A stretch of 64,000 nucleotides of DNA, taken from positions 62,001-126,000 of the forward strand of contig NZ_LQBK01000009.1 of the NCBI RefSeq assembly GCF_001483755.1, in the 5' to 3' direction. This document shows, piece after piece, positions 1 through 64,000 of the stretch (the stretch's first letter is position 1; each line of letters begins with the position of its first letter). Below the pieces are notes generated by a model. The model was not told where the DNA came from and ran no database searches. It was given only the letters and a program-made list of their open reading frames with translations. The position numbers and the translations under genes were made by a program. This DNA comes from Kocuria rosea subsp. polaris. GTDB taxonomy: Bacteria; Actinomycetota; Actinomycetes; Actinomycetales; Micrococcaceae.

Positions 1-707
1 CGATGGTCGCCCACACCCTCGAGGACTCCGGGCACACCGTGGCGGTGATCGACCAGGACGACCGCGCCTTCCGGAGGCTGCGCAAGTCCTTCGAGGGCAA
101 GAAGGTCACCGGCCTCGGCTTCGACCAGGAGGTGCTGCGCCGGGCCGGCATCGAGGAGGCCTACGCCTTCGCGGCCGTCTCGAGCGGGGACAACTCCAAC
201 ATCATCGCGGCCCGGGTGGCGCGCGAGACGTTCAAGGTCCGCCACGTCGTGGCCCGCATCTACGACCCCTCCCGGGCGGAGTTCTACCAGCGGCTGGGGA
301 TCCCCACCGTCGCCGCCGTGCGCTGGAGCGCCGACCAGGCGCTGCGCCGGATCCTGCCCGAGCAGACCATCACGGCCGACTTCCGGGAGGCCTCGGGACG
401 GCTGCAGCTGGGCGAGCTGTCCCTGGACGACTCCTGGTCCGGCCTGCACCTGGACGCCATCGAGGAGGCCACGGGGGTGCGGATCGCGTTCGTGACCCGC
501 TTCGGGGAGGGCGTCCTGCCCGGTCCGGACATGAGCTACCAGCAGGGGGACGTGGTGCACGCCATGATGCGCACCGACGACGTCGAGGCCGTGTCCCGCG
601 TGCTGTCCCGCCGGCCCGGACCGGACGTGCTCGACTTCGCCAACTCCCTGCGCCGGGAGTCCGAGGACGCGACCGGATCCGACGACACCCCGCGGGGAGG
701 AGCCTGA
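1..707 (+). CDS. trkA: TrkA-family potassium uptake regulator (5' truncated by the window)
   Basis: Cytosolic NAD-binding regulatory subunit of a Trk/Ktr-type K+ transporter. The window starts inside the first Rossmann strand: the Gly-rich GxGxxG turn lies upstream, and the visible sequence resumes with SGHTVAVIDQD, whose acidic residue normally contacts the NAD ribose. An RCK_N domain fills roughly the first 120 visible residues and an RCK_C (TrkA_C) domain follows (ADFREASGRLQLGEL onward). The ATG at position 3 is an internal Met, not the start. The stop overlaps the next trkA start by one base (TGATG), so the two are translationally coupled. Adjacent paired TrkA genes match the ceoB/ceoC arrangement of mycobacteria. 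The channel subunit is not in view. Confidence 0.9.
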   Translation, partial: MVAHTLEDSGHTVAVIDQDDRAFRRLRKSFEGKKVTGLGFDQEVLRRAGIEEAYAFAAVSSGDNSNIIAARVARETFKVRHVVARIYDPSRAEFYQRLGIPTVAAVRWSADQALRRILPEQTITADFREASGRLQLGELSLDDSWSGLHLDAIEEATGVRIAFVTRFGEGVLPGPDMSYQQGDVVHAMMRTDDVEAVSRVLSRRPGPDVLDFANSLRRESEDATGSDDTPRGGA

Positions 708-1390
708 TGCGCGTGGTCATCGTGGGCGCGGGCGCCGTGGGCGCCTCGATCGCCCGGGAGCTGCTCTCCCACCAGCACGAGGTCGTGATCTTCGACGAGA
801 AGCCCGAGGTGATCGGCCGCTCGGACCTGCGCGGCGCCCAGTGGATCATCGGGGACGCCTGCGAGCTCTCCACCCTGCGGGAGGGCGGGCTCGAGGACAC
901 CGACGTCGTCGTCGCCGCCACGGGCGACGACAAGGCGAACCTCGTGGTCTCCCTCCTGGCGCGCAGCGAGTTCGGCGTGCCCCGCACGGTGGGCCGGGTC
1001 AACAACCCCAAGAACGAGTGGCTCTTCGACGACGCCTGGGGCGTGGACGTGGCCGTGTCCACGCCGCGGCTGATGACCGCGCTCGTGGAGGAGGCCGTCG
1101 AGGTCGGCGACGTGGTGCGGCTGCTGACCCTGCAGACGGGCGGGGCCACCCTCTCGGCCTACACGGTGCCGCACGAGCACCCGATCATCGCCACGATGGT
1201 CTCCCAGGTGCCGTGGCCGCCGGACGTGGCGCTCGTGGCCATCCTGCGCGACGGCGTGCCCATCACCCCCTCGGGGGACGACGTGGTCGAGGGCGCCGAC
1301 CAGCTCTTCTTCGTCTCCACCACGGAGGGCGAGGCGCAGCTGCGCGCGATGTTCACCACCGCGGGCCGGCACGAGCCCCACCGGGACTGA
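707..1390 (+). CDS. trkA: TrkA-family potassium uptake regulator, second paralogue
   Basis: 227-residue RCK protein, full length. The N-terminal Rossmann fold is complete: MRVVIVGAGAVGASIA carries the GxGxxG nucleotide-binding turn, and FDEKPE ends strand beta2 with an acidic residue. A TrkA_C domain begins around residue 140. It probably works as a heteromeric gating ring with the preceding TrkA. Its start overlaps the upstream stop by one base, and a GGGAGGAG ribosome-binding site lies inside the upstream gene. It converges on the DUF3159 gene, with only 15 bp between the stops. Confidence 0.92.
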   Translation: MRVVIVGAGAVGASIARELLSHQHEVVIFDEKPEVIGRSDLRGAQWIIGDACELSTLREGGLEDTDVVVAATGDDKANLVVSLLARSEFGVPRTVGRVNNPKNEWLFDDAWGVDVAVSTPRLMTALVEEAVEVGDVVRLLTLQTGGATLSAYTVPHEHPIIATMVSQVPWPPDVALVAILRDGVPITPSGDDVVEGADQLFFVSTTEGEAQLRAMFTTAGRHEPHRD

Positions 1391-1405
1391 GTCCGGCGAG
1401 CGGGC

Positions 1406-2128
1406 TCAGGGGGTGTCCTGCTCCTCGGCGGCGATCTGCTCCGGGGGCCGGGACACGAGCCACGCGAGCCACAGGGTCAGCGCGTACAGGGGCACGCCCA
1501 TGACCAGGCGCGCCACGCCGAGCCCGGTGAGGTTCTCCGCCAGGTACAGGGGCACCTGCACGAGCAGACGGGCGGCGAACATGGCCATGAGCATGACCGT
1601 GGCCACCTGGTACGCGCGGCGGCGCACCGGGACCTCCCGCCACTGGGTGCCCTCCCCGCGGATGTAGCCGTAGAAGACGCCGAGCAGCGGCCAGCGGGCC
1701 AGCAGGGACAGCCCGAGCCCGCCGAACCAGGCCGCGTTGATCCAGAAGCCGGGGACGTAGTAGTCCAGCGCCTCGCCGGTGGCGCGCGCGAACAGCGCGC
1801 AGACGCCCACCCCCACGAAGCCGGAGACGGCCTGCACGAGGCTCTGGCGCTGGACGAGGCGCAGCACGGTGAAGAGCGCGGCCGCGCCCAGGGACGCGAC
1901 GAGCGCCACCCCGAGCGTGTTGCCGACGAGCAGCACGGCGAGGAACACGAAGCCCGGCAGGATCGTCTCGGCGAGCCCGCGCCAGCCGCCGACGGCGTGC
2001 AGCACGTCGAGCTGGCCGTTGTCCTTGCGCCGCATCCCCGAGCGCGCGGCGTAGGCGGCCATCGAGCGCTCCACGTCGTCGCGCCGGGGCCCGCCCGCCG
2101 TGCTCCCGGGCTCCTGGGGGTCCGTCAT
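1406..2128 (-). CDS. DUF3159 family integral membrane protein
   Basis: 240 residues. After a hydrophilic N-terminus containing GQLDVLHAVGGWRGLAET, typical of the DUF3159 family, there are about six hydrophobic membrane segments, including LPGFVFLAVLLVGNTLGVAL and LVMGVPLYALTLWLAWLVS. Function is unknown. The ATG overlaps the stop of the upstream OB-fold gene by four bases, so it is the last gene of the minus-strand unit dut > DUF3710 > OB-fold > DUF3159. The same set occurs beside trkA pairs and dut in mycobacteria, so the block is conserved. No substrate can be inferred. Confidence 0.85.
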   Translation of the reverse strand: MTDPQEPGSTAGGPRRDDVERSMAAYAARSGMRRKDNGQLDVLHAVGGWRGLAETILPGFVFLAVLLVGNTLGVALVASLGAAALFTVLRLVQRQSLVQAVSGFVGVGVCALFARATGEALDYYVPGFWINAAWFGGLGLSLLARWPLLGVFYGYIRGEGTQWREVPVRRRAYQVATVMLMAMFAARLLVQVPLYLAENLTGLGVARLVMGVPLYALTLWLAWLVSRPPEQIAAEEQDTP

Positions 2129-2529
2129 CGGCTGACCTGCTTCGCGATGATCTCGTAGCGCGGGTTGAACATGGAGGGACGCCCGTCCCGGAAGCTGACC
2201 ACGCCCGCGCAGCGCAGCCGCGTGCCCGCGGTGACGCCCGGCACGGAGCGCTGGCCGTGCCACACGAGGCGCAGGGGCCGGGGGGCCACCGGGCCCTGCT
2301 CCCCCTCCGTCCGCGGGCAGTCCGGCACGAGCAGCGCCGTGAAGTTCTGCGCGCCCGTCACCGGCGGCACGGTGACCTCCACCACGAGGCCGGTCGCCAT
2401 CACCCGGCGGCGTCCCCCGGCCGCGGTCGAGGGATCGAGGTCCCCCGCGCAGACCGGCGCCTCGGCGACCACGTCGATGGCTCCGGTGCCCGGCGCCGGC
2501 CGGGTGAGCCCGTTCCCCGTCATCGTCAT
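2125..2529 (-). CDS. OB-fold nucleic-acid-binding domain protein
   Basis: 134 residues. It is a compact beta-rich domain with VPGVTAGTRLRCAGVVSF followed by FNPRYEI near the C-terminus, the signature of the short actinobacterial OB-fold proteins (RecG-wedge-like) encoded between DUF3710 and DUF3159. Such folds often bind single-stranded nucleic acid, but no ligand is shown. The N-terminal 40 residues look disordered. The stop overlaps the DUF3159 start (ATGA), and the start lies 3 bp after the DUF3710 stop, so it is cotranscribed with both. Confidence 0.75.
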   Translation of the reverse strand: MTMTGNGLTRPAPGTGAIDVVAEAPVCAGDLDPSTAAGGRRRVMATGLVVEVTVPPVTGAQNFTALLVPDCPRTEGEQGPVAPRPLRLVWHGQRSVPGVTAGTRLRCAGVVSFRDGRPSMFNPRYEIIAKQVSR

Positions 2530-2532
2530 GGC

Positions 2533-3294
2533 TCAGCCGATCTCCGTGATCTCGGGGCCGCGCCGCGGCGGCCGGACGGGCTCCCGGTCCGGCTCCTGCT
2601 CCGGCTCCTGCGCCGTCTCCTGCTCCGCGTCCCGCTCCGTCCCCGGGGCGGGGCGGCGCACGGCGTCCTCGGGGACGACCAGCGTCAGCAGCTCCCGGGG
2701 CGGCATGGGGCGGTCGCCGCGCACCACCACGAGCTCGCGCACGACCTCGTCGAGGGCGGCGGCCGACTCGGCGGTCACCGCGGCGGTGCCCGTGAAGACC
2801 GCGCGCACGAACCAGCGCGGCCCGTCGACGCCCACGAAGCGGGCCAGGCGGAAGCCCTGGGTGCCGTCGGAGGCCGTGGCGGGGAAGCGGGCGACGACCT
2901 GGAGCCCGAACGGGCCCTCCTCGACCGTCGGCTCGCCGTTGCCCGTGCGCAGCGACTGCACCAGCTCGCGGCGGACCTCGTCCCACAGCCCCTCGGAGCG
3001 GGGCGCGGCGAACGCCTGGACCTGGACGGACCCGCCCCCGAGGTCCAGGGCGACCGCGCGGGGGCGCTGCGTGCGCTCGTCGACCTCGAGCCGCACGCCC
3101 AGTCCGGAGCGCGGGCGCACGAGCACGGCACCGAGGTCGAGGTAGCCGTCGCGGCCGTCGATCTGCGAGACGTCGAGAGGGCCCTGCGGCTCCCGGCGCC
3201 GCGCCGCCGCGGCGTCCTCGGCGCTCGGGACGGCCTCCGGCGGCTGCGGGGCGGCGTCCTGCGCCGGGGGCTGCTTCTTCTTGCGACCGAACAT
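2533..3294 (-). CDS. DUF3710 domain-containing protein
   Basis: 253 residues. The N-terminus is basic (MFGRKKKQPP) and followed by an acidic Ala/Glu stretch. The DUF3710 core runs from about residue 38 (GPLDVSQIDGRDGYLDLGA) to 215, with the family motif FVGVDGPRWFVRAVFTG. The tail is Glu/Pro-rich and probably disordered. The ATG is chosen because GGAGGAGAA stands just upstream; longer extensions of this frame read through the dut gene and are spurious. The gene follows dut by 68 bp and belongs to the same transcription unit. Function is unknown. Confidence 0.85.
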   Translation of the reverse strand: MFGRKKKQPPAQDAAPQPPEAVPSAEDAAAARRREPQGPLDVSQIDGRDGYLDLGAVLVRPRSGLGVRLEVDERTQRPRAVALDLGGGSVQVQAFAAPRSEGLWDEVRRELVQSLRTGNGEPTVEEGPFGLQVVARFPATASDGTQGFRLARFVGVDGPRWFVRAVFTGTAAVTAESAAALDEVVRELVVVRGDRPMPPRELLTLVVPEDAVRRPAPGTERDAEQETAQEPEQEPDREPVRPPRRGPEITEIG

Positions 3295-3362
3295 GTTCTC
3301 GTTCTCCTCCGCCGGCCCGCGGGCCGGCTCGTGGCGTGAGCTCGTGGGGGGCGGCTCGGGGA

Positions 3363-3848
3363 TCAGGCGGTGCCGCTCGAGCCGAAGCCCGTGCCGCCGC
3401 GGGCCGAGCCGGGCAGGACGTCGACGACCTCGAAGACGGCCTGCTCGACGCGCTGGACGACGAGCTGGGCGATGCGGTCCCCGCGGCGGACCGTGAAGGA
3501 CTCGGTGCCGTCCGTGTTGAGCAGGGTGACCATGATCTCGCCGCGGTAGCCGGAGTCGACGGTGCCCGGGGCGTTGACCACCGTGATGCCGTGCCGGGCG
3601 GCCAGACCCGACCGGGGGTGCACGAATCCCGCGTACCCCTCGGGCAGCGCGATCGCCACACCCGTGGGCACGAGGGCCCGCTGCCCGGGGCCGAGGACCA
3701 CGTCCTCGCGGGAGCGCAGGTCCGCGCCGGCGTCCCCGGGCTTGGCGTACACGGGCGGCGGGAGGTCCGGGTCGAGGGCCTGCAGCGCGATGCTGAGCGG
3801 GCGCCCGTGGCCCGACGGCGGCCGGTGGCCTGTCGACTGGTCGTTCAC
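3363..3848 (-). CDS. dut: dUTP diphosphatase (dUTPase)
   Basis: 161 residues, a trimeric dUTPase that hydrolyses dUTP to dUMP and PPi, protecting DNA from uracil and feeding dTMP synthesis. All five family motifs are present in order: [15 protein letters not shown], a [11 protein letters not shown] block with the catalytic Asp, RGDRIAQLV, and the C-terminal P-loop-like [10 protein letters not shown]. The start is GTG, and no Shine-Dalgarno is apparent. A TAGAGT hexamer stands 8 nt upstream, so the mRNA may be leaderless or nearly so. It is first in the dut > DUF3710 > OB-fold > DUF3159 unit and divergent from the DUF3093 gene. Confidence 0.96.
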
Positions 3849-3853
3849 AGTGC

Positions 3854-3868
3854 CCCACTCTAACGCGC
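3854..3868 (-). promoter_or_regulatory. Putative -10 region of dut
   Basis: On the minus strand the hexamer TAGAGT (3857-3862) lies 8 nt before the dut GTG. The 15-nt block GCGCGTTAGAGTGGG is repeated exactly in front of the second glutamine synthetase (42926-42940). No convincing -35 was found. Confidence 0.5.
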
Positions 3869-3902
3869 CGGACCACGGGCGCGGTCGTGAGACGCTAGAG
3901 CC

Positions 3903-4415
3903 ATGTCCGACCCTGCTTCCTCCAGTGCGTCCCCGGCCGACGGCCCCCGCCGGTCCTCCTCCGAGCGGCCCGGCGCCGAGATCCTCTACGAGGAGAAGCT
4001 CACCCCCGCCTGGTGGATGTGGCTCCTCGTGCTCTTCGCGGGCCTCGTCGCCCTGATCGCGCTCGCCCCCATCGACCTGTGGGTGGCCGGCGCCGCGGCC
4101 CTCGTGGTCGGCGGCGGCACCGCCGTGGCCCTCGTCGCCTCCAGCACCAGCATCGTCGTGACCGACGAGTTCCTGCAGGTCGGCCGGGCCCGCATCGAGC
4201 GCCGGTTCGTGGGCGAGGCCGAGGCCTTCCGCGGCGACGACGTCCGCCGGGTTCGGGGGCCCGAGCTAGACGGACGGGCCTACATGAACTTCCGGGCGTC
4301 CGTGGGGCCGGTGGTGCGGATCCGGATCACCGACCCCGTCGACCCCACCCCCTACTGGCTCACGTCCACCCGGCACCCCGAGCGCGTCGTCGAGGTGCTG
4401 TCCGGGCGCCCGTGA
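3903..4415 (+). CDS. DUF3093 domain-containing membrane protein
   Basis: 170 residues. A disordered Ser/Pro-rich N-terminus is followed by the family opening [12 protein letters not shown] (residues 27-38), two adjacent membrane segments (about 38-55 and 58-80), and a soluble beta-rich domain ending in a [13 protein letters not shown] block typical of DUF3093. Function is unknown. It is divergent from dut (54 bp between starts) and followed by a strong hairpin. Mycobacteria keep a DUF3093 gene between dut and a DUF4193 gene, exactly as here. Confidence 0.85.
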
Positions 4416-4433
4416 GCACGGCCGGCGCACGGA

Positions 4434-4469
4434 AGAACCCCGCCGCGACGGACGTCGCGGCGGGGTTCT
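4434..4469. terminator. Bidirectional hairpin terminator
   Basis: A perfect 16-bp stem (left arm 4434-4449, right arm 4454-4469) with a GGAC loop, rich in GC with AGAA/TTCT ends. It lies between the convergent DUF3093 and DUF4193 genes and can serve both strands. Confidence 0.8.
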
Positions 4470-4503
4470 CCGCGCTGCTCGGACGAGCCCGGACCGGCGG
4501 GGC

Positions 4504-4803
4504 TCAGCCCACGCACTCGACGCAGTGCTTGACGCCGTTGCGCTCCTCGGCGATCTGCGAGCGGTGGCGCACCAGGAAGCACGAGCCGCAGGTGAACTCG
4601 TCCTCCTGGGCCGGCAGCACGACGACGGACAGCTCCTCGTTGGAGAGGTCCGCGCCCGGCAGCTCGAAGCTCTCCGCCGCGGCGGCCTCGTCCTCGTCCA
4701 CGGCGCCGGACTGCGGGTCGCTGCGACGCGTCTGCAGCTCCTCGATCGAGTCCTCCTTGAGCTCGTCGTCCTGCTTGCGCGGCGCGTCGTAATCAGTGGC
4801 CAT
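4504..4803 (-). CDS. DUF4193 family zinc-ribbon-like protein
   Basis: 99 residues. The acidic N-terminal half (MATDYDAPRK..., with Asp/Glu runs) is followed by a Cys-rich C-terminus: FTCGSCF (CxxC) and KHCVECVG (CxxC), four cysteines suited to one structural zinc. Length and motif match DUF4193, conserved across actinobacteria near dut and sigA. Function is unknown; a small nucleic-acid- or protein-binding zinc ribbon is an inference. The ATG is used because every longer form of this frame runs into the divergent sepH promoter region. Confidence 0.88.
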   Translation of the reverse strand: MATDYDAPRKQDDELKEDSIEELQTRRSDPQSGAVDEDEAAAAESFELPGADLSNEELSVVVLPAQEDEFTCGSCFLVRHRSQIAEERNGVKHCVECVG

Positions 4804-4986
4804 GTCGGGTCTTCGCTCCCATGCGGTCCGAGGGCGGGCTCGGGCACGGCTCGCCGCCGCCCACCGGGCTCTGTGTCGCGTAGATTGTTCACCATCCGGG
4901 GGCGAAAATCCAACCTGCACGGGCCCGCGAACACGCGGCGGAGGTCCTCCGCGGACGGCCTCCGGCCGGGGTCGTGCGACGGCCAG

Positions 4987-4992
4987 TAGGAT
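4987..4992 (+). promoter_or_regulatory. Putative -10 element of sepH
   Basis: TAGGAT about 110 nt before the sepH ATG, in the 298-bp divergent gap between the DUF4193 and sepH genes. The rest of that gap shows no clear hairpin or small ORF. Called on the hexamer alone. Confidence 0.4.
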
Positions 4993-5101
4993 TGGGGGGC
5001 GGGACCGGGCCGGCACGTCGGCCGCGACCGACGGACCCGCCCCGCAGCGCCCGCTCGACGACCCCGAGCGCACCCGAGAACCATCCCGGAGGAATGACAG
5101 C

Positions 5102-6523
5102 ATGGAGCAGTTGCGCCTGGCAGGTGTGCACGACGACGGTGAGCACCTGGTCGTCGAGGACGAGGCAGGCACCCGCCACCTGTTGCGGATCGACCAGGAG
5201 CTGCGCCTGGCCGTCCAGCGCGCCCGGCGCCTGCCCGGCGCCCGCCAGCGCGGCACGGGCCAGTTCGGGCCCCGCGAGATCCAGGCCCGCTTCCGCGCCG
5301 GGGCCACGGTCGAGGAGATCGTGGCCGAGAGCGGCTGGGAGTCCGCGCGCGTCCGCCGCTACGAGTGGCCGATCCTCGCCGAGCGGGCCCACGTCGCGGC
5401 CGAGGCGCAGAAGGTCCAGATCGAGGACCGCTCCGCCCACCGCGGCTACCACTCCGTCTTCGAGGGCGAGCCCCTCACCCTCGGCCGTGCCGTCGCCCAC
5501 CGGGCCGCCGACCTCGGCGTGGACCCCTCCTCCCTCGAGTGGGACTCGTGGCAGCGGGAGGACCACCTGTGGGCGGTGGTCGCCCGGTTCTCGGTGGTGG
5601 ATCCCTCGGCCGCCCCCGCCCACGACGAGCCGCTGGCCGAGTGGCTGTACAACCCCGCGAACCAGAGCGTGCGGCCGGCGAACCCGTGGGCGGAGTCCCT
5701 CACCGAGCCCGGCCCCCCGGACACGCCCCTCGGCACGGGGCTCGGCGTCCTGGACGGCGGCCTCGACCCCGAGCTCACGCAGCTGCGCCGCTCGGCCGTG
5801 GAGGCCGACGACCTGCTCGACGTGCTGCAGGCCCGCCGCGGGCAGCGCATCGGCGAGGACGCCGACGGGGACGACGCCCTCGCCGAGATCCTGGGCCGTG
5901 GCATGGGCCACGTGGAGCGGCGGCCGCGCCCGCTCGCCGCCCCCGAGGACAGCTCCGTCTTCGACCGGCCCTTCCAGCCCGCCACGCAGTTCCCCGAGCC
6001 CGACGCCGCCCCGGAGCCCGCCCCGGGCCGGGCCGGGGCGCCCGCCGGCGGCCCGGACGCGCAATGGGCGGAGGATGCCACCGGCGCGCCGGCCGAGCCC
6101 GCCGAGGAGCCCCCCGCCCGGAACGGCGCGCCCGCGAGCTCCCCGGAGCGGGCGCGGCAGCCCGGGCCGGAGCGCACCGGGCGCGACGACGGGGCCGCGC
6201 CCGCCGCGGACTCCTCCGGCGCCGAGGCATCCGGGACGGGGACCTCCGAGACCGGGACGCCCGGCACCGGGACGCCCGCAACCGTGACGCCCCGGTCCGG
6301 GGCCGACGGAACCGGGACGTCCCCGTCCGAGGACCCGCCGGGCGAGGACCCCGCCGACAGCACCGCTCCGGCCGCGCGAGAGGGCGCCGAGGACTCCACC
6401 GCCGAGGAGGAGTCCGCACCGGAACGGCCCCGTCCGCGCAACAAGACGGCGAAGGCCCGGCGCTCCGCGCGGTCCTCGGTGCCCAGCTGGGACGAGATCG
6501 TCTTCGGCAGCTCCTCCGACTGA
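5102..6523 (+). CDS. sepH: Septation protein SepH (DUF3071)
   Basis: 473 residues. SepH is an FtsZ-binding division protein of actinobacteria that promotes Z-ring assembly. The conserved DUF3071 N-terminus spans about residues 1-160, including a helix-turn-helix-like stretch (FGPREIQARFRAGATVEEIV). A long Pro/Ala/Gly/Thr-rich disordered linker follows, containing GTGTSETGTPGTGTPATVT repeats. The protein ends in the family's short C-terminal signature SVPSWDEIVFG. The start is the ATG after a GGAGG site. The partners FtsZ, SepF and DivIVA are encoded about 50 kb away in this window. Confidence 0.93.
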   Translation: MEQLRLAGVHDDGEHLVVEDEAGTRHLLRIDQELRLAVQRARRLPGARQRGTGQFGPREIQARFRAGATVEEIVAESGWESARVRRYEWPILAERAHVAAEAQKVQIEDRSAHRGYHSVFEGEPLTLGRAVAHRAADLGVDPSSLEWDSWQREDHLWAVVARFSVVDPSAAPAHDEPLAEWLYNPANQSVRPANPWAESLTEPGPPDTPLGTGLGVLDGGLDPELTQLRRSAVEADDLLDVLQARRGQRIGEDADGDDALAEILGRGMGHVERRPRPLAAPEDSSVFDRPFQPATQFPEPDAAPEPAPGRAGAPAGGPDAQWAEDATGAPAEPAEEPPARNGAPASSPERARQPGPERTGRDDGAAPAADSSGAEASGTGTSETGTPGTGTPATVTPRSGADGTGTSPSEDPPGEDPADSTAPAAREGAEDSTAEEESAPERPRPRNKTAKARRSARSSVPSWDEIVFGSSSD

Positions 6524-6565
6524 GCCCCGGTGCGTGCCGTCCGGCACCCGCGGCCCGGCACGGGT

Positions 6566-6571
6566 TAGAGT
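6566..6571 (+). promoter_or_regulatory. Putative -10 element of the Pro-rich membrane protein gene
   Basis: GGTTAGAGTG with a TAGAGT hexamer, about 100 nt before the ATG at 6674. The same TTAGAGTG core occurs at the dut and second glutamine synthetase promoters. Confidence 0.4.
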
Positions 6572-6673
6572 GCACGCAGCAGGGGACGGCTCCGCGCCGT
6601 TCCTCCGGGTCCGCGCGCTCCCCCATCCCGCGCTCGGCCCGGACGGACGACACCACGTCAGGGGCAGCACGAC

Positions 6674-7435
6674 ATGGGCAATTCCATCGAGGACGATCTC
6701 TTCGGGGACGACGAGCGCGACGCCGCCACCGCGGAGGCCGCCACCCCCGGCGCCTCCGCCGCGCCGGCGGGACCGGCCGAGCTCGTCCAGGGCTCCGGAC
6801 CGGGCCGGTTCGTCGCCGGGCTGGTCCTGGGCGCGGTCGTGCTCGTGGTGCTCGCCGGCGTCGGGGCGCTCTACCTGGGCGGAGTGGGGCGCAGTCTCTT
6901 CGGCAGCGGTCAGCAGGCGGAGTTCATCCCCGCCCCCTCGATGACCACGTCACCGTCGGCCACCGCCTCGCCGACGCCCACCCGCACCCGCACGCCCTCC
7001 CCCACACCCTCCCCGACGCCGAGCCCCTCGCCCGAGGCCCCCGCCCCGCCGCCGCCCGCCCCGGAGCCGGTGCCGCCGGCCCCCGTGGTCCCCGCGCCGG
7101 CGCCCGTGCCTCCCGCCCCGGTCGCGCCCGAGCCGGTCGTCCCCGCGCCCGTCCCGCCGCAGCCGGTGGTGCCCGCCCCGGCACCCGCTCCGCCCGCTCC
7201 CCCCGCGCCGCAGCCGGCCCCGCCCGAGCCCGGACCCGCGTCGCCCGGGACGCCCGCGGAGGACGAGGAAGGCCCGGCCGAGGAAGGCCAGGCCGAAGAG
7301 GGTCCGGACGAGGAGGGCCCCGTCGAGGAGGAGCTCGCCGAACCCGCCGCCGCCGGGGAGGAATCCGCCGAGGGGGGATCCGCCGAGGACGGAACTGCCG
7401 ACGAGGCCGGCGGGGAGACCCCGGCGGTGCCGTGA
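6674..7435 (+). CDS. Hypothetical single-pass membrane protein with Pro-rich and acidic repeats
   Basis: 253 residues, family not recognised. Layout: an acidic/Ala N-terminus that is probably cytosolic (1-50), one membrane helix (about 52-74, VAGLVLGAVVLVVLAGVGAL), then an outside region of Thr/Ser/Pro (TPTRTRTPSPTPSPTPSPSP), a Pro/Ala/Val low-complexity spacer and a tail of EEGP-type acidic repeats. Such compositions suit wall-spanning stalks, but no folded domain is visible. In mycobacteria the comparable slot next to DUF4193 holds a cell-envelope protein, so an envelope role is a weak inference. Its 3' end merges into a 26-bp tandem repeat. Confidence 0.75.
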   Translation: MGNSIEDDLFGDDERDAATAEAATPGASAAPAGPAELVQGSGPGRFVAGLVLGAVVLVVLAGVGALYLGGVGRSLFGSGQQAEFIPAPSMTTSPSATASPTPTRTRTPSPTPSPTPSPSPEAPAPPPPAPEPVPPAPVVPAPAPVPPAPVAPEPVVPAPVPPQPVVPAPAPAPPAPPAPQPAPPEPGPASPGTPAEDEEGPAEEGQAEEGPDEEGPVEEELAEPAAAGEESAEGGSAEDGTADEAGGETPAVP

Positions 7436-7489
7436 GCGAGGAGACCCCGGCGGCGCCCTGAGCGGGGAGACCCCGGCGGTGCCGTGAGC
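7412..7489 (+). repeat. 26-bp tandem repeat, three units, spanning a stop codon
   Basis: Units at 7412-7437, 7438-7463 and 7464-7489. Units 1 and 3 are identical; unit 2 differs at a few bases. Each contains GAGACCCCGGCGG and ends CTGAGC or GTGAGC. Unit 1 encodes the last residues and the stop of the upstream gene. Because 26 is not a multiple of three, the three TGA triplets fall in three different frames. Confidence 0.9.
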
Positions 7490-7523
7490 ACGGGGAGACC
7501 GGGCCGGGCCCGCCAGCGGGCAC

Positions 7524-8699
7524 TCAGGCGAGGCGCAGCAGCGGGACCTCCCGCTCGGCGCGGGTGAGCGAACCGTGCTGACCCACCATGGACAGGACGC
7601 TGGGCCGGAGCCGGCCCAGGTCGAACAGTGCGATCGGGTCCCGGGCCAGCACCAGGAGGTCGCCGATCCGCCCGCGCACCGCGTCGCGCACGAGCTCCGG
7701 CGGCCCGAAGTAGCCGGCCTCGAGAGCGGCCTCCCGGGAGAGCAGCCACACCCGGGAGCCGAACTGCCCGCGCCAGGCGGCCACGAGCGCCCTGACGTCC
7801 CCGGCCGTGGCGTCCTGCTCCAGGTGCAGCTGCACCGTCCGCGGCTCCCCCGCCGTGTGCCGGACGCCGTCCAGCAGACCCGGAAGCCCGGAGAAGTCGA
7901 CGCGGGCGTCCCGGGGGACGTCCACCATGCCGTGGTCACCGGTCACCAGCACGGTGGTGCCGGCCGGGACCCGGGCGACCAGCCGGCGCAGGGCCGCGTC
8001 GAGCTCCTCGAGCTGGGCCGTCCACTCCCAGGACTCCCAGCCCCGCGCGTGCCCGGTGCGGTCGAGCTCGTCCCAGTAGAAGTACATGAGGGCGTCCCGG
8101 CCCGCGGCGAGCTGGTCGAGCGCGGTGCTGACGCGCGCCGCCGGTCCCTCCGCGGCGACGAACCGGCTTCCGCGCAGGGCGGCCTCGGTGAGCCCGGAGC
8201 CGGCGAACTTGCCCCGGCTGACCGTGATCACGTCGAGGTGCTCGGCGGCGCGCTCGAACACCGTGGGCAGCGGCTGCCACGTGCGCGGGTCCACGGCGGC
8301 GTCCCAGCCCCCGAGCTGGTTCACGACCCGGTCCCGGGCGGGGTCCAGCACGTCGTAGCCCACCAGGCCGTGCGCTCCGGGGGCGGCGCCGGTGCCGAGG
8401 GACGCCAGTGAGGCCGCCGTCGTCGTGGGGAACGCGGCGTCCAGGGTGGCCAGGCTCCGGGCCCCGGCCAGGACGGGGGCGTGCCCGGCGCGGGCCCGCA
8501 GCTGCGCACGCCCCAGCCCGTCCACCATGACGACGACGACCCGGCGGGCGGCGGGCAGGCCCAGCACGTCCCGGAAGCCGGGCACGCCCAGGGACGCCGC
8601 GGCCGAGGACATGACCTCCGCGACCGATCGGCTGCCGTAGCGGGGCGGGCCCGGCAGGTCGGCGGGCAGCGCGGGGAGGACTTCCTGCACCGCCCTCAT
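7524..8699 (-). CDS. Alkaline phosphatase superfamily (nucleotide pyrophosphatase/phosphodiesterase-like) protein
   Basis: 391 residues. Metal-binding signatures of the type I phosphodiesterase/NPP family are in order: VVVMVDGLGRAQL near residue 50 (first metal Asp), FPTTTAASLASLGTG (nucleophile Thr), then TGDHGMVDVP (Asp-His metal ligands). It probably hydrolyses a phosphoester or nucleotide diphosphate; the substrate is unknown. No signal peptide or membrane helix is seen, so it is likely cytosolic. Its ATG overlaps the DUF5998 stop by four bases (ATGA), making it the last gene of the GNAT-ACD > kinase > DUF5998 > phosphatase operon. Confidence 0.85.
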   Translation of the reverse strand: MRAVQEVLPALPADLPGPPRYGSRSVAEVMSSAAASLGVPGFRDVLGLPAARRVVVVMVDGLGRAQLRARAGHAPVLAGARSLATLDAAFPTTTAASLASLGTGAAPGAHGLVGYDVLDPARDRVVNQLGGWDAAVDPRTWQPLPTVFERAAEHLDVITVSRGKFAGSGLTEAALRGSRFVAAEGPAARVSTALDQLAAGRDALMYFYWDELDRTGHARGWESWEWTAQLEELDAALRRLVARVPAGTTVLVTGDHGMVDVPRDARVDFSGLPGLLDGVRHTAGEPRTVQLHLEQDATAGDVRALVAAWRGQFGSRVWLLSREAALEAGYFGPPELVRDAVRGRIGDLLVLARDPIALFDLGRLRPSVLSMVGQHGSLTRAEREVPLLRLA

Positions 8700-9415
8700 C
8701 GGGCGGCGCCGCCGTCCCGGCCGGTGAACCGGTCGGTGAACCGGGTGCGCGGGGTGGCCGCGGCCGTCCGCCGCGGGGCGGGCGTGCGGCCGTGAACCGG
8801 CTGGGCGATCTGCGCGCCGTCGGTCAGGGGGGAGAGGTTGGCCCGGCGCAGCGTGCGCGCGAACTCCCGCGCCCCCTCGACGGCGGCCGGGCCGTCGGCC
8901 TCCGCGCTGATCCGCAGCACGATGTCCTCGCGGGCCGCGGTGCCGGTGTAGCCGTGGTCGGCCTGGCACTGGGGGTCCTCGCACAGCGCGGGCGCCAGGT
9001 CCACGTGCAGGGTGCCCGTCCACGCGATGGCGAGCGTCACCTCGGAGATGGGGCTGTCCGGCCGGTAGTTGGCCGGCTGGTAGTAGGAGTAGCTGAGCGT
9101 CACGGAGCGGATCTGCGAGATCCCCACCGTCTCGGTGGAGACGCGGGCCACCACGTCCCGGCCGCTCTCGTCGAACTCCTCGTCGTCCACGTGCGTCACG
9201 TGGAGCACGTCCTCGGCGAGCACCAGCACGGTGGTGTGGCGGTGCACCTCCGTCCGGTCGATGTGGGTCTCCAGCTGCACGAGGTGGGACACCGGGGACC
9301 GGCCGTCCAAGGAGTCCTGGACCACGTCGATCACCAGCTGCGGATAGAAGCCGGCCTTGTTGATGTCCTCGACCAGCCGCTGGCCGCGCTCACCTGAATA
9401 CGTCATGGAGGACAT
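8696..9415 (-). CDS. DUF5998 family protein
   Basis: 239 residues, conserved actinobacterial family of unknown function. The first 190 residues look like a compact alpha/beta domain (GQRLVEDINKAGFYPQLVID; SYSYYQPANYRP) and hold CEDPQCQADHG, a CxxxxC-H cluster that could bind a metal. The C-terminal 40 residues are basic and Pro/Thr-rich, probably disordered. The first ATG is preferred because GGGGGAAA precedes it; an internal ATG three codons later is the alternative. The gene sits 37 bp after the kinase and overlaps the phosphatase by four bases. Confidence 0.8.
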   Translation of the reverse strand: MSSMTYSGERGQRLVEDINKAGFYPQLVIDVVQDSLDGRSPVSHLVQLETHIDRTEVHRHTTVLVLAEDVLHVTHVDDEEFDESGRDVVARVSTETVGISQIRSVTLSYSYYQPANYRPDSPISEVTLAIAWTGTLHVDLAPALCEDPQCQADHGYTGTAAREDIVLRISAEADGPAAVEGAREFARTLRRANLSPLTDGAQIAQPVHGRTPAPRRTAAATPRTRFTDRFTGRDGGAAR

Positions 9416-9452
9416 TTTCCCCCACGCGCGCGCCCGCGCCCAACACGGGCCC

Positions 9453-11099
9453 TCAGGGCACGCGGAAGTAGCAGCGCTCCTCCCCGCCGCCCTGGTCCTC
9501 GCAGACCCGTTCCAGCACCACGGGGGTCTCCTCCGGCGCCGGGCCGGGGGGTGTCGGCGCGCTGCGGGTGGCCGTGGGCGTCGGACCGGGAGCGGGGACC
9601 TGCTCCGCGGAGCCCAGCGGGTCGAGCAGCAGGTAGCCGCTCAGCAGCGCCGTCATTCCCACCAGGACCACGAACACGCCCCGCACGGCGCTGCCGCGGC
9701 GCCGGCGCCCGGTCCGCGCCGTCGGGGTGAACGTCCCCGTCCGCCGTCCCGCGGCCGGCCGGTGGCCCGCGCCGTCCCGGCCCGGAACCGGGACGGGTGC
9801 TCCGGCGCCGGCGGGCCCCGGCGTGCCCCGCCCGGGCCCGGACCCGCCGTCCCCGGGCCCCGTGTCGCCCGGACCGGTCGCTCCCGGGTCCCCGGGCCTG
9901 CCGCCGTTCGCCCCGGTGCTGCTCGGCCCGCTGTCGCCCTCGCCGGCGTCGTTGCTCCCGGAGCCGGCCGCCGCGGGGCCGTCCTTCCCGGCGCCGGCAC
10001 TCCCCGCGCCGGCACTCCCGGCGCCGGCATGCCCGGTGCCGCCGCTCCCGGTGCCGGCCGCCCAGGTCCCCGAGGCCCCGGCACCGGCGCCACCGGTGTC
10101 CACCGTGTCGGGTCCGTCCGGGAACGGGTCGCCGGTGCGCTCCCCCCGTGTTCCGCCCGCTCCGGAGCCGGGCCCCGCACCGGCCGGGTCCGCCGTGCGC
10201 TCCGGGGCGTCCGTGCCGTCCCATCCGGTCAGCACCCGGCTCGCCCACGGCTCGGGCAGGGGGTCGAGGACGTCGAAGACCTCGAACGGCTCCCCGTCCC
10301 GCGTGCGGGCCGGGTCGAAGCGCCGCCGTGCCGCGCCCGCGGTGAGCTCGTGCAGCACGGCCACGGCCGCGTCCCGGCGCAGCGCGGGGTCCGGGGTGAG
10401 CAGCGCCGCGAGGTGCTCGGCGAGGTCGCCCTGCTCCCCCACCACCGCCCGCGCGTCGTTGGGCCCGAGGCTCTCCTGGGGCTCCAGCGAGGGGTCCAGC
10501 ATCCGCAGCGCGGTGATCCCCGCGGCGTAGAGGTCCTGCGCGGGGCTCGGGTCGGTGAGCGCGTAGGCCTCCGGGGGCAGGTAGCCGGGGGTGCCCACCA
10601 CCGTGCCCGTCCGGGTCAGCCGGGCGTCCTGGACACGCACGGCGATGCCGAAGTCGGAGAGTAAGACGTGGGGCCGGCTGGTCCCGGTGCTGTCCAGCAT
10701 GAGGTTGCCCGGCTTCACGTCCCGGTGCACCCAGCCCTGGGCGTGCACGAACTGCAGCGCCTGGAGCAGCTGGGCCAGGACCTCCTCCGTCAGCTCCGCC
10801 GAGGCCGCCCCGTTGTCCAGCAGCGCGGACTCCAGGGTCCCCCCGTGGACGAGCGGCATCGCGATGACCACGTGCGCGTCCTCCGCGGCCCAGCCGTACG
10901 GGGCGAGCACGTGCGGGTGCTCCAGCTTCACCGACTGCTCCCGCGCGAAGCGCAGCAGGTCCGCGGAGTCGCGCTGGCGCAGCACCTTGGCCGCGCACAG
11001 CTGCTGGAGCCGGCCGTCCCAGGCCCGCCACACGGACCCGCTGCCGCCGCGGGCGATGGGGTCGATGAGGGTGTACCGACCGGCTATGGTGTCCGCCAC
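9453..11099 (-). CDS. Transmembrane Ser/Thr protein kinase (PknB-like kinase domain, no PASTA repeats)
   Basis: 548 residues. An active-type kinase domain covers residues 9-270: Gly-rich loop ARGGSGSVW (16-24), ATP-anchoring Lys38 in AAKVL, catalytic loop HRDVKPGN (125-132) and DFG (149-151). A long Gly/Ala/Thr/Pro low-complexity linker with near-repeated GAGSAGAG units follows, then one membrane helix (about 474-492) and a short outer tail with two cysteines (VCEDQ and RCYFRV) that could form a disulfide. PASTA domains are absent, so it does not look like the muropeptide-sensing PknB. The start is GTG, 15 bp after the GNAT-ACD gene. Cotranscription with a protein-acetyltransferase-like gene is notable. 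Confidence 0.9.
   Translation of the reverse strand: MADTIAGRYTLIDPIARGGSGSVWRAWDGRLQQLCAAKVLRQRDSADLLRFAREQSVKLEHPHVLAPYGWAAEDAHVVIAMPLVHGGTLESALLDNGAASAELTEEVLAQLLQALQFVHAQGWVHRDVKPGNLMLDSTGTSRPHVLLSDFGIAVRVQDARLTRTGTVVGTPGYLPPEAYALTDPSPAQDLYAAGITALRMLDPSLEPQESLGPNDARAVVGEQGDLAEHLAALLTPDPALRRDAAVAVLHELTAGAARRRFDPARTRDGEPFEVFDVLDPLPEPWASRVLTGWDGTDAPERTADPAGAGPGSGAGGTRGERTGDPFPDGPDTVDTGGAGAGASGTWAAGTGSGGTGHAGAGSAGAGSAGAGKDGPAAAGSGSNDAGEGDSGPSSTGANGGRPGDPGATGPGDTGPGDGGSGPGRGTPGPAGAGAPVPVPGRDGAGHRPAAGRRTGTFTPTARTGRRRRGSAVRGVFVVLVGMTALLSGYLLLDPLGSAEQVPAPGPTPTATRSAPTPPGPAPEETPVVLERVCEDQGGGEERCYFRVP
9987..10053. repeat. 15-bp GC-rich coding repeat in the kinase linker
   Basis: Copies of a CCGGCGCCGGCACTC-like 15-mer stand in tandem and encode the GAGSA units of the linker on the minus strand. 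They keep frame, so the linker length can vary without disrupting the protein. Confidence 0.6.
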
Positions 11100-11114
11100 G
11101 AGGTCCGGGCCCGC

Positions 11115-13811
11115 CTAGCTGCGCATGGCCCGGCGCGCGCTGTCCGTCCGCTGCCGGGCGTTGCCGATCCCGACCGAGGCCCCGAGCACGGTCAGGGAGC
11201 CGCTGGAGACGAGCACCGGGTTCAGCTCCACGCGGGCGATCTCCGGGTGCCGGTCCTTGAGCAGCGCCACCCGGGAGACCAGGTCCTCCAGCCGGTCCAC
11301 GTCCGCGGCCGGGACCCCCTGGTGGCCGAACAGCTTGCGGGAGGCCTTGGGCTCCCGGACCATCCGCCGCACGTCCTGGTCGGTCAGCGGCGGGACCCGG
11401 TGGGCCCAGTCCTCGAGGAGGTTCACCGCGTCCCCCGCCATCCCGAACGAGAGCACGGGGCCGATGAGCGGGTCCTCGATGGCCCGGAGCACCACGGCCT
11501 GGCCGGTGGGCGCCATGGACTGCACCTCGAGGTCGAAGGTGCCGAAGGGGGCGAGCGCGCGGTGCATGGTCTCGATGGCCGTGCGCAGCTGCGCGTCGTC
11601 CTGGATGTTGAGCTGCACGCCGCCCAGGTCGAGGCGGTGCCGGAGGTTGGGGTCCGTGGTCTTCAGGGCCACCGGGTAGCCGAGCCGCTCGGCGGCGGCC
11701 GGCGCGTCCGCAGGATCCGTGAACCGCTCGCTGGGCAGCAGGCCGATGCCGTAGGTCGCCAGCAGCGTCCTCGCCTGGTCGGCGTCCAGCTCGAGCAGCT
11801 CGTCGCCGGAGACCCGGGGCAGCACCGTCTCCACGAAGGTCTCGGCCGCCTCCGCGTCGATGCCCTTCGGCTCGGCGTGCCGGCCCTGGTCCTGGGCGCG
11901 CCACCGGGTGTAGTCCACCACCTTGGCGAGCGCGCGCAGGGCCGCGCCCGGGGAGTCGAAGCAGGGCACGTCCAGGCCGTCGTCGGCGTGGTGCAGGGCG
12001 GAGACCGCGCCGGGCTCGGTGCTGCCCGTGAAGACGACCACCACGGTCTTGCCGTGCTCGCGCCCCACGCGGCCCACGAGCTCGGCGACCTCCTCCGGCG
12101 TGGTGTCCGGGACCGGCATCAGCGTGACCACGGCGGTGTCGACGCCCTCGGCGCCGAGGCAGCTGTCGACGGCCGCCCGCAGCTGCCCGAGGGCCTCCCG
12201 TCCGCCGTCCGTGGTCCGGACGCCCGCCTGGGTCACCGCGACCTCCAGCCCCAGCTGCATGCACCGGTCCTCCATGAGCTGGCCCAGGGCCAGTGCGTTG
12301 GAGACGAGGGCCGTGCGGCCGCCCGCGGGCAGGGGCTGGCCGGCGAGGATCCCGGCCACGTCCATCAGGTGCTCGCTCGTGTCCGCGCGGATCACCCCGG
12401 CCTGGCGGAACATCGCGTCCAGGGCCCCGGGCGGCGCCTGCGTGGTGCGCCCGGTGTGGCCGGGCGGCAGCCGCAGCCCGGTGACCTCGCTCTTGGCCAC
12501 GATCACGGGCTTGTTCAGGGACAGCCGGCGCGCGATGCGGGAGAACTTGCGGGGGTTGCCCACGGACTGCAGGTAGAGCCCGCACGCGCGGGTCGCGGCG
12601 TCGTCCTCCCAGTACTGCATCATGTCGTTGCCGGAGACGTCGGCGCGGTTGCCGGCGGAGAGGTACGTGGACACCCCCACGTTGTGGCGCAGCGCGGCGG
12701 CGTTGAGCATCATGCCGATGGCGCCCGACTGGCTGAACAGCCCCAGGGGGCCCTCGCGCGGCACCGCCGGCAGGATCGAGGCGTTGAAGCGGGACTCCGG
12801 GGCCGTGCTGTAAAGCCCGAGGCTCGCGGGGCCGACCACGCGCATCCCGTGCGAGCGGGCACGGCGGACGAGCTCGGTCTGCCGGGCCCGGCCCGCCGCG
12901 CCCGCCTCGGCGTAGCCGCCCGTGACGACGACGACGGCGCGCACGCCCGCCGCGCCGCACTGGTCCACGACGTCGGCCACCAGGTCCACGGGCACGGCGA
13001 CCACGGCGAGGTCCACGCGCTCGGGGACCTCGCCGATCGAGGTGGCGTGGGTCATGCCCTCCCGCTCGAACGGGGTGGGGCTCACGCCGCTGAGCCGGCC
13101 GGCGAACCCGGAGGCGACGAGGTGCTCGACCAGCGCGTGCCCGGCGTGGCCGGGGTCCCGCGACGCCCCGATCACGGCGATGGAGGACGGGGAGAGGAGG
13201 TCGGCCATGGACAGGGCCTCGGCCCGGTGCTCCCGCGCGGCCATCACGGCCAGCGACTTCTCGGTCGGGTCGATGTCGAAGCCCACCACCACCACGCCGT
13301 CGTCGAACTTGCGGGTGAGCTCGTAGCCGGCCTCGGCGAACACGCGCAGCATCTTGCGGTTCTCGGGCAGCACCTCGGCGGAGAAGTGGTCGATCCCGTT
13401 CTCCCGCGCCGCGGCGGCGAGGTGCTCGAGCAGGATCGAGCCGATCCCCCGCCCCTGATGGGCGTCGGAGATCATGAACGCGACCTCGGCGTCCTGCGGG
13501 TCGTCCGTGCGGTCGTAGCGGCCGACCCCGATGATCTGCTCGCCCAGCAAAAGCACGAAGCACACGCGGTCCCGGTGATCCACCCGGGTGAACCGGTCCA
13601 GCTCGCGGGCGGAGAGCGTGGGCTTGTAGGAGAAGAAGCGCAGGTAGATGGAGTTCTCGGACTGCGACCGGTGGAAGGCCAGGAGCGCGTCCCGGTCCTG
13701 CGGGGAGATGGGGCGCAGCTGCGCCGTGGCGCCGTCGCGCAGGATCACGTCGGCCTCCCAGTACTCGGGGTACTGTCCGGCTTCGTCCGTGTCCGCGGTC
13801 TCTGGAACCAT
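11115..13811 (-). CDS. GNAT acetyltransferase fused to ADP-forming acyl-CoA synthetase (Pat-like, GNAT at N-terminus)
   Basis: 898 residues. A GNAT domain occupies about residues 18-180, with acetyl-CoA loop QGRGIG at 119-124. A CoA-binding Rossmann domain starts near 205 (SSIAVIGAS). A succinyl-CoA-ligase-like domain follows, with [20 protein letters not shown] and GHTG, in which His452 aligns with the family's phospho-His. The C-terminal 240 residues form an ATP-grasp domain ending near VELNPVLVS. Relatives act as protein lysine acetyltransferases or acetate-CoA ligases. Enterobacterial Pat carries GNAT at the C-terminus, the reverse of this order. The chosen ATG has a promoter 7 nt upstream, which implies a leaderless mRNA. 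First gene of the four-gene operon. Confidence 0.88.
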
Positions 13812-13818
13812 AGACTTC

Positions 13819-13846
13819 AGGCTAGTAGACAAACCCGCACCGTCAA
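13819..13846 (-). promoter_or_regulatory. Leaderless promoter of the GNAT-ACD operon
   Basis: Minus strand: -35 TTGACG (13841-13846), 16-nt spacer, -10 TAGCCT (13819-13824), then 7 nt to the ATG. The expected start of transcription falls at or beside the start codon, and no Shine-Dalgarno is present. Confidence 0.7.
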
Positions 13847-13938
13847 CGGTGCCTCCCGGTGCGTCCCCCGACGTTCTGCAACGCCGAGCGGCGGGGGCCA
13901 CACCGGACCGACCCACGACCGAAGGACCCCCCGCTGTG

Positions 13939-16440
13939 ATGGCTCGCCGCCGTGCGCCCTCCCGTCCGTCCGCCGAGGACGAGCTGCCCGCCGACTTCCG
14001 GGAGAACATCGTCGACATCGACGTGACCTCCGAGATGGAGACGAGCTTCCTCGAGTACTCGTACTCCGTCATCTACTCCCGCGCCCTGCCCGACGCCCGG
14101 GACGGGCTCAAGCCCGTGCAGCGCCGCATCCTGTTCATGATGAACCAGATGGGGCTGCGCCCCGACCGCGGTCACGTCAAGAGCGCGCGCGTCGTCGGCG
14201 AGGTGATGGGCAAGCTGCACCCGCACGGCGACTCCGCGATCTACGACGCGATGGTCCGCCTCGCCCAGTCCTTCGCGATGCGCCTGCCGCTCGTGGACGG
14301 GCACGGCAACTTCGGCTCCCTCGACGACGGCCCCGCGGCCTCCCGCTACACCGAGGCCCGGATGGCCCCGGCCGCCCTGGCGCTCACGGCCGACCTCGAC
14401 GAGGACGTCGTCGACTTCGTGCCCAACTACGACAACCAGTTCACCCAGCCGGGCGTGCTGCCCGCGGCGTTCCCGAACCTGCTGGTCAACGGCTCCTCCG
14501 GGATCGCGGTGGGAATGGCCACGAACATGGCCCCGCACAACCTGCGGGAGGTCGTCGCGGGCGCCCGCCACCTCGTGGAGCACCCCGAGGCCACGCTCGA
14601 GGAGCTCATGCGCTTCGTCCCCGGCCCGGACCTGCCCTCGGGCGGGCGGATCGTGGGCCTCGACGGGATCCGGGACGCCTACCGCACCGGGCGCGGCTCG
14701 TTCAAGACCCGCGCGAAGGTCTCGATCGAGCAGGTCTCCCCGCGCAAGCAGGGCATCGTCGTCACCCAGCTGCCCTACATGGTGGGGCCCGAGAAGGTCA
14801 CCGAGAAGATCAAGGAGGCGGCGCAGGCGAAGAAGCTCCAGGGCGTCTCCGACGTCGTGGACCTGACCGACCGCAAGAACGGCATGCGCCTCGTCATCGA
14901 GGTCAAGAACGGCTTCAACCCGCAGGCGGTCCTGCAGCAGCTGTACAAGTACACGCCCATGGAGGACTCCTTCGGGATCAACAACGTGGCGCTCGTGGAC
15001 GGACGGCCCCGCACCATGGGCCTGCTCGAGCTGCTGCGGGTGTACGTGGAGCACCGGCTGTCGGTGGTCCGGCGGCGCACCGGGTTCCGCCTGGGCAGGC
15101 GGCGCGACCGGCTGCACCTGGTCGAGGGCCTGCTCGTGGCCATCGTCGACATCGACGAGGTCATCCAGATCATCCGCTCGTCCGACGAGACGGCCGTGGC
15201 CCGGGAACGGCTCATGGCCGTCTACGACCTCAGCCGCGTGCAGGCCGACCACATCCTCGAGCTGCGCCTGCGCCAGCTGACCAAGTACTCGCGGATCGAG
15301 CTCGAGAAGGAGCAGGAGGAGCTGCGCCGGGAGATCGCCGAGCTAGAGGAGACCCTCGCCTCCGACGCCCGGCTGCGGGCCCTGGTCTCGGCGGAGCTCG
15401 CGGAGATCGCCGAGGTCCACGGCGACGACCGGCGCACCGAGCTGCTCGAGTCGGAGGCGCTGCCGGCGCCGGCCGCCGCGGCGGCGGCCCCCGCCCCGGG
15501 GAAGGCCCCGGGGGGCGGGCTCTCCCTCGAGATCGCCGACGACCCGTGCTGGGTCTTCCTGTCCACCTCGGGCCAGCTCGCCCGGACCCCCTCCCAGGTG
15601 CCGCTGGTGGATCCGCCGCGGCGGATCAAGCACGACGCCCTGGTCTCGGCGGTGCGGGCCACCGCCCGCGGGGAGATCGGCGCGGTCACGTCGACCGGTC
15701 GCATGCTGCGCGTCCAGGTGATGGACGTGCCCGTGCTGACCGCCTTCGAGGGCACCCCCAAGCTGGGCGACGGGGTCCCGGTCAAGGATTTCCTCACCCT
15801 CGGCCGCGGGGAGCGGCTCGTGGGGCTCGCGCCGCTCAACGCCGTGCTGGCCCTGGGCACCCGCAACGGTGTGGTCAAGCGCGTCAGCCCGGAGTACCCC
15901 CTCAACCGGGAGGACTGGGAGGTCATCACCCTCAAGGACGGCGACGAGGTGGTCGGTCTCGCCGAGTCCGCCGCCGCCGAGGACGAGCTGGTGTTCGTGA
16001 CCCGGGACGGCAAGCTGCTGCACTTCGAGGCCGGCGCCGTGCGGCCCCAGGGACGCACCGCCGGCGGCGTCGCGGGGATCAAGCTGGTCCCGGGGGACGC
16101 CGTGGCGTTCTTCGGGGCCGTGCGCGATGAGGACGAGACGCCCGTGGTCGTGACCCTCGCCCGGGCGGACGAGGTGCTGCCCGGCATGTCGCAGTACTCG
16201 GTGAAGGTCACCCCGTTCTCGGAGTACCCGCCCAAGGGCCGGGCCACCGGCGGCGTGCGCGCGCACCGCTTCCTCAAGGGGGAGACCGGGCTGGCGCTGG
16301 CCTGGGTCGGGCACGGTCCGGCCAAGGCCGTCTCGGCCTCGGGCGTGGCCCGGGCCCTGCCCACCGAGCACGGACGCCGGGACGGCTCGGGCGTGCCCAC
16401 CGACCAGGTGATCGACGCCGTGGGCCCCGCCTACGGCTGA
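13939..16440 (+). CDS. parC: DNA topoisomerase IV subunit A
   Basis: 833 residues, breakage-reunion subunit of a type IIA topoisomerase that decatenates daughter chromosomes. The catalytic Tyr137 lies in SRYTEAR. The quinolone-determining segment [12 protein letters not shown] is wild type at its key Ser99 and Asp103. A coiled coil with [17 protein letters not shown] precedes the C-terminal beta-pinwheel. No GyrA-box of the QRRGGKG type is visible, and parE lies close by, so ParC is favoured over GyrA. Start ATG; a GTG sits one codon earlier. It is divergent from the GNAT-ACD gene and converges on mdh with a 3-bp gap. Confidence 0.9.
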
Positions 16441-16443
16441 GCC

Positions 16444-17496
16444 TCAGCGGCGGGGGCCGAGCAGCCCCATCTGCGTCACGGCCGCGCGCTCCTCCTCGAG
16501 CTCCCGGACGGAGCGGTCGATGCGGGAGCGCGAGAACCCGTCGAGCTCGAGGTCCGGGACTATGCCGGCGCGCCCGTCCCGGCAGACGACCGGGAAGGAG
16601 CTGACGAGCCCCTCCGGCACGCCGTAGGACCCGTCGGAGGCCACGGCCATGGACGTCCACCCGCCCTCGGCGGTCCCCAGGACCCAGTCGCGGACGTGGC
16701 ACAGGGCCGCGTGCGCCGCCGAGGCCACCGAGGAGCCGCCGCGCACGTCGATGATCTCGGCGCCGCGGCGGGCGACCCGGGGGATGAAGGTGCTGTCCAC
16801 CCAGTCCAGGTCCAGGCCCTTCTCCGCGAGCGCCTCGAGCGCCGGCCGGCCCCCGACCGTGGCGTGGGTCAGGTCGGGGTACTGGCTCGCGGAGTGGTTG
16901 CCCCACACGGCCACGCCCTCGATCTCGTCGACGCGCGCCCCGGTGGCCGCGGCCAGCTGCGCGAGCGCGCGGTGGTGGTCGAGCCGGGTCAGGGCGGTGA
17001 ACCGCTCCCGCGGGACGTCCGGGGCGTGCGAGGCGGCGATGTACGCGTTGGTGTTGGCGGGGTTGCCCACCACGACGGCCCGGAAGTCCTCGGCCGCACC
17101 CCGGTTGACGGCCCGCCCCTGGACCGAGAAGATCCCGGCGTTGGCCTCGAGCAGGTCCGCGCGCTCCATGCCCTGGGACCGGGGGCGGGCCCCGATCAGC
17201 AGCCCCACCGAGGCGCCGTCGAAGGCGGCGTCCGCGTCCTCGAAGACCTCCACGCCGTCGAGCAGGGGGAACGCCCCGTCCTGCAGCTCCAGGGCCGTGC
17301 CCTCCGCGGCCCGCCGCGCCTGCGGCAGCTCGAGCAGGTGCAGCCGGACCGGCGTGCCGGGCCCGAGGAGGTCGCCCGCCGCGGCCCGGAAGACGGTGGC
17401 GTAGCCGATCTGGCCCGCGGCGCCCGTCACGGTGACGGTGACCGGCCGGGGCCGGACGTTTGCGGTGGACGGGGTGTGCGGGCCGGTGGCGGTCAT
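16444..17496 (-). CDS. mdh: Malate dehydrogenase
   Basis: 350 residues, interconverts malate and oxaloacetate with NAD(H) in the TCA cycle. After a 17-residue Thr/Pro N-terminal extension comes the nucleotide-binding [12 protein letters not shown]. The substrate arginines lie in [15 protein letters not shown] and [21 protein letters not shown] is the family marker, and the catalytic His is in [12 protein letters not shown]. This is the LDH-like MDH of the GAAGQIGY type. A typical enzyme has about 330 residues, so the extra length is the N-terminus. It sits between parC and parE, an unexpected position, and has its own putative promoter. Confidence 0.95.
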
Positions 17497-17535
17497 GCGG
17501 GGTCCTTCCTGGGGGACGGTCGCTCGTCCCTGCCC

Positions 17536-17541
17536 AGCGTA
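17536..17541 (-). promoter_or_regulatory. Putative -10 element of mdh
   Basis: TACGCT on the minus strand, about 40 nt before the mdh ATG and after the parE stop. Hexamer match only. Confidence 0.4.
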
Positions 17542-17595
17542 GCGGCCGGGCCTCCGGGCGGGGCCCGGCCGCTCCCGGGCTCCCGCGCGGGCCCC

Positions 17596-19704
17596 TCAGG
17601 CGTCGATGCGCTCCTGGTCCAGCTGCGCGGCGCCCTCGATGATGAAGTCCTTGCGCGGGGCCACCTCGGAGCCCATGAGCAGGGAGAAGGCGTGCTCGGC
17701 CGCCTCGGCGTCCTCGACCCGGATCCGGCGCAGCATCCGGTGCCGGACGTCCATGGTCGTCTCCGCGAGCTGGTCCGCGTCCATCTCGCCCAGGCCCTTG
17801 TAGCGCTGGATGGGCTCCTTGTAGCGCCGCCCCTCCGCCTCCAGCCGGGCGAGCAGGTCCTCGAGCTCGCGCTCGGAGTACGTGTAGACCATCTCGTTGG
17901 CCTTGCCGCCGGCGTTGACGATCTCCACCCGGTGCAGCGGGGGCACCGCCGCGTAGACCCGCCCCGCCTCCACGAGCGGGCGCATGTAGCGGTAGAACAG
18001 CGTGAGCAGCAGGGTGCGGATGTGCGCGCCGTCGACGTCGGCGTCCGTCATCATGATGACCTTGCCGTAGCGGGCCGCGGTGAGGTCGAAGGTGCGCCCC
18101 GAGCCGGCCCCGATGACCTGGATGAGCGCGGCGCACTCCGTGTTGGCGAGCATGTCCGTGATGGACGCCTTCTGCACGTTGAGGATCTTGCCGCGGATCG
18201 GCAGCAGCGCCTGGTGGTTCGAGGACCGGGCCAGCCGCGCCGTGCCGAGGGCGGAGTCGCCCTCCACGATGAACAGCTCGGAGCGCTCCACGTCGTTCGA
18301 GCGGCACTCGACGAGCTTGGCCGGCATCGAGGAGGTCTCCAGGGCGTTCTTGCGCCGCTGGGTCTCCTTGTGCACCCGCGCGGAGATGCGGGACTTCATC
18401 TCCGCCACGACCTTCTCCAGCAGCTGCCCGGCCTGCTGCTTGTCGTGCCGCCCGGTGGACGTGAGCTTGGCGGTCAGCTCCTTCTCGATCACCCGGCTCA
18501 CGATCTGGCGCACGGCCGGGGTGCCCAGGACCTCCTTGGTCTGGCCCTCGAACTGCGGCTCGGCCAGCCGCACCGTGAGCACGGCCGTGAGCCCGGCCAG
18601 GACGTCGTCCTTCTCGACCTTGTCGCTGCCGGCCTTGAGCTTGCGGGCGTTCGCCTCGATCTGCTTCCGGAACGTCTTCAGCAGGGCCGCCTCGAAACCG
18701 GCCTGGTGGGTGCCGCCCTTGGGGGTCGCGATGATGTTCACGAACGAGCGCAGGGACGTGTCGTAGCCGATGCCCCACCGCAGGGCGACGTCGACCTCGC
18801 ACGTGCGCTCCAGCTCCGTCAGCTTGGAACGGCCGTTCTCGTCCAGGACCGGGACGTTCTCCGTGAACCGGCCCTCCCCCTGGAAGCGCCACACGTCCGT
18901 GACCGAGCTGTCCGCGGCGAGGTACTCGACGAACTCGGAGATCCCGCCGTCGTGCTGGAACACCTCCTCGTGGGTCCCGAACTCCCCCGGCGTGCCGGGC
19001 AGGCCCCGCTGGTCGCGCACGGTGATGCGCAGCCCCGGGATCAGGAACGAGGTCTGCCGGGCACGCTTGGCCAGCTCCTCGTAGCTGAACCTGGCGTCCG
19101 TCGTGAAGATCTGCTCGTCCGCCCAGTACCGGATCCGGGTCCCGGTGACCCCGCGCTTGGCCTTGCCGACGACGTCGAGCACCGACCCCTCCACGAACGG
19201 CTCGAAACGCGCGTGCGGGGAGGGCCGGCCCTGGTCGACGAAGCGTCCCGGCTCGCCGTGCCGGAAGGACATCTGGTAGGTCTTCCCGCCGCGGTCCACC
19301 TGGACGTCGAGGCGCGCGGAGAGCGCGTTGACCACGGAGGCGCCCACGCCGTGCAGGCCGCCGGAGGCGCTGTAGGAGCCGCCGCCGAACTTCCCGCCGG
19401 CGTGCAACTTGGTGAAGACGACCTCCACGCCGGTCAGCCCGGTCCGCGGCTCGAGGTCGATGGGGATGCCGCGGCCGTCGTCGTGGACCTCCACGGCGCC
19501 GTCGGCGTGCAGGACCACCGTGATCTGGTGGCCGAAGCCGGCGAGCGCCTCGTCCACGGAGTTGTCGATGATCTCCCACAGGCAGTGCATCAGGCCGCGG
19601 GAGTCGGTGGAGCCGATGTACATGCCCGGCCGCTTCCGGACGGCTTCGAGGCCCTCGAGGACGGAGAGGTGGCGGGCGTTGTACTCGGAACGGGACGGTG
19701 TCAC
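17596..19704 (-). CDS. parE: DNA topoisomerase IV subunit B
   Basis: 702 residues, ATPase subunit. The GHKL ATP site is complete: EIIDNSVDEA, DDGRGIP and the GLHGVGASVVNALS lid. The transducer region holds TPKGGTHQAGFE. The TOPRIM domain has EGDSALG (catalytic Glu) and MTDADVDGAHI (DxD metal ligands), and the C-terminus carries RYKGLGEM. The start is taken as the GTG preceded by AGGAG (10-nt spacing) and followed by TPSRSEYNARHL. Longer forms of this frame run through the promoter region. It lies upstream of mdh on the same strand, 99 bp away. Confidence 0.93.
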   Translation of the reverse strand: MTPSRSEYNARHLSVLEGLEAVRKRPGMYIGSTDSRGLMHCLWEIIDNSVDEALAGFGHQITVVLHADGAVEVHDDGRGIPIDLEPRTGLTGVEVVFTKLHAGGKFGGGSYSASGGLHGVGASVVNALSARLDVQVDRGGKTYQMSFRHGEPGRFVDQGRPSPHARFEPFVEGSVLDVVGKAKRGVTGTRIRYWADEQIFTTDARFSYEELAKRARQTSFLIPGLRITVRDQRGLPGTPGEFGTHEEVFQHDGGISEFVEYLAADSSVTDVWRFQGEGRFTENVPVLDENGRSKLTELERTCEVDVALRWGIGYDTSLRSFVNIIATPKGGTHQAGFEAALLKTFRKQIEANARKLKAGSDKVEKDDVLAGLTAVLTVRLAEPQFEGQTKEVLGTPAVRQIVSRVIEKELTAKLTSTGRHDKQQAGQLLEKVVAEMKSRISARVHKETQRRKNALETSSMPAKLVECRSNDVERSELFIVEGDSALGTARLARSSNHQALLPIRGKILNVQKASITDMLANTECAALIQVIGAGSGRTFDLTAARYGKVIMMTDADVDGAHIRTLLLTLFYRYMRPLVEAGRVYAAVPPLHRVEIVNAGGKANEMVYTYSERELEDLLARLEAEGRRYKEPIQRYKGLGEMDADQLAETTMDVRHRMLRRIRVEDAEAAEHAFSLLMGSEVAPRKDFIIEGAAQLDQERIDA

Positions 19705-19742
19705 GGGGATACGACTCCTGGGGGACGGCGGGATTCCCCACC

Positions 19743-19748
19743 ACTGTA
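19743..19748 (-). promoter_or_regulatory. Putative -10 element of parE
   Basis: TACAGT on the minus strand, about 38 nt before the parE GTG. It sits in the 255-bp divergent gap (19705-19959), which also contains a relatively AT-rich patch around 19817-19870 that may hold the promoter of the small zinc-finger gene. Confidence 0.45.
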
Positions 19749-19959
19749 GTCGGGGCGGCGGACACGGCCCTCCCGGGGCCGCGGTCCGCCGGCGGACGGC
19801 CCGACCTACGCCCGGGGCGAAAATCGGCTCCCGCCGGGATCGAATGTCCGATGGCCGTGGTTGTATGTAGCAGTACCCCGAAGCGTCCACGAGACCCCGG
19901 GTACCCGCACCGGCGGCCCCGTGCCCCGTGCAACGCGTACGACACAGGAGGAGGATCCC

Positions 19960-20160
19960 GTGAACGCAACATTGGAGAGCCGAGAACTCAATGCGACCGA
20001 CCGCTGCGACGCGTGCGGCGCCCAGGCCTACGTCCGAGTGATCCTCGAGTCGACGGGCGGTGAGCTGCTCTTCTGCGCTCACCACGCGCGCAAGAACGAG
20101 CAGAAGCTGCGGCCCCTGGCCGCCACCTGGCAAGACGAGACCGAGCGCATCGGTTCCTGA
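19960..20160 (+). CDS. Small zinc-finger-like protein (DUF7455-type)
   Basis: 66 residues. Starts at a GTG after a strong AGGAGGAGG site. The core holds DRCDACGAQAYV (CxxC) and LLFCAHHARKNEQKL (CxxH), together a plausible single zinc site. Small proteins of this type lie next to the primary sigma factor gene in many actinobacteria. A role as a DNA- or RNA-polymerase-binding factor is possible but unproven. It is followed by a strong terminator and converges on sigA. Confidence 0.82.
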   Translation: MNATLESRELNATDRCDACGAQAYVRVILESTGGELLFCAHHARKNEQKLRPLAATWQDETERIGS

Positions 20161-20200
20161 CCCGTACGCCCGCGACGGGCGGTCGACGCAAGGGATGCAA

Positions 20201-20233
20201 GGAGGGCCCCGACACCTGGTGTCGGGGCCCTCC
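20201..20233 (+). terminator. Terminator of the small zinc-finger gene
   Basis: A perfect 15-bp stem (20201-20215 with 20219-20233) and a 3-nt loop, with no T-tract. It stands back to back with the sigA hairpin about 90 bp away. Confidence 0.8.
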
Positions 20234-20325
20234 TGCGTTCCCGGTGGCGCGGACGCTCCCGGCGGCCCGCCCCGACCGCCGGAGCGGACAGCGGGTCAGG
20301 CACGGGCAGCGGCTCCGGCCGTGGG

Positions 20326-20360
20326 CGTCCCGCGCCCGGACGGCGTCCGGGCGCGGGACG
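20326..20360 (-). terminator. Terminator of sigA
   Basis: A perfect 16-bp stem (20326-20341 with 20345-20360) and a GGC loop, ending 6 bp beyond the sigA stop codon. Hairpin without a T-tract, common in GC-rich actinobacteria. Confidence 0.8.
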
Positions 20361-20366
20361 GACCGC

Positions 20367-21890
<1,524 letters not shown>

Positions 21891-22077
21891 TGAGAGCCTT
21901 TCGTTGAGCGGTCACGGCGTCCGCCCTCGGGGCAACACGCCTATGACCCTGTCAAGTCCGTGCGCCGGGCAGAGTCCGGTGCGGCGGGCTTGAAGGGTCC
22001 TGACAGCCGGAACCACGCGTGCGCGGGATTTGTTCCCGTTCTGCCATCGGATCCGAAAAAGCCACGGACCCGGGGCG

Positions 22078-23439
22078 TCACGAGTGCCAGGCGGTGGTGC
22101 GGTCCCGCGCCCAGAGCGGCACGGGACGGGCGTCGGCGAGGCGCAGGACCCGCAGTGCCGACGGGTGGCCCGGGACCAGGGCCGTGGCCCGGCGGACGAA
22201 GTGCGCGGTGTGGGAACCGCGCGCCCGGAAGCGGTTGAGCTGCGCGAGCTCGACGAGCACGCCCGCGAGCACGACCCGCTCCAGCGCCGCGTCCGCCCCG
22301 TCCCGCCCGGGATGCTCGGTCGGCCCGCCGGGCCCGGCGGGCTCCAGGAGCCAGCCGAGCACCTGCAGCACCCGGTACAGGGTGTCGAGCAGCGGCCAGT
22401 GCGGGGCGTCCGCCCACTCGCCCGTGAGCACGCGGGACAGCCGGACGAGCTCCCCCGCGTCGGGCCCGGGCAGCGGGGCGGGACCCGGACCGGGCTCCTC
22501 CCCGGCCTGCGGCCGCCGGGGCACGGTCGGCAGCCGCGCGGGCGCCGGTGCGAGGGTGGGCCCGATCGGCACGCCCTCGGCGCCGGCCTGCGGGTCGTCG
22601 ACGTCGTCGCACAGCTCGGCCCACATCGCGGCGGCCGCCAGGACGCCGTCGAGGTCGTCCGTGGCGCAGGCCACGAGGAGCAGGTCGGCGAGCACGGGGT
22701 CCGTCAGGCTCGCCGCCAGGAAGCCGAGCAGCTCGTCGTCGTGGCCGAGCACCGCGGGCACGGGGTCCCCGGGCGAGCCCAGGACACCGGCGAGGACGTC
22801 GGCCCAGACGGACAGGGCCGGCACGAGGCGGTCGAGGTGGTGCCAGGCGCCGCCCCCGGCCCGCGCCCAGCGGAGCGCGGCGCGCCCGGCGCCCCGGTCG
22901 GTGCCGGCCGGCAGGGCCCCGTACTCGTGGTCCATCGCGAGCCGCGGAGCCGCCGCGTACGAGCTGCCGGAGGCCACGAGCGCGGCGTTGACGGCGCTGT
23001 CCTCGATCCCGGCGACGTCCTGGACGTCGGCCGGGTCATCGGCCGGCCACCAGCGGTCGCCGGCCACGATCCAGCGCCCCGCCACGGCCCGCCCGGCGCG
23101 CCGGGCGGCCTCGTCCACGAGCGTGAGCAGCCCGTCCACCCCGACGGGCCGGCCCCCGGCGGCGGACGTCGTGTACACGATCACGAAGACCCGGTCGCTC
23201 AAGGTGTCGTGGCCCACGAGGTCGGCGAGCTCGGCGACGAAGGCCGCGCGGAGGCCCTGGTCGGACGGACCGCCCGGGAGGTCCACGCGCACGCACGCCC
23301 CCGCCGTCCCGCCTCCGGCGGCGAACAGGACGAGGGAGTCGGCGGGCCAGTAGCCGAGGGTGTGCGGCACGACGGCGAGCAGGTCGGCCGCGCACCGGAC
23401 GACGGGGACGAAGGGGTCTCGGATGGGGTGCTGTCTCAT
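22078..23439 (-). CDS. DUF4192 domain-containing protein
   Basis: 453 residues. The family opening CAADLLAVVPHTLGYWPADSLVL lies at residues 16-38, followed by RVDLPGG and a second conserved block with WRWP-like GDRWWPADD near residue 130. The C-terminal half is Ala/Pro-rich and helical. Function is unknown; members are soluble actinobacterial proteins. The 187-bp gap to sigA holds the sigA promoter region. The 120-bp gap upstream contains no recognisable signal. Confidence 0.85.
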   Translation of the reverse strand: MRQHPIRDPFVPVVRCAADLLAVVPHTLGYWPADSLVLFAAGGGTAGACVRVDLPGGPSDQGLRAAFVAELADLVGHDTLSDRVFVIVYTTSAAGGRPVGVDGLLTLVDEAARRAGRAVAGRWIVAGDRWWPADDPADVQDVAGIEDSAVNAALVASGSSYAAAPRLAMDHEYGALPAGTDRGAGRAALRWARAGGGAWHHLDRLVPALSVWADVLAGVLGSPGDPVPAVLGHDDELLGFLAASLTDPVLADLLLVACATDDLDGVLAAAAMWAELCDDVDDPQAGAEGVPIGPTLAPAPARLPTVPRRPQAGEEPGPGPAPLPGPDAGELVRLSRVLTGEWADAPHWPLLDTLYRVLQVLGWLLEPAGPGGPTEHPGRDGADAALERVVLAGVLVELAQLNRFRARGSHTAHFVRRATALVPGHPSALRVLRLADARPVPLWARDRTTAWHS

Positions 23440-23559
23440 GGGCCCAGCGTGGGCGCGGCCGGGTCCGGGCGCGCCGGTCCGCGCCCGGGCTGTGGACCGG
23501 GAGCGGTGCCCGGCCCCCGTTGCCGGCGCGGTGCAGTGCCGACGGGCCCGTGCGGCCGG

Positions 23560-24855
23560 TCAGACGGCGTCGTGACCGTGCCGCCGGCGCACCTTCCGGG
23601 CGGTGGCCAGCACGCCCGCGGTGCCCGCCGCCGCGATCAGGAACTGCGCGGCGATCGCGATCCGGAAGGCGTCGGGGGCGTACAGCTCGTCGCGGAAGCC
23701 GGCGGCGTGCAGCACGTCGAGGACGAAGCCGGTGACGAAGATGGCCAGCACGGAGGCGGTGAAGCCGCCCACGTTGACGATGCCCGTGGCGGTGCCCGAG
23801 CGCTGTGCCGGGTTGAAGCTGCGGGTGATGTCGAAGGCGATCATGGACGCCGGCATGCTGATCGCGATGACGCACACGGCGGCCAGCACGACCGGGACGG
23901 GCGCCGTCCCCGGCCAGACCAGCAGCACGGCCCACGCCGAGAAGATGACGGCGGTGACGCCCAGGGACAGGCGCACCCGGCGGTGCGGGCGGCGGGCGGT
24001 GAGCCCGCCCAGGCCGAGGGCCACGGCCAGGTTGGTGAGCACGAAGGAGGTCATCACGAGGGAGACCGTGGTGTCGGACAGGCCCTGCGCGTACTCGAGG
24101 TAGGGGTACCCCCACATGAGCACGAACGTGTTGCCCGCGAACTGGGTGGTGAAGTGCACCCAGAAGCCGAGCCGGGTCCCGGGCTCGGCCACGCTCTGCC
24201 GGAGCACCTGGCCGGTGCGCCGCAGGCCCAGCTCCCGGTTCAGGACGTCCACCCCGGGCGGAGCGTTGCGCAGCAGGGCCGCGGCGAGCACGGCGGCGAG
24301 CAGCGCGAGCGAGGCCAGGGCCACGAAGGACGGGAACCACCCGGTGAGCTCGAGCAGCCAGGCGAACGGGATGACGGAGACGAGCTGGCCGAGGTTGCCG
24401 ACCACGCCCAGGAACTGGGTCAGCGGCGGCACGCGCAGCGCGGAGAACCACGCCGGGATCAGGCGCATCACGCACACGAACGTGGCCGCGTCCCCCGCGC
24501 CGACGAGCACCCGGGCGGCCACGCCCTCGCCGACCGTGTCGGCGAGCGCCAGCTGGATCTGCCCCGCCGTCATGAGCAGCGCCCCGGCGGCGACCATGAC
24601 GCGGGAGCCGAACCGGTCCACGAGCACGCCCACGGGGATCTGCAGCCCCGCGTAGACGAGGACCTGCATGAGCGAGAACAGCGACAGCGCGGAGGCCGCG
24701 GTGCCGAAGCGCTCCGCCGCGTCGACCGACGCGACGCCGAAGCTGGTGCGCTGGGCCACGGCGCTGAAGTAGGCGAAGGTGCCGATCGCGAAGACCAGGT
24801 GGGCGCGGCGTGAGTCCTTGCCGGACTCGTGGGCTCGGTACCGGTCGGACTGCAT
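23560..24855 (-). CDS. Major facilitator superfamily transporter
   Basis: 431 residues with about 12 membrane segments. The MFS signature is in the loop after segment 2 (PVGVLVDRFGSRVMV). A polar central loop (LRNAPPGVDVLNRELGLRRTGQVL) separates two six-helix halves. The C-terminus is basic (RKVRRRHGHD). The substrate is unknown; members with the VAQRTSFGVAS opening are drug- or organic-acid-type transporters. The start codon lies after a weak GCGAAG site. It is 90 bp downstream of the PAC2 gene on the same strand, but coupling is uncertain. Confidence 0.88.
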   Translation of the reverse strand: MQSDRYRAHESGKDSRRAHLVFAIGTFAYFSAVAQRTSFGVASVDAAERFGTAASALSLFSLMQVLVYAGLQIPVGVLVDRFGSRVMVAAGALLMTAGQIQLALADTVGEGVAARVLVGAGDAATFVCVMRLIPAWFSALRVPPLTQFLGVVGNLGQLVSVIPFAWLLELTGWFPSFVALASLALLAAVLAAALLRNAPPGVDVLNRELGLRRTGQVLRQSVAEPGTRLGFWVHFTTQFAGNTFVLMWGYPYLEYAQGLSDTTVSLVMTSFVLTNLAVALGLGGLTARRPHRRVRLSLGVTAVIFSAWAVLLVWPGTAPVPVVLAAVCVIAISMPASMIAFDITRSFNPAQRSGTATGIVNVGGFTASVLAIFVTGFVLDVLHAAGFRDELYAPDAFRIAIAAQFLIAAAGTAGVLATARKVRRRHGHDAV

Positions 24856-24945
24856 GCACTTCGCTCTCGGGGACGGGACCGGGCCGGGACCCGGGACGGC
24901 GGCGCCGCCCCGGACGACACCGGGCCGGCCGCGCGCCGGGCGGGC

Positions 24946-25863
24946 TCAGTCCTGCTCGTCCTCCTGGGCGGCGAGGAAGGCCTCGGCCGCGGCGCCGATC
25001 TCGTCGGCGTCGGGGAGCTCGGACTCGTCCCCGACCAGCAGGGAGCGCGGCACCGAGGCGTCGACGACGTCATCGTAGCGCTGTTCCAGACCGGCCACGA
25101 CCGCCTGCACCTCGGGCGAGGCGCCGACCTGCTGGTCGATCTGCTGCTCGATCTCGCGGGCCGCCTCGCGCAGCTCGTCCGAGGGCAGGTTCAGCGAGGT
25201 CACGGCGCTGATGTGCTCGAGGGCGGCCACGGCGGCGTGCGGCAGGTGCGCCTCGGCCAGGTACTGCGGGACGTGGACGGTGAAGCCGATGTTGTCGATC
25301 CCGGCCTCGCCCAGCCGGATCTCGAGGAGCTGGGCGGCCGACGAGCTCATCTCCACGACGGGCTTCCAGGCGTGCTCGGCGGGCAGCAGGTCGGCCCGGT
25401 TGCCGTGCACCGAGACGATGAACGGCCGGGTGTGCGGGACCGGCATCGGGATCCCGGAGACGATCGCCACGAGCGAGACGTCCATCCGGCGGGCCAGGCC
25501 CACGACGGCCTCCGTGAACCGGTTCCACTGCAGGTCCGGCTCGGGCCCCGTGAGCAGCGCGAAGCTGCGCCCCAGGCCGTCCGTGACCAGCCGCAGGGAC
25601 AGCTCCGGGTTCTGGAAGCCCTCGAAGTGGTCCTCCCGGAAGGTCACGTGCGGGCGGCGGGCGCGGTAGTCGTAGAGCTGGTCCAGGTCGAAACGGGCCA
25701 CGACCTCGTGCGGCAGGGCCTCCGTGATGGTGTGCTCGATCTGCACGGCCACGTGCCCCGCCTCCGCGTAGCCGGACAGGGCGACGATCAGCGGCAGGCC
25801 ACGAACCCGGGCGTCCTCGAGCAGAGCGGGATTGCTCAGGTACAGCGAGGTGGGGTCCAGCAC
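24946..25863 (-). CDS. PAC2 family protein (proteasome-assembly-chaperone-like)
   Basis: 305 residues. PAC2 fold with the actinobacterial hallmarks LIVALSGYAEAGHVAVQIEH (residues 28-47), FDLDQLYDYRARRP and SGIPMPVPHTRP. The tail is acidic (AAQEDEQD). Function in bacteria is not established; relatives resemble archaeal and eukaryotic proteasome assembly chaperones, and no proteasome genes are in this window. The start is GTG with a good AGGAGG site. Divergent from pepA across a 261-bp gap. Confidence 0.88.
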   Translation of the reverse strand: MLDPTSLYLSNPALLEDARVRGLPLIVALSGYAEAGHVAVQIEHTITEALPHEVVARFDLDQLYDYRARRPHVTFREDHFEGFQNPELSLRLVTDGLGRSFALLTGPEPDLQWNRFTEAVVGLARRMDVSLVAIVSGIPMPVPHTRPFIVSVHGNRADLLPAEHAWKPVVEMSSSAAQLLEIRLGEAGIDNIGFTVHVPQYLAEAHLPHAAVAALEHISAVTSLNLPSDELREAAREIEQQIDQQVGASPEVQAVVAGLEQRYDDVVDASVPRSLLVGDESELPDADEIGAAAEAFLAAQEDEQD

Positions 25864-26037
25864 AGCTCTTCCTCCTGGGGTGGGTCGGTTCCGGGCGTCC
25901 GTGGGGAGACCGGTGGGGCACGCCGGCGGTGGCGGCCCGGATCATGTCAACCATCCGCGGGCACCGCGTTATTCCCCGCCGCGCCGGGGGGGACGCCCGC
26001 ACCGCGCTGCCGCCCCGGCGCCGCGGCGGGGCGGGGA

Positions 26038-26043
26038 TAGGAT
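26038..26043 (+). promoter_or_regulatory. Putative -10 element of pepA
   Basis: TAGGAT about 80 nt before the pepA ATG. The remaining divergent gap also has a TTGACA on the minus strand near 25946, without a matching -10. Confidence 0.45.
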
Positions 26044-26124
26044 CGAGAGCACGCCTGCCGGCCGGGCTGGGCCGCCGGGAGCGGTCCGGACCGGCCGGCC
26101 CGGACCTCAGCGAAAGGACGATCC

Positions 26125-27678
26125 ATGCCCGACGTACAGGACCTGCTCGAGCCACGGGGCATCGAGCTCACCGCCACGCACAAGGCCCTGGGCCGGACCG
26201 CGGCCCACGCGATCGTGCTCGCCGTGGAGAAGGGGCAGGAGGGCGAGACCTCGGGCCGGGTCGTGCTCCCCGCCGGGGAGCAGCGCAGGCTCGCCCCCGT
26301 GGTGGACGCCGCGGCGGCGCTGCGCGTGAAGGGCGCCGCCGACGAGGTGACCGTGGTGCCGGCCCCGTCGGGGCTGCCCTTCACCGTGGTGGTCCTCACC
26401 GGCATCGGCGCCCTGCCCGAGGAGACCGCCGAGCGCGCCGAATCGCTGCGCCGGGCCACCGGCGCGGCCGTGCGGCGGCTCGCCGGGACCGACTCCGCGG
26501 TGCTCGCGCTGCCCGTCACGTCCGAGGAGGACGCCGCCGCGGTCGCCGAGGGCGCCGCCCTGGGCGCCTTCGCCTTCGCCCACCAGCGCGCGGCGACCGC
26601 CGCCGGCGTGCAGGCCCCGCTGGCCTCCGCCGTGGTGCACGCCCCCGGGGTGGCGCGTGCCGCGCTGGGCCGGTGCCTCGACCGGGCCGCCGCCCTCGGG
26701 CGCGGCGTCCGGGCCGCCCGCACCCTCGTGGACCTCTCCCCCAACGTCATGTTCCCGGAGGCCGTCGCGGACTACGCCCGCCGCGCCGCCAAGGGCACCA
26801 AGGTCTCCGTGAGCGTGCTCGCCGAGAAGGAGCTCGCCAAGGGCGGCTACGGAGGGCTCCTGGGCGTGGGACAGGGCTCCGTGCACGGTCCGCGCCTCGT
26901 CAAGCTGGAGTACGCCCCGGCGCGCGCCGCCCAGCACTACGCCTACGTGGGCAAGGGCATCACCTTCGACTCGGGCGGGCTCTCCCTCAAGCCCCCGGCC
27001 TCGATGATGACCATGAAGTCGGACATGGCCGGCGCCGCCGCCGTCCTCGCCGCGGTGCTCACCGCCGCCGAGCTCGAGCTGCCGGTGAAGGTCACCGGGT
27101 GGCTGTGCCTGGCCGAGAACCTGCCCTCCTCCACGGCCACCCGTCCCGGCGACGTCATCACCATCCGCGGCGGACGCACCGTCGAGGTGCTCAACACCGA
27201 CGCCGAGGGACGCCTCGTGCTGGCCGACGGTCTCGTGGCCGCGTGCGAGGAGGGCCCGGACGCCGTCGTCGACATCGCCACCCTGACCGGTGCGCAGATG
27301 GTGGCCCTGGGCGCCCGGACGTTCGGGATCATGGGCGACGACGCCCTGCGCACCGCCGTGGCCGAGGCCGCCCGCGGCGCCGGGGAGGCCGGTTGGCCCA
27401 TGCCGCTGCCCGAGCACCTGCGCCCGTCCCTGGACTCGAAGGTCGCCGACCTCAAGAACATCGGGGACAAGAACGGCGGGATGCTCGTCGCCGGGATCTT
27501 CCTGCGCGAGTTCGTCGGCGGCGAGGACGGCGCCCGGGTGCCGTGGGCGCACGTGGACATCGCCGGCCCCTCCTTCAACGAGGGCTCGCCCTACGGCTAC
27601 ACCCCGGCCGAGGGCACGGGAGCGGGCGTGCGCACGCTCGTGCGGCTGCTCGAGGACGCGGTCGCCGGGGGCCGCTGA
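26125..27678 (+). CDS. pepA: Leucyl aminopeptidase (M17)
   Basis: 517 residues, cytosolic two-metal aminopeptidase that trims N-terminal residues from peptides. The N-terminal domain is about 185 residues. The catalytic domain shows the metal and substrate motifs GKGITFDSGGLSLKP, MKSDMAGAA and the family signature NTDAEGRLVL, with the active-site Arg in the latter. The start follows a GAAAGGA site. A strong hairpin follows the gene. Confidence 0.95.
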   Translation: MPDVQDLLEPRGIELTATHKALGRTAAHAIVLAVEKGQEGETSGRVVLPAGEQRRLAPVVDAAAALRVKGAADEVTVVPAPSGLPFTVVVLTGIGALPEETAERAESLRRATGAAVRRLAGTDSAVLALPVTSEEDAAAVAEGAALGAFAFAHQRAATAAGVQAPLASAVVHAPGVARAALGRCLDRAAALGRGVRAARTLVDLSPNVMFPEAVADYARRAAKGTKVSVSVLAEKELAKGGYGGLLGVGQGSVHGPRLVKLEYAPARAAQHYAYVGKGITFDSGGLSLKPPASMMTMKSDMAGAAAVLAAVLTAAELELPVKVTGWLCLAENLPSSTATRPGDVITIRGGRTVEVLNTDAEGRLVLADGLVAACEEGPDAVVDIATLTGAQMVALGARTFGIMGDDALRTAVAEAARGAGEAGWPMPLPEHLRPSLDSKVADLKNIGDKNGGMLVAGIFLREFVGGEDGARVPWAHVDIAGPSFNEGSPYGYTPAEGTGAGVRTLVRLLEDAVAGGR

Positions 27679-27696
27679 GCTCCTGCGACACCCCCG

Positions 27697-27734
27697 CGCC
27701 GGAGGGAGCGCCCGCCTGGTCGCTCCCTCCGGCG
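27697..27734 (+). terminator. Terminator of pepA
   Basis: A perfect 14-bp stem (27697-27710 with 27721-27734) and a 10-nt loop. It separates pepA from the lpdA promoter just downstream. Confidence 0.8.
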
Positions 27735-27740
27735 TAGGGC

Positions 27741-27746
27741 TAAGGT
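27741..27746 (+). promoter_or_regulatory. Putative -10 element of lpdA
   Basis: TAAGGT, immediately after the pepA terminator and about 76 nt before the lpdA GTG. No clear -35. Confidence 0.5.
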
Positions 27747-27821
27747 ATGTACGAAACGAACCCGTCACGGGACGGGAGCGACCCACCCGGAACGACGTCA
27801 ACGCGCAAGGGAGCCAAACAC

Positions 27822-29189
27822 GTGGCCGACAACGAATTCGACATCCTCGTCCTCGGCGGAGGGAGTGCCGGCTACGCGGCCGCGCTGCGGGCCGTCCAGC
27901 TCGGCTTCACCGTGGCGCTGGTCGAGAAGAACAAGCTCGGGGGCACGTGTCTCCACTGGGGCTGCATCCCGACCAAGGCCTACCTGCACTCCGCCGAGCT
28001 CGCGGAGGACGCCCGGGAGAGCTCCAAGTACGGCATCCACACCACGCTGGAGTCCATCGACATGGCGGCGGTGCGGGAGTACAAGGACAAGATCGTCGCC
28101 GGCAAGTTCAAGGGCCTCACGGGCCTGATGAAGATGCGCAAGATCACGGTCGTCGAGGGCGTCGGCAAGCTCACGGGCGAGAACACCGTCGAGGTCGACG
28201 GCACCACCTACACCGGCAAGCACATCGTGCTGGCCTCCGGCTCGGTCTCCAAGACCCTGGGCGTCGAGATCGGCGGGCGGGTCATGACCTCGACCGAGGC
28301 GCTGGAGATCGACTTCGTGCCCAAGAGCGCGATCGTGCTCGGCGGCGGCGTGATCGGCTGCGAGTTCGCCTCCATGTGGAAGTCCTTCGGCGTGGACGTC
28401 ACCGTCATCGAGGGCCTGCCCCACCTGGTCGCCAACGAGGACCCGGCGATCGTGAAGGCGCTCGAGCGGGAGTTCAAGAAGCGCGGCATCAAGTCGAACC
28501 TCGGCACCTTCTTCGAGAAGGTGGAGCAGGACGACGACGGCGCGAAGGTCACCCTGGCCGACGGCAAGGTCTTCGAGGCCGACATCGTCCTGGTCGCCGT
28601 GGGCCGTGGCCCGAACACCGCCGACATGGGCTACGAGGAGCAGGGCATCCCCATGGACCGCGGCTTCGTCACCCCGGACGAGCGCCTGCACACCGGCGTC
28701 GGCAGCATCTACGCGATCGGCGACATCGTCCCGGGCGTGCAGCTCGCCCACCGCGGCTACCAGCAGGGACGGTTCGTGGCCGAGGAGATCGCCGGGCTGA
28801 ACCCGGCCGTCGTCGAGGACGTCAACATCCCCAAGGTCACGTTCACCGAGCCCGAGATCGCCTCCGTGGGATACAACGAGCCGCAGGCCAAGGAGAAGTT
28901 CGGCGAGGACAACGTCGAGGTCGCCGAGTACAACCTCGCCGGCAACGGCAAGAGCTCGATCCTGGGCACCGGCGGCATGATCAAGCTCGTGCGCGAGAAG
29001 GACGGGCCGATCATCGGCTTCCACGCCATCGGCAAGCGCATCAGCGAGCAGATCGGCGAGGGCCAGCTCATCGTCAACTGGGAGGCCTACCCGGAGGACG
29101 TCGCCGCGTTCGTGCACGCCCACCCCACCCAGAACGAGGCCATCGGCGAGGCGGCCATGGCCCTCGCCGGGACGCCGCTGCACGGCTGA
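27822..29189 (+). CDS. lpdA: Dihydrolipoyl dehydrogenase (E3)
   Basis: 455 residues. FAD/NAD-dependent flavoprotein that reoxidises dihydrolipoyl groups of 2-oxoacid dehydrogenase complexes. The FAD site is [11 protein letters not shown], the redox disulfide Cys43/Cys48 lies in [14 protein letters not shown], the NAD site is [12 protein letters not shown], and the second FAD motif is YAIGDIVPG. The C-terminal active-site pair is in [13 protein letters not shown]. The start is a GTG after GGGAG; the in-frame ATG 75 nt upstream overlaps the promoter. It is followed by the E2 gene, which it should serve. Confidence 0.96.
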
Positions 29190-29307
29190 GCGCGCCGTGG
29201 CCCCGCCCGGCCGGGCGGGGCCTCCCCAGCACCCCGGCACCGGGCCGCCACCCGGAGCGCACCACCGAAGGCACCATCGAAGGCACCGAAAGAGAGACGG
29301 TCGGACC

Positions 29308-31206
29308 ATGTCAGAAACCGTAAACCTGCCCGCACTGGGCGAATCCGTGACCGAGGGCACCGTGACCCGGTGGCTCAAGCAGGTCGGTGACGAGGTCGCC
29401 GTCGACGAGCCCCTGGTGGAGGTCTCCACCGACAAGGTCGACACCGAGATCCCCTCCCCCGTGGCCGGCGTGATCGAGGAGATCCTCGTCGACGAGGACG
29501 AGGACGTCGAGGTCGGCGCGCCGCTGGTCGTCATCGGGGACGGCTCGGGCTCCGGTTCCGAGGGCGGCTCCGGCCAGGACGAGTCCTCCGCGGAGGACAC
29601 CTCCGGGCAGGAGGCCGAGGACGCCGCGACCGAGGCGGAGACCCCGGAGGCGACCGACGAGGCCGCCGAGCCGGAGCCCTCCGGTGACGAGTCCTCCGGT
29701 GACGAGCAGGCCCCCAAGGCCGAGGCCCAGCAGACGGGCGAGGGCAGCGAGATCACCCTGCCCGCACTGGGCGAGTCCGTGACCGAGGGCACCGTGACCC
29801 GGTGGCTCAAGCAGGTCGGTGACGAGGTCGCCGTCGACGAGCCGCTGCTGGAGGTCTCCACCGACAAGGTCGACACCGAGGTCCCCTCCCCCGTGGCCGG
29901 GACCCTGCTGGAGATCCGGGTGCAGGAGGACGAGGACGCCGAGGTCGGCCAGGTCCTGGCGATCATCGGCTCCGGCTCCGCCCCCTCCGGGGACGAGCCC
30001 GCCGAGAAGCCCGCCGAGAAGCCCGCCGAGAAGTCTGCGGAGAAGCCCGCCGAGAAGTCTGCCGAGAAGCAGCCGGCGAAGCAGTCCACCGACGGCGGCG
30101 AGGGCTACGAGGGCGCCTCGTCCGGGAAGCAGGAGAAGGCGCCGTCCCGCGACGAGGCCCTGGTCGAGACCGAGGAGCCCGTGCTGGCCGACACCTCCGG
30201 GGACGAGCAGCAGGACACGGCGCAGCGCGACGGCGCCCGCACCGAGAAGGCGGAGGCCCCGACCGGTGACAACTCGTCCTACGTGACCCCGCTGGTGCGC
30301 AAGCTCGCCAAGAAGGAGGGCGTGGACCTCTCCACGCTCACCGGCACCGGGGTGGGCGGACGCATCCGCAAGCAGGACGTGCTGGCCGCCGCCGAGCAGC
30401 AGAAGGGCGGCGAGGCTGCCGCCGAACCGGCCGCCGCCGCACCGGCACAGGAGGCCGCCCCGGCCGCGCCGAAGGCGGACGCCAAGCGCGGGACCACGGA
30501 GAAGGCTCCGCGGATCCGGATGACGATCGCCCAGCGCATGCGCGAGTCGCTGCAGGAGGCCGCCCAGCTGACCCAGGTGACCGAGGTCGACATGACCCGG
30601 GTGGCCGTGCTGCGCGACCGGGCGAAGGCGAAGTTCCAGCAGCGGGAGGGCGCCAAGCTCACCTACCTGCCGTTCTTCGCCAAGGCGGTGGCCGAGGCGC
30701 TGCAGGCCCACCCCAAGCTCAACGCCACCTTCAAGGAGGCCGAGAAGGAGATCGTCTACAACGGCTCGGAGAACATCGCCATCGCGGTGGACACCCCGAA
30801 GGGTCTGCTGGTGCCGGTCATCAAGAACGCCGGCGACCTCAACCTCGGCGGCCTGGCCAAGCAGATCGCCGACCTCGGCTCCCGGGCCAAGGACGGCAAC
30901 ATCACGCCGGACGACCTCACCGGGGGCACGTTCACGATCACGAACCTCGGCTCCTTCGGGGCCCTGTTCGACACCCCGATCATCAACCAGCCGCAGGTCG
31001 CCATCCTCGGCACGGGGTCGATCGTGAAGCGCCCGATGGTCGTCTCCGACGCGGACGGCAACGACACCATCGCCATCCGTCAGATGTGCTACCTGTCGCT
31101 GACCTACGACCACCGCCTGGTCGACGGCGCGGACGCGGGCCGCTTCCTCCAGGCGCTCAAGGCGCGCCTGGAGGAGGGCCGCTTCGAGTCCGAGGTCGGT
31201 CTCTGA
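29308..31206 (+). CDS. sucB: 2-oxoglutarate dehydrogenase E2 (dihydrolipoyl succinyltransferase) with two lipoyl domains
   Basis: 632 residues. Two lipoyl domains (about 4-78 and 149-225), each with the lipoyl-Lys motif TDKVDTE, are joined by acidic linkers. A linker of AEKPAEKS repeats (about 232-258) leads to a peripheral-subunit-binding domain (about 324-360, [15 protein letters not shown]). The catalytic acyltransferase domain runs from about 395 to the end with active-site DHRLVDG. The succinyl assignment follows actinobacterial usage; acetyl-transferase activity in a mixed PDH/ODH supercomplex is possible. No E1 gene is adjacent. lipB and lipA, needed to lipoylate it, lie 2-4 kb downstream. 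Confidence 0.92.
29326..29448 (+). repeat. Near-identical 123-bp lipoyl-domain repeat, copy 1
   Basis: Matches 29758-29880 at 120 of 123 bases by direct comparison. Two of the three differences are silent third positions (GAA/GAG, CCC/CCG); one is Val/Leu. Confidence 0.9.
29758..29880 (+). repeat. Near-identical 123-bp lipoyl-domain repeat, copy 2
   Basis: Second copy inside the same gene, 432 bp downstream of copy 1 and in the same frame. It covers the first half of the second lipoyl domain including the lipoyl-Lys motif. Confidence 0.9.
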
Positions 31207-31261
31207 CCGGGCCGGCCGTGGTCCCCGGCCCCCGCTGAGCACCGGCGGAGGGCGCGGCACT

Positions 31262-31304
31262 CCGGGAGGGCGTGTTCCTGATCACAGGGAGCACGCCCTC
31301 CCGG
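31262..31304 (+). terminator. Terminator of sucB
   Basis: A perfect 13-bp stem (31262-31274 with 31292-31304). The loop contains a short CCTG/CAGG inner pairing. It ends just before the promoter of the next gene. Confidence 0.75.
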
Positions 31305-31325
31305 CGTGCGCGGGCGGGCCTCCGA

Positions 31326-31331
31326 TAGGCT
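31326..31331 (+). promoter_or_regulatory. Leaderless -10 element of the small membrane protein gene
   Basis: TAGGCT followed by 7 nt and the ATG at 31339. No Shine-Dalgarno sequence intervenes, which implies a leaderless transcript. Confidence 0.6.
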
Positions 31332-31338
31332 CGGATGC

Positions 31339-31686
31339 ATGACCTTCCTGACCGGACTCCTCGTCTTCCTGCACCTCGTCGGCGCCGCGATCATCGTGGG
31401 CACCTGGATCTACACCATGAAGCGCCCCACGGTGTCCCCGGGGCAGTTCCACGCCTCGCTGCTGAGCCTGGTGACCGGGCTCCTGCTCGTGGCGATCTAC
31501 GAGATGGGGGACGGCGACGTCAACCACGTCAAGGTCGCCGTGAAGCTGCTCGTCGCTCTGGCGGTGGCGGTCGCCGCCTTCGTGGGGCAGCGGAGGACCA
31601 AGCGCGGGGAGACGGTCTCGACCGGCCTGGCCCACGCCGTGGGCGGGCTGGCGCTGATCAACATGGCGGTCGCCACGCTCTGGTGA
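31339..31686 (+). CDS. Small four-helix integral membrane protein, function unknown
   Basis: 115 residues with four hydrophobic segments (about 3-24, 38-54, 64-82 and 95-113) and short basic loops (MKRPT, QRRTKRGE). Family not identified with certainty. His12 and His43 lie in or near membrane segments, but no haem or metal motif is convincing. The start at 31339 is preferred over an in-frame ATG 33 nt upstream because of the -10 spacing and because the extension is hydrophilic and partly inside the sucB terminator region. It converges on the pseudokinase gene with a 37-bp gap. Confidence 0.78.
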   Translation: MTFLTGLLVFLHLVGAAIIVGTWIYTMKRPTVSPGQFHASLLSLVTGLLLVAIYEMGDGDVNHVKVAVKLLVALAVAVAAFVGQRRTKRGETVSTGLAHAVGGLALINMAVATLW

Positions 31687-31723
31687 CCCTCGTCCCCCAC
31701 CACCGGACCCCCGGCGCTGCCCG

Positions 31724-33364
31724 TCAGCCCCGGGGGTCCTGCCGTGCCGGGTCCCGCCGCGCCGGCTCCCGTTGCTCGGGATCCGGCGGCACCGTCGGGC
31801 CGGCCACGGCCTCCACCCCGGTCAGCCGCCAGCCGTGCTCGCCCTCGGCCAGGACGACGAGGACCGTCTGCACCCATCCGTCCCCCGCCGGCACCACGGA
31901 CGGGGCCGCTCCCGGCTCGCCCGGGTAGCCCTCCACCCGCACCTCGGCGACCAGCGCGACGGTGCCCGGCCGCGAGGACCCCGCGGGGGCCTCGTGGATG
32001 CTCCCGACCTCGAGCTCGAGCGCGGAGAAGACCCCTGCGCCCCGGGCGATGGTGTCCCGGTCCGCCGCCGCCGTCTCGCTCCCCGCCGCGTACACCTCCT
32101 CCAGCAGACGCGCGTCCCCCGTGCGCAGGGCCTCGCCGCGCCGCGCCACCAGGACCCGCAGCGCCTTCCGGGGATCCGTGACGTCGGCGGGGTCCTGCCG
32201 CGTCCCGCCCCCGGGCCCGGCGCCCGGACCGGCCCCGCCCGTCGGCCCGGGCGCGAGGGACCCGGGCGCAAGGGGCCCGGGACCGAGGGAGCGCAGCGGG
32301 ACCGACCATCCCGCGCGGGCCAGTGAGACGGCCGGATCCGGCCCGACCGCCGGGCCCGCCGTTGTCGCCGGGAACGGGTCGCCGTCCCCGGACAGGAGCA
32401 GGGCGGCGCTCCCGGCGGCCAGCAGCAGTGCCACCGCGAGCACCGCCCGGCGCCTGCCGGCCCGGGGCCGCGCCGGGCCGGCGGCCGGGCTCCCCGGCCC
32501 GCGCGGGGTCGGCTCTCCGTCCCGCACGAGCAGGCCGGCCAGTTCCGCTGCGGTCGGCCGGGCCGACGGATCGCTCTGCAGGGCGGCCTCGACCGCCCGG
32601 ACGAGTCCGGCGGGGGCGCCGGGGCACAGCAGCGCCAGGGGCACGTGCCGTGCCTGCCGTGCGGGGGCCCGCCCGGTGAGCGCCGCCCACCCCACCGCGC
32701 CGAGCGCTCGGACGTCCTCCGCCGGGCTGCCGCCCCCCGTGCCGGCGCGCACGGCGGCCCGGAGCCCGGCCCCGTCCGTGGCCGCCGTGGTGCGGAGCAG
32801 GAGGACCTGCCGGGCCGAGAGCTCCCCGTGGCACCGGCCCAGGGCGTGCAGCGCCGCCAGGCCGGTCGCGGCGTCCCGGAGCACCGCGGCCGCCTCCGCG
32901 GGCTCCAGCCGGCCGCGCTCGGCCAGCCGGTCGGCGAGCGAACCGCCCGCGACGAAGTCCTCGACCAGCCCCACGGGTGCCGCCGCCGGGCCCAGCAGCC
33001 CGCGCACGGCCACGAGACAGGGGTCCTCCCGGCCCGCCAGGGCGACCGCGAGCGAGAGGGCCGCGGCCCGCGACCGGTCGGGCTCCGGGCCTGGCTCCTC
33101 CGGGCAGGGACGCAGGACGAAGTGCTCCCCGGACCGCGCCTCCCGCACCAGCCACGAGCGTGCGCCCAGGCGTCGCACCGGCTCCAGCCCGTCCTCGGGC
33201 GGCAGCCGCGGAGGCGTGTCCTCCGCCGGCGCGCCTCCGGACGGGCCGGGGCGGCCGTGCGCACGGTCGTCCCGGACGGCCGCGGCGAGCCGTGCCCGGG
33301 CGGAAGCGGGCGGGGCCGGGGTGATCTCGTGGTGGCCGCCGTGCGCGGCGGGGCGCTGGTCCAT
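31724..33364 (-). CDS. Membrane-anchored protein-kinase-like protein, probable pseudokinase
   Basis: 546 residues. Residues 60-285 follow a protein-kinase layout, but the catalytic residues are lost: Arg85 (FVLRPC) replaces the ATP-anchoring Lys, the catalytic loop reads HGELSARQVLLL (from His179) instead of HRDxKxxN, and no DFG is found. Helix alphaF survives as EDVRALGAVGWAALTG. A basic RAGRRR leads into one membrane helix (307-325), then a Pro/Gly spacer and an outer domain (about 395-522) whose helix-then-sheet pattern resembles NTF2/SnoaL folds (inference). The ATG is chosen at the end of the lipB-divergent gap; longer readings cross lipB. The trailing residues are repetitive (EPARRDPARQDP). 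Confidence 0.8.
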   Translation of the reverse strand: MDQRPAAHGGHHEITPAPPASARARLAAAVRDDRAHGRPGPSGGAPAEDTPPRLPPEDGLEPVRRLGARSWLVREARSGEHFVLRPCPEEPGPEPDRSRAAALSLAVALAGREDPCLVAVRGLLGPAAAPVGLVEDFVAGGSLADRLAERGRLEPAEAAAVLRDAATGLAALHALGRCHGELSARQVLLLRTTAATDGAGLRAAVRAGTGGGSPAEDVRALGAVGWAALTGRAPARQARHVPLALLCPGAPAGLVRAVEAALQSDPSARPTAAELAGLLVRDGEPTPRGPGSPAAGPARPRAGRRRAVLAVALLLAAGSAALLLSGDGDPFPATTAGPAVGPDPAVSLARAGWSVPLRSLGPGPLAPGSLAPGPTGGAGPGAGPGGGTRQDPADVTDPRKALRVLVARRGEALRTGDARLLEEVYAAGSETAAADRDTIARGAGVFSALELEVGSIHEAPAGSSRPGTVALVAEVRVEGYPGEPGAAPSVVPAGDGWVQTVLVVLAEGEHGWRLTGVEAVAGPTVPPDPEQREPARRDPARQDPRG

Positions 33365-33457
33365 GGCCCCAGCATGCCCGCCGGCGCCCGGGGCCGCGGG
33401 CGCCGTCCACAGCCCCCCTGCCCGGTCCCTCCGGCGCGCACAGGTCCGGTCGCGCGA

Positions 33458-33463
33458 TAGGCT
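33458..33463 (+). promoter_or_regulatory. Leaderless -10 element of lipB
   Basis: TAGGCT followed by exactly 6 nt and the lipB ATG. There is no ribosome-binding site, so translation likely begins at the mRNA 5' end. Confidence 0.6.
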
Positions 33464-33469
33464 GGGGAC

Positions 33470-34171
33470 ATGTCCCTCTGCTTCGAACGGCTCGGCTTCG
33501 ATCCGCACCTCGTCGACTACCGCTCGGCGCTGGAGCTGCAGAAGAACGTGCACCGCGAGGTCGTCGCGGGCGAGCGGCCCAACACCGTGCTGCTGCTGGA
33601 GCACCCCCCGGTCTACACGGCCGGTCGGCGCACCGAGCCCCACGAGCACCCCACCGACGGGACCGAGGTCGTGGAGATCGGCCGCGGGGGCAAGCTCACC
33701 TACCACGGCCCCGGGATGCTCGTCGGCTACCCCATCGTCCGGCTGACCACGCCCATCGACGTCGTGCGCTTCGTGCGCCTGCTCGAGGAGATCATCCTGG
33801 CCGTGGTCGCGGACTTCGGGGTGCAGGCCGCGACCGTGGCGGGCCGCTCCGGGGCGTGGGTGCTCGCGGACGAGCGCGGGCCGGACCGCAAGATCGCCGC
33901 CATCGGCGTGCAGGTCTCCAAGCGGGCCACCATGCACGGCTTCGCCCTGAACTGCTCCAACGACCTGCGGCCGTTCGGCAAGATCATCCCGTGCGGCATC
34001 ACCGACGCCTCCGTCACGAGCCTCTCGCAGGAGACGGGCCGGCTCGTGACCCCGGAGGCGGTGGTCGCGCGCATGGAGCAGGAAATATCCGCCCGCCGGG
34101 ACGAGTTGTGCGAACAGTTCGTCCCGTCAGGGACCCCGGGTCCGCTGCCCTGGCCCACCGCCGTCAGCTGA
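33470..34171 (+). CDS. lipB: Octanoyl-[acyl carrier protein]:protein octanoyltransferase
   Basis: 233 residues. Transfers octanoate from ACP to lipoyl domains, the first step of lipoate assembly. Substrate-binding [17 protein letters not shown] is at residues 67-83. The catalytic Lys is in [17 protein letters not shown], where the Lys/Cys dyad is completed by Cys in [15 protein letters not shown]. It is followed by lipA after 69 bp, and its targets include the two lipoyl domains of sucB upstream. The mRNA is predicted leaderless. Confidence 0.96.
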
Positions 34172-34240
34172 CCTGCGCCGCCCCGGGACCGCCGGGACCA
34201 TGAGCGCACCACCGTCGACATCTCGACAAGGAGACCGACC

Positions 34241-35248
34241 ATGACCGTTGCCCCAGAGGGCCGCCGCCTGCTGCGCGTCGAGGCGCGCAACGCCGAGACG
34301 CCCATCGAGAAGAAGCCGTCCTGGCTGAAGAATACGGCGCGGATGGGCCCCGAGTTCCAGGAGCTGAAGTCCCTCGCCCGCGGCAAGGGCCTGCACACCG
34401 TGTGCGAGGAGGCCGGCTGCCCCAACATCTACGAGTGCTGGGAGGACCGGGAGGCCACGTTCCTCATCGGCGGCTCCAAGTGCACCCGCCGCTGCGACTT
34501 CTGCGACATCGCCACCGGCAAGCCCGACCTGCTGGACGTCACCGAGCCCCGCAAGGTGGCCGAGTCCGTCAAGGAGCTCGGACTGCGCTACGCGACCGTC
34601 ACGGGCGTGGCCCGCGACGACCTCGACGACGGCGGCGCCTGGCTGTACGCGGAGACCATCCGCGCGATCCACACGCTGAACCCGAACACCGGCGTGGAGA
34701 TCCTGATCCCTGACTTCCAGGGCGTCCCCGACCGGCTGCAGCAGGTCATCGACGCCGAGCCCGAGGTCTTCGCCCACAACGTGGAGACGGTCCCGCGCAT
34801 CTTCCGCCAGATCCGGCCCGCCTTCACCTACGAGCGCTCCCTGGACGTCATCACCCAGGGCAAGGACGCCGGGATGATCACCAAGTCCAACCTCATCCTC
34901 GGGATGGGCGAGACGAACCAGGAGATCTACGAGGCGCTGTGCGACCTCAACGACGCCGGGTGCGACATCATCACGCTCACCCAGTACCTGCGCCCCTCCC
35001 CGCTGTTCCACCCGATCGACCGGTGGGTCAAGCCCGAGGAGTTCGTGGAGCTCTCCGAGATGGCCGAGGAGATCGGCTTCCTGGGCGTCATGGCGGGCCC
35101 GATGGTCCGGTCCTCGTACCGCGCCGGCCGGCTGTGGGCCCGCGCCATGGAGAAGTCGGGCCGGCCGATCCCGTCCCACCTGGCGCACATCGAGGACACC
35201 GGCAGCGCCTCCCAGGAGGCGTCCTCGCTCGTCCAGCGACTCCGCTGA
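34241..35248 (+). CDS. lipA: Lipoyl synthase
   Basis: 335 residues. Radical-SAM enzyme that inserts two sulfurs into protein-bound octanoyl chains. Both [4Fe-4S] sites are visible: the auxiliary cluster cysteines in [12 protein letters not shown] and the radical-SAM CxxxCxxC in [10 protein letters not shown]. The auxiliary cluster's Ser ligand is in RSSYRAGR near the C-terminus. It starts at an ATG after AAGGAGA and lies directly after lipB, so the two can act sequentially on the same apo-proteins. Confidence 0.97.
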
Positions 35249-35278
35249 GGACCGGCGGGCGCGGGCCCGCCCACCCGC

Positions 35279-35284
35279 TAAACT
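35279..35284 (+). promoter_or_regulatory. Putative -10 element of the DUF4191 gene
   Basis: TAAACT, 90 nt before the GTG start. A weak 7-bp GGCGGGC/GCCCGCC hairpin (35254-35271) just upstream may end lipA transcription. Confidence 0.45.
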
Positions 35285-35373
35285 GGAGGACGGGCCGCGG
35301 CCGGGCGCTCTCGCGCGCCGGCACCGCGGGTCCGCCGGAACACCGCCACCGCACCACAGGACGAGGTCTCACC

Positions 35374-36171
35374 GTGTCACCTTCCCACGCCAAGTCGCGC
35401 CCGACGTCGCGATCCTCCTCCCCCGGGAAGCCCGCGGGGAAGCCGACCGGGAAGCCCACCCGGGCGCAGAAGCGCGAGGCGAAGCAGCAGCGGAAGGCGA
35501 CCAAGGGGCCGGGCTTCCTCAGCCAGATCAAGCAGGTCTTCAAGATGACCCGCGAGGTCGAGCCCAACATCGGCTGGTGGATGCTGCTGATCGGCCTCGG
35601 CGTCCTCCTCGTCTTCCTGCTCGTCGGCGTCCTGCTCGGCAACTGGATCACCGGGCTGCTCATCGGTCTGCCGTTCGCGCTGCTGGCCGCCTCGTTCTAC
35701 CTCTCCCGGCGGGCCGAGCGCGCCGCGTTCGCCCGGATCGAGGACCAGCCCGGGGCCGCCGGCGCCGCGCTGTCCGCGCTGCGCCGCGGCTGGATCGTCG
35801 AGGACCAGCCCGCGGCCATGGATCCCCGCACCCGCGACCTCATCTTCCGCGCCATCGGCCGCCCCGGCGTGGTCCTCGTGACCGAGGGCCCCGCGGGGCG
35901 GGTCGACAAGCTCGTCGCCAAGGAGCGCCGCCGGATCGGCCCCGTGATCCAGAACGTGCCGATCCACGTCATCAAGACCGGCAAGGGCGAGGGCCAGGTG
36001 CCGCTGCGCGCGCTGTCCAAGCAGATGAAGAAGCTCGACAAGAAGCTCACGCAGCAGGAGGTGCAGACCGTGCACAAGCGGATCAGCACCCTGGGCAACC
36101 GGCTGCCGATCCCCAAGGGCGTGGACCCGATGCGCGCCCGCCCGGACCGCCGTGCCATGCGCGGCCGCTGA
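35374..36171 (+). CDS. DUF4191 domain-containing membrane protein
   Basis: 265 residues. The N-terminus is basic, with a short PGKPAGKPTGKPT repeat (17-29). Two membrane helices follow (about 68-88 and 91-110), then a cytosolic domain with GWIVEDQPAAMDPRTRDL and VPIHVIKTGKGEGQVPL, characteristic of DUF4191. The C-terminus is strongly basic (RARPDRRAMRGR). Function is unknown; the family is regularly found beside lipA in actinobacteria. The start is a GTG near a weak AGGACGAGG site. Confidence 0.85.
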   Translation: MSPSHAKSRPTSRSSSPGKPAGKPTGKPTRAQKREAKQQRKATKGPGFLSQIKQVFKMTREVEPNIGWWMLLIGLGVLLVFLLVGVLLGNWITGLLIGLPFALLAASFYLSRRAERAAFARIEDQPGAAGAALSALRRGWIVEDQPAAMDPRTRDLIFRAIGRPGVVLVTEGPAGRVDKLVAKERRRIGPVIQNVPIHVIKTGKGEGQVPLRALSKQMKKLDKKLTQQEVQTVHKRISTLGNRLPIPKGVDPMRARPDRRAMRGR

Positions 36172-36182
36172 GCTGCGGGCCT

Positions 36183-36244
36183 GCCCGACGACGACGGAGC
36201 CCCTCGCCTTCCGCGGAAGACGAGGGGCTCCGTCGTCGTCGGGC
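36183..36244. terminator. Long bidirectional hairpin terminator
   Basis: A perfect 24-bp stem (36183-36206 with 36221-36244). The loop contains a further self-complementary CTTCCGCGGAAG. It separates the convergent DUF4191 and RDD genes. Its arms begin CCCGACGACGACG, as does the palindrome at 45966-46017. Confidence 0.85.
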
Positions 36245-36258
36245 GCCGTGCCGGTGCC

Positions 36259-36705
36259 TCAGCGGGTGCGGACCAGGACCGTGTCCGCCGCCCGGTCGTG
36301 CAGGCCGCGCTGGTCGGGGTCGAACACGACCGCCGGGATCACGAGGCACAGCAGGAGGGAGCGGACCACGGCCCGGGCGAAGCCGGCGGGCCGCCCGGCC
36401 AGCGTCTGCACCTGCAGGCCCAGCAGCAGGTGCCCCGGGGTGTGGCCGGTCGCGCCGACCAGCAGCACGTTGAGCAGGAACAGGAACGCGAGGGTCATCA
36501 GTCCCTGCTCGTTCCACTGGGGCACGAGCCACTGGGCGAGGGCCCAGCACAGGTACCAGTCCAGCACCAGGGCCACGATCCGCCGCCCCACGCGTCCCAC
36601 GGAGCCCGGCCCCTGCTCCGGGCGCCCGAGGCGCTGCCCCGGGTACTCCTGCCGGCCGGTCCCCGGCCCCTCGAGCCACGAGCCCACATCATGTCTGTCG
36701 ATCAT
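36259..36705 (-). CDS. RDD family membrane protein
   Basis: 148 residues. RDD-domain markers are GRRIVALVLDW (Arg...Asp) before the first helix and FDPDQRGLHDRAADTVLV after the last. Three membrane segments lie between. The function of this short form is unknown; RDD proteins have been linked to transport. The start at 36705 is preferred over an ATG 96 nt upstream because TACCCT lies 6 nt before it and the extension is not RDD-like. Divergent from glnA. Confidence 0.85.
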   Translation of the reverse strand: MIDRHDVGSWLEGPGTGRQEYPGQRLGRPEQGPGSVGRVGRRIVALVLDWYLCWALAQWLVPQWNEQGLMTLAFLFLLNVLLVGATGHTPGHLLLGLQVQTLAGRPAGFARAVVRSLLLCLVIPAVVFDPDQRGLHDRAADTVLVRTR

Positions 36706-36711
36706 CCCCCC

Positions 36712-36717
36712 AGGGTA
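36712..36717 (-). promoter_or_regulatory. Leaderless -10 element of the RDD gene
   Basis: Minus strand TACCCT, then six G residues, then the ATG. The G run could also act as a ribosome-binding site, so the leaderless reading is less certain here. Confidence 0.5.
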
Positions 36718-36734
36718 TCGGGGAGGGACTCCCC

Positions 36735-36740
36735 TAGACT
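36735..36740 (+). promoter_or_regulatory. Putative -10 element of glnA
   Basis: TAGACT on the plus strand, about 160 nt before the glnA ATG, only 17 bp from the oppositely oriented RDD -10. The intervening leader could hold nitrogen-control sites, but I recognise no GlnR or AmtR box. Confidence 0.35.
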
Positions 36741-36901
36741 GGCGGGAGACCGTGGCTCCCCCGGGCCCTCCTGCGTAACAGCGAGGAAACACCCGGGACA
36801 CGGAGCCTTAATGCCCGGTCCGTAGCGTTGTCCCCGGAAACGGACGCCGACCCAGCGCACCTGGCACGGCGGGCCAGCCCACCTAACAAGGAGAACAGCA
36901 C

Positions 36902-38326
36902 ATGTTCCAGACACCCGAGGAAGTCCTCGCCTTCATCAAGGACGAGGAGATCGTCTTCGTCGACGTCCGGTTCACGGACATGCCCGGCGTGCAGCAGCAC
37001 TTCAACCTCCCGGCCAAGTCGGTGGACGACGACTTCTTCGTGCACGGGCAGCTGTTCGACGGCTCCTCCATCCGCGGCTTCCAGGGCATCGCCGAGTCCG
37101 ACATGCAGCTCATCCCGGACCCCACCTCGGCGTTCGTGGACCCCTTCCGCGTCGAGAAGACCCTCGTGGTCACCTGCTCGATCGTGAACCCCCGCACCGG
37201 TGAGCCCTACCACCGCGACCCCCGCGGCGTCGCCGAGCGCGCCGAGGCCTACATGGCGTCGACCGGCATCGCCGACGTCGCCAACTTCGCCTCCGAGGCC
37301 GAGTTCTTCATCTTCGAGGACGTCCGCTACGACATCCAGCCGCAGGGCTCCTTCTACGCCATCGACTCCGACGAGGCCGCCTGGAACACCGGCCGCAAGG
37401 AGGAGGGCGGGAACCTGGGCAACAAGACCCCCGTCAAGGGCGGCTACTTCCCTGTCTCCCCGGTCGACAAGCAGGCCGACCTGCGCGACGCCATGTGCGT
37501 GGCCCTGGACGAGGTGGGCCTCGAGGTCGAGCGCTCCCACCACGAGGTGGGTTCCTCGGGCCAGGCCGAGATCAACTACCGGTTCAACACCCTGACCAAG
37601 GCCGCGGACGACCTGCAGAAGTTCAAGTACGTCATCAAGAACACCGCGGACGCCTTCGGCAAGTCGGCCACGTTCATGCCCAAGCCCGTCTTCAACGACA
37701 ACGGCTCCGGCATGCACTGCCACCAGTCCCTGTGGAAGGGCAGCGAGCCGCTGTTCTACGACGAGAAGGGCTACGCGGGCCTGTCCGACCTCGCCCGCTG
37801 GTACATCGGCGGCCTGCTCCAGCACTCCTCGGCCGTGCTGGCCTTCACCAACCCGACGGTCAACTCCTACCGCCGCCTGGTCAAGGGCTTCGAGGCCCCG
37901 GTCAACATGGTGTACTCGCAGGGCAACCGCTCCGCCGGCATCCGCATCCCGATCACGGGCACCAACCCGAAGGCCAAGCGCCTCGAGTTCCGCGCCCCGG
38001 ACCCCTCCTGCAACCCGTACCTGGCGTTCGCCGCCCAGCTGATGGCGGGCCTCGACGGCATCCGCAACCGCATCGAGCCGGCCGACCCGATCGACAAGGA
38101 CCTCTACGAGCTGCCCGCCGAGGAGGCCAAGGACATCAAGAAGGCCCCGGCCTCGCTCGAGGAGGCCCTGCTGGCCCTGGAGGAGGACCACGAGTTCCTG
38201 CTCGCCGGCGACGTCTTCACCGAGGACACCATCCAGTCCTGGATCGAGTACAAGCGCGAGTTCGAGCTCAAGCCGCTGTCCGTGGTCCCGCACCCGCTGG
38301 AGTTCTCGATGTACTACGGCGTCTGA
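36902..38326 (+). CDS. glnA: Glutamine synthetase type I, adenylylation-regulated
   Basis: 474 residues. Makes glutamine from glutamate, ammonia and ATP as a dodecamer. N-terminal beta-grasp, then catalytic motifs [12 protein letters not shown]/metal region [32 protein letters not shown] and [10 protein letters not shown]. The Tyr for adenylylation is in [11 protein letters not shown], as in GlnA1-type enzymes, and the modifying enzyme GlnE is encoded next to it. The start follows AAGGAG. It converges on glnE with a hairpin between. Confidence 0.97.
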
Positions 38327-38358
38327 GCCGCACCGCTCCACCGCTCCACCGCTGCACC

Positions 38359-38399
38359 GGGAAGGCCCCGGACTCCTTCGAGGGGTCCGGGGCCTTCCC
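38359..38399. terminator. Terminator between glnA and glnE
   Basis: A perfect 15-bp stem (38359-38373 with 38385-38399) around a partly paired loop. It lies between converging glnA and glnE, so it can serve both. Confidence 0.8.
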
Positions 38400-38423
38400 C
38401 GTGTCGTTGTCGGCCCGGAGTCG

Positions 38424-41400
38424 TCAGTGCCCGTAGAACAGCCGCTCGAAAACGGCGCGGGCCTTGCGGGTGGTGCGCAGGTAGTCCTCCTCGAGCCGCC
38501 CGGCGCCGCCGTGCTCGTACCCGCACCAGCGGGCCACCGCCTCGAGGTCGGCCCGCTTCGACGGCAGGGCGTCGGAGCGGCGCCCGGTGCGCAGGACGTT
38601 GCCGTTGCGCACCGCCGTGGCGAGCCGCCACGCGGCGGACAGGGCCGTGGCATCCTCGGCCGTGACCAGCCCCGCCTCCTCCGCGGAGTGCAGGGCCAGC
38701 AGGGTGCTCGTGGTCCGCAGCCCCTGGATCCGGTGCCCGTGCTGGAGCTGCAGCGTCTGGACGAGCCACTCGACGTCCGAGAGACCGCCCCGCCCCAGCT
38801 TCACGTGCCGTGACGGGTCCGCACCGCGCGGCATCCGCTCGTTCTCCACGCGGGCCTTCATCCGCCGGATCTCCAGCAGCTGGCGCTCGGTGAACTCCTC
38901 CGGGTAGCGGCGCGGGTCGATGACGCGCCGGAAGGCGTCGGCCAGCTCGTCGCTGCCGGCCATGGGCAGGGCTCGGGTGAGGGCCTGGAACTCCCAGGTC
39001 TGCGCCCACCGGGCGTAGTACTCGGCGTAGGAGTCGACGGAGCGCACCATGGGTCCCTGCTTGCCCTCGGGGCGCAGGTCGTTGTCGATCTCCAGCACCC
39101 GCTCCGCCACGATGGGCGGCGTGCAGGGCGCCTTGAGCAGCTGCACCATCCGTTGCAGCAGCGTCTCGGCCTGCTCCCGGGCCGCCGCGGGGTCCGCGTC
39201 CCCCACCGGCGCGTAGACGTACATGACATCGGCGTCGGAGCCGTAGCCGATCTCCCGCCCGCCCTGCCGGCCCATGGCCACGACCAGGACGTCGGCGAGC
39301 CGCCCGTCCCGCTCGTAGACCTCCCGCTCCGCCACGTGCAGGGCGCCCAGGATGCAGGCCCGGTCGATGTCGGACAGCGCCTCCACGACCTGCTCGACCT
39401 CGAGCAGCCCGGAGGTGTCCGCGAGCGCCACGCGCAGCTCCTCGCGGCGGCGGATCAGCCGGATCATCCGCACGGCCTCCCCGGGGTCGGGGTGGCGGGC
39501 CATCTGGGCGCGGATCTCGCTCCACAGCGTCTCGAAGGGCACCGGGCAGAGCTCGTCGTCCTGGCCGAGCCAGGCGGTCGCCTCCGGGGAGTTCTCCAGC
39601 AGGTCGGTGACGTACCGGGAGCTCGAGAGGATCTGGCACAGCCGCTCCGCGGCGGCGTTCGAGTCGCGCAGCAGCCGCAGGAACCAGGGGGTGGTGCCGA
39701 GGGACTCGGAGAGCCGCCGGAAGCCCAGCAGACCGGCGTCGGCGTCGACGCCGTCGGCCAGCCACTGCAGGAGCACGGGCAGCAGGGTGCGCAGGATCTC
39801 GGCCCGCCGGCTGACGCCGCGGGTGAGCGCCTCGATGTGCCGCACCGCGGCCTTCGGGTCCCGGTAGCCGAGCGCGGCCAGCCGGTCCCGCACCGACTCC
39901 GGCGAGAGCTGGGTGTCGGTGTCGGGCAGGTGGGCGAGGGCCGCGAGCAGCGGCCGGTAGAAGATCCGCTCGTGCATCCCCCGCACGCTGCGCTTGATCT
40001 TGCGCCACTCCTCGAGCAGCGAGTCGCCGGAGGGGCGGGCGGTGTCGGCGGCGCCCTGCAACGACCGGGCGATGACCGTGAGCTCCCGCTCCGCGCGCGG
40101 CATGAGGTGGGTGCGGCGCAGGCGGAACAGCTGGATGCGGTGCTCGAGCAGGCGCAGCCAGCGGTAGTGGGCGGAGAACTGCTCGCTGTCCTGGCGGCCG
40201 ATGTAGCCGCCCTCGGAGAGCGCGGTGAGGGACTCGGTCGTGGCCTGCGTCCGGACCCGCTCGTCCGTGCGCCCGTGCACCAGCTGCAGGAGCTGGACGG
40301 TGAACTCGACGTCGCGCAGGCCGCCGGGGCCCAGCTTGATCTGGCGCTCGCCCTCGGCGGCCGGGATGTTGTCGGTGACCCTGCGCCGCATGGCCTGCAC
40401 GGACTCGACGAAGCCCTCGCGCGCGGAGCTGCGCCACACGAACGGCTCGATGGCCTCCCGATAGGCCGCCCCGAGCTCCGGGTCCCCGGCGACGGGGCGG
40501 GCCTTGAGGAGGGCCTGGAACTCCCAGGACTCGGCCCACCGCTCGTAGTAGCGCACGTGCGAGTCCAGGGTGCGCACGAGCGGGCCGTCCTTGCCCTCGG
40601 GCCGGAGGTTGGCGTCCACCTCCCACAGGGGCGGTTCCGTGCCACGGGACATGAGCGCCCGGGCGGTGCCGGTGGCGAGGGCCGTGCCGATGACGGTGGC
40701 CTCCGCCCCGTCCAGGGGCTCGGCGCCCTCCGGGTCCTCCACGGCCATGACGTGCACGACGTCGACGTCGGAGATGTAGTTCAGCTCCCGCGCGCCGCAC
40801 TTGCCCATCCCGATCACGGCGAGCCGCACCCGCTCGACGGTCTCGGGGGCCCAGGTGCCGGCCGCCTCCGCCCGGGACACGGCGAGCGCCGCCTCGAGGG
40901 CGGCGGCGGCGAGATCGGCCAGCTGACGGCCGACGGCGGGCATGTGGTCGGCGGGGTAGAGCGCCCCGACGTCGCGGATGGCGATGCGCGCGAGCTCCCG
41001 CCGGTAGGCGACGCGCAGGGCGCTGCAGGCGGTGTCACCGGTCTCCGCGGCCACCGGGGTGCGCGCTGCGGGGTCCGCGCCGACCGACGTCAGCAGCGCG
41101 GCGCGGAACTGCTCCGCGGGGATCTCCTCGGGCTCGGCGGCGGCGGGCTCCGCAAGCAGGTCCAGGTGCTCGGGGCGCCGGAGCAGGAACTCCCCGAGCG
41201 CCTCGGAGGCCCCCAGCAGCCGGAACATGGTCTCGGAGGCCTCCGGGCCGGCGTTGATCCGCTCGGCGAGCTCCGGGGAGCCCTCGAGGAGGCGGACGGT
41301 GAGCTGCAGGGCGACGTCGGGCGACGCCGCCAGCGAGAGCCCCTCCAGGAGCCGGTCCAGGTCGACCTCGGCGAGCTCGGGGAAGCCGAGCCAGCGCTGA

Positions 41401-41489
41401 GCGTTGCCCGTGTCGGCGAAGCCGACCTTGATGAGCCGCCCGGACGCGACGGGGTCCGTAGCGGCGGCCGACTGGGGAGGGTGTGTCAT
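38424..41489 (-). CDS. glnE: Bifunctional glutamine synthetase adenylyltransferase/deadenylylase
   Basis: 1021 residues. Adds and removes AMP on glutamine synthetase. Two nucleotidyltransferase domains are visible: the N-terminal one with GKCGARELNYISDVDVVHV (deadenylylase half) and the C-terminal one with GGREIGYGSDADVMYVY (adenylylation half). A regulatory helical region lies between them. The ATG is picked 17 bp after the glnA2 stop; longer readings overlap that gene. It sits between two glutamine synthetase genes, cotranscribed with the second and convergent to its likely substrate GlnA. Confidence 0.95.
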   Translation of the reverse strand: MTHPPQSAAATDPVASGRLIKVGFADTGNAQRWLGFPELAEVDLDRLLEGLSLAASPDVALQLTVRLLEGSPELAERINAGPEASETMFRLLGASEALGEFLLRRPEHLDLLAEPAAAEPEEIPAEQFRAALLTSVGADPAARTPVAAETGDTACSALRVAYRRELARIAIRDVGALYPADHMPAVGRQLADLAAAALEAALAVSRAEAAGTWAPETVERVRLAVIGMGKCGARELNYISDVDVVHVMAVEDPEGAEPLDGAEATVIGTALATGTARALMSRGTEPPLWEVDANLRPEGKDGPLVRTLDSHVRYYERWAESWEFQALLKARPVAGDPELGAAYREAIEPFVWRSSAREGFVESVQAMRRRVTDNIPAAEGERQIKLGPGGLRDVEFTVQLLQLVHGRTDERVRTQATTESLTALSEGGYIGRQDSEQFSAHYRWLRLLEHRIQLFRLRRTHLMPRAERELTVIARSLQGAADTARPSGDSLLEEWRKIKRSVRGMHERIFYRPLLAALAHLPDTDTQLSPESVRDRLAALGYRDPKAAVRHIEALTRGVSRRAEILRTLLPVLLQWLADGVDADAGLLGFRRLSESLGTTPWFLRLLRDSNAAAERLCQILSSSRYVTDLLENSPEATAWLGQDDELCPVPFETLWSEIRAQMARHPDPGEAVRMIRLIRRREELRVALADTSGLLEVEQVVEALSDIDRACILGALHVAEREVYERDGRLADVLVVAMGRQGGREIGYGSDADVMYVYAPVGDADPAAAREQAETLLQRMVQLLKAPCTPPIVAERVLEIDNDLRPEGKQGPMVRSVDSYAEYYARWAQTWEFQALTRALPMAGSDELADAFRRVIDPRRYPEEFTERQLLEIRRMKARVENERMPRGADPSRHVKLGRGGLSDVEWLVQTLQLQHGHRIQGLRTTSTLLALHSAEEAGLVTAEDATALSAAWRLATAVRNGNVLRTGRRSDALPSKRADLEAVARWCGYEHGGAGRLEEDYLRTTRKARAVFERLFYGH

Positions 41490-41506
41490 GGGACGGTCCG
41501 TCCGGG

Positions 41507-42847
41507 TCAGAGGATGCCGAGGTTGTTCTTGAGCTCGAAGTGGGTGACGACCCGGCGGTAGTCGTTCCAGTCGCGGCGCTTGTTGCGCAGGAAGTAGTCG
41601 TAGACCTGCTCCCCGAGCAGCTCGGCCATGAACTCCGACTCCTCGGTCTCCCGGATGGCGTCGTACAGGCTCGAGGGCAGCGGGTTGTGGCCGAGGGCGC
41701 GGCGCTCCGCGGAGCTCATCGCCGCGACGTCGTCGAGCTCGACCGGCGGGAGCTCGTACTCGTTCTCGATGCCCCGCAGGCCCGCGGCCAGCAGGGCGGC
41801 GTAGGAGAGGTAGGGGTTCGTGGCGGAGTCGATGCCGCGGTACTCGATCCGCGCGGCCTGCACCTTGTCCGGCTTGGACAGCGGCACCCGCACGAGGGCG
41901 GAGCGGTTGTTGTGCCCCCAGGACTGGTAGGACGGCGCCTCTCCCCCGCCCCACAGCCGCTTGTAGGAGTTGACGAACTGGTTGGTCACCGACGTGAACT
42001 CGGGGGCGTGCCGCAGGATGCCGGCGATGAAGTGCCCGGCGGTGCGGGAGAGCCGGAACTCGGAGCCGGCCTCGAAGAAGGCGTTGGTGTCCCCCTCGAA
42101 CAGCGAGAAGTGGGTGTGCATGCCCGAGCCGGGGTGCTCCGTGAACGGCTTCGGCATGAAGGTCGCGTAGAGGCCCTGCGAGAGCGCGACCTCCTTGATC
42201 ACCGTGCGGAACGTCATGATGTTGTCGGCGGTCTGCAGGGCGTCGGCGTAGCGCAGGTCGATCTCGTTCTGCCCGGGGCCCGCCTCGTGGTGGGAGAACT
42301 CGACGGAGATCCCGACGGCCTCCAGCATGCTCACGGCCTTGCGGCGGAAGTCCTGCACCACGCCGCCCGGCACGTGGTCGAAGTAGCCCTCGTGGTCCAC
42401 GGGGGTGGGCTGGCCCTCGGCGTCGAGGTCCGCGGACTTCAGCAGGTAGAACTCGATCTCCGGCGCCGTGTAGCAGGTGAAGCCCATGTCCGAGGCCTTC
42501 TCCAGGACGCGCTTGAGCACGCCGCGCGGGTCCGAGGAGGAGGGCTCGCCGTCCGGGGTGAGGATGTTGCAGAACATCCGAGCGGTGGGCTCCGTCTCAC
42601 CGCGCCAGGGCAGGATCTGGAAGGTGGAGGGGTCCGGCTGCAGGAGCATGTCCGCCTCGGAGACCCGCGACAGTCCCTCGATGGAGGACCCGTCGAAGCC
42701 CAGTCCCTCCTCGAAGGCCGCCTCGACCTCGGCGGGGGCCAGGGCCACCGACTTGAGGCTCCCGACGACGTCCGTGAACCACATGCGCACGAAGCGGACG
42801 TCGCGCTCCTCGATGGTCCTGAGGACGAACTCCTGCTGACGGTCCAT
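41507..42847 (-). CDS. glnA2: Second type I glutamine synthetase (GlnA2-like)
   Basis: 446 residues, shorter than the 474-residue GlnA. Catalytic motifs are FDGSSIEGLSRVSEADM, EFSHHEAGPGQNEID, KPFTEHPGSGMHTHFSLF and GHNNRSALVRVP. The region where GlnA carries its adenylylation Tyr reads NEYELPPVELDDV, lacking the usual KDLYxLPxEE context, so it is probably not controlled by GlnE despite being upstream of glnE in one operon. Similar paralogues in other actinobacteria are alpha-type glutamine synthetases; a few relatives act on other amines. ATG start after GAAGGCAACC. Confidence 0.93.
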   Translation of the reverse strand: MDRQQEFVLRTIEERDVRFVRMWFTDVVGSLKSVALAPAEVEAAFEEGLGFDGSSIEGLSRVSEADMLLQPDPSTFQILPWRGETEPTARMFCNILTPDGEPSSSDPRGVLKRVLEKASDMGFTCYTAPEIEFYLLKSADLDAEGQPTPVDHEGYFDHVPGGVVQDFRRKAVSMLEAVGISVEFSHHEAGPGQNEIDLRYADALQTADNIMTFRTVIKEVALSQGLYATFMPKPFTEHPGSGMHTHFSLFEGDTNAFFEAGSEFRLSRTAGHFIAGILRHAPEFTSVTNQFVNSYKRLWGGGEAPSYQSWGHNNRSALVRVPLSKPDKVQAARIEYRGIDSATNPYLSYAALLAAGLRGIENEYELPPVELDDVAAMSSAERRALGHNPLPSSLYDAIRETEESEFMAELLGEQVYDYFLRNKRRDWNDYRRVVTHFELKNNLGIL

Positions 42848-42925
42848 GGTTGCCTTCCTCGTCTTCCTGCCCGCGGCTCCGGCCGCCCGCGCGTGCTGTG
42901 CCGGCCGGGCACGACTGCTGTCCCG

Positions 42926-42940
42926 CCCACTCTAACGCGC
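42926..42940 (-). promoter_or_regulatory. Putative -10 region of glnA2-glnE
   Basis: Minus strand block GCGCGTTAGAGTGGG with -10 TAGAGT (42929-42934), about 80 nt before the ATG. Identical over 15 nt to the dut promoter. Confidence 0.5.
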
Positions 42941-42989
42941 GGCCCCGCCGCGTCCGCCGGGCGGGACGGGCGGGGCCGGACGCGCCCGA

Positions 42990-42995
42990 TAGGGT
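42990..42995 (+). promoter_or_regulatory. Leaderless -10 element of panB
   Basis: TAGGGT followed by 6 nt and the panB ATG. A GGGG run between them is the only possible ribosome-binding site. Confidence 0.55.
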
Positions 42996-43001
42996 GGGGC
43001 C

Positions 43002-43838
43002 ATGACCCAGGAGACACCCCGCCCGGCACCGGGCGCGCTGGACGTGCGTCGGGTGCGCACGCACCACCTGCGCGAGGCGAAGCGCCGCGGCGAGAAGTTC
43101 ACGATGCTCACGTGCTACGACGCCCTGACGGCCGGGATCTTCGACGCGGCCGGGGTCGACTCGCTGCTGGTGGGCGACTCCGCGGGCAACAACGTCCTGG
43201 GCCACTCCAGCACCCTGCCCGTCACGGTGGACGAGCTGCTGCCGCTGTGCCGGGCCGTGTCCGGGGCCGCCGAGCGCGCCTTCGTGGTGGTGGACCTGCC
43301 CTTCGGCTCCTACGAGGCTTCCCCCGAGCAGGCGGTGTCCACCGCGGTGCGCTTCCTCAAGGAGGGCGGCGCGCACGCGGTGAAGCTCGAGGGCGGGGCG
43401 TGGTTCGCCCCGCACGTCGAGGCTATGGTCCAGGCGGGGGTGCCCGTGGTGGCGCACATCGGCTTCACCCCGCAGAGCGAGCACGCCCTGGGCGGGTACC
43501 GGGTGCAGGGCCGCGGCGACGCCGCGGACGCGCTCGTCGAGGACGCCCGTGCCCTCGAGGCCGCCGGGGCCTTCTGCGTGCTCATGGAGATGGTCCCCGC
43601 CGAGGCCGCCGCGACGGTGGACGCCGCGCTTGAAGTCCCGACCATCGGCATCGGCGCCGGCGCCGCCACCACCGGGCAGGTGCTGGTGTGGCAGGACATG
43701 CTGGGCCTGCGCCGGGGCCGGATGCCGCGCTTCGTCCGGCAGTACGCGGACCTCCACGGCGTGGTCTCCGAGGCCGTGGGCCGCTACGTCGAGGACGTCC
43801 GCTCGGGGACCTTCCCGGGCCCGGAGCACGGTTTCTGA
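43002..43838 (+). CDS. panB: 3-methyl-2-oxobutanoate hydroxymethyltransferase
   Basis: 278 residues. First step of pantothenate synthesis: 2-oxoisovalerate plus methylene-tetrahydrofolate gives ketopantoate. The TIM barrel shows metal Asp in LLVGDSAGN, LPFGSY, catalytic-region KLEGG and GIGAGAATTGQVLVWQDMLG. Other pan genes are not in the window. It converges on the SPOR gene (40 bp). Confidence 0.95.
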   Translation: MTQETPRPAPGALDVRRVRTHHLREAKRRGEKFTMLTCYDALTAGIFDAAGVDSLLVGDSAGNNVLGHSSTLPVTVDELLPLCRAVSGAAERAFVVVDLPFGSYEASPEQAVSTAVRFLKEGGAHAVKLEGGAWFAPHVEAMVQAGVPVVAHIGFTPQSEHALGGYRVQGRGDAADALVEDARALEAAGAFCVLMEMVPAEAAATVDAALEVPTIGIGAGAATTGQVLVWQDMLGLRRGRMPRFVRQYADLHGVVSEAVGRYVEDVRSGTFPGPEHGF

Positions 43839-43878
43839 GCGGCCCCCCGCGGACGCGGTGCCCCCGGCGCCCGGCCGC

Positions 43879-44055
43879 TCAGCCCTCGTCGAAGGCGCGG
43901 TCCTCCTCGTCCCACTGCCGGGTGCGCTCCGCGGCGAGCTTCAGGGCGTTCTGCGCCTCCTCGCGCGTGGCGTAGGGCCCGAGCAGCTTGCGGTAGTCCG
44001 ACTGCGGGCCCTCCTCCACCTGGTGGGTGTAGACGTTGAACCAGTACTCGCTCAT
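43879..44055 (-). CDS. Stand-alone SPOR-like domain protein
   Basis: 58 residues, essentially one small domain: [21 protein letters not shown] then [17 protein letters not shown], the G-P-Y/F-x(T)-x-x-E-A pattern of SPOR domains, which elsewhere bind denuded septal peptidoglycan. No signal peptide or membrane anchor is present, so a cytosolic or different role is likely. Start ATG after GAGAGGAGAGG. Divergent from map, with overlapping promoter hexamers. Confidence 0.85.
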
Positions 44056-44115
44056 GACCTCTCCTCTCGTCGGCCGCCGGGCCGGACGACCGGGCCGGCT
44101 CCGTGCCCGGGGCGC

Positions 44116-44129
44116 TAGGGTAGATCCTA
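44116..44129. promoter_or_regulatory. Overlapping divergent -10 elements of map and the SPOR gene
   Basis: Plus strand TAGGGT (44116-44121) points to map; minus strand TAGGAT (44124-44129) points to the SPOR gene. The same bases also contain a minus-strand TACCCT (44117-44122). RNA polymerase bound for one gene would occlude the other. Confidence 0.45.
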
Positions 44130-44185
44130 GGCCCGGACCGGCCCGGACGGGGCCGGCACACCCGATCCAGGAGGTCCAGACCCCC

Positions 44186-45085
44186 GTGCCCACGCACAAC
44201 CTCACCGCGCCCGCCCCCGGCGGCACCGCTCCCGTCGGGACGCTCGTGCCCGGCTCCGTGACTCCCGGCCGGCCCGTGCCGGCCACCATCCCCCGCCCGG
44301 AGTACGTCGGCCGGGCGGAGCCGGACGAGGGCCGCGGCGGCAACGTCTACACCCCGGAGGAGATCGGGCTCATCCGCGAGGCGGGCCGGATCGCGGCCCG
44401 CGCCCTGCAGGAGGCCGGCCGGGCCGCCGTGCCCGGCACCACCACGGACGAGCTCGACCGGATCGCCCACGAGTACATGTGCGACCACGGGGCCTACCCC
44501 TCCTGCCTGGGCTACCGGGGCTTCCCCAAGTCCATCTGCACGTCCCTCAACGAGGTGATCTGCCACGGCATCCCCGACTCCACGGTGCTGGAGGACGGCG
44601 ACATCATCAACCTGGACGTCACGGCCTACAAGAACGGCTTCCACGGCGACACCAACCGGATGTTCCTGGTGGGCGAGGTCGACGAGGAGTCCCGGCTGCT
44701 GGTCGAGCGCACCGAGGAGGCCCTGAACCGGGCCGTCAAGGCGGTCCGCCCGGGCCGCGAGATCAACGTCATCGGCCGGGTCATCGAGAAGTACGCCCGG
44801 CGCTTCGACTACGGCGTGGTGCGGGACTTCACGGGACACGGAGTGGGCCGGGAGTTCCACTCCGGGCTGATCGTCCCGCACTACGACGCCGCGCCCTCCT
44901 ACGCCACCCCCATGGTCCCCGGCATGGTCTTCACGATCGAGCCCATGCTGACCCTGGGCACGATCCAGTGGGAGCAGTGGGACGACGACTGGACCGTGAC
45001 GACCCGCGACCGGCGGCGCACCGCGCAGTTCGAGCACACCCTGGCGGTCACGGAGGACGGGGTGGACGTCCTCACGCTTCCGTAG
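44186..45085 (+). CDS. map: Methionine aminopeptidase type I (long N-terminal form)
   Basis: 299 residues. Removes initiator Met from nascent proteins. The N-terminal extension of about 50 residues ends in RPEYVGR, a motif shared with the MapB-type enzymes of actinobacteria. The pita-bread core has metal ligands in [17 protein letters not shown] (two Asp), GHGVGREFH (His), TIEPML (Glu) and QFEHTL (Glu). The GTG start is chosen because AGGAGG precedes it; the ATG-containing extension overlaps the divergent SPOR gene. Confidence 0.93.
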
Positions 45086-45094
45086 CCCCTGCCG

Positions 45095-45100
45095 TAGACT
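45095..45100 (+). promoter_or_regulatory. Putative -10 element of ppgK
   Basis: TAGACT, 43 nt before the ppgK ATG and 10 bp after the map stop. Confidence 0.45.
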
Positions 45101-45143
45101 GCCCCCTGATCATCCGACCACGGCTCCACGAGAGGACCGCTCC

Positions 45144-45956
45144 ATGACCACACCAGACCGCGACGCCGCCGCCGTCCCGAACCGCCGCGTGATCGGCATC
45201 GACTTCGGCGGCACCGGGACCAAGGGCGGGATCGTGGACCTCGACACGGGCGAGCTCGTCGGCGAGCGCTTCCGGATCCCCACGCCCCGCCCCGCCACGC
45301 CGGAGAAGGTCGCCGAGGTGGTGGAGCAGATCGTCGCGGAGCTGCAGTCCCGCCCCGAGGCCCCCGCCCCGGACTCGCCGGTGGGCATCGTCTTCCCGGC
45401 GATCATCAAGGAGGGCGTCGCGCTGTCCGCGGCGAACATCGACAAGTCCTGGATCGGCACGAACGTCGACGCGCTCATGACCGAGCGGCTCGGCCGCCCG
45501 GTCGAGGCCCTCAACGACGCCGACGCCGCGGGGCTGGCCGAGGCCGTCTACGGCGCCGGGCAGGGGGTCAAGGGCCTGGTCATCGTGATCACGCTGGGCA
45601 CGGGGATCGGTTCCGCGCTGATCCTCAACGGGAAGCTCGTGCCCAACGCCGAGCTGGGCCACCTGGAGATCGACGGTCACGACGCCGAGACCAAGGCGTC
45701 CGCCGCCGCGCGCGAGCGCGAGGACATGCCGTGGAAGAAGTGGGCGACCACCCGGCTGCAGCGCTACTTCAGCCACGTGGAGTTCCTGTTCTCGCCCAAC
45801 CTCTTCGTCGTCGGCGGCGGGGTGTCGAAGAAGGCGGAGAAGTTCCTCCCCTTCCTCGAGCTGCGCACGCCCGTGAAGGTCGCCGAGCTCCGCAACAACG
45901 CCGGCATCGTGGGCGCGGCCCTGTGGGCCGGCATCCCGCACGAGCCGGAGAGCTGA
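45144..45956 (+). CDS. ppgK: Polyphosphate glucokinase
   Basis: 270 residues. ROK-fold kinase that phosphorylates glucose from polyphosphate or ATP. Phosphate loop GIDFGGTGTKGG at residues 19-30, sugar-binding LNDADAAGLAE and ELGHLEIDG, second phosphate motif VITLGTGIGSAL, and adenosine-side VVGGGVSKKAEK. Length and motifs match the actinobacterial PPGK family. Followed by a 52-bp palindrome. Confidence 0.95.
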   Translation: MTTPDRDAAAVPNRRVIGIDFGGTGTKGGIVDLDTGELVGERFRIPTPRPATPEKVAEVVEQIVAELQSRPEAPAPDSPVGIVFPAIIKEGVALSAANIDKSWIGTNVDALMTERLGRPVEALNDADAAGLAEAVYGAGQGVKGLVIVITLGTGIGSALILNGKLVPNAELGHLEIDGHDAETKASAAAREREDMPWKKWATTRLQRYFSHVEFLFSPNLFVVGGGVSKKAEKFLPFLELRTPVKVAELRNNAGIVGAALWAGIPHEPES

Positions 45957-45965
45957 GCCCGGTCC

Positions 45966-46017
45966 CGACGACGACGCCCGGTCACCTCCACGTGGAGGTG
46001 ACCGGGCGTCGTCGTCG
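45966..46017. terminator. 52-bp perfect palindrome, bidirectional terminator
   Basis: Two 26-base arms (45966-45991 and 45992-46017) are exactly self-complementary with no unpaired centre, turning at CCACGTGG. It lies 9 bp after the ppgK stop, at the head of a 225-bp convergent gap that also holds the nrdR terminator. Confidence 0.85.
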
Positions 46018-46041
46018 AAACCGAAAGGTCCTGCGGGCACG

Positions 46042-46089
46042 AAAAAACCCGCCGGGAGCCGCGGCTTCCCCTCCGCGACTCCCGGCGGG
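46042..46089 (-). terminator. Intrinsic terminator of nrdR
   Basis: The outer 11-bp stem pairs 46048-46058 with 46079-46089, with a further CCGCGG/CCGCG pairing inside. On the minus strand it is followed by six T residues (46047-46042), the only textbook T-tract terminator seen in the window. Confidence 0.9.
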
Positions 46090-46181
46090 AGCTTGTGGTC
46101 CTACTCTACGGCGCCGCCGCGGCCTGCGGCAAGAGACACGCCGGGACGTGCCGGCCGGAGCCGGGGCGGCCCGAGCGGGGG

Positions 46182-46751
46182 TCAGAGCAGCCGCGGCTGG
46201 GAGACGCCCTCGACCCCCTTGCCGCGCGGACGCCGGCCGGGGCGCCGCTTGGCGGCGCCGATCGGCTCCACGGTGGCGGGGATGGTCTGCTGCCCGGACT
46301 GCTCGGCCTGCTGCCGGCGCAGGAGGTCGATGGCCTCCTCGAAGTCCCCCAGACCGTCGAAGGCCTGGTAGACGCTGGCGAAGCGCAGATAGGCCACCAC
46401 GTCCAGCCGGCGCAGCGGGGCCAGGATCGCGAGACCCACCTCGTGGGCCTCGATCTCCGCGGCGCCCAGCGCCCGGATCGTCTCCTCGACCTCCTGCGCC
46501 AGCATCGCGAGGTCGTCCTCGCTCACGGGCCGGCCCTGGCAGGCCTTGCGCACTCCGTTGACGATCTTCTGCCGGTCGAAGGGTTCGGTGACGCCCGAGC
46601 GCTTGATCACCGAGATCGTGGTGGTCTCGAGCGTGGTGAACCGCCGGCCGCACTCGGAGCACTGGCGGCGGCGGCGGATGGCCGTCCCGTCGTCCGTGGT
46701 GCGGCTGTCCACGACGCGGGAGTCGGTGTGACGGCAGAACGGGCAGTGCAC
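46182..46751 (-). CDS. nrdR: Transcriptional repressor NrdR
   Basis: 189 residues. ATP/dATP-sensing repressor of ribonucleotide reductase genes. N-terminal zinc ribbon with MHCPFC and QCSECGRRF (four Cys), then an ATP-cone ([18 protein letters not shown]...). The family is usually about 150-160 residues; here a basic, Pro/Arg-rich tail ([15 protein letters not shown]) adds about 35. No nrd operon or NrdR box is in the window. It starts 7 bp after the hisD stop, so it is probably cotranscribed with hisD. Confidence 0.96.
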
Positions 46752-46758
46752 GGTCGGA

Positions 46759-48114
46759 TCAGCTCCCGGTGCGGATCGTGATGGCCGTGCCGTGCGCGGG
46801 CAGGTCCTCGGAGCGGGCGACGGCCACGATGTCCTCCCCGATCCGGGACAGCGCGTCCTGGGTGTACTCGACGATCTGCACGGCCTTCATGAACGCGGTG
46901 GTGGACAGGCCCTGGGCGTGCACCGCCGTCCCGCCCGTGGGCAGCACGTGGTTCGAGCCCGCCGCGTAGTCGCCGAGCGGGACGGGGCTGTAGGGACCCA
47001 GGAAGATGGCCCCCGCGTTGCGCACGCGGGCCGCGACCTCCTGCGGGTCGGCGGTGTGGATCTCGAGGTGCTCCGCGGCGTAGGCGTCGGCCACGGCGAT
47101 CGAGGCGTCGAGGTCGTCGGTGAGCACGATCCCGGACTGCGGGCCGGACAGGGCGGTGCTGATCCGCTCCCGGTGCTTCGCCCCGGGCACCTGCCCGGCG
47201 AGCTCCGCCGCGACCCGCTCGGCGAGCTCCGGCGAGTGGGTGATCAGGACGGCCCCGGCGGCGGGGTCGTGCTCGGCCTGGGAGATCAGGTCGGCGGCCA
47301 CGTAGGCCGGCACGGCGGTGTCGTCGGCCAGCACCGCGATCTCCGTGGTCCCCGCCTCGGCGTCCACGCCCACCACGGAGCGGAGCAGGCGCTTGGCCGT
47401 GGCGACGTAGACGTTGCCCGGGCCGGTCACGGTGTCGACCGGCTCGAGGACGTCCTCGCCGTCCGTGACCCCGTAGGCCATGGCGGCCAGCGACTGGGCG
47501 CCGCCGATGGCCCAGACCTCGTCCACGCCGAGCAGCCCGGCCGCGGCGAGGATCGTGGGGTGCGGCAGGCCGCCGAACTCCTTCTGCGGCGGGCTGCACA
47601 GCACCACCGAGCCGACCCCGGCGGCCTGGGCCGGGACGACGTTCATGACCACGGACGAGGGGTACACGGCCAGCCCGCCGGGCACGTACAGGCCCGCCCG
47701 GCGCAGGGGCGTCCACCGGTGCACGAGCACGGCGCCCGGAGCGACCTCGACCCGGGCATCGGCCGGGCGCTGCGCCCGCGCGAAGGCCCGGGTCCGCTCG
47801 ATCGCGGTTTCCAGGCCCCGGCGCACGGCGGGGTCCAGCTCCTCGACGGCCCGGCGGATCTCGGCGGGGTCGACGCGCAGGGAGTCCTGCTCCACCCCGT
47901 CGAAGCGCTGCGCGTAGCGGCGCAGGGCCACGGCGCCCTCGGTGCGGACCGCGGCGAGGATCTCCTCCACGGCCTGCTGCGCCGAGGCGAGCGACGTGGA
48001 GCTCTGCCGGGGCACAGCCGCCCGCAGCTCGGACCAGGACAGGTGCCGGCCGCGCAGGTCGATCGTTCGCAGGGCGGGAGTCGTGGTCGTCTCAGCAGTA
48101 GTCACGCCTCCCAT
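46759..48114 (-). CDS. hisD: Histidinol dehydrogenase
   Basis: 451 residues. NAD-dependent zinc enzyme oxidising histidinol to histidine in the final two steps of the pathway. Motifs are [18 protein letters not shown] (NAD region), [29 protein letters not shown] and the catalytic/zinc block [13 protein letters not shown]. Start uncertain: ATG at 48114, or GTG at 48105, where TACCAT (48113-48118) would be a -10 exactly 7 nt upstream of a leaderless GTG. Other his genes are not in the window. It lies 60 bp after dnaE. Confidence 0.93.
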
Positions 48115-48174
48115 GGTATTCCACCGCGCCGCCCGGCCGCGGGCGCCGGGTCCAGCGCTCGGCCGCCCGGTGGC

Positions 48175-51100
48175 TCAGACCTCCAGGCAGGTCGGGCCGA
48201 GCAGGACCTTGAGGTCCCCGAACAGGGCGGGTGAGGGGTTCACCCGCAGGTCCGGGCCCAGGCGCAGCACCTGCACCTTCTGCCGCGTCTCGAGGTGGAT
48301 GCGCACCTCGGAGTCCCCGCGGTGGTTGCGCAGCACCGCGCCGATCTCCTTGACCGTCTCCTCCGTGGCGCGGAACTCGGGCAGGGCGATGAGCACGGGC
48401 CCGCTGTGCCCGTCCGCGGAGAGCTCCGGCACGGTGAGCTCCTGCGCGGAGATCGTCACCGAGCCGTCGTCCCGGCGCTGCAGCCGGCCCTTGATCACGC
48501 AGATCAGGTCCTCGGCGAGCACGCCCGCGATGGGGGCGTAGGCCTTGCCGAAGAACATGACCTCGATCGAGCCCGTCCGGTCCTCGAGCTCCACCCGCGC
48601 GTAGGCGTTGCCCGAGGTCTTGGCGATCCGCCGCGACAGGGAGGTGATCATGCCCGCCACGGTCACGACCGCGCCGTCGGGCCGGCCGTCCTCGCCCAGC
48701 AGCGGCTGGATCGAGGTGTCGGCGTACTGCCCGAGCGCCTCGTCGAGGCCGCGCAGCGGGTGGTCGGAGACGTAGAGGCCGAGCATCTCGCGCTCGAAGG
48801 CCAGCAGGTCCTTGCGCTCCCACTCGGGCACGTCCGGCACCGCGACGGTCAGCGACGTGGTGGGGTCCTCGTCGTCCAGGCCCATGCCGCCGAAGAGGTC
48901 GAACTGTCCGGCCGCCTCCTGGCGCTTGACGGCCACCGTGGCGTCCACGGCCTCCTCGTGGCAGAGCACGAGCCCGCGCCGGGTGTGGCCCAGCCGGTCG
49001 AAGGCGCCCGCCTTGACCAGGGACTCGATGGTGCGCTTGTTGCACACCACGGCGGGGACCTTGGCGAGGAAGTCGTTGAAGGAGGTGAAGGCGCCGTGCT
49101 CCTCCCGGGCCTCGACCATCGCGCTGACCACGTTGGCGCCCACGTTGCGCACCGCGCCCATGCCGAAGCGGATGTCGGTGCCCACCGGGGTGAAGTTCAG
49201 CGCGGACTCGTTGACGTCCGGGGGCAGCACGGTGATGCCCATCCGGCGGCACTCCGTGAGGTACAGGGCGAGCTTGTCCTTGTCGTCGCCCACCGAGGTG
49301 AGCAGCGCGGCCATGTACTCGGCCGGGTAGTGCGCCTTGAGGTACGCGGTCCAGTAGGACACGAGACCGTAGGCCGCGGAGTGGGCCTTGTTGAACGCGT
49401 AGTCCGAGAACGGGAGCAGGATGTCCCACAGGGCCTTGATGGCGGCCTCGGAGTAGCCGCGCTCGGCCATGCCGCCGTGGAAGCCCTCGTACTGCTTGTC
49501 CAGCTCCGACTTCTTCTTCTTGCCCATGGCGCGGCGGAGGATGTCCGCCTGGCCGAGCGAGAAGCCCGCGACCTTCTGGGCGATCGCCATGACCTGCTCC
49601 TGGTAGACGATCAGGCCGTAGGTGGTGTTGAGGATCTCCGCGAGCGGCTCCTCGAGCTCCGGGTGGATCGGGGTGATCTCCTGCTGGCCGGTCTTGCGCA
49701 GCGCGTAGTTCGTGTGCGAGTTCGCGCCCATGGGACCCGGGCGGTACAGGGCGATGACCGCGGAGATGTCCTCGAAGTTGTCGGGGCGCATGAGCTTGAG
49801 CAGCTGGCGCATGGGCCCGCCGTCGAGCTGGAACACCCCGAGAGTGTCGCCGCGGGCCAGCAGCTCGTATGACTCGGCGTCCTCGAGCCCGAGGTTCTCG
49901 AGGTCGAGGACGAAGCCGTCCTGGTTGAGGGTGATGTTCTCGAGGGCGTCGGAGATGATCGTGAGGTTGCGCAGGCCCAGGAAGTCCATCTTGATCAGCC
50001 CGAGCCCCTCGCACGTGGGGTAGTCGAACTGGGTGATGACCTGCCCGTCCTGCTCGCGGCGCATGATCGGGATGATGTCGATCAGCGGGTGCGAGGACAT
50101 GATCACGCCGGCCGCGTGCACCCCCCACTGGCGCTTGAGCCCCTCGAGGCCCTCGGCGGTCTCGAAGATCTTCTTCGCCTCGGGGTCCTGCGCGAGCACC
50201 TCGCGCAGCTCGTCGGCCTCGCCGTGGCGCTTGGCGGAGTCGTCGTAGACGTCCTTGAGGGAGATGCCCTTGCCCATGACGTCCGGCGGCATGGCCTTGG
50301 TGAGCTTCTCCCCCATCGAGAAGGGATAGCCGAGCACGCGCGAGGAGTCCTTGAGGGCCTGCTTGGCCTTGATGGTGCCGTAGGTCACGATCATGGCCAC
50401 GCGCTCGTCGCCGTACTTCTCGGTGACGTAGTGGATCACCTCGGAGCGGCGGCGGTCGTCGAAGTCGACGTCGAAGTCGGGCATGGACACGCGGTCCGGG
50501 TTGAGGAAGCGCTCGAAGATCAGCCCGTGCTCCAGCGGGTTCAGCTCGGTGATGCGCATGGCGTAGGCGACCATGGAGCCGGCCCCGGAGCCACGCCCTG
50601 GGCCCACCCGGATCCCGTTGTTCTTGGCCCAGTTGATGAAGTCGGCCACCACCAGGAAGTACCCGGGGAAGCCCATCTGCAGGATGATGCCCTTCTCGTA
50701 GTCCGCCTGCCGCTGGACGTCCTCGGGGATCCCGCCGGGGAAGCGGTGGTGCAGGCCCCGCTGCACCTCCTCGACGAACCAGGACTCCTCGTCGTGGCCC
50801 TCGGGGGTCGGGAAGCGGGGCATGTAGTTCGCGGAGGTGTCGAACTCCACGTTGCACCGCTCCGCGATCTCCAGGGTGTTGTCGCAGGCCTCCGGGAAGT
50901 CGCGGAAGAGCTCCCGCATCTCCGCGGGGGACTTCAGGTAGAACTCGTCGGCGTCGAACTTGAACCGCTTCGGGTCCGCCAGGGTCGAGCCGGACTGCAC
51001 GCACAGCAGGGCCGCGTGGGACTTCGCGTCCTCGGCGTGGGTGTAGTGCAGGTCGTTGGTGGCCACGAGCGGCAGCTGCAGGTCCTTGGCGAGCCGGAGC

Positions 51101-51723
51101 AGGTCCCCGGTGACCTGCTTCTCGATCCCCAGGCCGTGGTCCATCAGCTCGCAGTAGAAGTTCTCGGCGCCGAAGATGTCGCGGAACTCCGCCGCGGCCT
51201 GCCGGGCCTCCTGGTACTGGCCCAGGCGCAGGCGGGTCTGGACCTCCCCGGAGGGGCAGCCGGTGGTGGCGATCAGTCCCTTGCCGTAGGTGCTGAGCAG
51301 CTCCCGGTCCATGCGCGGCTTGTACAGCTGGCCCTCGAGCGACGCGAGGGACGAGGCGCGGAACAGGTTCTGCATGCCCTGGGTGGTCTCCGCGAGCAGC
51401 GTCATGTGCGTGTAGGCACCGCCGCCCGAGACGTCGTCCCGGCCGCCGTCGGCGAACTTCACGCGGGTGCGGTCGGAGCGGGCGGTGCCCGGCGTCAGGT
51501 ACGCCTCCACGCCGATGATGGGCTTGATCCCCGCGTTGCGGGCCTTGTTCCAGAAGTCGAAGGCGCCGAAGACGAAGCCGTGGTCGGTCGTCGCGAGGGA
51601 GGTCATCCCCTGTTCGTGGCAGGCCTCGAAGAGGTCGTCGAGCCGTGCCGCACCGTCGAGCATGGAGTACTCGGTGTGCACGTGCAGGTGGGTGAAGCTG
51701 TTCTTGCCGGTCGCCGTCGTCAC
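48175..51723 (-). CDS. dnaE: DNA polymerase III subunit alpha
   Basis: 1182 residues, replicative polymerase of the DnaE1 type. N-terminal PHP domain (HLHVHTEYSMLDGAARL; ATTDHGFVFGAFDFW). The polymerase palm carries the catalytic acidic motif MPDFDVDFDDRRR. Fingers and thumb follow, a helix-hairpin-helix region is near residue 890 (VPAVVCNKRTIESL), then an OB fold with VVTVAGMITSLSRR. The start is a GTG with TACACT six bases upstream, implying a leaderless mRNA; longer frames run into low-complexity GC repeats. It follows rluD in the minus-strand row. Confidence 0.96.
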   Translation of the reverse strand: MTTATGKNSFTHLHVHTEYSMLDGAARLDDLFEACHEQGMTSLATTDHGFVFGAFDFWNKARNAGIKPIIGVEAYLTPGTARSDRTRVKFADGGRDDVSGGGAYTHMTLLAETTQGMQNLFRASSLASLEGQLYKPRMDRELLSTYGKGLIATTGCPSGEVQTRLRLGQYQEARQAAAEFRDIFGAENFYCELMDHGLGIEKQVTGDLLRLAKDLQLPLVATNDLHYTHAEDAKSHAALLCVQSGSTLADPKRFKFDADEFYLKSPAEMRELFRDFPEACDNTLEIAERCNVEFDTSANYMPRFPTPEGHDEESWFVEEVQRGLHHRFPGGIPEDVQRQADYEKGIILQMGFPGYFLVVADFINWAKNNGIRVGPGRGSGAGSMVAYAMRITELNPLEHGLIFERFLNPDRVSMPDFDVDFDDRRRSEVIHYVTEKYGDERVAMIVTYGTIKAKQALKDSSRVLGYPFSMGEKLTKAMPPDVMGKGISLKDVYDDSAKRHGEADELREVLAQDPEAKKIFETAEGLEGLKRQWGVHAAGVIMSSHPLIDIIPIMRREQDGQVITQFDYPTCEGLGLIKMDFLGLRNLTIISDALENITLNQDGFVLDLENLGLEDAESYELLARGDTLGVFQLDGGPMRQLLKLMRPDNFEDISAVIALYRPGPMGANSHTNYALRKTGQQEITPIHPELEEPLAEILNTTYGLIVYQEQVMAIAQKVAGFSLGQADILRRAMGKKKKSELDKQYEGFHGGMAERGYSEAAIKALWDILLPFSDYAFNKAHSAAYGLVSYWTAYLKAHYPAEYMAALLTSVGDDKDKLALYLTECRRMGITVLPPDVNESALNFTPVGTDIRFGMGAVRNVGANVVSAMVEAREEHGAFTSFNDFLAKVPAVVCNKRTIESLVKAGAFDRLGHTRRGLVLCHEEAVDATVAVKRQEAAGQFDLFGGMGLDDEDPTTSLTVAVPDVPEWERKDLLAFEREMLGLYVSDHPLRGLDEALGQYADTSIQPLLGEDGRPDGAVVTVAGMITSLSRRIAKTSGNAYARVELEDRTGSIEVMFFGKAYAPIAGVLAEDLICVIKGRLQRRDDGSVTISAQELTVPELSADGHSGPVLIALPEFRATEETVKEIGAVLRNHRGDSEVRIHLETRQKVQVLRLGPDLRVNPSPALFGDLKVLLGPTCLEV

Positions 51724-51729
51724 CCGACC

Positions 51730-51735
51730 AGTGTA
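51730..51735 (-). promoter_or_regulatory. Leaderless -10 element of dnaE
   Basis: Minus strand TACACT, then 6 nt, then the dnaE GTG. No ribosome-binding site is seen in between. Confidence 0.6.
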
Positions 51736-51801
51736 GTGGCCCGCACCGACCCCGCCGCCCCGCCGGCAGGGGCCCGGCGGGGCGGCGCGACCGGGCCCGG
51801 A

Positions 51802-51855
51802 GCGGCGGCGCCCCGGACGGCGGCGGCGCCCCGGACGGCGGCGGTGCCCCGGACG
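51802..51855. repeat. 18-bp tandem repeat, three units, between dnaE and rluD
   Basis: GCGGCGGCGCCCCGGACG at 51802-51819 and 51820-51837, with a one-base variant at 51838-51855. Noncoding, and directly adjacent to the rluD terminator hairpin. Confidence 0.85.
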
Positions 51856-51894
51856 GGGGGCGGCCGCACCGGGACGTCCCGGCCCCCGTCCGGG
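51847..51894 (-). terminator. Terminator of rluD
   Basis: A 12-bp stem (51848-51859 with 51883-51894) enclosing an inner palindrome CGGGACGTCCCG (51870-51881). It begins beyond the rluD stop and partly overlaps the 18-bp repeats, which may have grown from its arm. Confidence 0.6.
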
Positions 51895-51902
51895 AGGCGG
51901 GC

Positions 51903-52853
51903 TCAGGCGGGCCCGCCGTCGCGCAGCGTCTCGAGGGCGAAGGAGAGGTCCGGCGGGTACGGGCTCCCGTACTCGACGAGCTCGCCCGTCCCGGGGTGCT
52001 CGAAGCCCAGCCGCACGGCGTGCAGCCACTGCCGGGTGAGCCCGAGGCCGGCCGACAGCGCGGGGTCCGCGCCGTAGGTGAGGTCGCCGCAGCACGGGTG
52101 GCGCAGCGCCGAGAAGTGCACCCGGATCTGGTGGGTGCGGCCGGTCTCCAGGTGCACCTCCACGAGCGCCGCCCGACCGAAGGCCTCCAGCACCTCGTAG
52201 TGGGTGATCGACGTGCGGCCGCCCTCGACCACGGCGAAGCGCCAGTCGTAGCCGGGGTGGCGGCCGATCGGGGCGTCGACCGTCCCGCGCAGGGGGTCCG
52301 GCAGGCCCTGGACCACGGTGTGGTAGACCTTCGTGACCGTCCGCTCCTTGAACGCGCGCTTGAGCGCGGTGTACGCGCGCTCCGTGCGGGCCACGACCAT
52401 CAGCCCGGACGTGCCGACGTCGAGCCGGTGCACCACGCCGGCCCGCTCGGGGGCCCCGGAGGTGCTCACGGTGACGCCCGCGCCCGCGAGGGCGCCGACC
52501 ACGGTCGGCCCCTTCCAGCCCGGCGAGGGGTGCGCGGCGACGCCGGGGGGCTTGTCGATCACCACGATGTCGTCGTCCAGGTGCACCACGCGGAAGTCCT
52601 CGACGAGCTGGGGCACGATCCGTGCCGGGTCCTCCGGCACGGGCACGTGCACGGTGAGCGTCTGGGAGGCCTCGACCCGGAAGGACTTGGCGACCGGCCG
52701 GTCGCGGTGCAGCACCCGGCCCTCCGCGCAGAGGCCGGCGGCCGCGGAGCGCGAGAGTCCCGTCAGGGCGGCCACGGCGGCGTCCGCGCGGTGGCCCTCG
52801 AGCTCGGGCGGGACGGTGAAGCGCTCCGGCACGTGCTCCCCGGGATCAGCCAC
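51903..52853 (-). CDS. rluD: RluA-family rRNA pseudouridine synthase (RluD-like)
   Basis: 316 residues. An N-terminal S4-like domain (residues about 20-70, ADAAVAALTGLSRSAA) is followed by the synthase domain. The catalytic Asp is in HRLDVGTSGLMVVA; LETGRTHQIRVH and HPCCGDLTYG complete the RluA-family pattern. It modifies uridines in 23S rRNA in relatives; the exact site cannot be told. Its start overlaps the lspA stop by 8 bp, the usual lspA-rluD coupling. Confidence 0.93.
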   Translation of the reverse strand: MADPGEHVPERFTVPPELEGHRADAAVAALTGLSRSAAAGLCAEGRVLHRDRPVAKSFRVEASQTLTVHVPVPEDPARIVPQLVEDFRVVHLDDDIVVIDKPPGVAAHPSPGWKGPTVVGALAGAGVTVSTSGAPERAGVVHRLDVGTSGLMVVARTERAYTALKRAFKERTVTKVYHTVVQGLPDPLRGTVDAPIGRHPGYDWRFAVVEGGRTSITHYEVLEAFGRAALVEVHLETGRTHQIRVHFSALRHPCCGDLTYGADPALSAGLGLTRQWLHAVRLGFEHPGTGELVEYGSPYPPDLSFALETLRDGGPA

Positions 52854-53433
52854 GGGTGCCCTCCTCCGGCGAGGCCTCGAGCCGCTGCGCGTCCGGGCCG
52901 GGCGAGCCGGTGCGGGTGCCGTCGAGCTCCCGCCCGAGCAGGGTCAGGAGCACCACGAGGGACACGCCCACGACCACTCCGCAGTCGGCGATGTTGAAGA
53001 TCGCGAAGCGCGGCACGGCGATGAAGTCCACGACGTGCCCCACCCCGAAGCCCGGCTCCCGCAGCAGCCGGTCGGTCAGGTTGCCCAGTGCCCCGCCGAG
53101 GACCAGACCCAGGGCGAGGGCCCAGGCGCTCGAGCGGACGCGGCGGAGGGTGAGCACGATGAGGACCGAGACGACCACCATCACCAGGGTGAACACCCAG
53201 GTGATGTCCTCGCCCAGGGAGAACGCGGCGCCGGGGTTGCGGATGAACTGCCACCACAGCAGGCCCTCCACCACGGGGGTGCGCTCGCCCGGCGTCAGGT
53301 GGGAGACCACCCACCACTTGGTCAGCTGGTCCGCGGTGTAGACGAGCACCGCGGCGAGGGCCGCGAGGAGCAGGACGCCCCGCGGCACCCCGGGCTCGGG
53401 TGCGCCGGCGGGGACTTCGGGCGGCTCGCTCAT
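52846..53433 (-). CDS. lspA: Lipoprotein signal peptidase (signal peptidase II)
   Basis: 195 residues. Membrane aspartic protease that cleaves prolipoprotein signal peptides. Four membrane helices. The catalytic pair is in GNLTDRL and FNIADCGVVVG, and the N-terminal QLTKWWV and NPGAAFSL blocks match the family. The hydrophilic C-terminal 30 residues are longer than usual. ATG start after CGAGGAGAGC. Upstream is divIVA. Confidence 0.94.
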   Translation of the reverse strand: MSEPPEVPAGAPEPGVPRGVLLLAALAAVLVYTADQLTKWWVVSHLTPGERTPVVEGLLWWQFIRNPGAAFSLGEDITWVFTLVMVVVSVLIVLTLRRVRSSAWALALGLVLGGALGNLTDRLLREPGFGVGHVVDFIAVPRFAIFNIADCGVVVGVSLVVLLTLLGRELDGTRTGSPGPDAQRLEASPEEGTRG

Positions 53434-53555
53434 GCTCTCCTCGGGTGACGGTTCGGGGTTTCGGGTCCGGCCCGCGGAGCGGGCCGGCGGGACCGCGGTC
53501 CCGTCCCATGGTGCCACGTCCGCCCGGGGGCGCCCCGGGACGGGCGACGACGGAG

Positions 53556-53576
53556 GGACCGGCACGTGGCCGGTCC
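53556..53576 (-). terminator. Weak hairpin after divIVA
   Basis: An 8-bp stem GGACCGGC/GCCGGTCC with a 5-nt loop, 31 bp past the divIVA stop. Its termination strength is uncertain. Confidence 0.4.
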
Positions 53577-53606
53577 ATCCGTCGGTGCCGCGCCGCGGCC
53601 CGGTGG

Positions 53607-54335
53607 TCAGGCCTGCTCGGTCCGGACCGCGCCGGTGGCGCCGTCCGCCGTCGGCGCGGGCTCGAGCGACGGGGTGGTGTCCAGGTCCTGCAGCTGGTCC
53701 TGGATGTAGGTCTTGAGATTGGTGCGGTAGTCCTGCTCGAAGGTGCGCAGGCCCGAAACCCGGGACTGAAGCTCGGCCTGCTCCTCCTGCAGCGCGGTGA
53801 GGGTCTCCTCGCGCGTGCGCTGGGCCTCGGTGACGAGCTCCTCGGCCCGGTCCCGGGCCTCGCCGATGATCCGGTCGCGCTCGGCCGTGCCCTCGGCGAC
53901 GTACTCGTCGTGCAGCTTCTGGGCCATCGCCAGGACGCCGGCCGCGGACTGCGCCGCGCCGGAGGCGGGCGCGGTCTCCGCCGGGGCTGTCCCGGCGGCA
54001 CCGGTCGCCGGCAGCTCGGCCTCGGCGGGCGCGGCCGGCCCGGCCGCCTCCTGCGGGGCGCCGCCGGCGACCTCACCGGTGGACGGCGCGCCGGCGGTGT
54101 CCTCCGCGCCCGGCAGGCCGGGCTCGGAGACGGGCGAGGGCGTGGAGTCCTTGGGGGCGACGGGCTGCCCGGCGGCCTCGAGCTGCTGCTTGAGGTCCGT
54201 GTTCTCCTGATTCAGCCGGCGCAGCTCCACGACGATCTCGTCGAGGAAGTCGTCGACCTCGTCCTGGTCGTAGCCCTCCCGGAACTTGGTGGGCTGGAAC
54301 CGCTTGTTGATGACGTCTTCGGGCGTCAGGGCCAT
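53607..54335 (-). CDS. divIVA: DivIVA/Wag31 polar-growth scaffold
   Basis: 242 residues. The membrane-binding N-terminal domain is complete (ALTPEDVINKRFQPTKFREGYDQDEVDDF), followed by a first coiled coil to about residue 52. A long Ala/Pro/Gly linker comes next (about 55-135), then a second coiled coil (KLHDEYVAEGTAERDRIIGE... to about 225). It organises cell-wall growth at poles and septa in actinobacteria and is phosphorylated by Ser/Thr kinases there. It lies within the sepF-yggT-divIVA row. Confidence 0.95.
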   Translation of the reverse strand: MALTPEDVINKRFQPTKFREGYDQDEVDDFLDEIVVELRRLNQENTDLKQQLEAAGQPVAPKDSTPSPVSEPGLPGAEDTAGAPSTGEVAGGAPQEAAGPAAPAEAELPATGAAGTAPAETAPASGAAQSAAGVLAMAQKLHDEYVAEGTAERDRIIGEARDRAEELVTEAQRTREETLTALQEEQAELQSRVSGLRTFEQDYRTNLKTYIQDQLQDLDTTPSLEPAPTADGATGAVRTEQA

Positions 54336-54496
54336 GAGTGCATTCCTTCGTGGGCGGGGCGCGGGCGCGGCCCGCGGCGGGGGATCCGTCCGACCGGGGC
54401 CGGGGCGGCACGGTGGCCGGCACCGGGTGGTCGTGCGGTTACAGCGTACAGGCCGGTCCTCGGCCGGACCGGCGGGACGTCCGGCGGGGCGCCGGG

Positions 54497-54787
54497 TCAG
54501 ATCAGCATCGAGCCGATGATGCCCTGGACGATGCTGACGGCGAAGATGAGGATGAGGAACCCGAGGTCCAGCGACACCCCGCCGAAGCGCAGGGGCGGCA
54601 CGATCCGGCGCAGCCACCGCATCGGCGGGTCGGTCACGGTGTACACGGCCGAGGCCCCGACGAGGGCGGCTCCGCGGGGCCGCCAGTTGCGGGCGAACAT
54701 CTGCACCCAGTCGAGGACGAGGCGCGCGAGCAGCGCGACGTACACGAGGTGCAGCGCCAGGTACAGCACGGAGAGCAGAAGGTCCAT
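54497..54787 (-). CDS. YggT family membrane protein
   Basis: 96 residues with two long hydrophobic regions around the conserved DPPMRWLRRIVPPLRFGGVSLD motif (about residues 53-74), which defines YggT. The molecular role is uncertain; it is regularly encoded between sepF and divIVA in Gram-positive bacteria, suggesting a division- or envelope-linked function. It starts 9 bp after the sepF stop. Confidence 0.93.
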   Translation of the reverse strand: MDLLLSVLYLALHLVYVALLARLVLDWVQMFARNWRPRGAALVGASAVYTVTDPPMRWLRRIVPPLRFGGVSLDLGFLILIFAVSIVQGIIGSMLI

Positions 54788-54796
54788 CGGTCCGCC

Positions 54797-55318
54797 TCAG
54801 TCCTCCTGCTGGTCGTCGGTCTCGTCCTCGCCGCCGGCGGGGTGCCCGACGACCTCCACGTAGGACGGGGTGAGCAGGAAGACCTTGCCGGTCACCCGCT
54901 CGATGGAGCCGTGCAGGGCGAAGACCAGGCCGGCGGAGAAGTCCACCAGGCGCTTGGCCTCGGCGTCGCCCATGTCGCTGACGTTCATGATGACGGGCGT
55001 GCCCTCGCGGAAGGCCTCCCCGATGGACTTGGCGTCGTTGTAGGAGCGGGGGTGGACCGTGGTGATGGTGCGCAAGGTCGAGCTGTCCTCTCGAGAGCTG
55101 GAGGGGGCGCGTTTGATGGGGGTGACCGGCGCCCGGTACTCGGCCGACCGGCGCGGCACGGCCACCGCGGTGGAGTCGTGGGCGCGGGCCTCGCGCGGCT
55201 CCTCGCGGACCGCGACGGCGGACTGGTGCTCCTGGCGGGACGGCGTCGGGTCGTCGTAGTCCTCGTCCGTCTCGGCGAGGCCGAGATAGATCATGGTGCG
55301 GCGCAACGCTCCGGCCAT
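54797..55318 (-). CDS. sepF: Cell division protein SepF
   Basis: 173 residues. Links FtsZ filaments to the membrane. The N-terminal amphipathic helix [15 protein letters not shown] is the membrane anchor, a disordered linker follows, and the SepF core spans about 80-158 ([39 protein letters not shown]). The acidic tail is DETDDQQED. Its target, the FtsZ C-terminal peptide, is conserved in this window's FtsZ (DFPDFLK). Confidence 0.96.
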
Positions 55319-55445
55319 GGTGCTCTCCTTGACTGTCTGTGCGGATATCGGCGGTGGGGGGAGTTCCGGGATCCTGGGACCGCCTGCGCCCGTCGTGCTG
55401 CCCGGAACGCGGTACGGCCCCGGCCCCGCAGGGCCGTCCTCCAAG

Positions 55446-56225
55446 CTATCCTACGGGCGCCCGGGGGCCGAGGATATCGGAGCCGACGCGCACGTGCGTG
55501 GCTCCCCGGGCGACCGCCTCCTCGAGGTCCTGGCTCATGCCCGCGGACACCGCCGTGGCCTCCGGCAGCGTCCGCCGCAGCTGCTGCGAGAGCTCCTGGA
55601 GCCGGCCGAAGGCGGGCCCCGGCGGCGCCCCCAGTGGGGCGACGGCCATAATCCCGCCGGCGCGCAGCCCCTCGGTCCCGGCGATCTGCTCGGCGAGCCC
55701 GACGACGTCCTCGGGGCGGGCCCCGCCGCGGCGCTCCTCCGCGTCCAGGGAGACCTGGACGAGGCACGTGAGGTCCTGGTCCGCGCACGGCCCGGGCGCC
55801 GCGTCACCGGCCGCCACGGCCTCCCGGTGCCGCTGGACCGCCTTGCCGAGGGCCGTGACCAGGGAGGCCCGGTCCACGGAGTGCACCCAGGACGCGTAGC
55901 GCACGACCGACTTCGCCTTGTTGGACTGGAGCTGGCCCACGAAGTGCCAGGTGAGGGGACCGTCCACGAGCCCGGCCACCTCCCGCGCCTTCGCGGCGGC
56001 CTCCTGGTCCCGGTTCTCGCCGACGTCCCGGACGCCGAGCCGGTGCAGCCGGGCCACGTCCGCGGCGGGGAAGAACTTCGTGACGGCGACCAGCACGGGC
56101 TCCTCGGCCGCCCCGCCGCGCTGCGCCGCGGCGGTGATCCGTGCGCGCACCCGCTCGAGGGAGCGGGAGAGCTCGAGGGTCCGCGGGTCGTTCCCGCCGC
56201 CGGCGGCGGCCGGGTCCGCGCTCAC
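55446..56225 (-). CDS. YggS/PLPBP family pyridoxal-phosphate homeostasis protein
   Basis: 259 residues. Single-domain alanine-racemase-like barrel that buffers PLP; no catalysis is assigned. The PLP Lys is in [38 protein letters not shown] and [22 protein letters not shown] are the family hallmarks. The GTG start overlaps the pgeF stop by four bases (GTGA). A putative sepF -10 (TAGGAT, 55448-55453) sits inside its 3' end. Confidence 0.93.
55448..55453 (-). promoter_or_regulatory. Putative -10 element of sepF
   Basis: Minus strand TAGGAT, about 130 nt before the sepF ATG, overlapping the last codons of the upstream gene. Hexamer match only. Confidence 0.35.
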
Positions 56226-56956
56226 GCCGCGTCCCGTCGGCGGGGACCGGCGCCCCAGACGAGACCGACGATGCGGCCGGATCCGGGGTCCCGCCGGTGC
56301 GAGGACAGGTGCTCGTTCTCGAGGGTGCAGGAGGAGCCCGCGGCCCCCGTCGGCTCGACGACGCCGACCCCGAGGGCGGACAGCCGCTCCCGGGCCCCGC
56401 CGCGGAGGTCGAGGGCCGGGGTGCCCCAGGACGTCGTGGCGGCGACCGCGGGGATCCGCGCGGCGGCCTCCTCGCGCATGGCCGCGGGCACCTCGTAGCA
56501 GCTCCCGCAGATCGACGGGCCGAGCCAGGCCGAGAGCCCGCGCGCGCCGCGGCCCCGCAGCTGCTCGACCGCGCGCTCGAGCACGCCGTCGAGCAGGCCG
56601 CGGCGGCCGGCGTGCGCCACGCCGGTGACCGGGCCCCGCGGGCCATCCCCCACCAGGACCACGGGCACGCAGTCGGCGACCATCACGGCCAGCGGCACGC
56701 CCGTCGCCGTGACGGCGGCGTCCGCGGTCGGCACGGCCGGGCGGTCCTGCCGGTCGGCGTCCAGGACGGCGGTGCCGTGCACCTGGTCGAGGAACACGAG
56801 GGCCCCGCCGGCCACGCCGATCGTCCGCTCGAGCGCGGCGCGGCGGGAGCGCACCGCGTCCGGGTCGTCGCCCGTGTGCAGCGCGAGATTGCCCGCGCCG
56901 CGGTCCGTGAACGCCACCCGGACGCCCTGCGCGACCTCGTCCTGCCACCAGAACAC
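56222..56956 (-). CDS. pgeF: Purine nucleoside phosphorylase YfiH/PgeF family (laccase-domain protein)
   Basis: 244 residues. Multicopper-oxidase-like fold shown elsewhere to act as a purine nucleoside phosphorylase/adenosine deaminase or in peptidoglycan editing. Metal/active-site motifs are DQVHG, VADCVPVVL (Cys) and GVAHAGRRGLLDGV (His). The last reads HAGRRG where many homologues have HAGWRG. The start is a GTG after GGAGG. It is followed by yggS with a 4-bp overlap and separated from ftsZ by a strong terminator. Confidence 0.9.
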   Translation of the reverse strand: MFWWQDEVAQGVRVAFTDRGAGNLALHTGDDPDAVRSRRAALERTIGVAGGALVFLDQVHGTAVLDADRQDRPAVPTADAAVTATGVPLAVMVADCVPVVLVGDGPRGPVTGVAHAGRRGLLDGVLERAVEQLRGRGARGLSAWLGPSICGSCYEVPAAMREEAAARIPAVAATTSWGTPALDLRGGARERLSALGVGVVEPTGAAGSSCTLENEHLSSHRRDPGSGRIVGLVWGAGPRRRDAA

Positions 56957-57013
56957 CGGGGCCTCCTGCCGTGTCTCGTCGTGCCGCCGCCGGGGACCGG
57001 CGGCGCGGTTAAA

Positions 57014-57059
57014 GCGCCCGGGGGCGGACGCGGGTGCTCCGCGTCCGCCCCCGGGGCGC
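57014..57059 (-). terminator. Terminator of ftsZ
   Basis: A 19-20-bp stem (57014-57032 with 57040-57059) with one bulged base, 5 bp past the ftsZ stop and followed by TTTAA on the minus strand. It divides the dcw row into murD...ftsZ and pgeF...divIVA parts. Confidence 0.8.
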
Positions 57060-57064
57060 GGAAC

Positions 57065-58312
57065 TCACTTCAGGAAGTCGGGGAAGTCCAGGGAGTCCTT
57101 GCGCGCGGAGCCCGCCCCGGCGCCGGCCTCGGCCTCGGCGGGCAGGTCGACGTCGAAGCCGGCGTCGTCGGGCACGTCGTCGTTCTGCACCGGCTGCGCC
57201 CACCGCTGCGCGGTGGAGGGCTGGCCGAAGGACGGGGCGCCGCCGCGCTGGGGCGCGCGCCCCAGGCCGGCGGGCTGGCCCGCGCCGGAGCCGAAGGCCG
57301 CGCGCGTGGTCGCGGCCTGCTGGGCGGCCGCGTTGGTGTTGTTGGCGTTGGTCTCGGGGCTCACCGAGTCGAAGCCCGCGGCGATGACCGTGACGCGGGC
57401 CTGGTCGCCCAGCGCGTCGTCGATGACCGCGCCGAAGATGATGTTCGCCTCCGGGTGGGCGACCTCCTGGACCAGGCGGGCGGCCTCGTTGATCTCGAAC
57501 AGGCCGAGGTCGGAGCCGCCCTGGATGGACAGCAGCACGCCGTGGGCGCCGTCGATGGAGGCCTCCAGCAGCGGGGACGCGATCGCGAGCTCGGCGGCCT
57601 TCACCGCGCGGTCCTCGCCCTGTGCGGCGCCGATGCCCATGAGCGCGGAGCCGGCGCCCTGCATCACCGACTTCACGTCCGCGAAGTCGAGGTTGATCAG
57701 GCCCGGGGTGGTGATCAGGTCGGTGATGCCCTGCACGCCCGAGAGGAGCACCTGGTCCGCGGACTTGAAGGCGTCCAGCATGGACACGTTCCGGTCCGAG
57801 ATGGAGAGCAGCCGGTCGTTGGGGATCACGATGAGGGTGTCGACCTCGTCGCGCAGCGTCTCGATGCCGTTCTCCGCCTGGTTGGACCGGCGCCGGCCCT
57901 CAAAGGTGAACGGGCGGGTGACGACGCCGATGGTCAGGGCCCCCAGGGAGCGCGCGATCCGGGCGACCACGGGGGCGCCGCCGGTGCCGGTGCCGCCGCC
58001 CTCGCCGGCGGTCACGAAGACCATGTCGGCGCCCTTGAGGACCTCCTCGATCTCCTCGTGGTGGTCCTCCGCCGCCTGGCGCCCCACGTCGGGGTTGGCG
58101 CCGGCGCCCAGGCCGCGGGTGAGCTCGCGCCCGACGTCGAGCTTGACGTCGGCGTCGCTCATCAGCAGGGCCTGCGCGTCCGTGTTGATCGCGATGAACT
58201 CGACGCCGCGCAGCCCCTCCTCGATCATCCGGTTGACGGCGTTGACGCCGCCGCCGCCGATTCCGACGACCTTGATGACGGCCAAGTAGTTCTGGGGGGT
58301 GGAGGAGTCCAT
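57065..58312 (-). CDS. ftsZ: Cell division protein FtsZ
   Basis: 415 residues, tubulin-like GTPase forming the Z ring. GTP-binding [13 protein letters not shown], tubulin signature [12 protein letters not shown]7 synergy loop [12 protein letters not shown] variable linker rich in Gln/Pro/Ala follows residue 320. The extreme C-terminus [10 protein letters not shown] is the peptide that binds SepF and other partners. It has its own 261-bp upstream region with inverted repeats. Confidence 0.98.
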
Positions 58313-58359
58313 GGGTACCTAACTTGAGATGGTTCGGGTCCGGAAACGCGTGCTGTTCC

Positions 58360-58381
58360 TCGACCTTCGATCGAAGGTCGA
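58360..58381. promoter_or_regulatory. 22-bp perfect palindrome upstream of ftsZ
   Basis: A perfect inverted repeat centred on TTCGATCGAA with arms ending in TCGACC/GGTCGA, 48 bp before the ftsZ ATG. Either a protein-binding operator or a leader hairpin. Related to the repeat at 58524-58540. Confidence 0.6.
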
Positions 58382-58523
58382 ACATCAGGCCGTCAGCTGC
58401 TGTCCCGGGAGGTTCGATGTCGAGGTCAAGCCTAACAACCACGGGGAGCACCTGCACGACAAGCCATACCGCTTTCGACACTTTTCGCCAAAACCGCACG
58501 TCGCACGGCCCTGGGGCGCTACT

Positions 58524-58540
58524 TTCGACCTCTGGTCGAA
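58524..58540. promoter_or_regulatory. Interrupted inverted repeat in the ftsZ-ftsQ gap
   Basis: TTCGACC, three bases, GGTCGAA. It has the same half-site as the ftsZ-proximal palindrome, 34 bp beyond the ftsQ stop. A possible ftsQ-side operator or weak terminator. Confidence 0.5.
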
Positions 58541-58573
58541 CCTGAGGCCGGGGGCGAGCACGGACGTGGTCCG

Positions 58574-59824
58574 TCAGCGCACCACCGGCCGCGTCGGACT
58601 CGACACGTCGTAGGTCTCGACCCCGCTGCCGGCGCCGCGCGTCTCGACGAGCTCCCGCAGCACCTGCGACTTGAGCTCGCTGTCCTCGGCGGTGCCCCAG
58701 ACGACCGTACGGCCGTCGGTGAAGGCCAGCTCCACCGAGGACAGGGACTCCGCCGAGGCGGTGCGCAGCTGGGCGAGCACGGACTCCGGCAGGGCGGCCA
58801 GCACGTCGGCGATGGCGTCGAAGCGCTCGCTCTCGAGCACGTCGCGGCCGCCCGTGACGACGGGGACGCCCGCCTCCTCCGCCGAGCCGGCGGTCATCAG
58901 CTCCACGCCCTCCGAGTCGACGACCACGAACTCGTCGCCGTCCTCGACGGCCGCCACGGGCACGCGCTCGTGCAGGGCCACCACGAGGTGGTGCGGGGGC
59001 TCGAGCAGGACCTCGATGGAGCGGACCTGCGGGATCCGGCCCACCCGGTCCCGCACCTCGTCCTTGGAGATCCGGGTCAGCGGGACGCCCCGGTAGGCCT
59101 CCAGCGCGGACTCGACGCGGGCGGGGTCCGTCAGCTCGGCGCCGCGCACCGAGACCTCCCGGACGGCCAGTGCCGGGGAGAGGAACAGGACTCCGGCCAG
59201 CACCGCGAGCGCGGCGAGGACGCCGAGGACCGCGCCGATCCGCCGGCGCCGGCGCCGCGCCCCCGGAGAGGCGGGAAAGGCCACGACCGTGGCACCGGAC
59301 GAGCTGGCGCCGACCGCCGTGGAGCCGGCCGAGGCGGGACCGGCCGAAGTGGAGCCCGCGGAGATGGAGCCCGCTGAGGTGGGACCGGCGGACGAGGGGC
59401 CCGCCGAGGCGGGGCCGGCCGCCGTGGCGCCGACCGCGGTGGAACCGGCCCGTGGCGGCTCGTCCGCCGGGGGCACCCGGGAGGCGGTGAGCGTGCGGGA
59501 CGCGGCCCGCTCCTGCCGGTGCCGCCGCCAGGCGCTGAACCGGCCGCCGGCGGCCGGGACCTCCTCGAGGTCGTCGTCGTCGGCCAGGGGCGTGACCTTG
59601 GTGCCGTCGTTCACGCGCACGCGCCCGGCCCGCGGGGAGTCCGTCCCGGGAGCGCCGGCTGCGCCGGGATCCGTGCTCCCGGCCGCGGGGCGGTCCCCGG
59701 GCCCGTCCGGCGCGGCCGGGAGACGCTCCGGGGCGGTCCCCTCCCCCGGCGCGGGGGCCGCGCCGGCGCCGTCCCCGGCCGCGTCCCCCAGCCGCGGCTG
59801 GTGCGGTCGGCCGTGCCGGCTCAT
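58574..59824 (-). CDS. ftsQ: Cell division protein FtsQ/DivIB
   Basis: 416 residues. A long cytosolic N-terminus of about 190 residues, much longer than usual, contains ten tandem pentapeptides of the xxxAG type (128-177). A basic ARRRRRR stop-transfer flank and one membrane helix (about 196-216) follow. The extracellular POTRA domain begins at VREVSVRGAEL, and the FtsQ beta domain holds VPVAAVEDGDEFVVVDSEGVE. It scaffolds FtsL/FtsB in the divisome. The ATG overlaps the murC stop by one base. Confidence 0.93.
   Translation of the reverse strand: MSRHGRPHQPRLGDAAGDGAGAAPAPGEGTAPERLPAAPDGPGDRPAAGSTDPGAAGAPGTDSPRAGRVRVNDGTKVTPLADDDDLEEVPAAGGRFSAWRRHRQERAASRTLTASRVPPADEPPRAGSTAVGATAAGPASAGPSSAGPTSAGSISAGSTSAGPASAGSTAVGASSSGATVVAFPASPGARRRRRRIGAVLGVLAALAVLAGVLFLSPALAVREVSVRGAELTDPARVESALEAYRGVPLTRISKDEVRDRVGRIPQVRSIEVLLEPPHHLVVALHERVPVAAVEDGDEFVVVDSEGVELMTAGSAEEAGVPVVTGGRDVLESERFDAIADVLAALPESVLAQLRTASAESLSSVELAFTDGRTVVWGTAEDSELKSQVLRELVETRGAGSGVETYDVSSPTRPVVR
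59294..59443. repeat. 15-bp coding minisatellite in ftsQ
   Basis: About ten in-frame 15-bp units encode STAVG, ATAAG, PASAG, PSSAG, PTSAG, SISAG, STSAG, PASAG, STAVG and ASSSG in the cytosolic region of FtsQ. The first and ninth, and the third and eighth, pentapeptides are identical, which points to block duplication. Confidence 0.85.
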
Positions 59825-61227
59825 CAGCGGGCTCCGAGCCGGTCCACGAGCCGGGGGCCGAGGGCGGTGACGTCCCCGGCGCCCACCGTGAGCACCAGGT
59901 CCCCGGGCCGCGCGGCGCGCACGGCCTGCTCGACGGCGTCGGCGCCGTCCGGCACGTAGCGGACGTGCGCGGGAGCGCGCTCGGTGACGATCTCGCTCGT
60001 GAGGCCCGCCAGGGGCTGCTCCCGCGCGGCGTAGATGTCGATGACCAGGGCTTCGTCGGCCAGCGCGAGGGCGTCGGCGAACTCGGCCGCGAACTCGCGC
60101 GTGCGGGAGAACAGGTGCGGCTGGAAGATCGCGAGCACCCGGTGCCCGGCCGCGACCTCGCGGGCCGCCGTGAGGGCCGCGACCACCTCGGTGGGGTGGT
60201 GGGCGTAGTCGTCGAAGACCCGGATCCCGTCGACCTCGCCCCGCAACTCGAAGCGCCGGGCGGAGCCGTGGAAGCCGGCCAGCCCGCGCACCGCGTCCGC
60301 CGGCGGGACGCCGGCCTCGAGGGCCACGCAGAAGGCGGCGGTGGCGTTGAGGACGTTGTGCCGGCCCGGCACCGCGAGCTCGAGCTGCTCCTCGCGGCGG
60401 TCCGCGCCCTCCCCCAGCAGCAGCGTGCTGCGGGTGCGCAGCCCGTCCGCCGCCCCGGGGAGCACCCGGACGTCGGAGCCCGGGTCCGTGCCGTAGCTGA
60501 CGACCCGCCCGCCGGCGGCCCGGTGGCGCTCCGCGAGCGCCCGCGAGCCGGGGTCGTCCTGGCAGGCCACGAGCAGCCCGTCCCGGGGCAGCGTGGCCGC
60601 GAACTCGTCGAAGGCCCGGAAGAAGGCCTCGCGGGAGGCGTAGTGGTCGAGGTGGTCGGGCTCGATGTTGGTGACCACGGCGATCCGCGGCGCGTACGCC
60701 AGGAAGGAGCCGTCCGACTCGTCGGCCTCCGCCACGAACCACCGGCCCGGGCCGAGGGCCGCGTTGGAGCCGAGGTCCGCCACGTGCGCGCCGATGGCCC
60801 AGGAGGGCCCGAGCCCGGCGGCGTGCAGCGTGAGCGCGGCCATCGCACTGGTGGTGGTCTTGCCGTGGGTGCCGGCCACGGCCACGACGTCGCGGCCGTG
60901 CATCGCGGCGGCGAGCGCCGCGGAGCGGTGGAGCACGCGCAGCCCGGCGGCCCGGGCGGCGGCGTACTCGGGGTCCTCGGGCGGGATCGCGGTCGAGACG
61001 ACCACGGTCTGCGCCCCCTCGACGTGGCGGGCGTGCTGGCCCACGTGCACGGTGGCGCCCAGGTCCTGGAGCTGGCGCAGGCCCGGCGAGTCCTGCCGGT
61101 CCGAGCCGCTGACGGGCACCCCGCGGGCGAGCATGAGCTTCGCGACGGCGGACATCCCCGCCCCGCCCATGCCGATGAAGTGCACCCGGCCCAGCCGGGC
61201 GGGGTCGGTCTCGTGCTCAGCGTCCAC
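59824..61227 (-). CDS. murC: UDP-N-acetylmuramate-L-alanine ligase
   Basis: 467 residues. Mur ligase adding L-Ala to UDP-MurNAc. N-terminal [20 protein letters not shown]-loop [12 protein letters not shown], central EADESDGSF and [11 protein letters not shown]-terminal [10 protein letters not shown]. The GTG start overlaps the murG 3' end by 11 bp. Its stop abuts the ftsQ start (TGATG). Confidence 0.96.
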
Positions 61228-62350
61228 GGGGGACCTCCTCGAGGATCAGCCGTGCCAGCACGGTGTCGGCGTCGCGCACGCCGTGGCCGCGGCTCGCGGC
61301 GGCCATCGCGGCGAGCCGGCCGGGGTCGGCCAGCAGCGGGTGGACGTGCCGGCGGTACCAGTCGGGGGTGAACGCGTCGTCGGCCACGAGCTGCGCCGCG
61401 CCGGCCGCCACGAGGGAGGCGGCGTTGAGGGCCTGCTCGCCGTTGCCGACGGGCAGCGGGACGAACACGGCGGGCAGCCCGACGGCCGCGACCTCCGAGA
61501 CGGTCGCGGCGCCGGCGCGGGCCACCAGCAGGTCCGCGGCGGCGTAGACGCGCTCCATCCCGTCCACGTACTCCACCTGCACGTAGCCGGGGGCGCTCAG
61601 CGGCGCGCCGTCGTCCCGGGTGAGCTGCTTGCCCCGGCCGGTGACGTGCAGGAGCTGGTGGCCGTGCTCGGCGACCTCCTCGGCCACGCCGGCCACGGTC
61701 CGGTTCATGGCGAGGGCGCCCGAGGAGCCGCCGGTGACCACCACGGTGGGCAGGTCGGGGTCGAGCCCGAAGGAGCGGCGCGCCTCGGCGCGCAGCGCCT
61801 CGCGGTCCAGGCGCGAGATCTCCCGGCGCATGGGCATGCCGACGGTCACGGCCCCGCGCAGCGGGGTGCCGGGGAACGCGACGGCCACGGTCCGGGCCCA
61901 GCGCGCGCCCACCCGGTTGGCCAGTCCCGGCCGGGCGTTGGCCTCGTGGACCACGATGGGCAGGCCCCGCCGGGCGGCGGCGAGGTAGACGGGGGTGCAG
62001 ACGTACCCGCCGACGCCGAGCACCACGTCGGGCCGGACGCGGTCCAGGATCTCCCCCGCCTGGCGCACGGCGCCGAGGAGGCGCCCCGGCAGCCGGACGA
62101 GGTCCACGGAGGGCCGGCGGGGCAGCGGCACGCGGTCGACGAGCTCGAGCTCGAGCTCGAGTCCGGCCTGCGGGACGAGCCGCGTCTCCATCCCGGACGC
62201 GGTGCCCACCGCCGTGAGCCGGGCCTGCGGGGCCTGCTCGCGCAGGGCGGCGGCCACGGCGAGGAGCGGGCTGACGTGCCCGGCGGTGCCCCCGCCGGCC
62301 AGCAGGACCGACGGCGCGGGGCCTCCGGTGGTGGGTTCGGACGGTGTCAT
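61217..62350 (-). CDS. murG: UDP-GlcNAc-MurNAc-pentapeptide GlcNAc transferase
   Basis: 377 residues. GT-B glycosyltransferase making lipid II on the inner membrane face. Donor/acceptor loops [14 protein letters not shown] and [12 protein letters not shown]; second-domain [14 protein letters not shown]-binding [23 protein letters not shown]. The N-terminal [12 protein letters not shown] is a short extension. The ATG overlaps the ftsW stop by four bases. Confidence 0.96.
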
Positions 62351-63582
62351 GCGCGATCCTCGTTCGGGGTGCGGGGGCGGGGGGTGCGGGTGGGGACCTG
62401 GATCCGGCGCGGCAGCCGGGTGAAGGACATCACCACGCCGACGGCCGCGAGGCTCATCAGCAGCGACGACCCACCGTAGCTGATGAACGGGAGGGGGATG
62501 CCGATCACGGGCAGCACGCCCGTGACCATGCCGATGTTGATGAACGCCTGGCCGACGAGCCAGGTGACGATGCAGGCGGTGGCGATCCGGACGAAGCCGC
62601 TGCGGGCGCGCAGGATCACGCGGGCCATCGCCAGGGCCATGACCGCGAACAGGGCCAGGATCAGCACCGTGCCCAGCAGGCCCAGCTCCTCGCCGATGAT
62701 CGAGAAGATGTAGTCGTTGTGCGCCTCGGGGACGTAGTTGTACTTGAGCCGGGACTGGCCCAGGCCCACGCCCCACCAGCCGCCGGAGGCGAGAGCGTTG
62801 AGCCCCTGCTCGGCCTGGTAGCAGGCGTCGGTGGCCCCGCACTCGCCGAACAGCCAGCCGGTGATCCGGTCCACGCGGTGCGGCGCGGTGACGATCGCCA
62901 GCGTGCCGGCCAGCGCGGCCCCGGCGGCCGCTAGCACGAACAGGCGCAGCGGCGCCCCGGCGAAGAACAGCGCGGCCGCGTAGATGAGGACGAAGACCAG
63001 GGCCGTGCCCACGTCGTCGCCGAGCACGATCATCAGGGCGGGCACCCCGATGCCCAGGGCCGAGGGCCACAGGGCCTGGCGCCAGTCCCGCACGGCGTCG
63101 CCCTGCCGGGCCAGGACCGCCGCCAGCCAGAGGGCGACGGCGAGCTTGGCCGCCTCGGACGGCTGGAAGGACTGCCCGCCCACCACGATCCAGTTCCGGT
63201 TGCCGTTGATCTCCTGCCCCAGCGGGGTGAAGACGAGCAGCAGCAGCAGCACGGCGAGGACGAGGAGCCCGGTGGCGCCCCGGCGGTACCAGGAGGTGGG
63301 CACGAAGGAGAGCCCGAACATCAGGAGCACGCCCAGCCCCCCGTAGGTGGCCTGCTTGACGAAGTACGAGTAGGCGGACTCCTGCGCGGAGATCGACTCC
63401 ACCGCCGAGGCGGAGAGCACCATCATGATGCCGATGGCCGTGAGCAGCAGCACGGATCCGGCCAGGGCGTAGTAGGAGTGGACGAGCGGGCCGTCCACCA
63501 GGGCCCGCCAGAAGCGGCGGGCCCCGCCGAGGGAGCCGCGGGCCGTCTCCGCGAGCCCCGGGCGGTCCCGCACCTCGGTCAC
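62347..63582 (-). CDS. ftsW: Septal peptidoglycan glycosyltransferase FtsW
   Basis: 411 residues, SEDS family with about ten membrane helices. Signatures are [20 protein letters not shown], the large extracellular loop ([13 protein letters not shown]...), [16 protein letters not shown] and the C-terminal [11 protein letters not shown]. It polymerises septal glycan with a class B PBP. The GTG start overlaps the murD stop by four bases. The C-terminal tail is basic/Pro-rich ([10 protein letters not shown]). Confidence 0.96.
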
Positions 63583-64000
63583 GAGAGCCGTCCCACGAGG
63601 TCGGCGACCTCCCGGACGAACGCGTCGCCGCGGTGGGCGTAGGAGCTGAACTGGTCCATCGAGGCGGACGCCGGGGCCATCAGCACCGTGTCGCCCTGCT
63701 GGGCGACCTCGTGGGCGAGCCGGACGGCCTCGCCCATCACGGCGTCGCCCGCCCCGGCGCCGGGCCGCTCCGCCGTGCGCAGGACGGGGACCTGCGGGGC
63801 GTGGGCGGCGAGCGCGGCGAGCAGCGAGTCGTTGTCCGTGCCGATGAGCACCACGGTGCGCAGCCGCCCGGCGTGCCGGGCGACGAGCCGGTCGTAGGAG
63901 ACGCCCTTGGACAGGCCGCCGGCGATCCACACCACGGAGTCGAACGCGGACAGCGCGGCGTCGGCCGCGTGCGGGTTGGTGGCCTTGGAGTCGTTGATCC
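63579..64000 (-). CDS. murD: UDP-N-acetylmuramoyl-L-alanine-D-glutamate ligase, C-terminal part only
   Basis: Only the last 140 or so residues are in the window; the gene continues beyond position 64000. The conserved start of the C-terminal domain is visible, [12 protein letters not shown], followed by [10 protein letters not shown] (typical GGxxKG) and the end-domain [22 protein letters not shown]. It adds D-Glu to UDP-MurNAc-L-Ala. The stop overlaps the ftsW GTG by four bases. It heads the visible part of the dcw row. Confidence 0.95.

Follow-up and report, generated by a model that had tools for sequence, protein, structure and literature searches.

The Pat-kinase-DUF5998-NPP locus of Kocuria is best explained, with a probability that we put at roughly 55%, by an old operon of a Pat-type acetyltransferase, DUF5998 and an NPP-like hydrolase that captured a lineage-specific kinase, which would now be co-expressed with the operon genes. 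DUF5998 and the NPP-like hydrolase (NPP) are the actual pair of the locus, Pat is a frequent, dispensable third member of their block, and the kinase is, among the genomes examined, a Kocuria-specific insertion.

Layout and expression of the locus

In the window, by which we mean the whole stretch of 64,000 nucleotides of Kocuria rosea subsp. polaris DNA that was analysed, the Pat, kinase, DUF5998 and NPP genes are consecutive and all on the minus strand (Table 1), and the spacers re-derived from the gene coordinates (15, 37 and -4 nt) agree with the two gaps and the 4-bp overlap described in an earlier sequence-only reading of this DNA. Similar spacing was found across the genus, the Pat-kinase spacer measuring 3-18 nt in 23/25 Kocuria loci, the kinase-DUF5998 spacer 14-95 nt in 23/23, and the DUF5998/NPP overlap 4 nt in 18 of the 24 loci measured. 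A scan of the window lists two minus-strand terminator-like sites, of which the first overlaps the promoter and the second falls within Pat (13567-13553). The gaps that separate the four genes hold no such site. ParC-like and SepH genes flank the locus in most neighbourhood maps of relatives.

Table 1. Features of the locus and its flanks, in window positions
Feature	Position	Strand	Evidence or remark
ParC-like topoisomerase subunit A, divergent neighbour, syntenic anchor outside the operon	13939-16440	+	PF00521, NF004044
Putative leaderless operon promoter	13819-13846	-	TTGACG 13846-13841, TAGCCT 13824-13819, 7 nt before Pat ATG
Pat-type protein acetyltransferase	11115-13811	-	Pfam Acetyltransf_1, CoA_binding_2, Succ_CoA_lig, ATP-grasp_5
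Membrane Ser/Thr kinase, GTG start, 548 aa	9453-11099	-	Pfam Pkinase
DUF5998 protein, 239 aa	8696-9415	-	PF19461
NPP-family (type I phosphodiesterase / nucleotide pyrophosphatase) hydrolase, 391 aa	7524-8699	-	PF01663
SepH septation protein, convergent neighbour, syntenic anchor, start unrefined	5084-6523	+	NF040712 SepH, PF11268

The leaderless promoter that the same reading had placed ahead of Pat has its boxes where they were claimed, and its TANNNT motif is conserved across genera. At 24/24 Kocuria loci, the window counted (shuffle expectation ~1.4), TANNNT stands 5-8 nt ahead of a Pat ATG that is in frame, and it has the same distance from the Pat ATG at 29/29 other-genus loci of the family (~2.0), 64/67 named loci outside the genus (~4.2) and 8/12 other-family loci (~0.3), with 0 occurrences before the divergent ParC start in the same comparison. 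Allowing GTG starts of Pat as well gave counts of 25/25, 29/30 and 11/15 loci. The TTGACG box, judged by eye, was seen in the K. rosea clade only, and the Pat promoter is not among the sites listed by a strict sigma-70 scan of the window. Taken together, the short spacing, the conserved leaderless promoter motif and the terminator-free spacers support the view that Pat, kinase, DUF5998 and NPP form one operon in Kocuria.

Strict TANNNT as a second promoter before DUF5998 was rejected on mixed counts (11/31 other-genus loci and 6/69 named loci). With a wider motif, [TG]ANNNT, chosen post hoc after inspection of the data, a leaderless promoter-like motif before DUF5998 appears as a tendency in kinase-free relatives and is missing in the K. 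rosea group; it is kept in 5/10 other kinase-bearing Kocuria and is missing from the kinase-less Kocuria genome G556. Its absence from the K. rosea group is suggestive only, and would mean that DUF5998-NPP expression there depends on the Pat-kinase transcript.

The kinase as a probable Kocuria-specific insertion

The kinase gene adjoins DUF5998 in 24 of the 25 Kocuria genomes that carry DUF5998. Outside the genus, none of the 53 loci sampled in other genera and other families, and none of the 72 named loci outside the Kocuria clade, has a kinase-domain match of at least 40 bits, while 6/6 Kocuria loci were matched as a control at the same settings; these counts were made without composition statistics, which masked the kinase at Kocuria loci L138, L145 and L146. 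The exception within the genus is G556, from which the kinase is missing and in which Pat, DUF5998 and NPP are all present. On the Pat tree the kinase-presence label changes twice, and G556 is nested in a kinase-bearing clade with support of 100/100. The operon kinases form a clade with weak support (75/83, and in 72% of bootstrap trees), and the evidence for a single insertion comes mainly from the Pat tree and the common position. The probable history is one gain at the root of Kocuria followed by one loss.

Relatives of the same subfamily (203-275 bits) occur in seven other-genus Micrococcaceae genomes at a different locus, beside a VWA-type gene. The neighbouring VWA domain was found in 6/7 genomes, the seventh contig beginning inside the same protein, and PBP4-like and pyrophosphatase genes lie nearby in 6/7; Pfam was run on members of this locus from L151, L156 and L157. 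Retention of the VWA partner in Kocuria found no support, the VWA protein of L156 having no match in the window's genome in a search run without a positive control. That the kinase is a young duplicate of one of the PknA/B-like kinases encoded in the window's genome was rejected: it is separated at 100/100, at a point that carries a long-branch warning, from the ten paralogues sampled, of which six come from two Kocuria genomes and four from other genera.

The sequence-only reading had called the kinase intact at Lys38, HRD and DFG and devoid of PASTA, and in agreement with this Lys38, HRDVKPGN and DFG are all present and Pfam returned no PASTA match at E<=0.001; the NF033483 match is confined to the kinase domain and scores 142 bits, below its cut-off of 450. 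Hydropathy predicts one transmembrane helix near residues 474-492, with a short outside tail that holds two cysteines, a pair missing in one Kocuria clade. Across the alignment, 2/32 sequences miss one of the three Hanks-type motifs, those of L132 (catalytic Lys missing, N terminus in another frame) and L152 (DFG missing), and the frame is broken in two drafts (G553; L150 of G543). In six comparisons within the K. rosea group, dN/dS was 0.06-0.21 for the kinase domain and 0.31-0.89 for the fast-evolving tail; NG86 values at larger distances (L072, L073, L076 and L077) were left out, saturation having probably distorted them. Judged by these ratios, the catalytic domain is under purifying selection.

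A functional kinase may nonetheless be an unrelated passenger that entered the operon, borrows the promoter there and has its targets elsewhere, a reading that we take seriously while rating it below even odds. Consistent with it, unrelated genes are inserted at the kinase position in two other genera (at L088 a group that, from its translations, reads like an OleA-D set, at L086 various genes), the subfamily sits elsewhere beside the VWA-type gene in the seven genomes described above, and G556 lacks the kinase yet has the other three genes. Set against this is its retention between Pat and DUF5998, with short spacers, in 24/25 DUF5998-bearing Kocuria.

The DUF5998-NPP pair and its Pat neighbour

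DUF5998 is present in all 120 genomes sampled from the family, which cover 31 genera, and in 122 of the 149 sampled from the order. All 122 of the latter carry an NPP gene, which lies downstream of and adjacent to DUF5998, in the same order and on the same strand, in 121; in the remaining genome DUF5998 is at a contig edge. NPP can occur without DUF5998: in the order, a DUF5998 match is missing from 25 genomes that carry NPP. Ancestral synteny may be an alternative source of the adjacency. Pat is present in 99/122 DUF5998-bearing genomes, with no match at E 1e-60 in the other 23; where both occur, it is on the same strand and within 1 kb in 77/99, on the opposite strand in 10/99, and farther away, split or on another contig in 12/99, including the window with its kinase insert.

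It is doubtful that inherited synteny around parC and sepH alone holds Pat, DUF5998 and NPP together in the absence of any joint function. The entire neighbourhood is syntenic, Pat is displaced or inverted in the proportions just given, and in many genera DUF5998 has a promoter-like motif of its own ahead of it, all of which would fit; against it, the DUF5998-NPP adjacency holds almost throughout while Pat shifts or disappears, and the two genes overlap by 4 nt at most of the Kocuria loci measured.

DUF5998 carries the motif C145-x-D-P-x-C150-x-A-D153-H154-G, in which C145, D147, C150, D153, H154 and G155 are invariant in 27/27 sequences. Its model (pLDDT 78.6) consists of strands followed by a helix at 176-198, and a second look at the fold search ranked two bacterial PH domains highest, 3hsa with a Z of 8.7 and 3b77 with one of 8.6, many rows being named PH or PTB; a Z of 8.7 is barely over the level that the tool terms uninformative, and the best Foldseek match was weak (E 0.02). 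By sequence, the best match to a solved structure had an E of 0.18, and PF19461 was the only Pfam family at E<=0.001, with no PH family among the matches. The predicted PH-like fold has moderate support, and the Cys/His motif is a candidate metal knuckle. In the accessible parts of the literature searched, DUF5998 appears as a list item only; the part available of the SepH paper (PMC7968930) has no mention of 'synten' or 'operon', that of PMC4255298 lists SCO5855/DUF3071 only, and no title on this locus was seen among the titles listed in the searches.

The NPP protein matches PF01663 at E 1e-33, and its model (pLDDT 97.4) gave Foldseek E values of 3e-19 to ENPP6 and 1e-17 to Xac NPP, at 14-21% identity to the listed structures. 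Residues D60, T93/T94, D213, H217, D255, H256 and H375, which we take to form the two-metal site, are each kept in at least 98% of 155 rows. No signal-like or hydrophobic N terminus was found, so the hydrolase is probably intracellular. If DUF5998 is an adaptor, its likeliest partner would be this enzyme and not the kinase.

Pat matches 4nxy (E 6e-50) and 4u5y (E 3e-49), presumably the GNAT domain of Streptomyces lividans Pat, and its E109, at what we assume to be the position of the GNAT catalytic Glu, is kept in 150/150 aligned rows. In the alignment, the counterpart of the SHTGA His of 8wzu, which we take to be the catalytic His there, is H452; it is kept in 149/150 rows within a changed surrounding motif. 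By family membership, Pat would be a protein acetyltransferase. The window's genome also has Acs, a possible Pat target, and two sirtuin-family matches, possible antagonists.

Our preferred reading, capture of the kinase by the old operon, would then proceed as follows. An old actinobacterial block of Pat, DUF5998 and NPP, commonly set between divergent parC and convergent sepH, would have had Pat read from its own conserved leaderless promoter, with DUF5998, a predicted PH-like protein that carries a metal-knuckle-like motif, acting as a regulatory or assembly partner of the intracellular hydrolase. In a Kocuria ancestor the gene for a membrane Ser/Thr kinase would have been inserted between Pat and DUF5998; from the observed spacing, it would now lie in the Pat transcript, and its kinase domain, kept functional by selection, would most simply add a membrane-sensed phosphorylation input to the co-expressed genes. 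An extension that we consider unlikely would make DUF5998 a metal-binding PH-fold subunit controlling an intracellular NPP-type hydrolase of a nucleotide or CoA-like metabolite, with the pair and Pat placed in Kocuria under the membrane kinase as a lineage-specific operon for crosstalk between acetylation, phosphorylation and metabolite breakdown.

Quite improbable is the original proposal that the four genes act as a single regulatory unit in which acetyl-CoA or nucleotide state is coupled to phosphorylation and DUF5998 serves as adaptor between the kinase and the enzymes: likely co-transcription in Kocuria (spacing, promoter motif), the acetyl-CoA-using class of Pat, and the Acs and sirtuin-family matches speak for it, and its single operon stands for Kocuria on spacing, promoter motif and terminator-free spacers, but a conserved four-gene system was rejected, and DUF5998 as the adaptor of a general four-part system is not supported, on the neighbourhood comparison that the proposal had itself named as its refuting check: DUF5998 lacked the kinase at all 125 examined loci outside the genus and Pat in 23/122 genomes.

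With a fold prediction, a candidate motif for metal binding and a single partner enzyme that is nearly obligate, the function of the unannotated DUF5998 family becomes directly testable. Kocuria with the kinase, compared with G556 and other genera without it, provide natural pairs for finding out if protein acetylation and phosphorylation are rewired when an operon captures a kinase.

Comparison with known systems

The operon kinase shares its catalytic motifs, single transmembrane helix and N-terminal kinase domain with Hanks-type actinobacterial kinases, for which we take PknA, PknB and PknL as the comparison names, and differs from them in lacking PASTA, in its short variable tail and in its separation from the ten paralogues. 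It has its subfamily in common with the relatives in seven other Micrococcaceae and differs in locus, theirs being next to the VWA-type gene. NPP resembles its family (Xac NPP, ENPP6, phosphonoacetate hydrolase) in fold and in the conserved putative two-metal residues; unlike these, it has no hydrophobic N terminus and is paired with DUF5998. The DUF5998 model would resemble bacterial PH-like domains (3hsa, 3b77, 3dcx) in a strand sheet closed by a C-terminal helix, and would add to these two N-terminal helices and the conserved Cys/His knuckle, with no Pfam PH match. Type II GNAT protein acetyltransferases are described, in the part available of PMC8556138, as having a synthetase domain without the catalytic His, whereas the window Pat keeps a His aligned to that of 8wzu SHTGA. 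Also among the closest known systems is S. lividans PatA, a type II GNAT protein acetyltransferase according to the parts available of PMC4053389 and PMC8556138, which the window Pat resembles in its strong match to 4nxy and 4u5y; it differs from PatA in that no GPS or collagen-like run was found in it and in that, in Kocuria, a kinase gene follows Pat.

Organization of the gene block and its core pair

The sequence-only reading had described a four-gene operon behind one leaderless promoter, and its coordinates, motifs and promoter position were correct when compared with gene calls, spacers and the sequence of the window. The block comprises genes for a GNAT-acyl-CoA synthetase fusion (Pat), a membrane Ser/Thr kinase, the small protein DUF5998 (PF19461) and a phosphodiesterase/nucleotide pyrophosphatase family hydrolase (NPP), with successive spacers of 15, 37 and -4 nt, and is flanked by a divergent ParC-like gene and convergent sepH. 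The proline-rich protein encoded next to sepH has, by eye, a single hydrophobic stretch, and lacks a Pfam or NCBIfam match. Between the ParC-like and ParE-like genes lies a malate dehydrogenase gene. It also occurs near this place in the K. rosea clade and, within one other Kocuria clade, at several loci; in the third clade it was not seen.

Features of the block and its surroundings (window positions)
Feature	Position	Strand	Remark
NPP	7524-8699	minus	
DUF5998	8696-9415	minus	
Ser/Thr kinase	9453-11099	minus	
Pat	11115-13811	minus	
Pat promoter	TTGACG 13846-13841; TAGCCT 13824-13819		7 nt ahead of Pat ATG
Inverted repeat	13837-13852		overlaps -35 element of Pat promoter
Proline-rich protein	6674-7435		adjoins sepH
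Malate dehydrogenase	16444-17496		

DUF5998 was present in all 120 genomes and all 31 genera of the family sample, and in 122 of 149 genomes of the order sample; in the phylum sample, 19 of 296 genomes had it, counting the window and one marginal match. NPP and Pat occurred in 147 and 100 order-sample genomes, respectively. By coordinates, NPP was adjacent to and downstream of DUF5998 on the same strand in 121/122 genomes, the sole exception (G520) having DUF5998 at a contig edge; no genome had DUF5998 without NPP, while 25 had NPP without DUF5998. Given these counts, DUF5998 and NPP are the near-obligate core pair of the block. DUF5998 occurred without Pat in 23 genomes, and Pat without DUF5998 in one, G486 (about 700 contigs). 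Among the 99 genomes having both, Pat lay within 1 kb of DUF5998 in 87, sharing its strand in 77 and facing the other way in 10; in the remaining 12, among them the window with its kinase, Pat was more distant, split or placed on a different contig. Micrococcaceae-like loci were also found under the names Curtobacterium sp. S6 (L168, placed in the Pat tree as well), Acidobacteria bacterium G2_11 (L195) and Sporosarcina beigongshangi (L216), records that are probably misnamed or contaminated.

Predicted properties of NPP, Pat and DUF5998

The NPP model (pLDDT 97.4, pTM 0.94) matched the structures of ENPP6, Xac NPP and phosphonoacetate hydrolase, and D60, T93/T94, D213, H217, D255, H256 and H375, whose roles we take to be those of the NPP family, were each conserved in no less than 98% of the 155 aligned rows. 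As no hydrophobic N terminus was found, NPP is probably intracellular. Domain and structure-database matches gave Pat the type II GNAT architecture described in PMC4053389 and PMC8556138, with E109 present in 150/150 aligned rows. According to the latter review, the catalytic His is absent from type II proteins, whereas in Pat the residue aligned with the SHTGA His of 8wzu is a His (H452), conserved in 149/150 rows; this conservation does not show synthetase activity. The window's genome contains one Acs (971 bits) and two sirtuin-family matches.

Across 27 diverse DUF5998 sequences, G22, P25, H60, H75, E95, W132, C145, D147, C150, D153, H154, G155 and a few others were invariant. An AlphaFold2 model (72 sequences; pLDDT 78.6) contains two helices, several strands in succession and a long helix at the C terminus. 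Foldseek returned weak matches (best E 0.02), and a second structure aligner placed bacterial PH domains at the top (3hsa, Z 8.7; 3b77, Z 8.6); many of its rows were named PH or PTB, and others are PH-like. We read the modelled DUF5998 as PH-like with an extra Cys/His knuckle, over which model confidence is lower (blocks of 75-81), and infer that this knuckle binds metal.

A kinase between Pat and DUF5998 in Kocuria

Among named records, those nearest to the window's DUF5998 belonged to Kocuria, the genus from which the window comes. A search of 27 Kocuria genomes, including the window's own, identified an operon-type kinase (match of at least 315 bits) in 25. It adjoined DUF5998 in 24 of the 25 genomes with DUF5998, the exception being G556. 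The other two genomes had no DUF5998 match: in G561 the kinase adjoins Pat at the end of a contig, and G555, which is 76% complete, shows neither. Seven of eight other named Kocuria loci contained the kinase, and the remaining one starts at a contig end inside it. At a threshold of 40 bits, neither the 53 loci from outside Kocuria (same family, 33; other families, 20) nor the 72 named loci from beyond the genus clade had a kinase-domain match at any position; all six Kocuria control loci matched. Within the sampled loci, a kinase at this position is thus confined to Kocuria. The 72 include L167, named Kocuria massiliensis, which groups with Rothia halotolerans in the Pat tree and falls outside the kinase-bearing clade. 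In 71 of the 72 loci the Pat-DUF5998 spacer measured 54-256 nt; in the other it was 795 nt. As kinase presence requires two changes on the Pat tree, with G556 nested among kinase-bearing Kocuria (support 100/100), the simplest reading is that the kinase was gained once and lost once. L086 and L088 carry unrelated inserts at the same spot, which therefore tolerates insertion. Translations read by eye resemble an OleA-D olefin set in L088 (about 10000-16300) and assorted genes in L086 (about 9700-13100, reverse-complement orientation), both between Pat and DUF5998.

The window kinase has the catalytic motifs, and of the 32 sequences compared all keep them except L132 and L152; the protein has a single hydrophobic transmembrane stretch, and its short tail carries a pair of Cys in two of the three Kocuria clades. 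Within the K. rosea group, dN/dS was 0.06-0.21 for the kinase domain (six comparisons), which indicates selection on the domain, and 0.31-0.89 for the tail (five comparisons). The reading frame is broken in drafts G553 (L132) and G543 (L150), through either sequencing error or decay.

Among the 113 family-sample genomes from other genera, seven carried clear relatives (203-275 bits) at other sites. These loci, L151-L157, come from seven other Micrococcaceae genomes (e.g. L156:8748-13880); a VWA-type gene adjoins the kinase in each, with a VWA domain match in six and the seventh contig beginning inside the same protein, and PBP4-like and inorganic pyrophosphatase genes lie nearby in 6/7. Uncharacterised proteins of 553 and 167 aa are also encoded next to the kinase in L156. 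Operon kinases and VWA-linked relatives form one subfamily, split from ten sampled paralogues at 100/100, and the kinase-VWA genes are possibly a separate module.

Transcription and proposed working of the block

A strict promoter scan of the window did not list the Pat boxes. Scanning for terminator-like sites gave one overlapping the Pat promoter and one within Pat, and none in the spacers of the block. TANNNT 5-8 nt ahead of an in-frame Pat ATG was conserved in the K. rosea clade (6/6; 0.6 expected from shuffles), other kinase-bearing Kocuria (17/17; 0.8), kinase-less Kocuria (1/1; 0.0), other-genus loci (29/29; 2.0, or 29/30 with GTG starts also permitted), named loci outside the genus (64/67; 4.2) and other-family loci (8/12; 0.3); ahead of divergent ParC it was found in none of the locus sets counted. 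This conservation supports a leaderless Pat start. The inverted repeat GCACCGTTGACGGTGC, a possible operator, was noticed on inspection by eye among K. rosea-clade loci and not in other Kocuria loci.

Pat through NPP would be read on a single transcript, with DUF5998 acting as a partner of NPP and the kinase as an added input. Ahead of DUF5998, [TG]ANNNT, a motif widened after looking at the data, occurred in 23/31 other-genus loci (3.1 expected), 58/69 named loci outside the genus (7.2) and 7/18 other-family loci (1.5), and in 0/7 of the K. rosea clade, 5/10 other kinase-bearing Kocuria and 0/1 for G556. Its frequency outside the genus and its absence from the K. rosea clade are no more than suggestive: in this group, the kinase insertion may have made DUF5998-NPP dependent on the Pat-kinase transcript. 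Within the literature covered by the search, DUF5998 occurs in one paper, as a list item, and none of the titles listed concerned this locus. We regard the locus as a lineage-specific variant of an actinobacterial operon that is conserved, made of known families and, as far as we found, unnamed.
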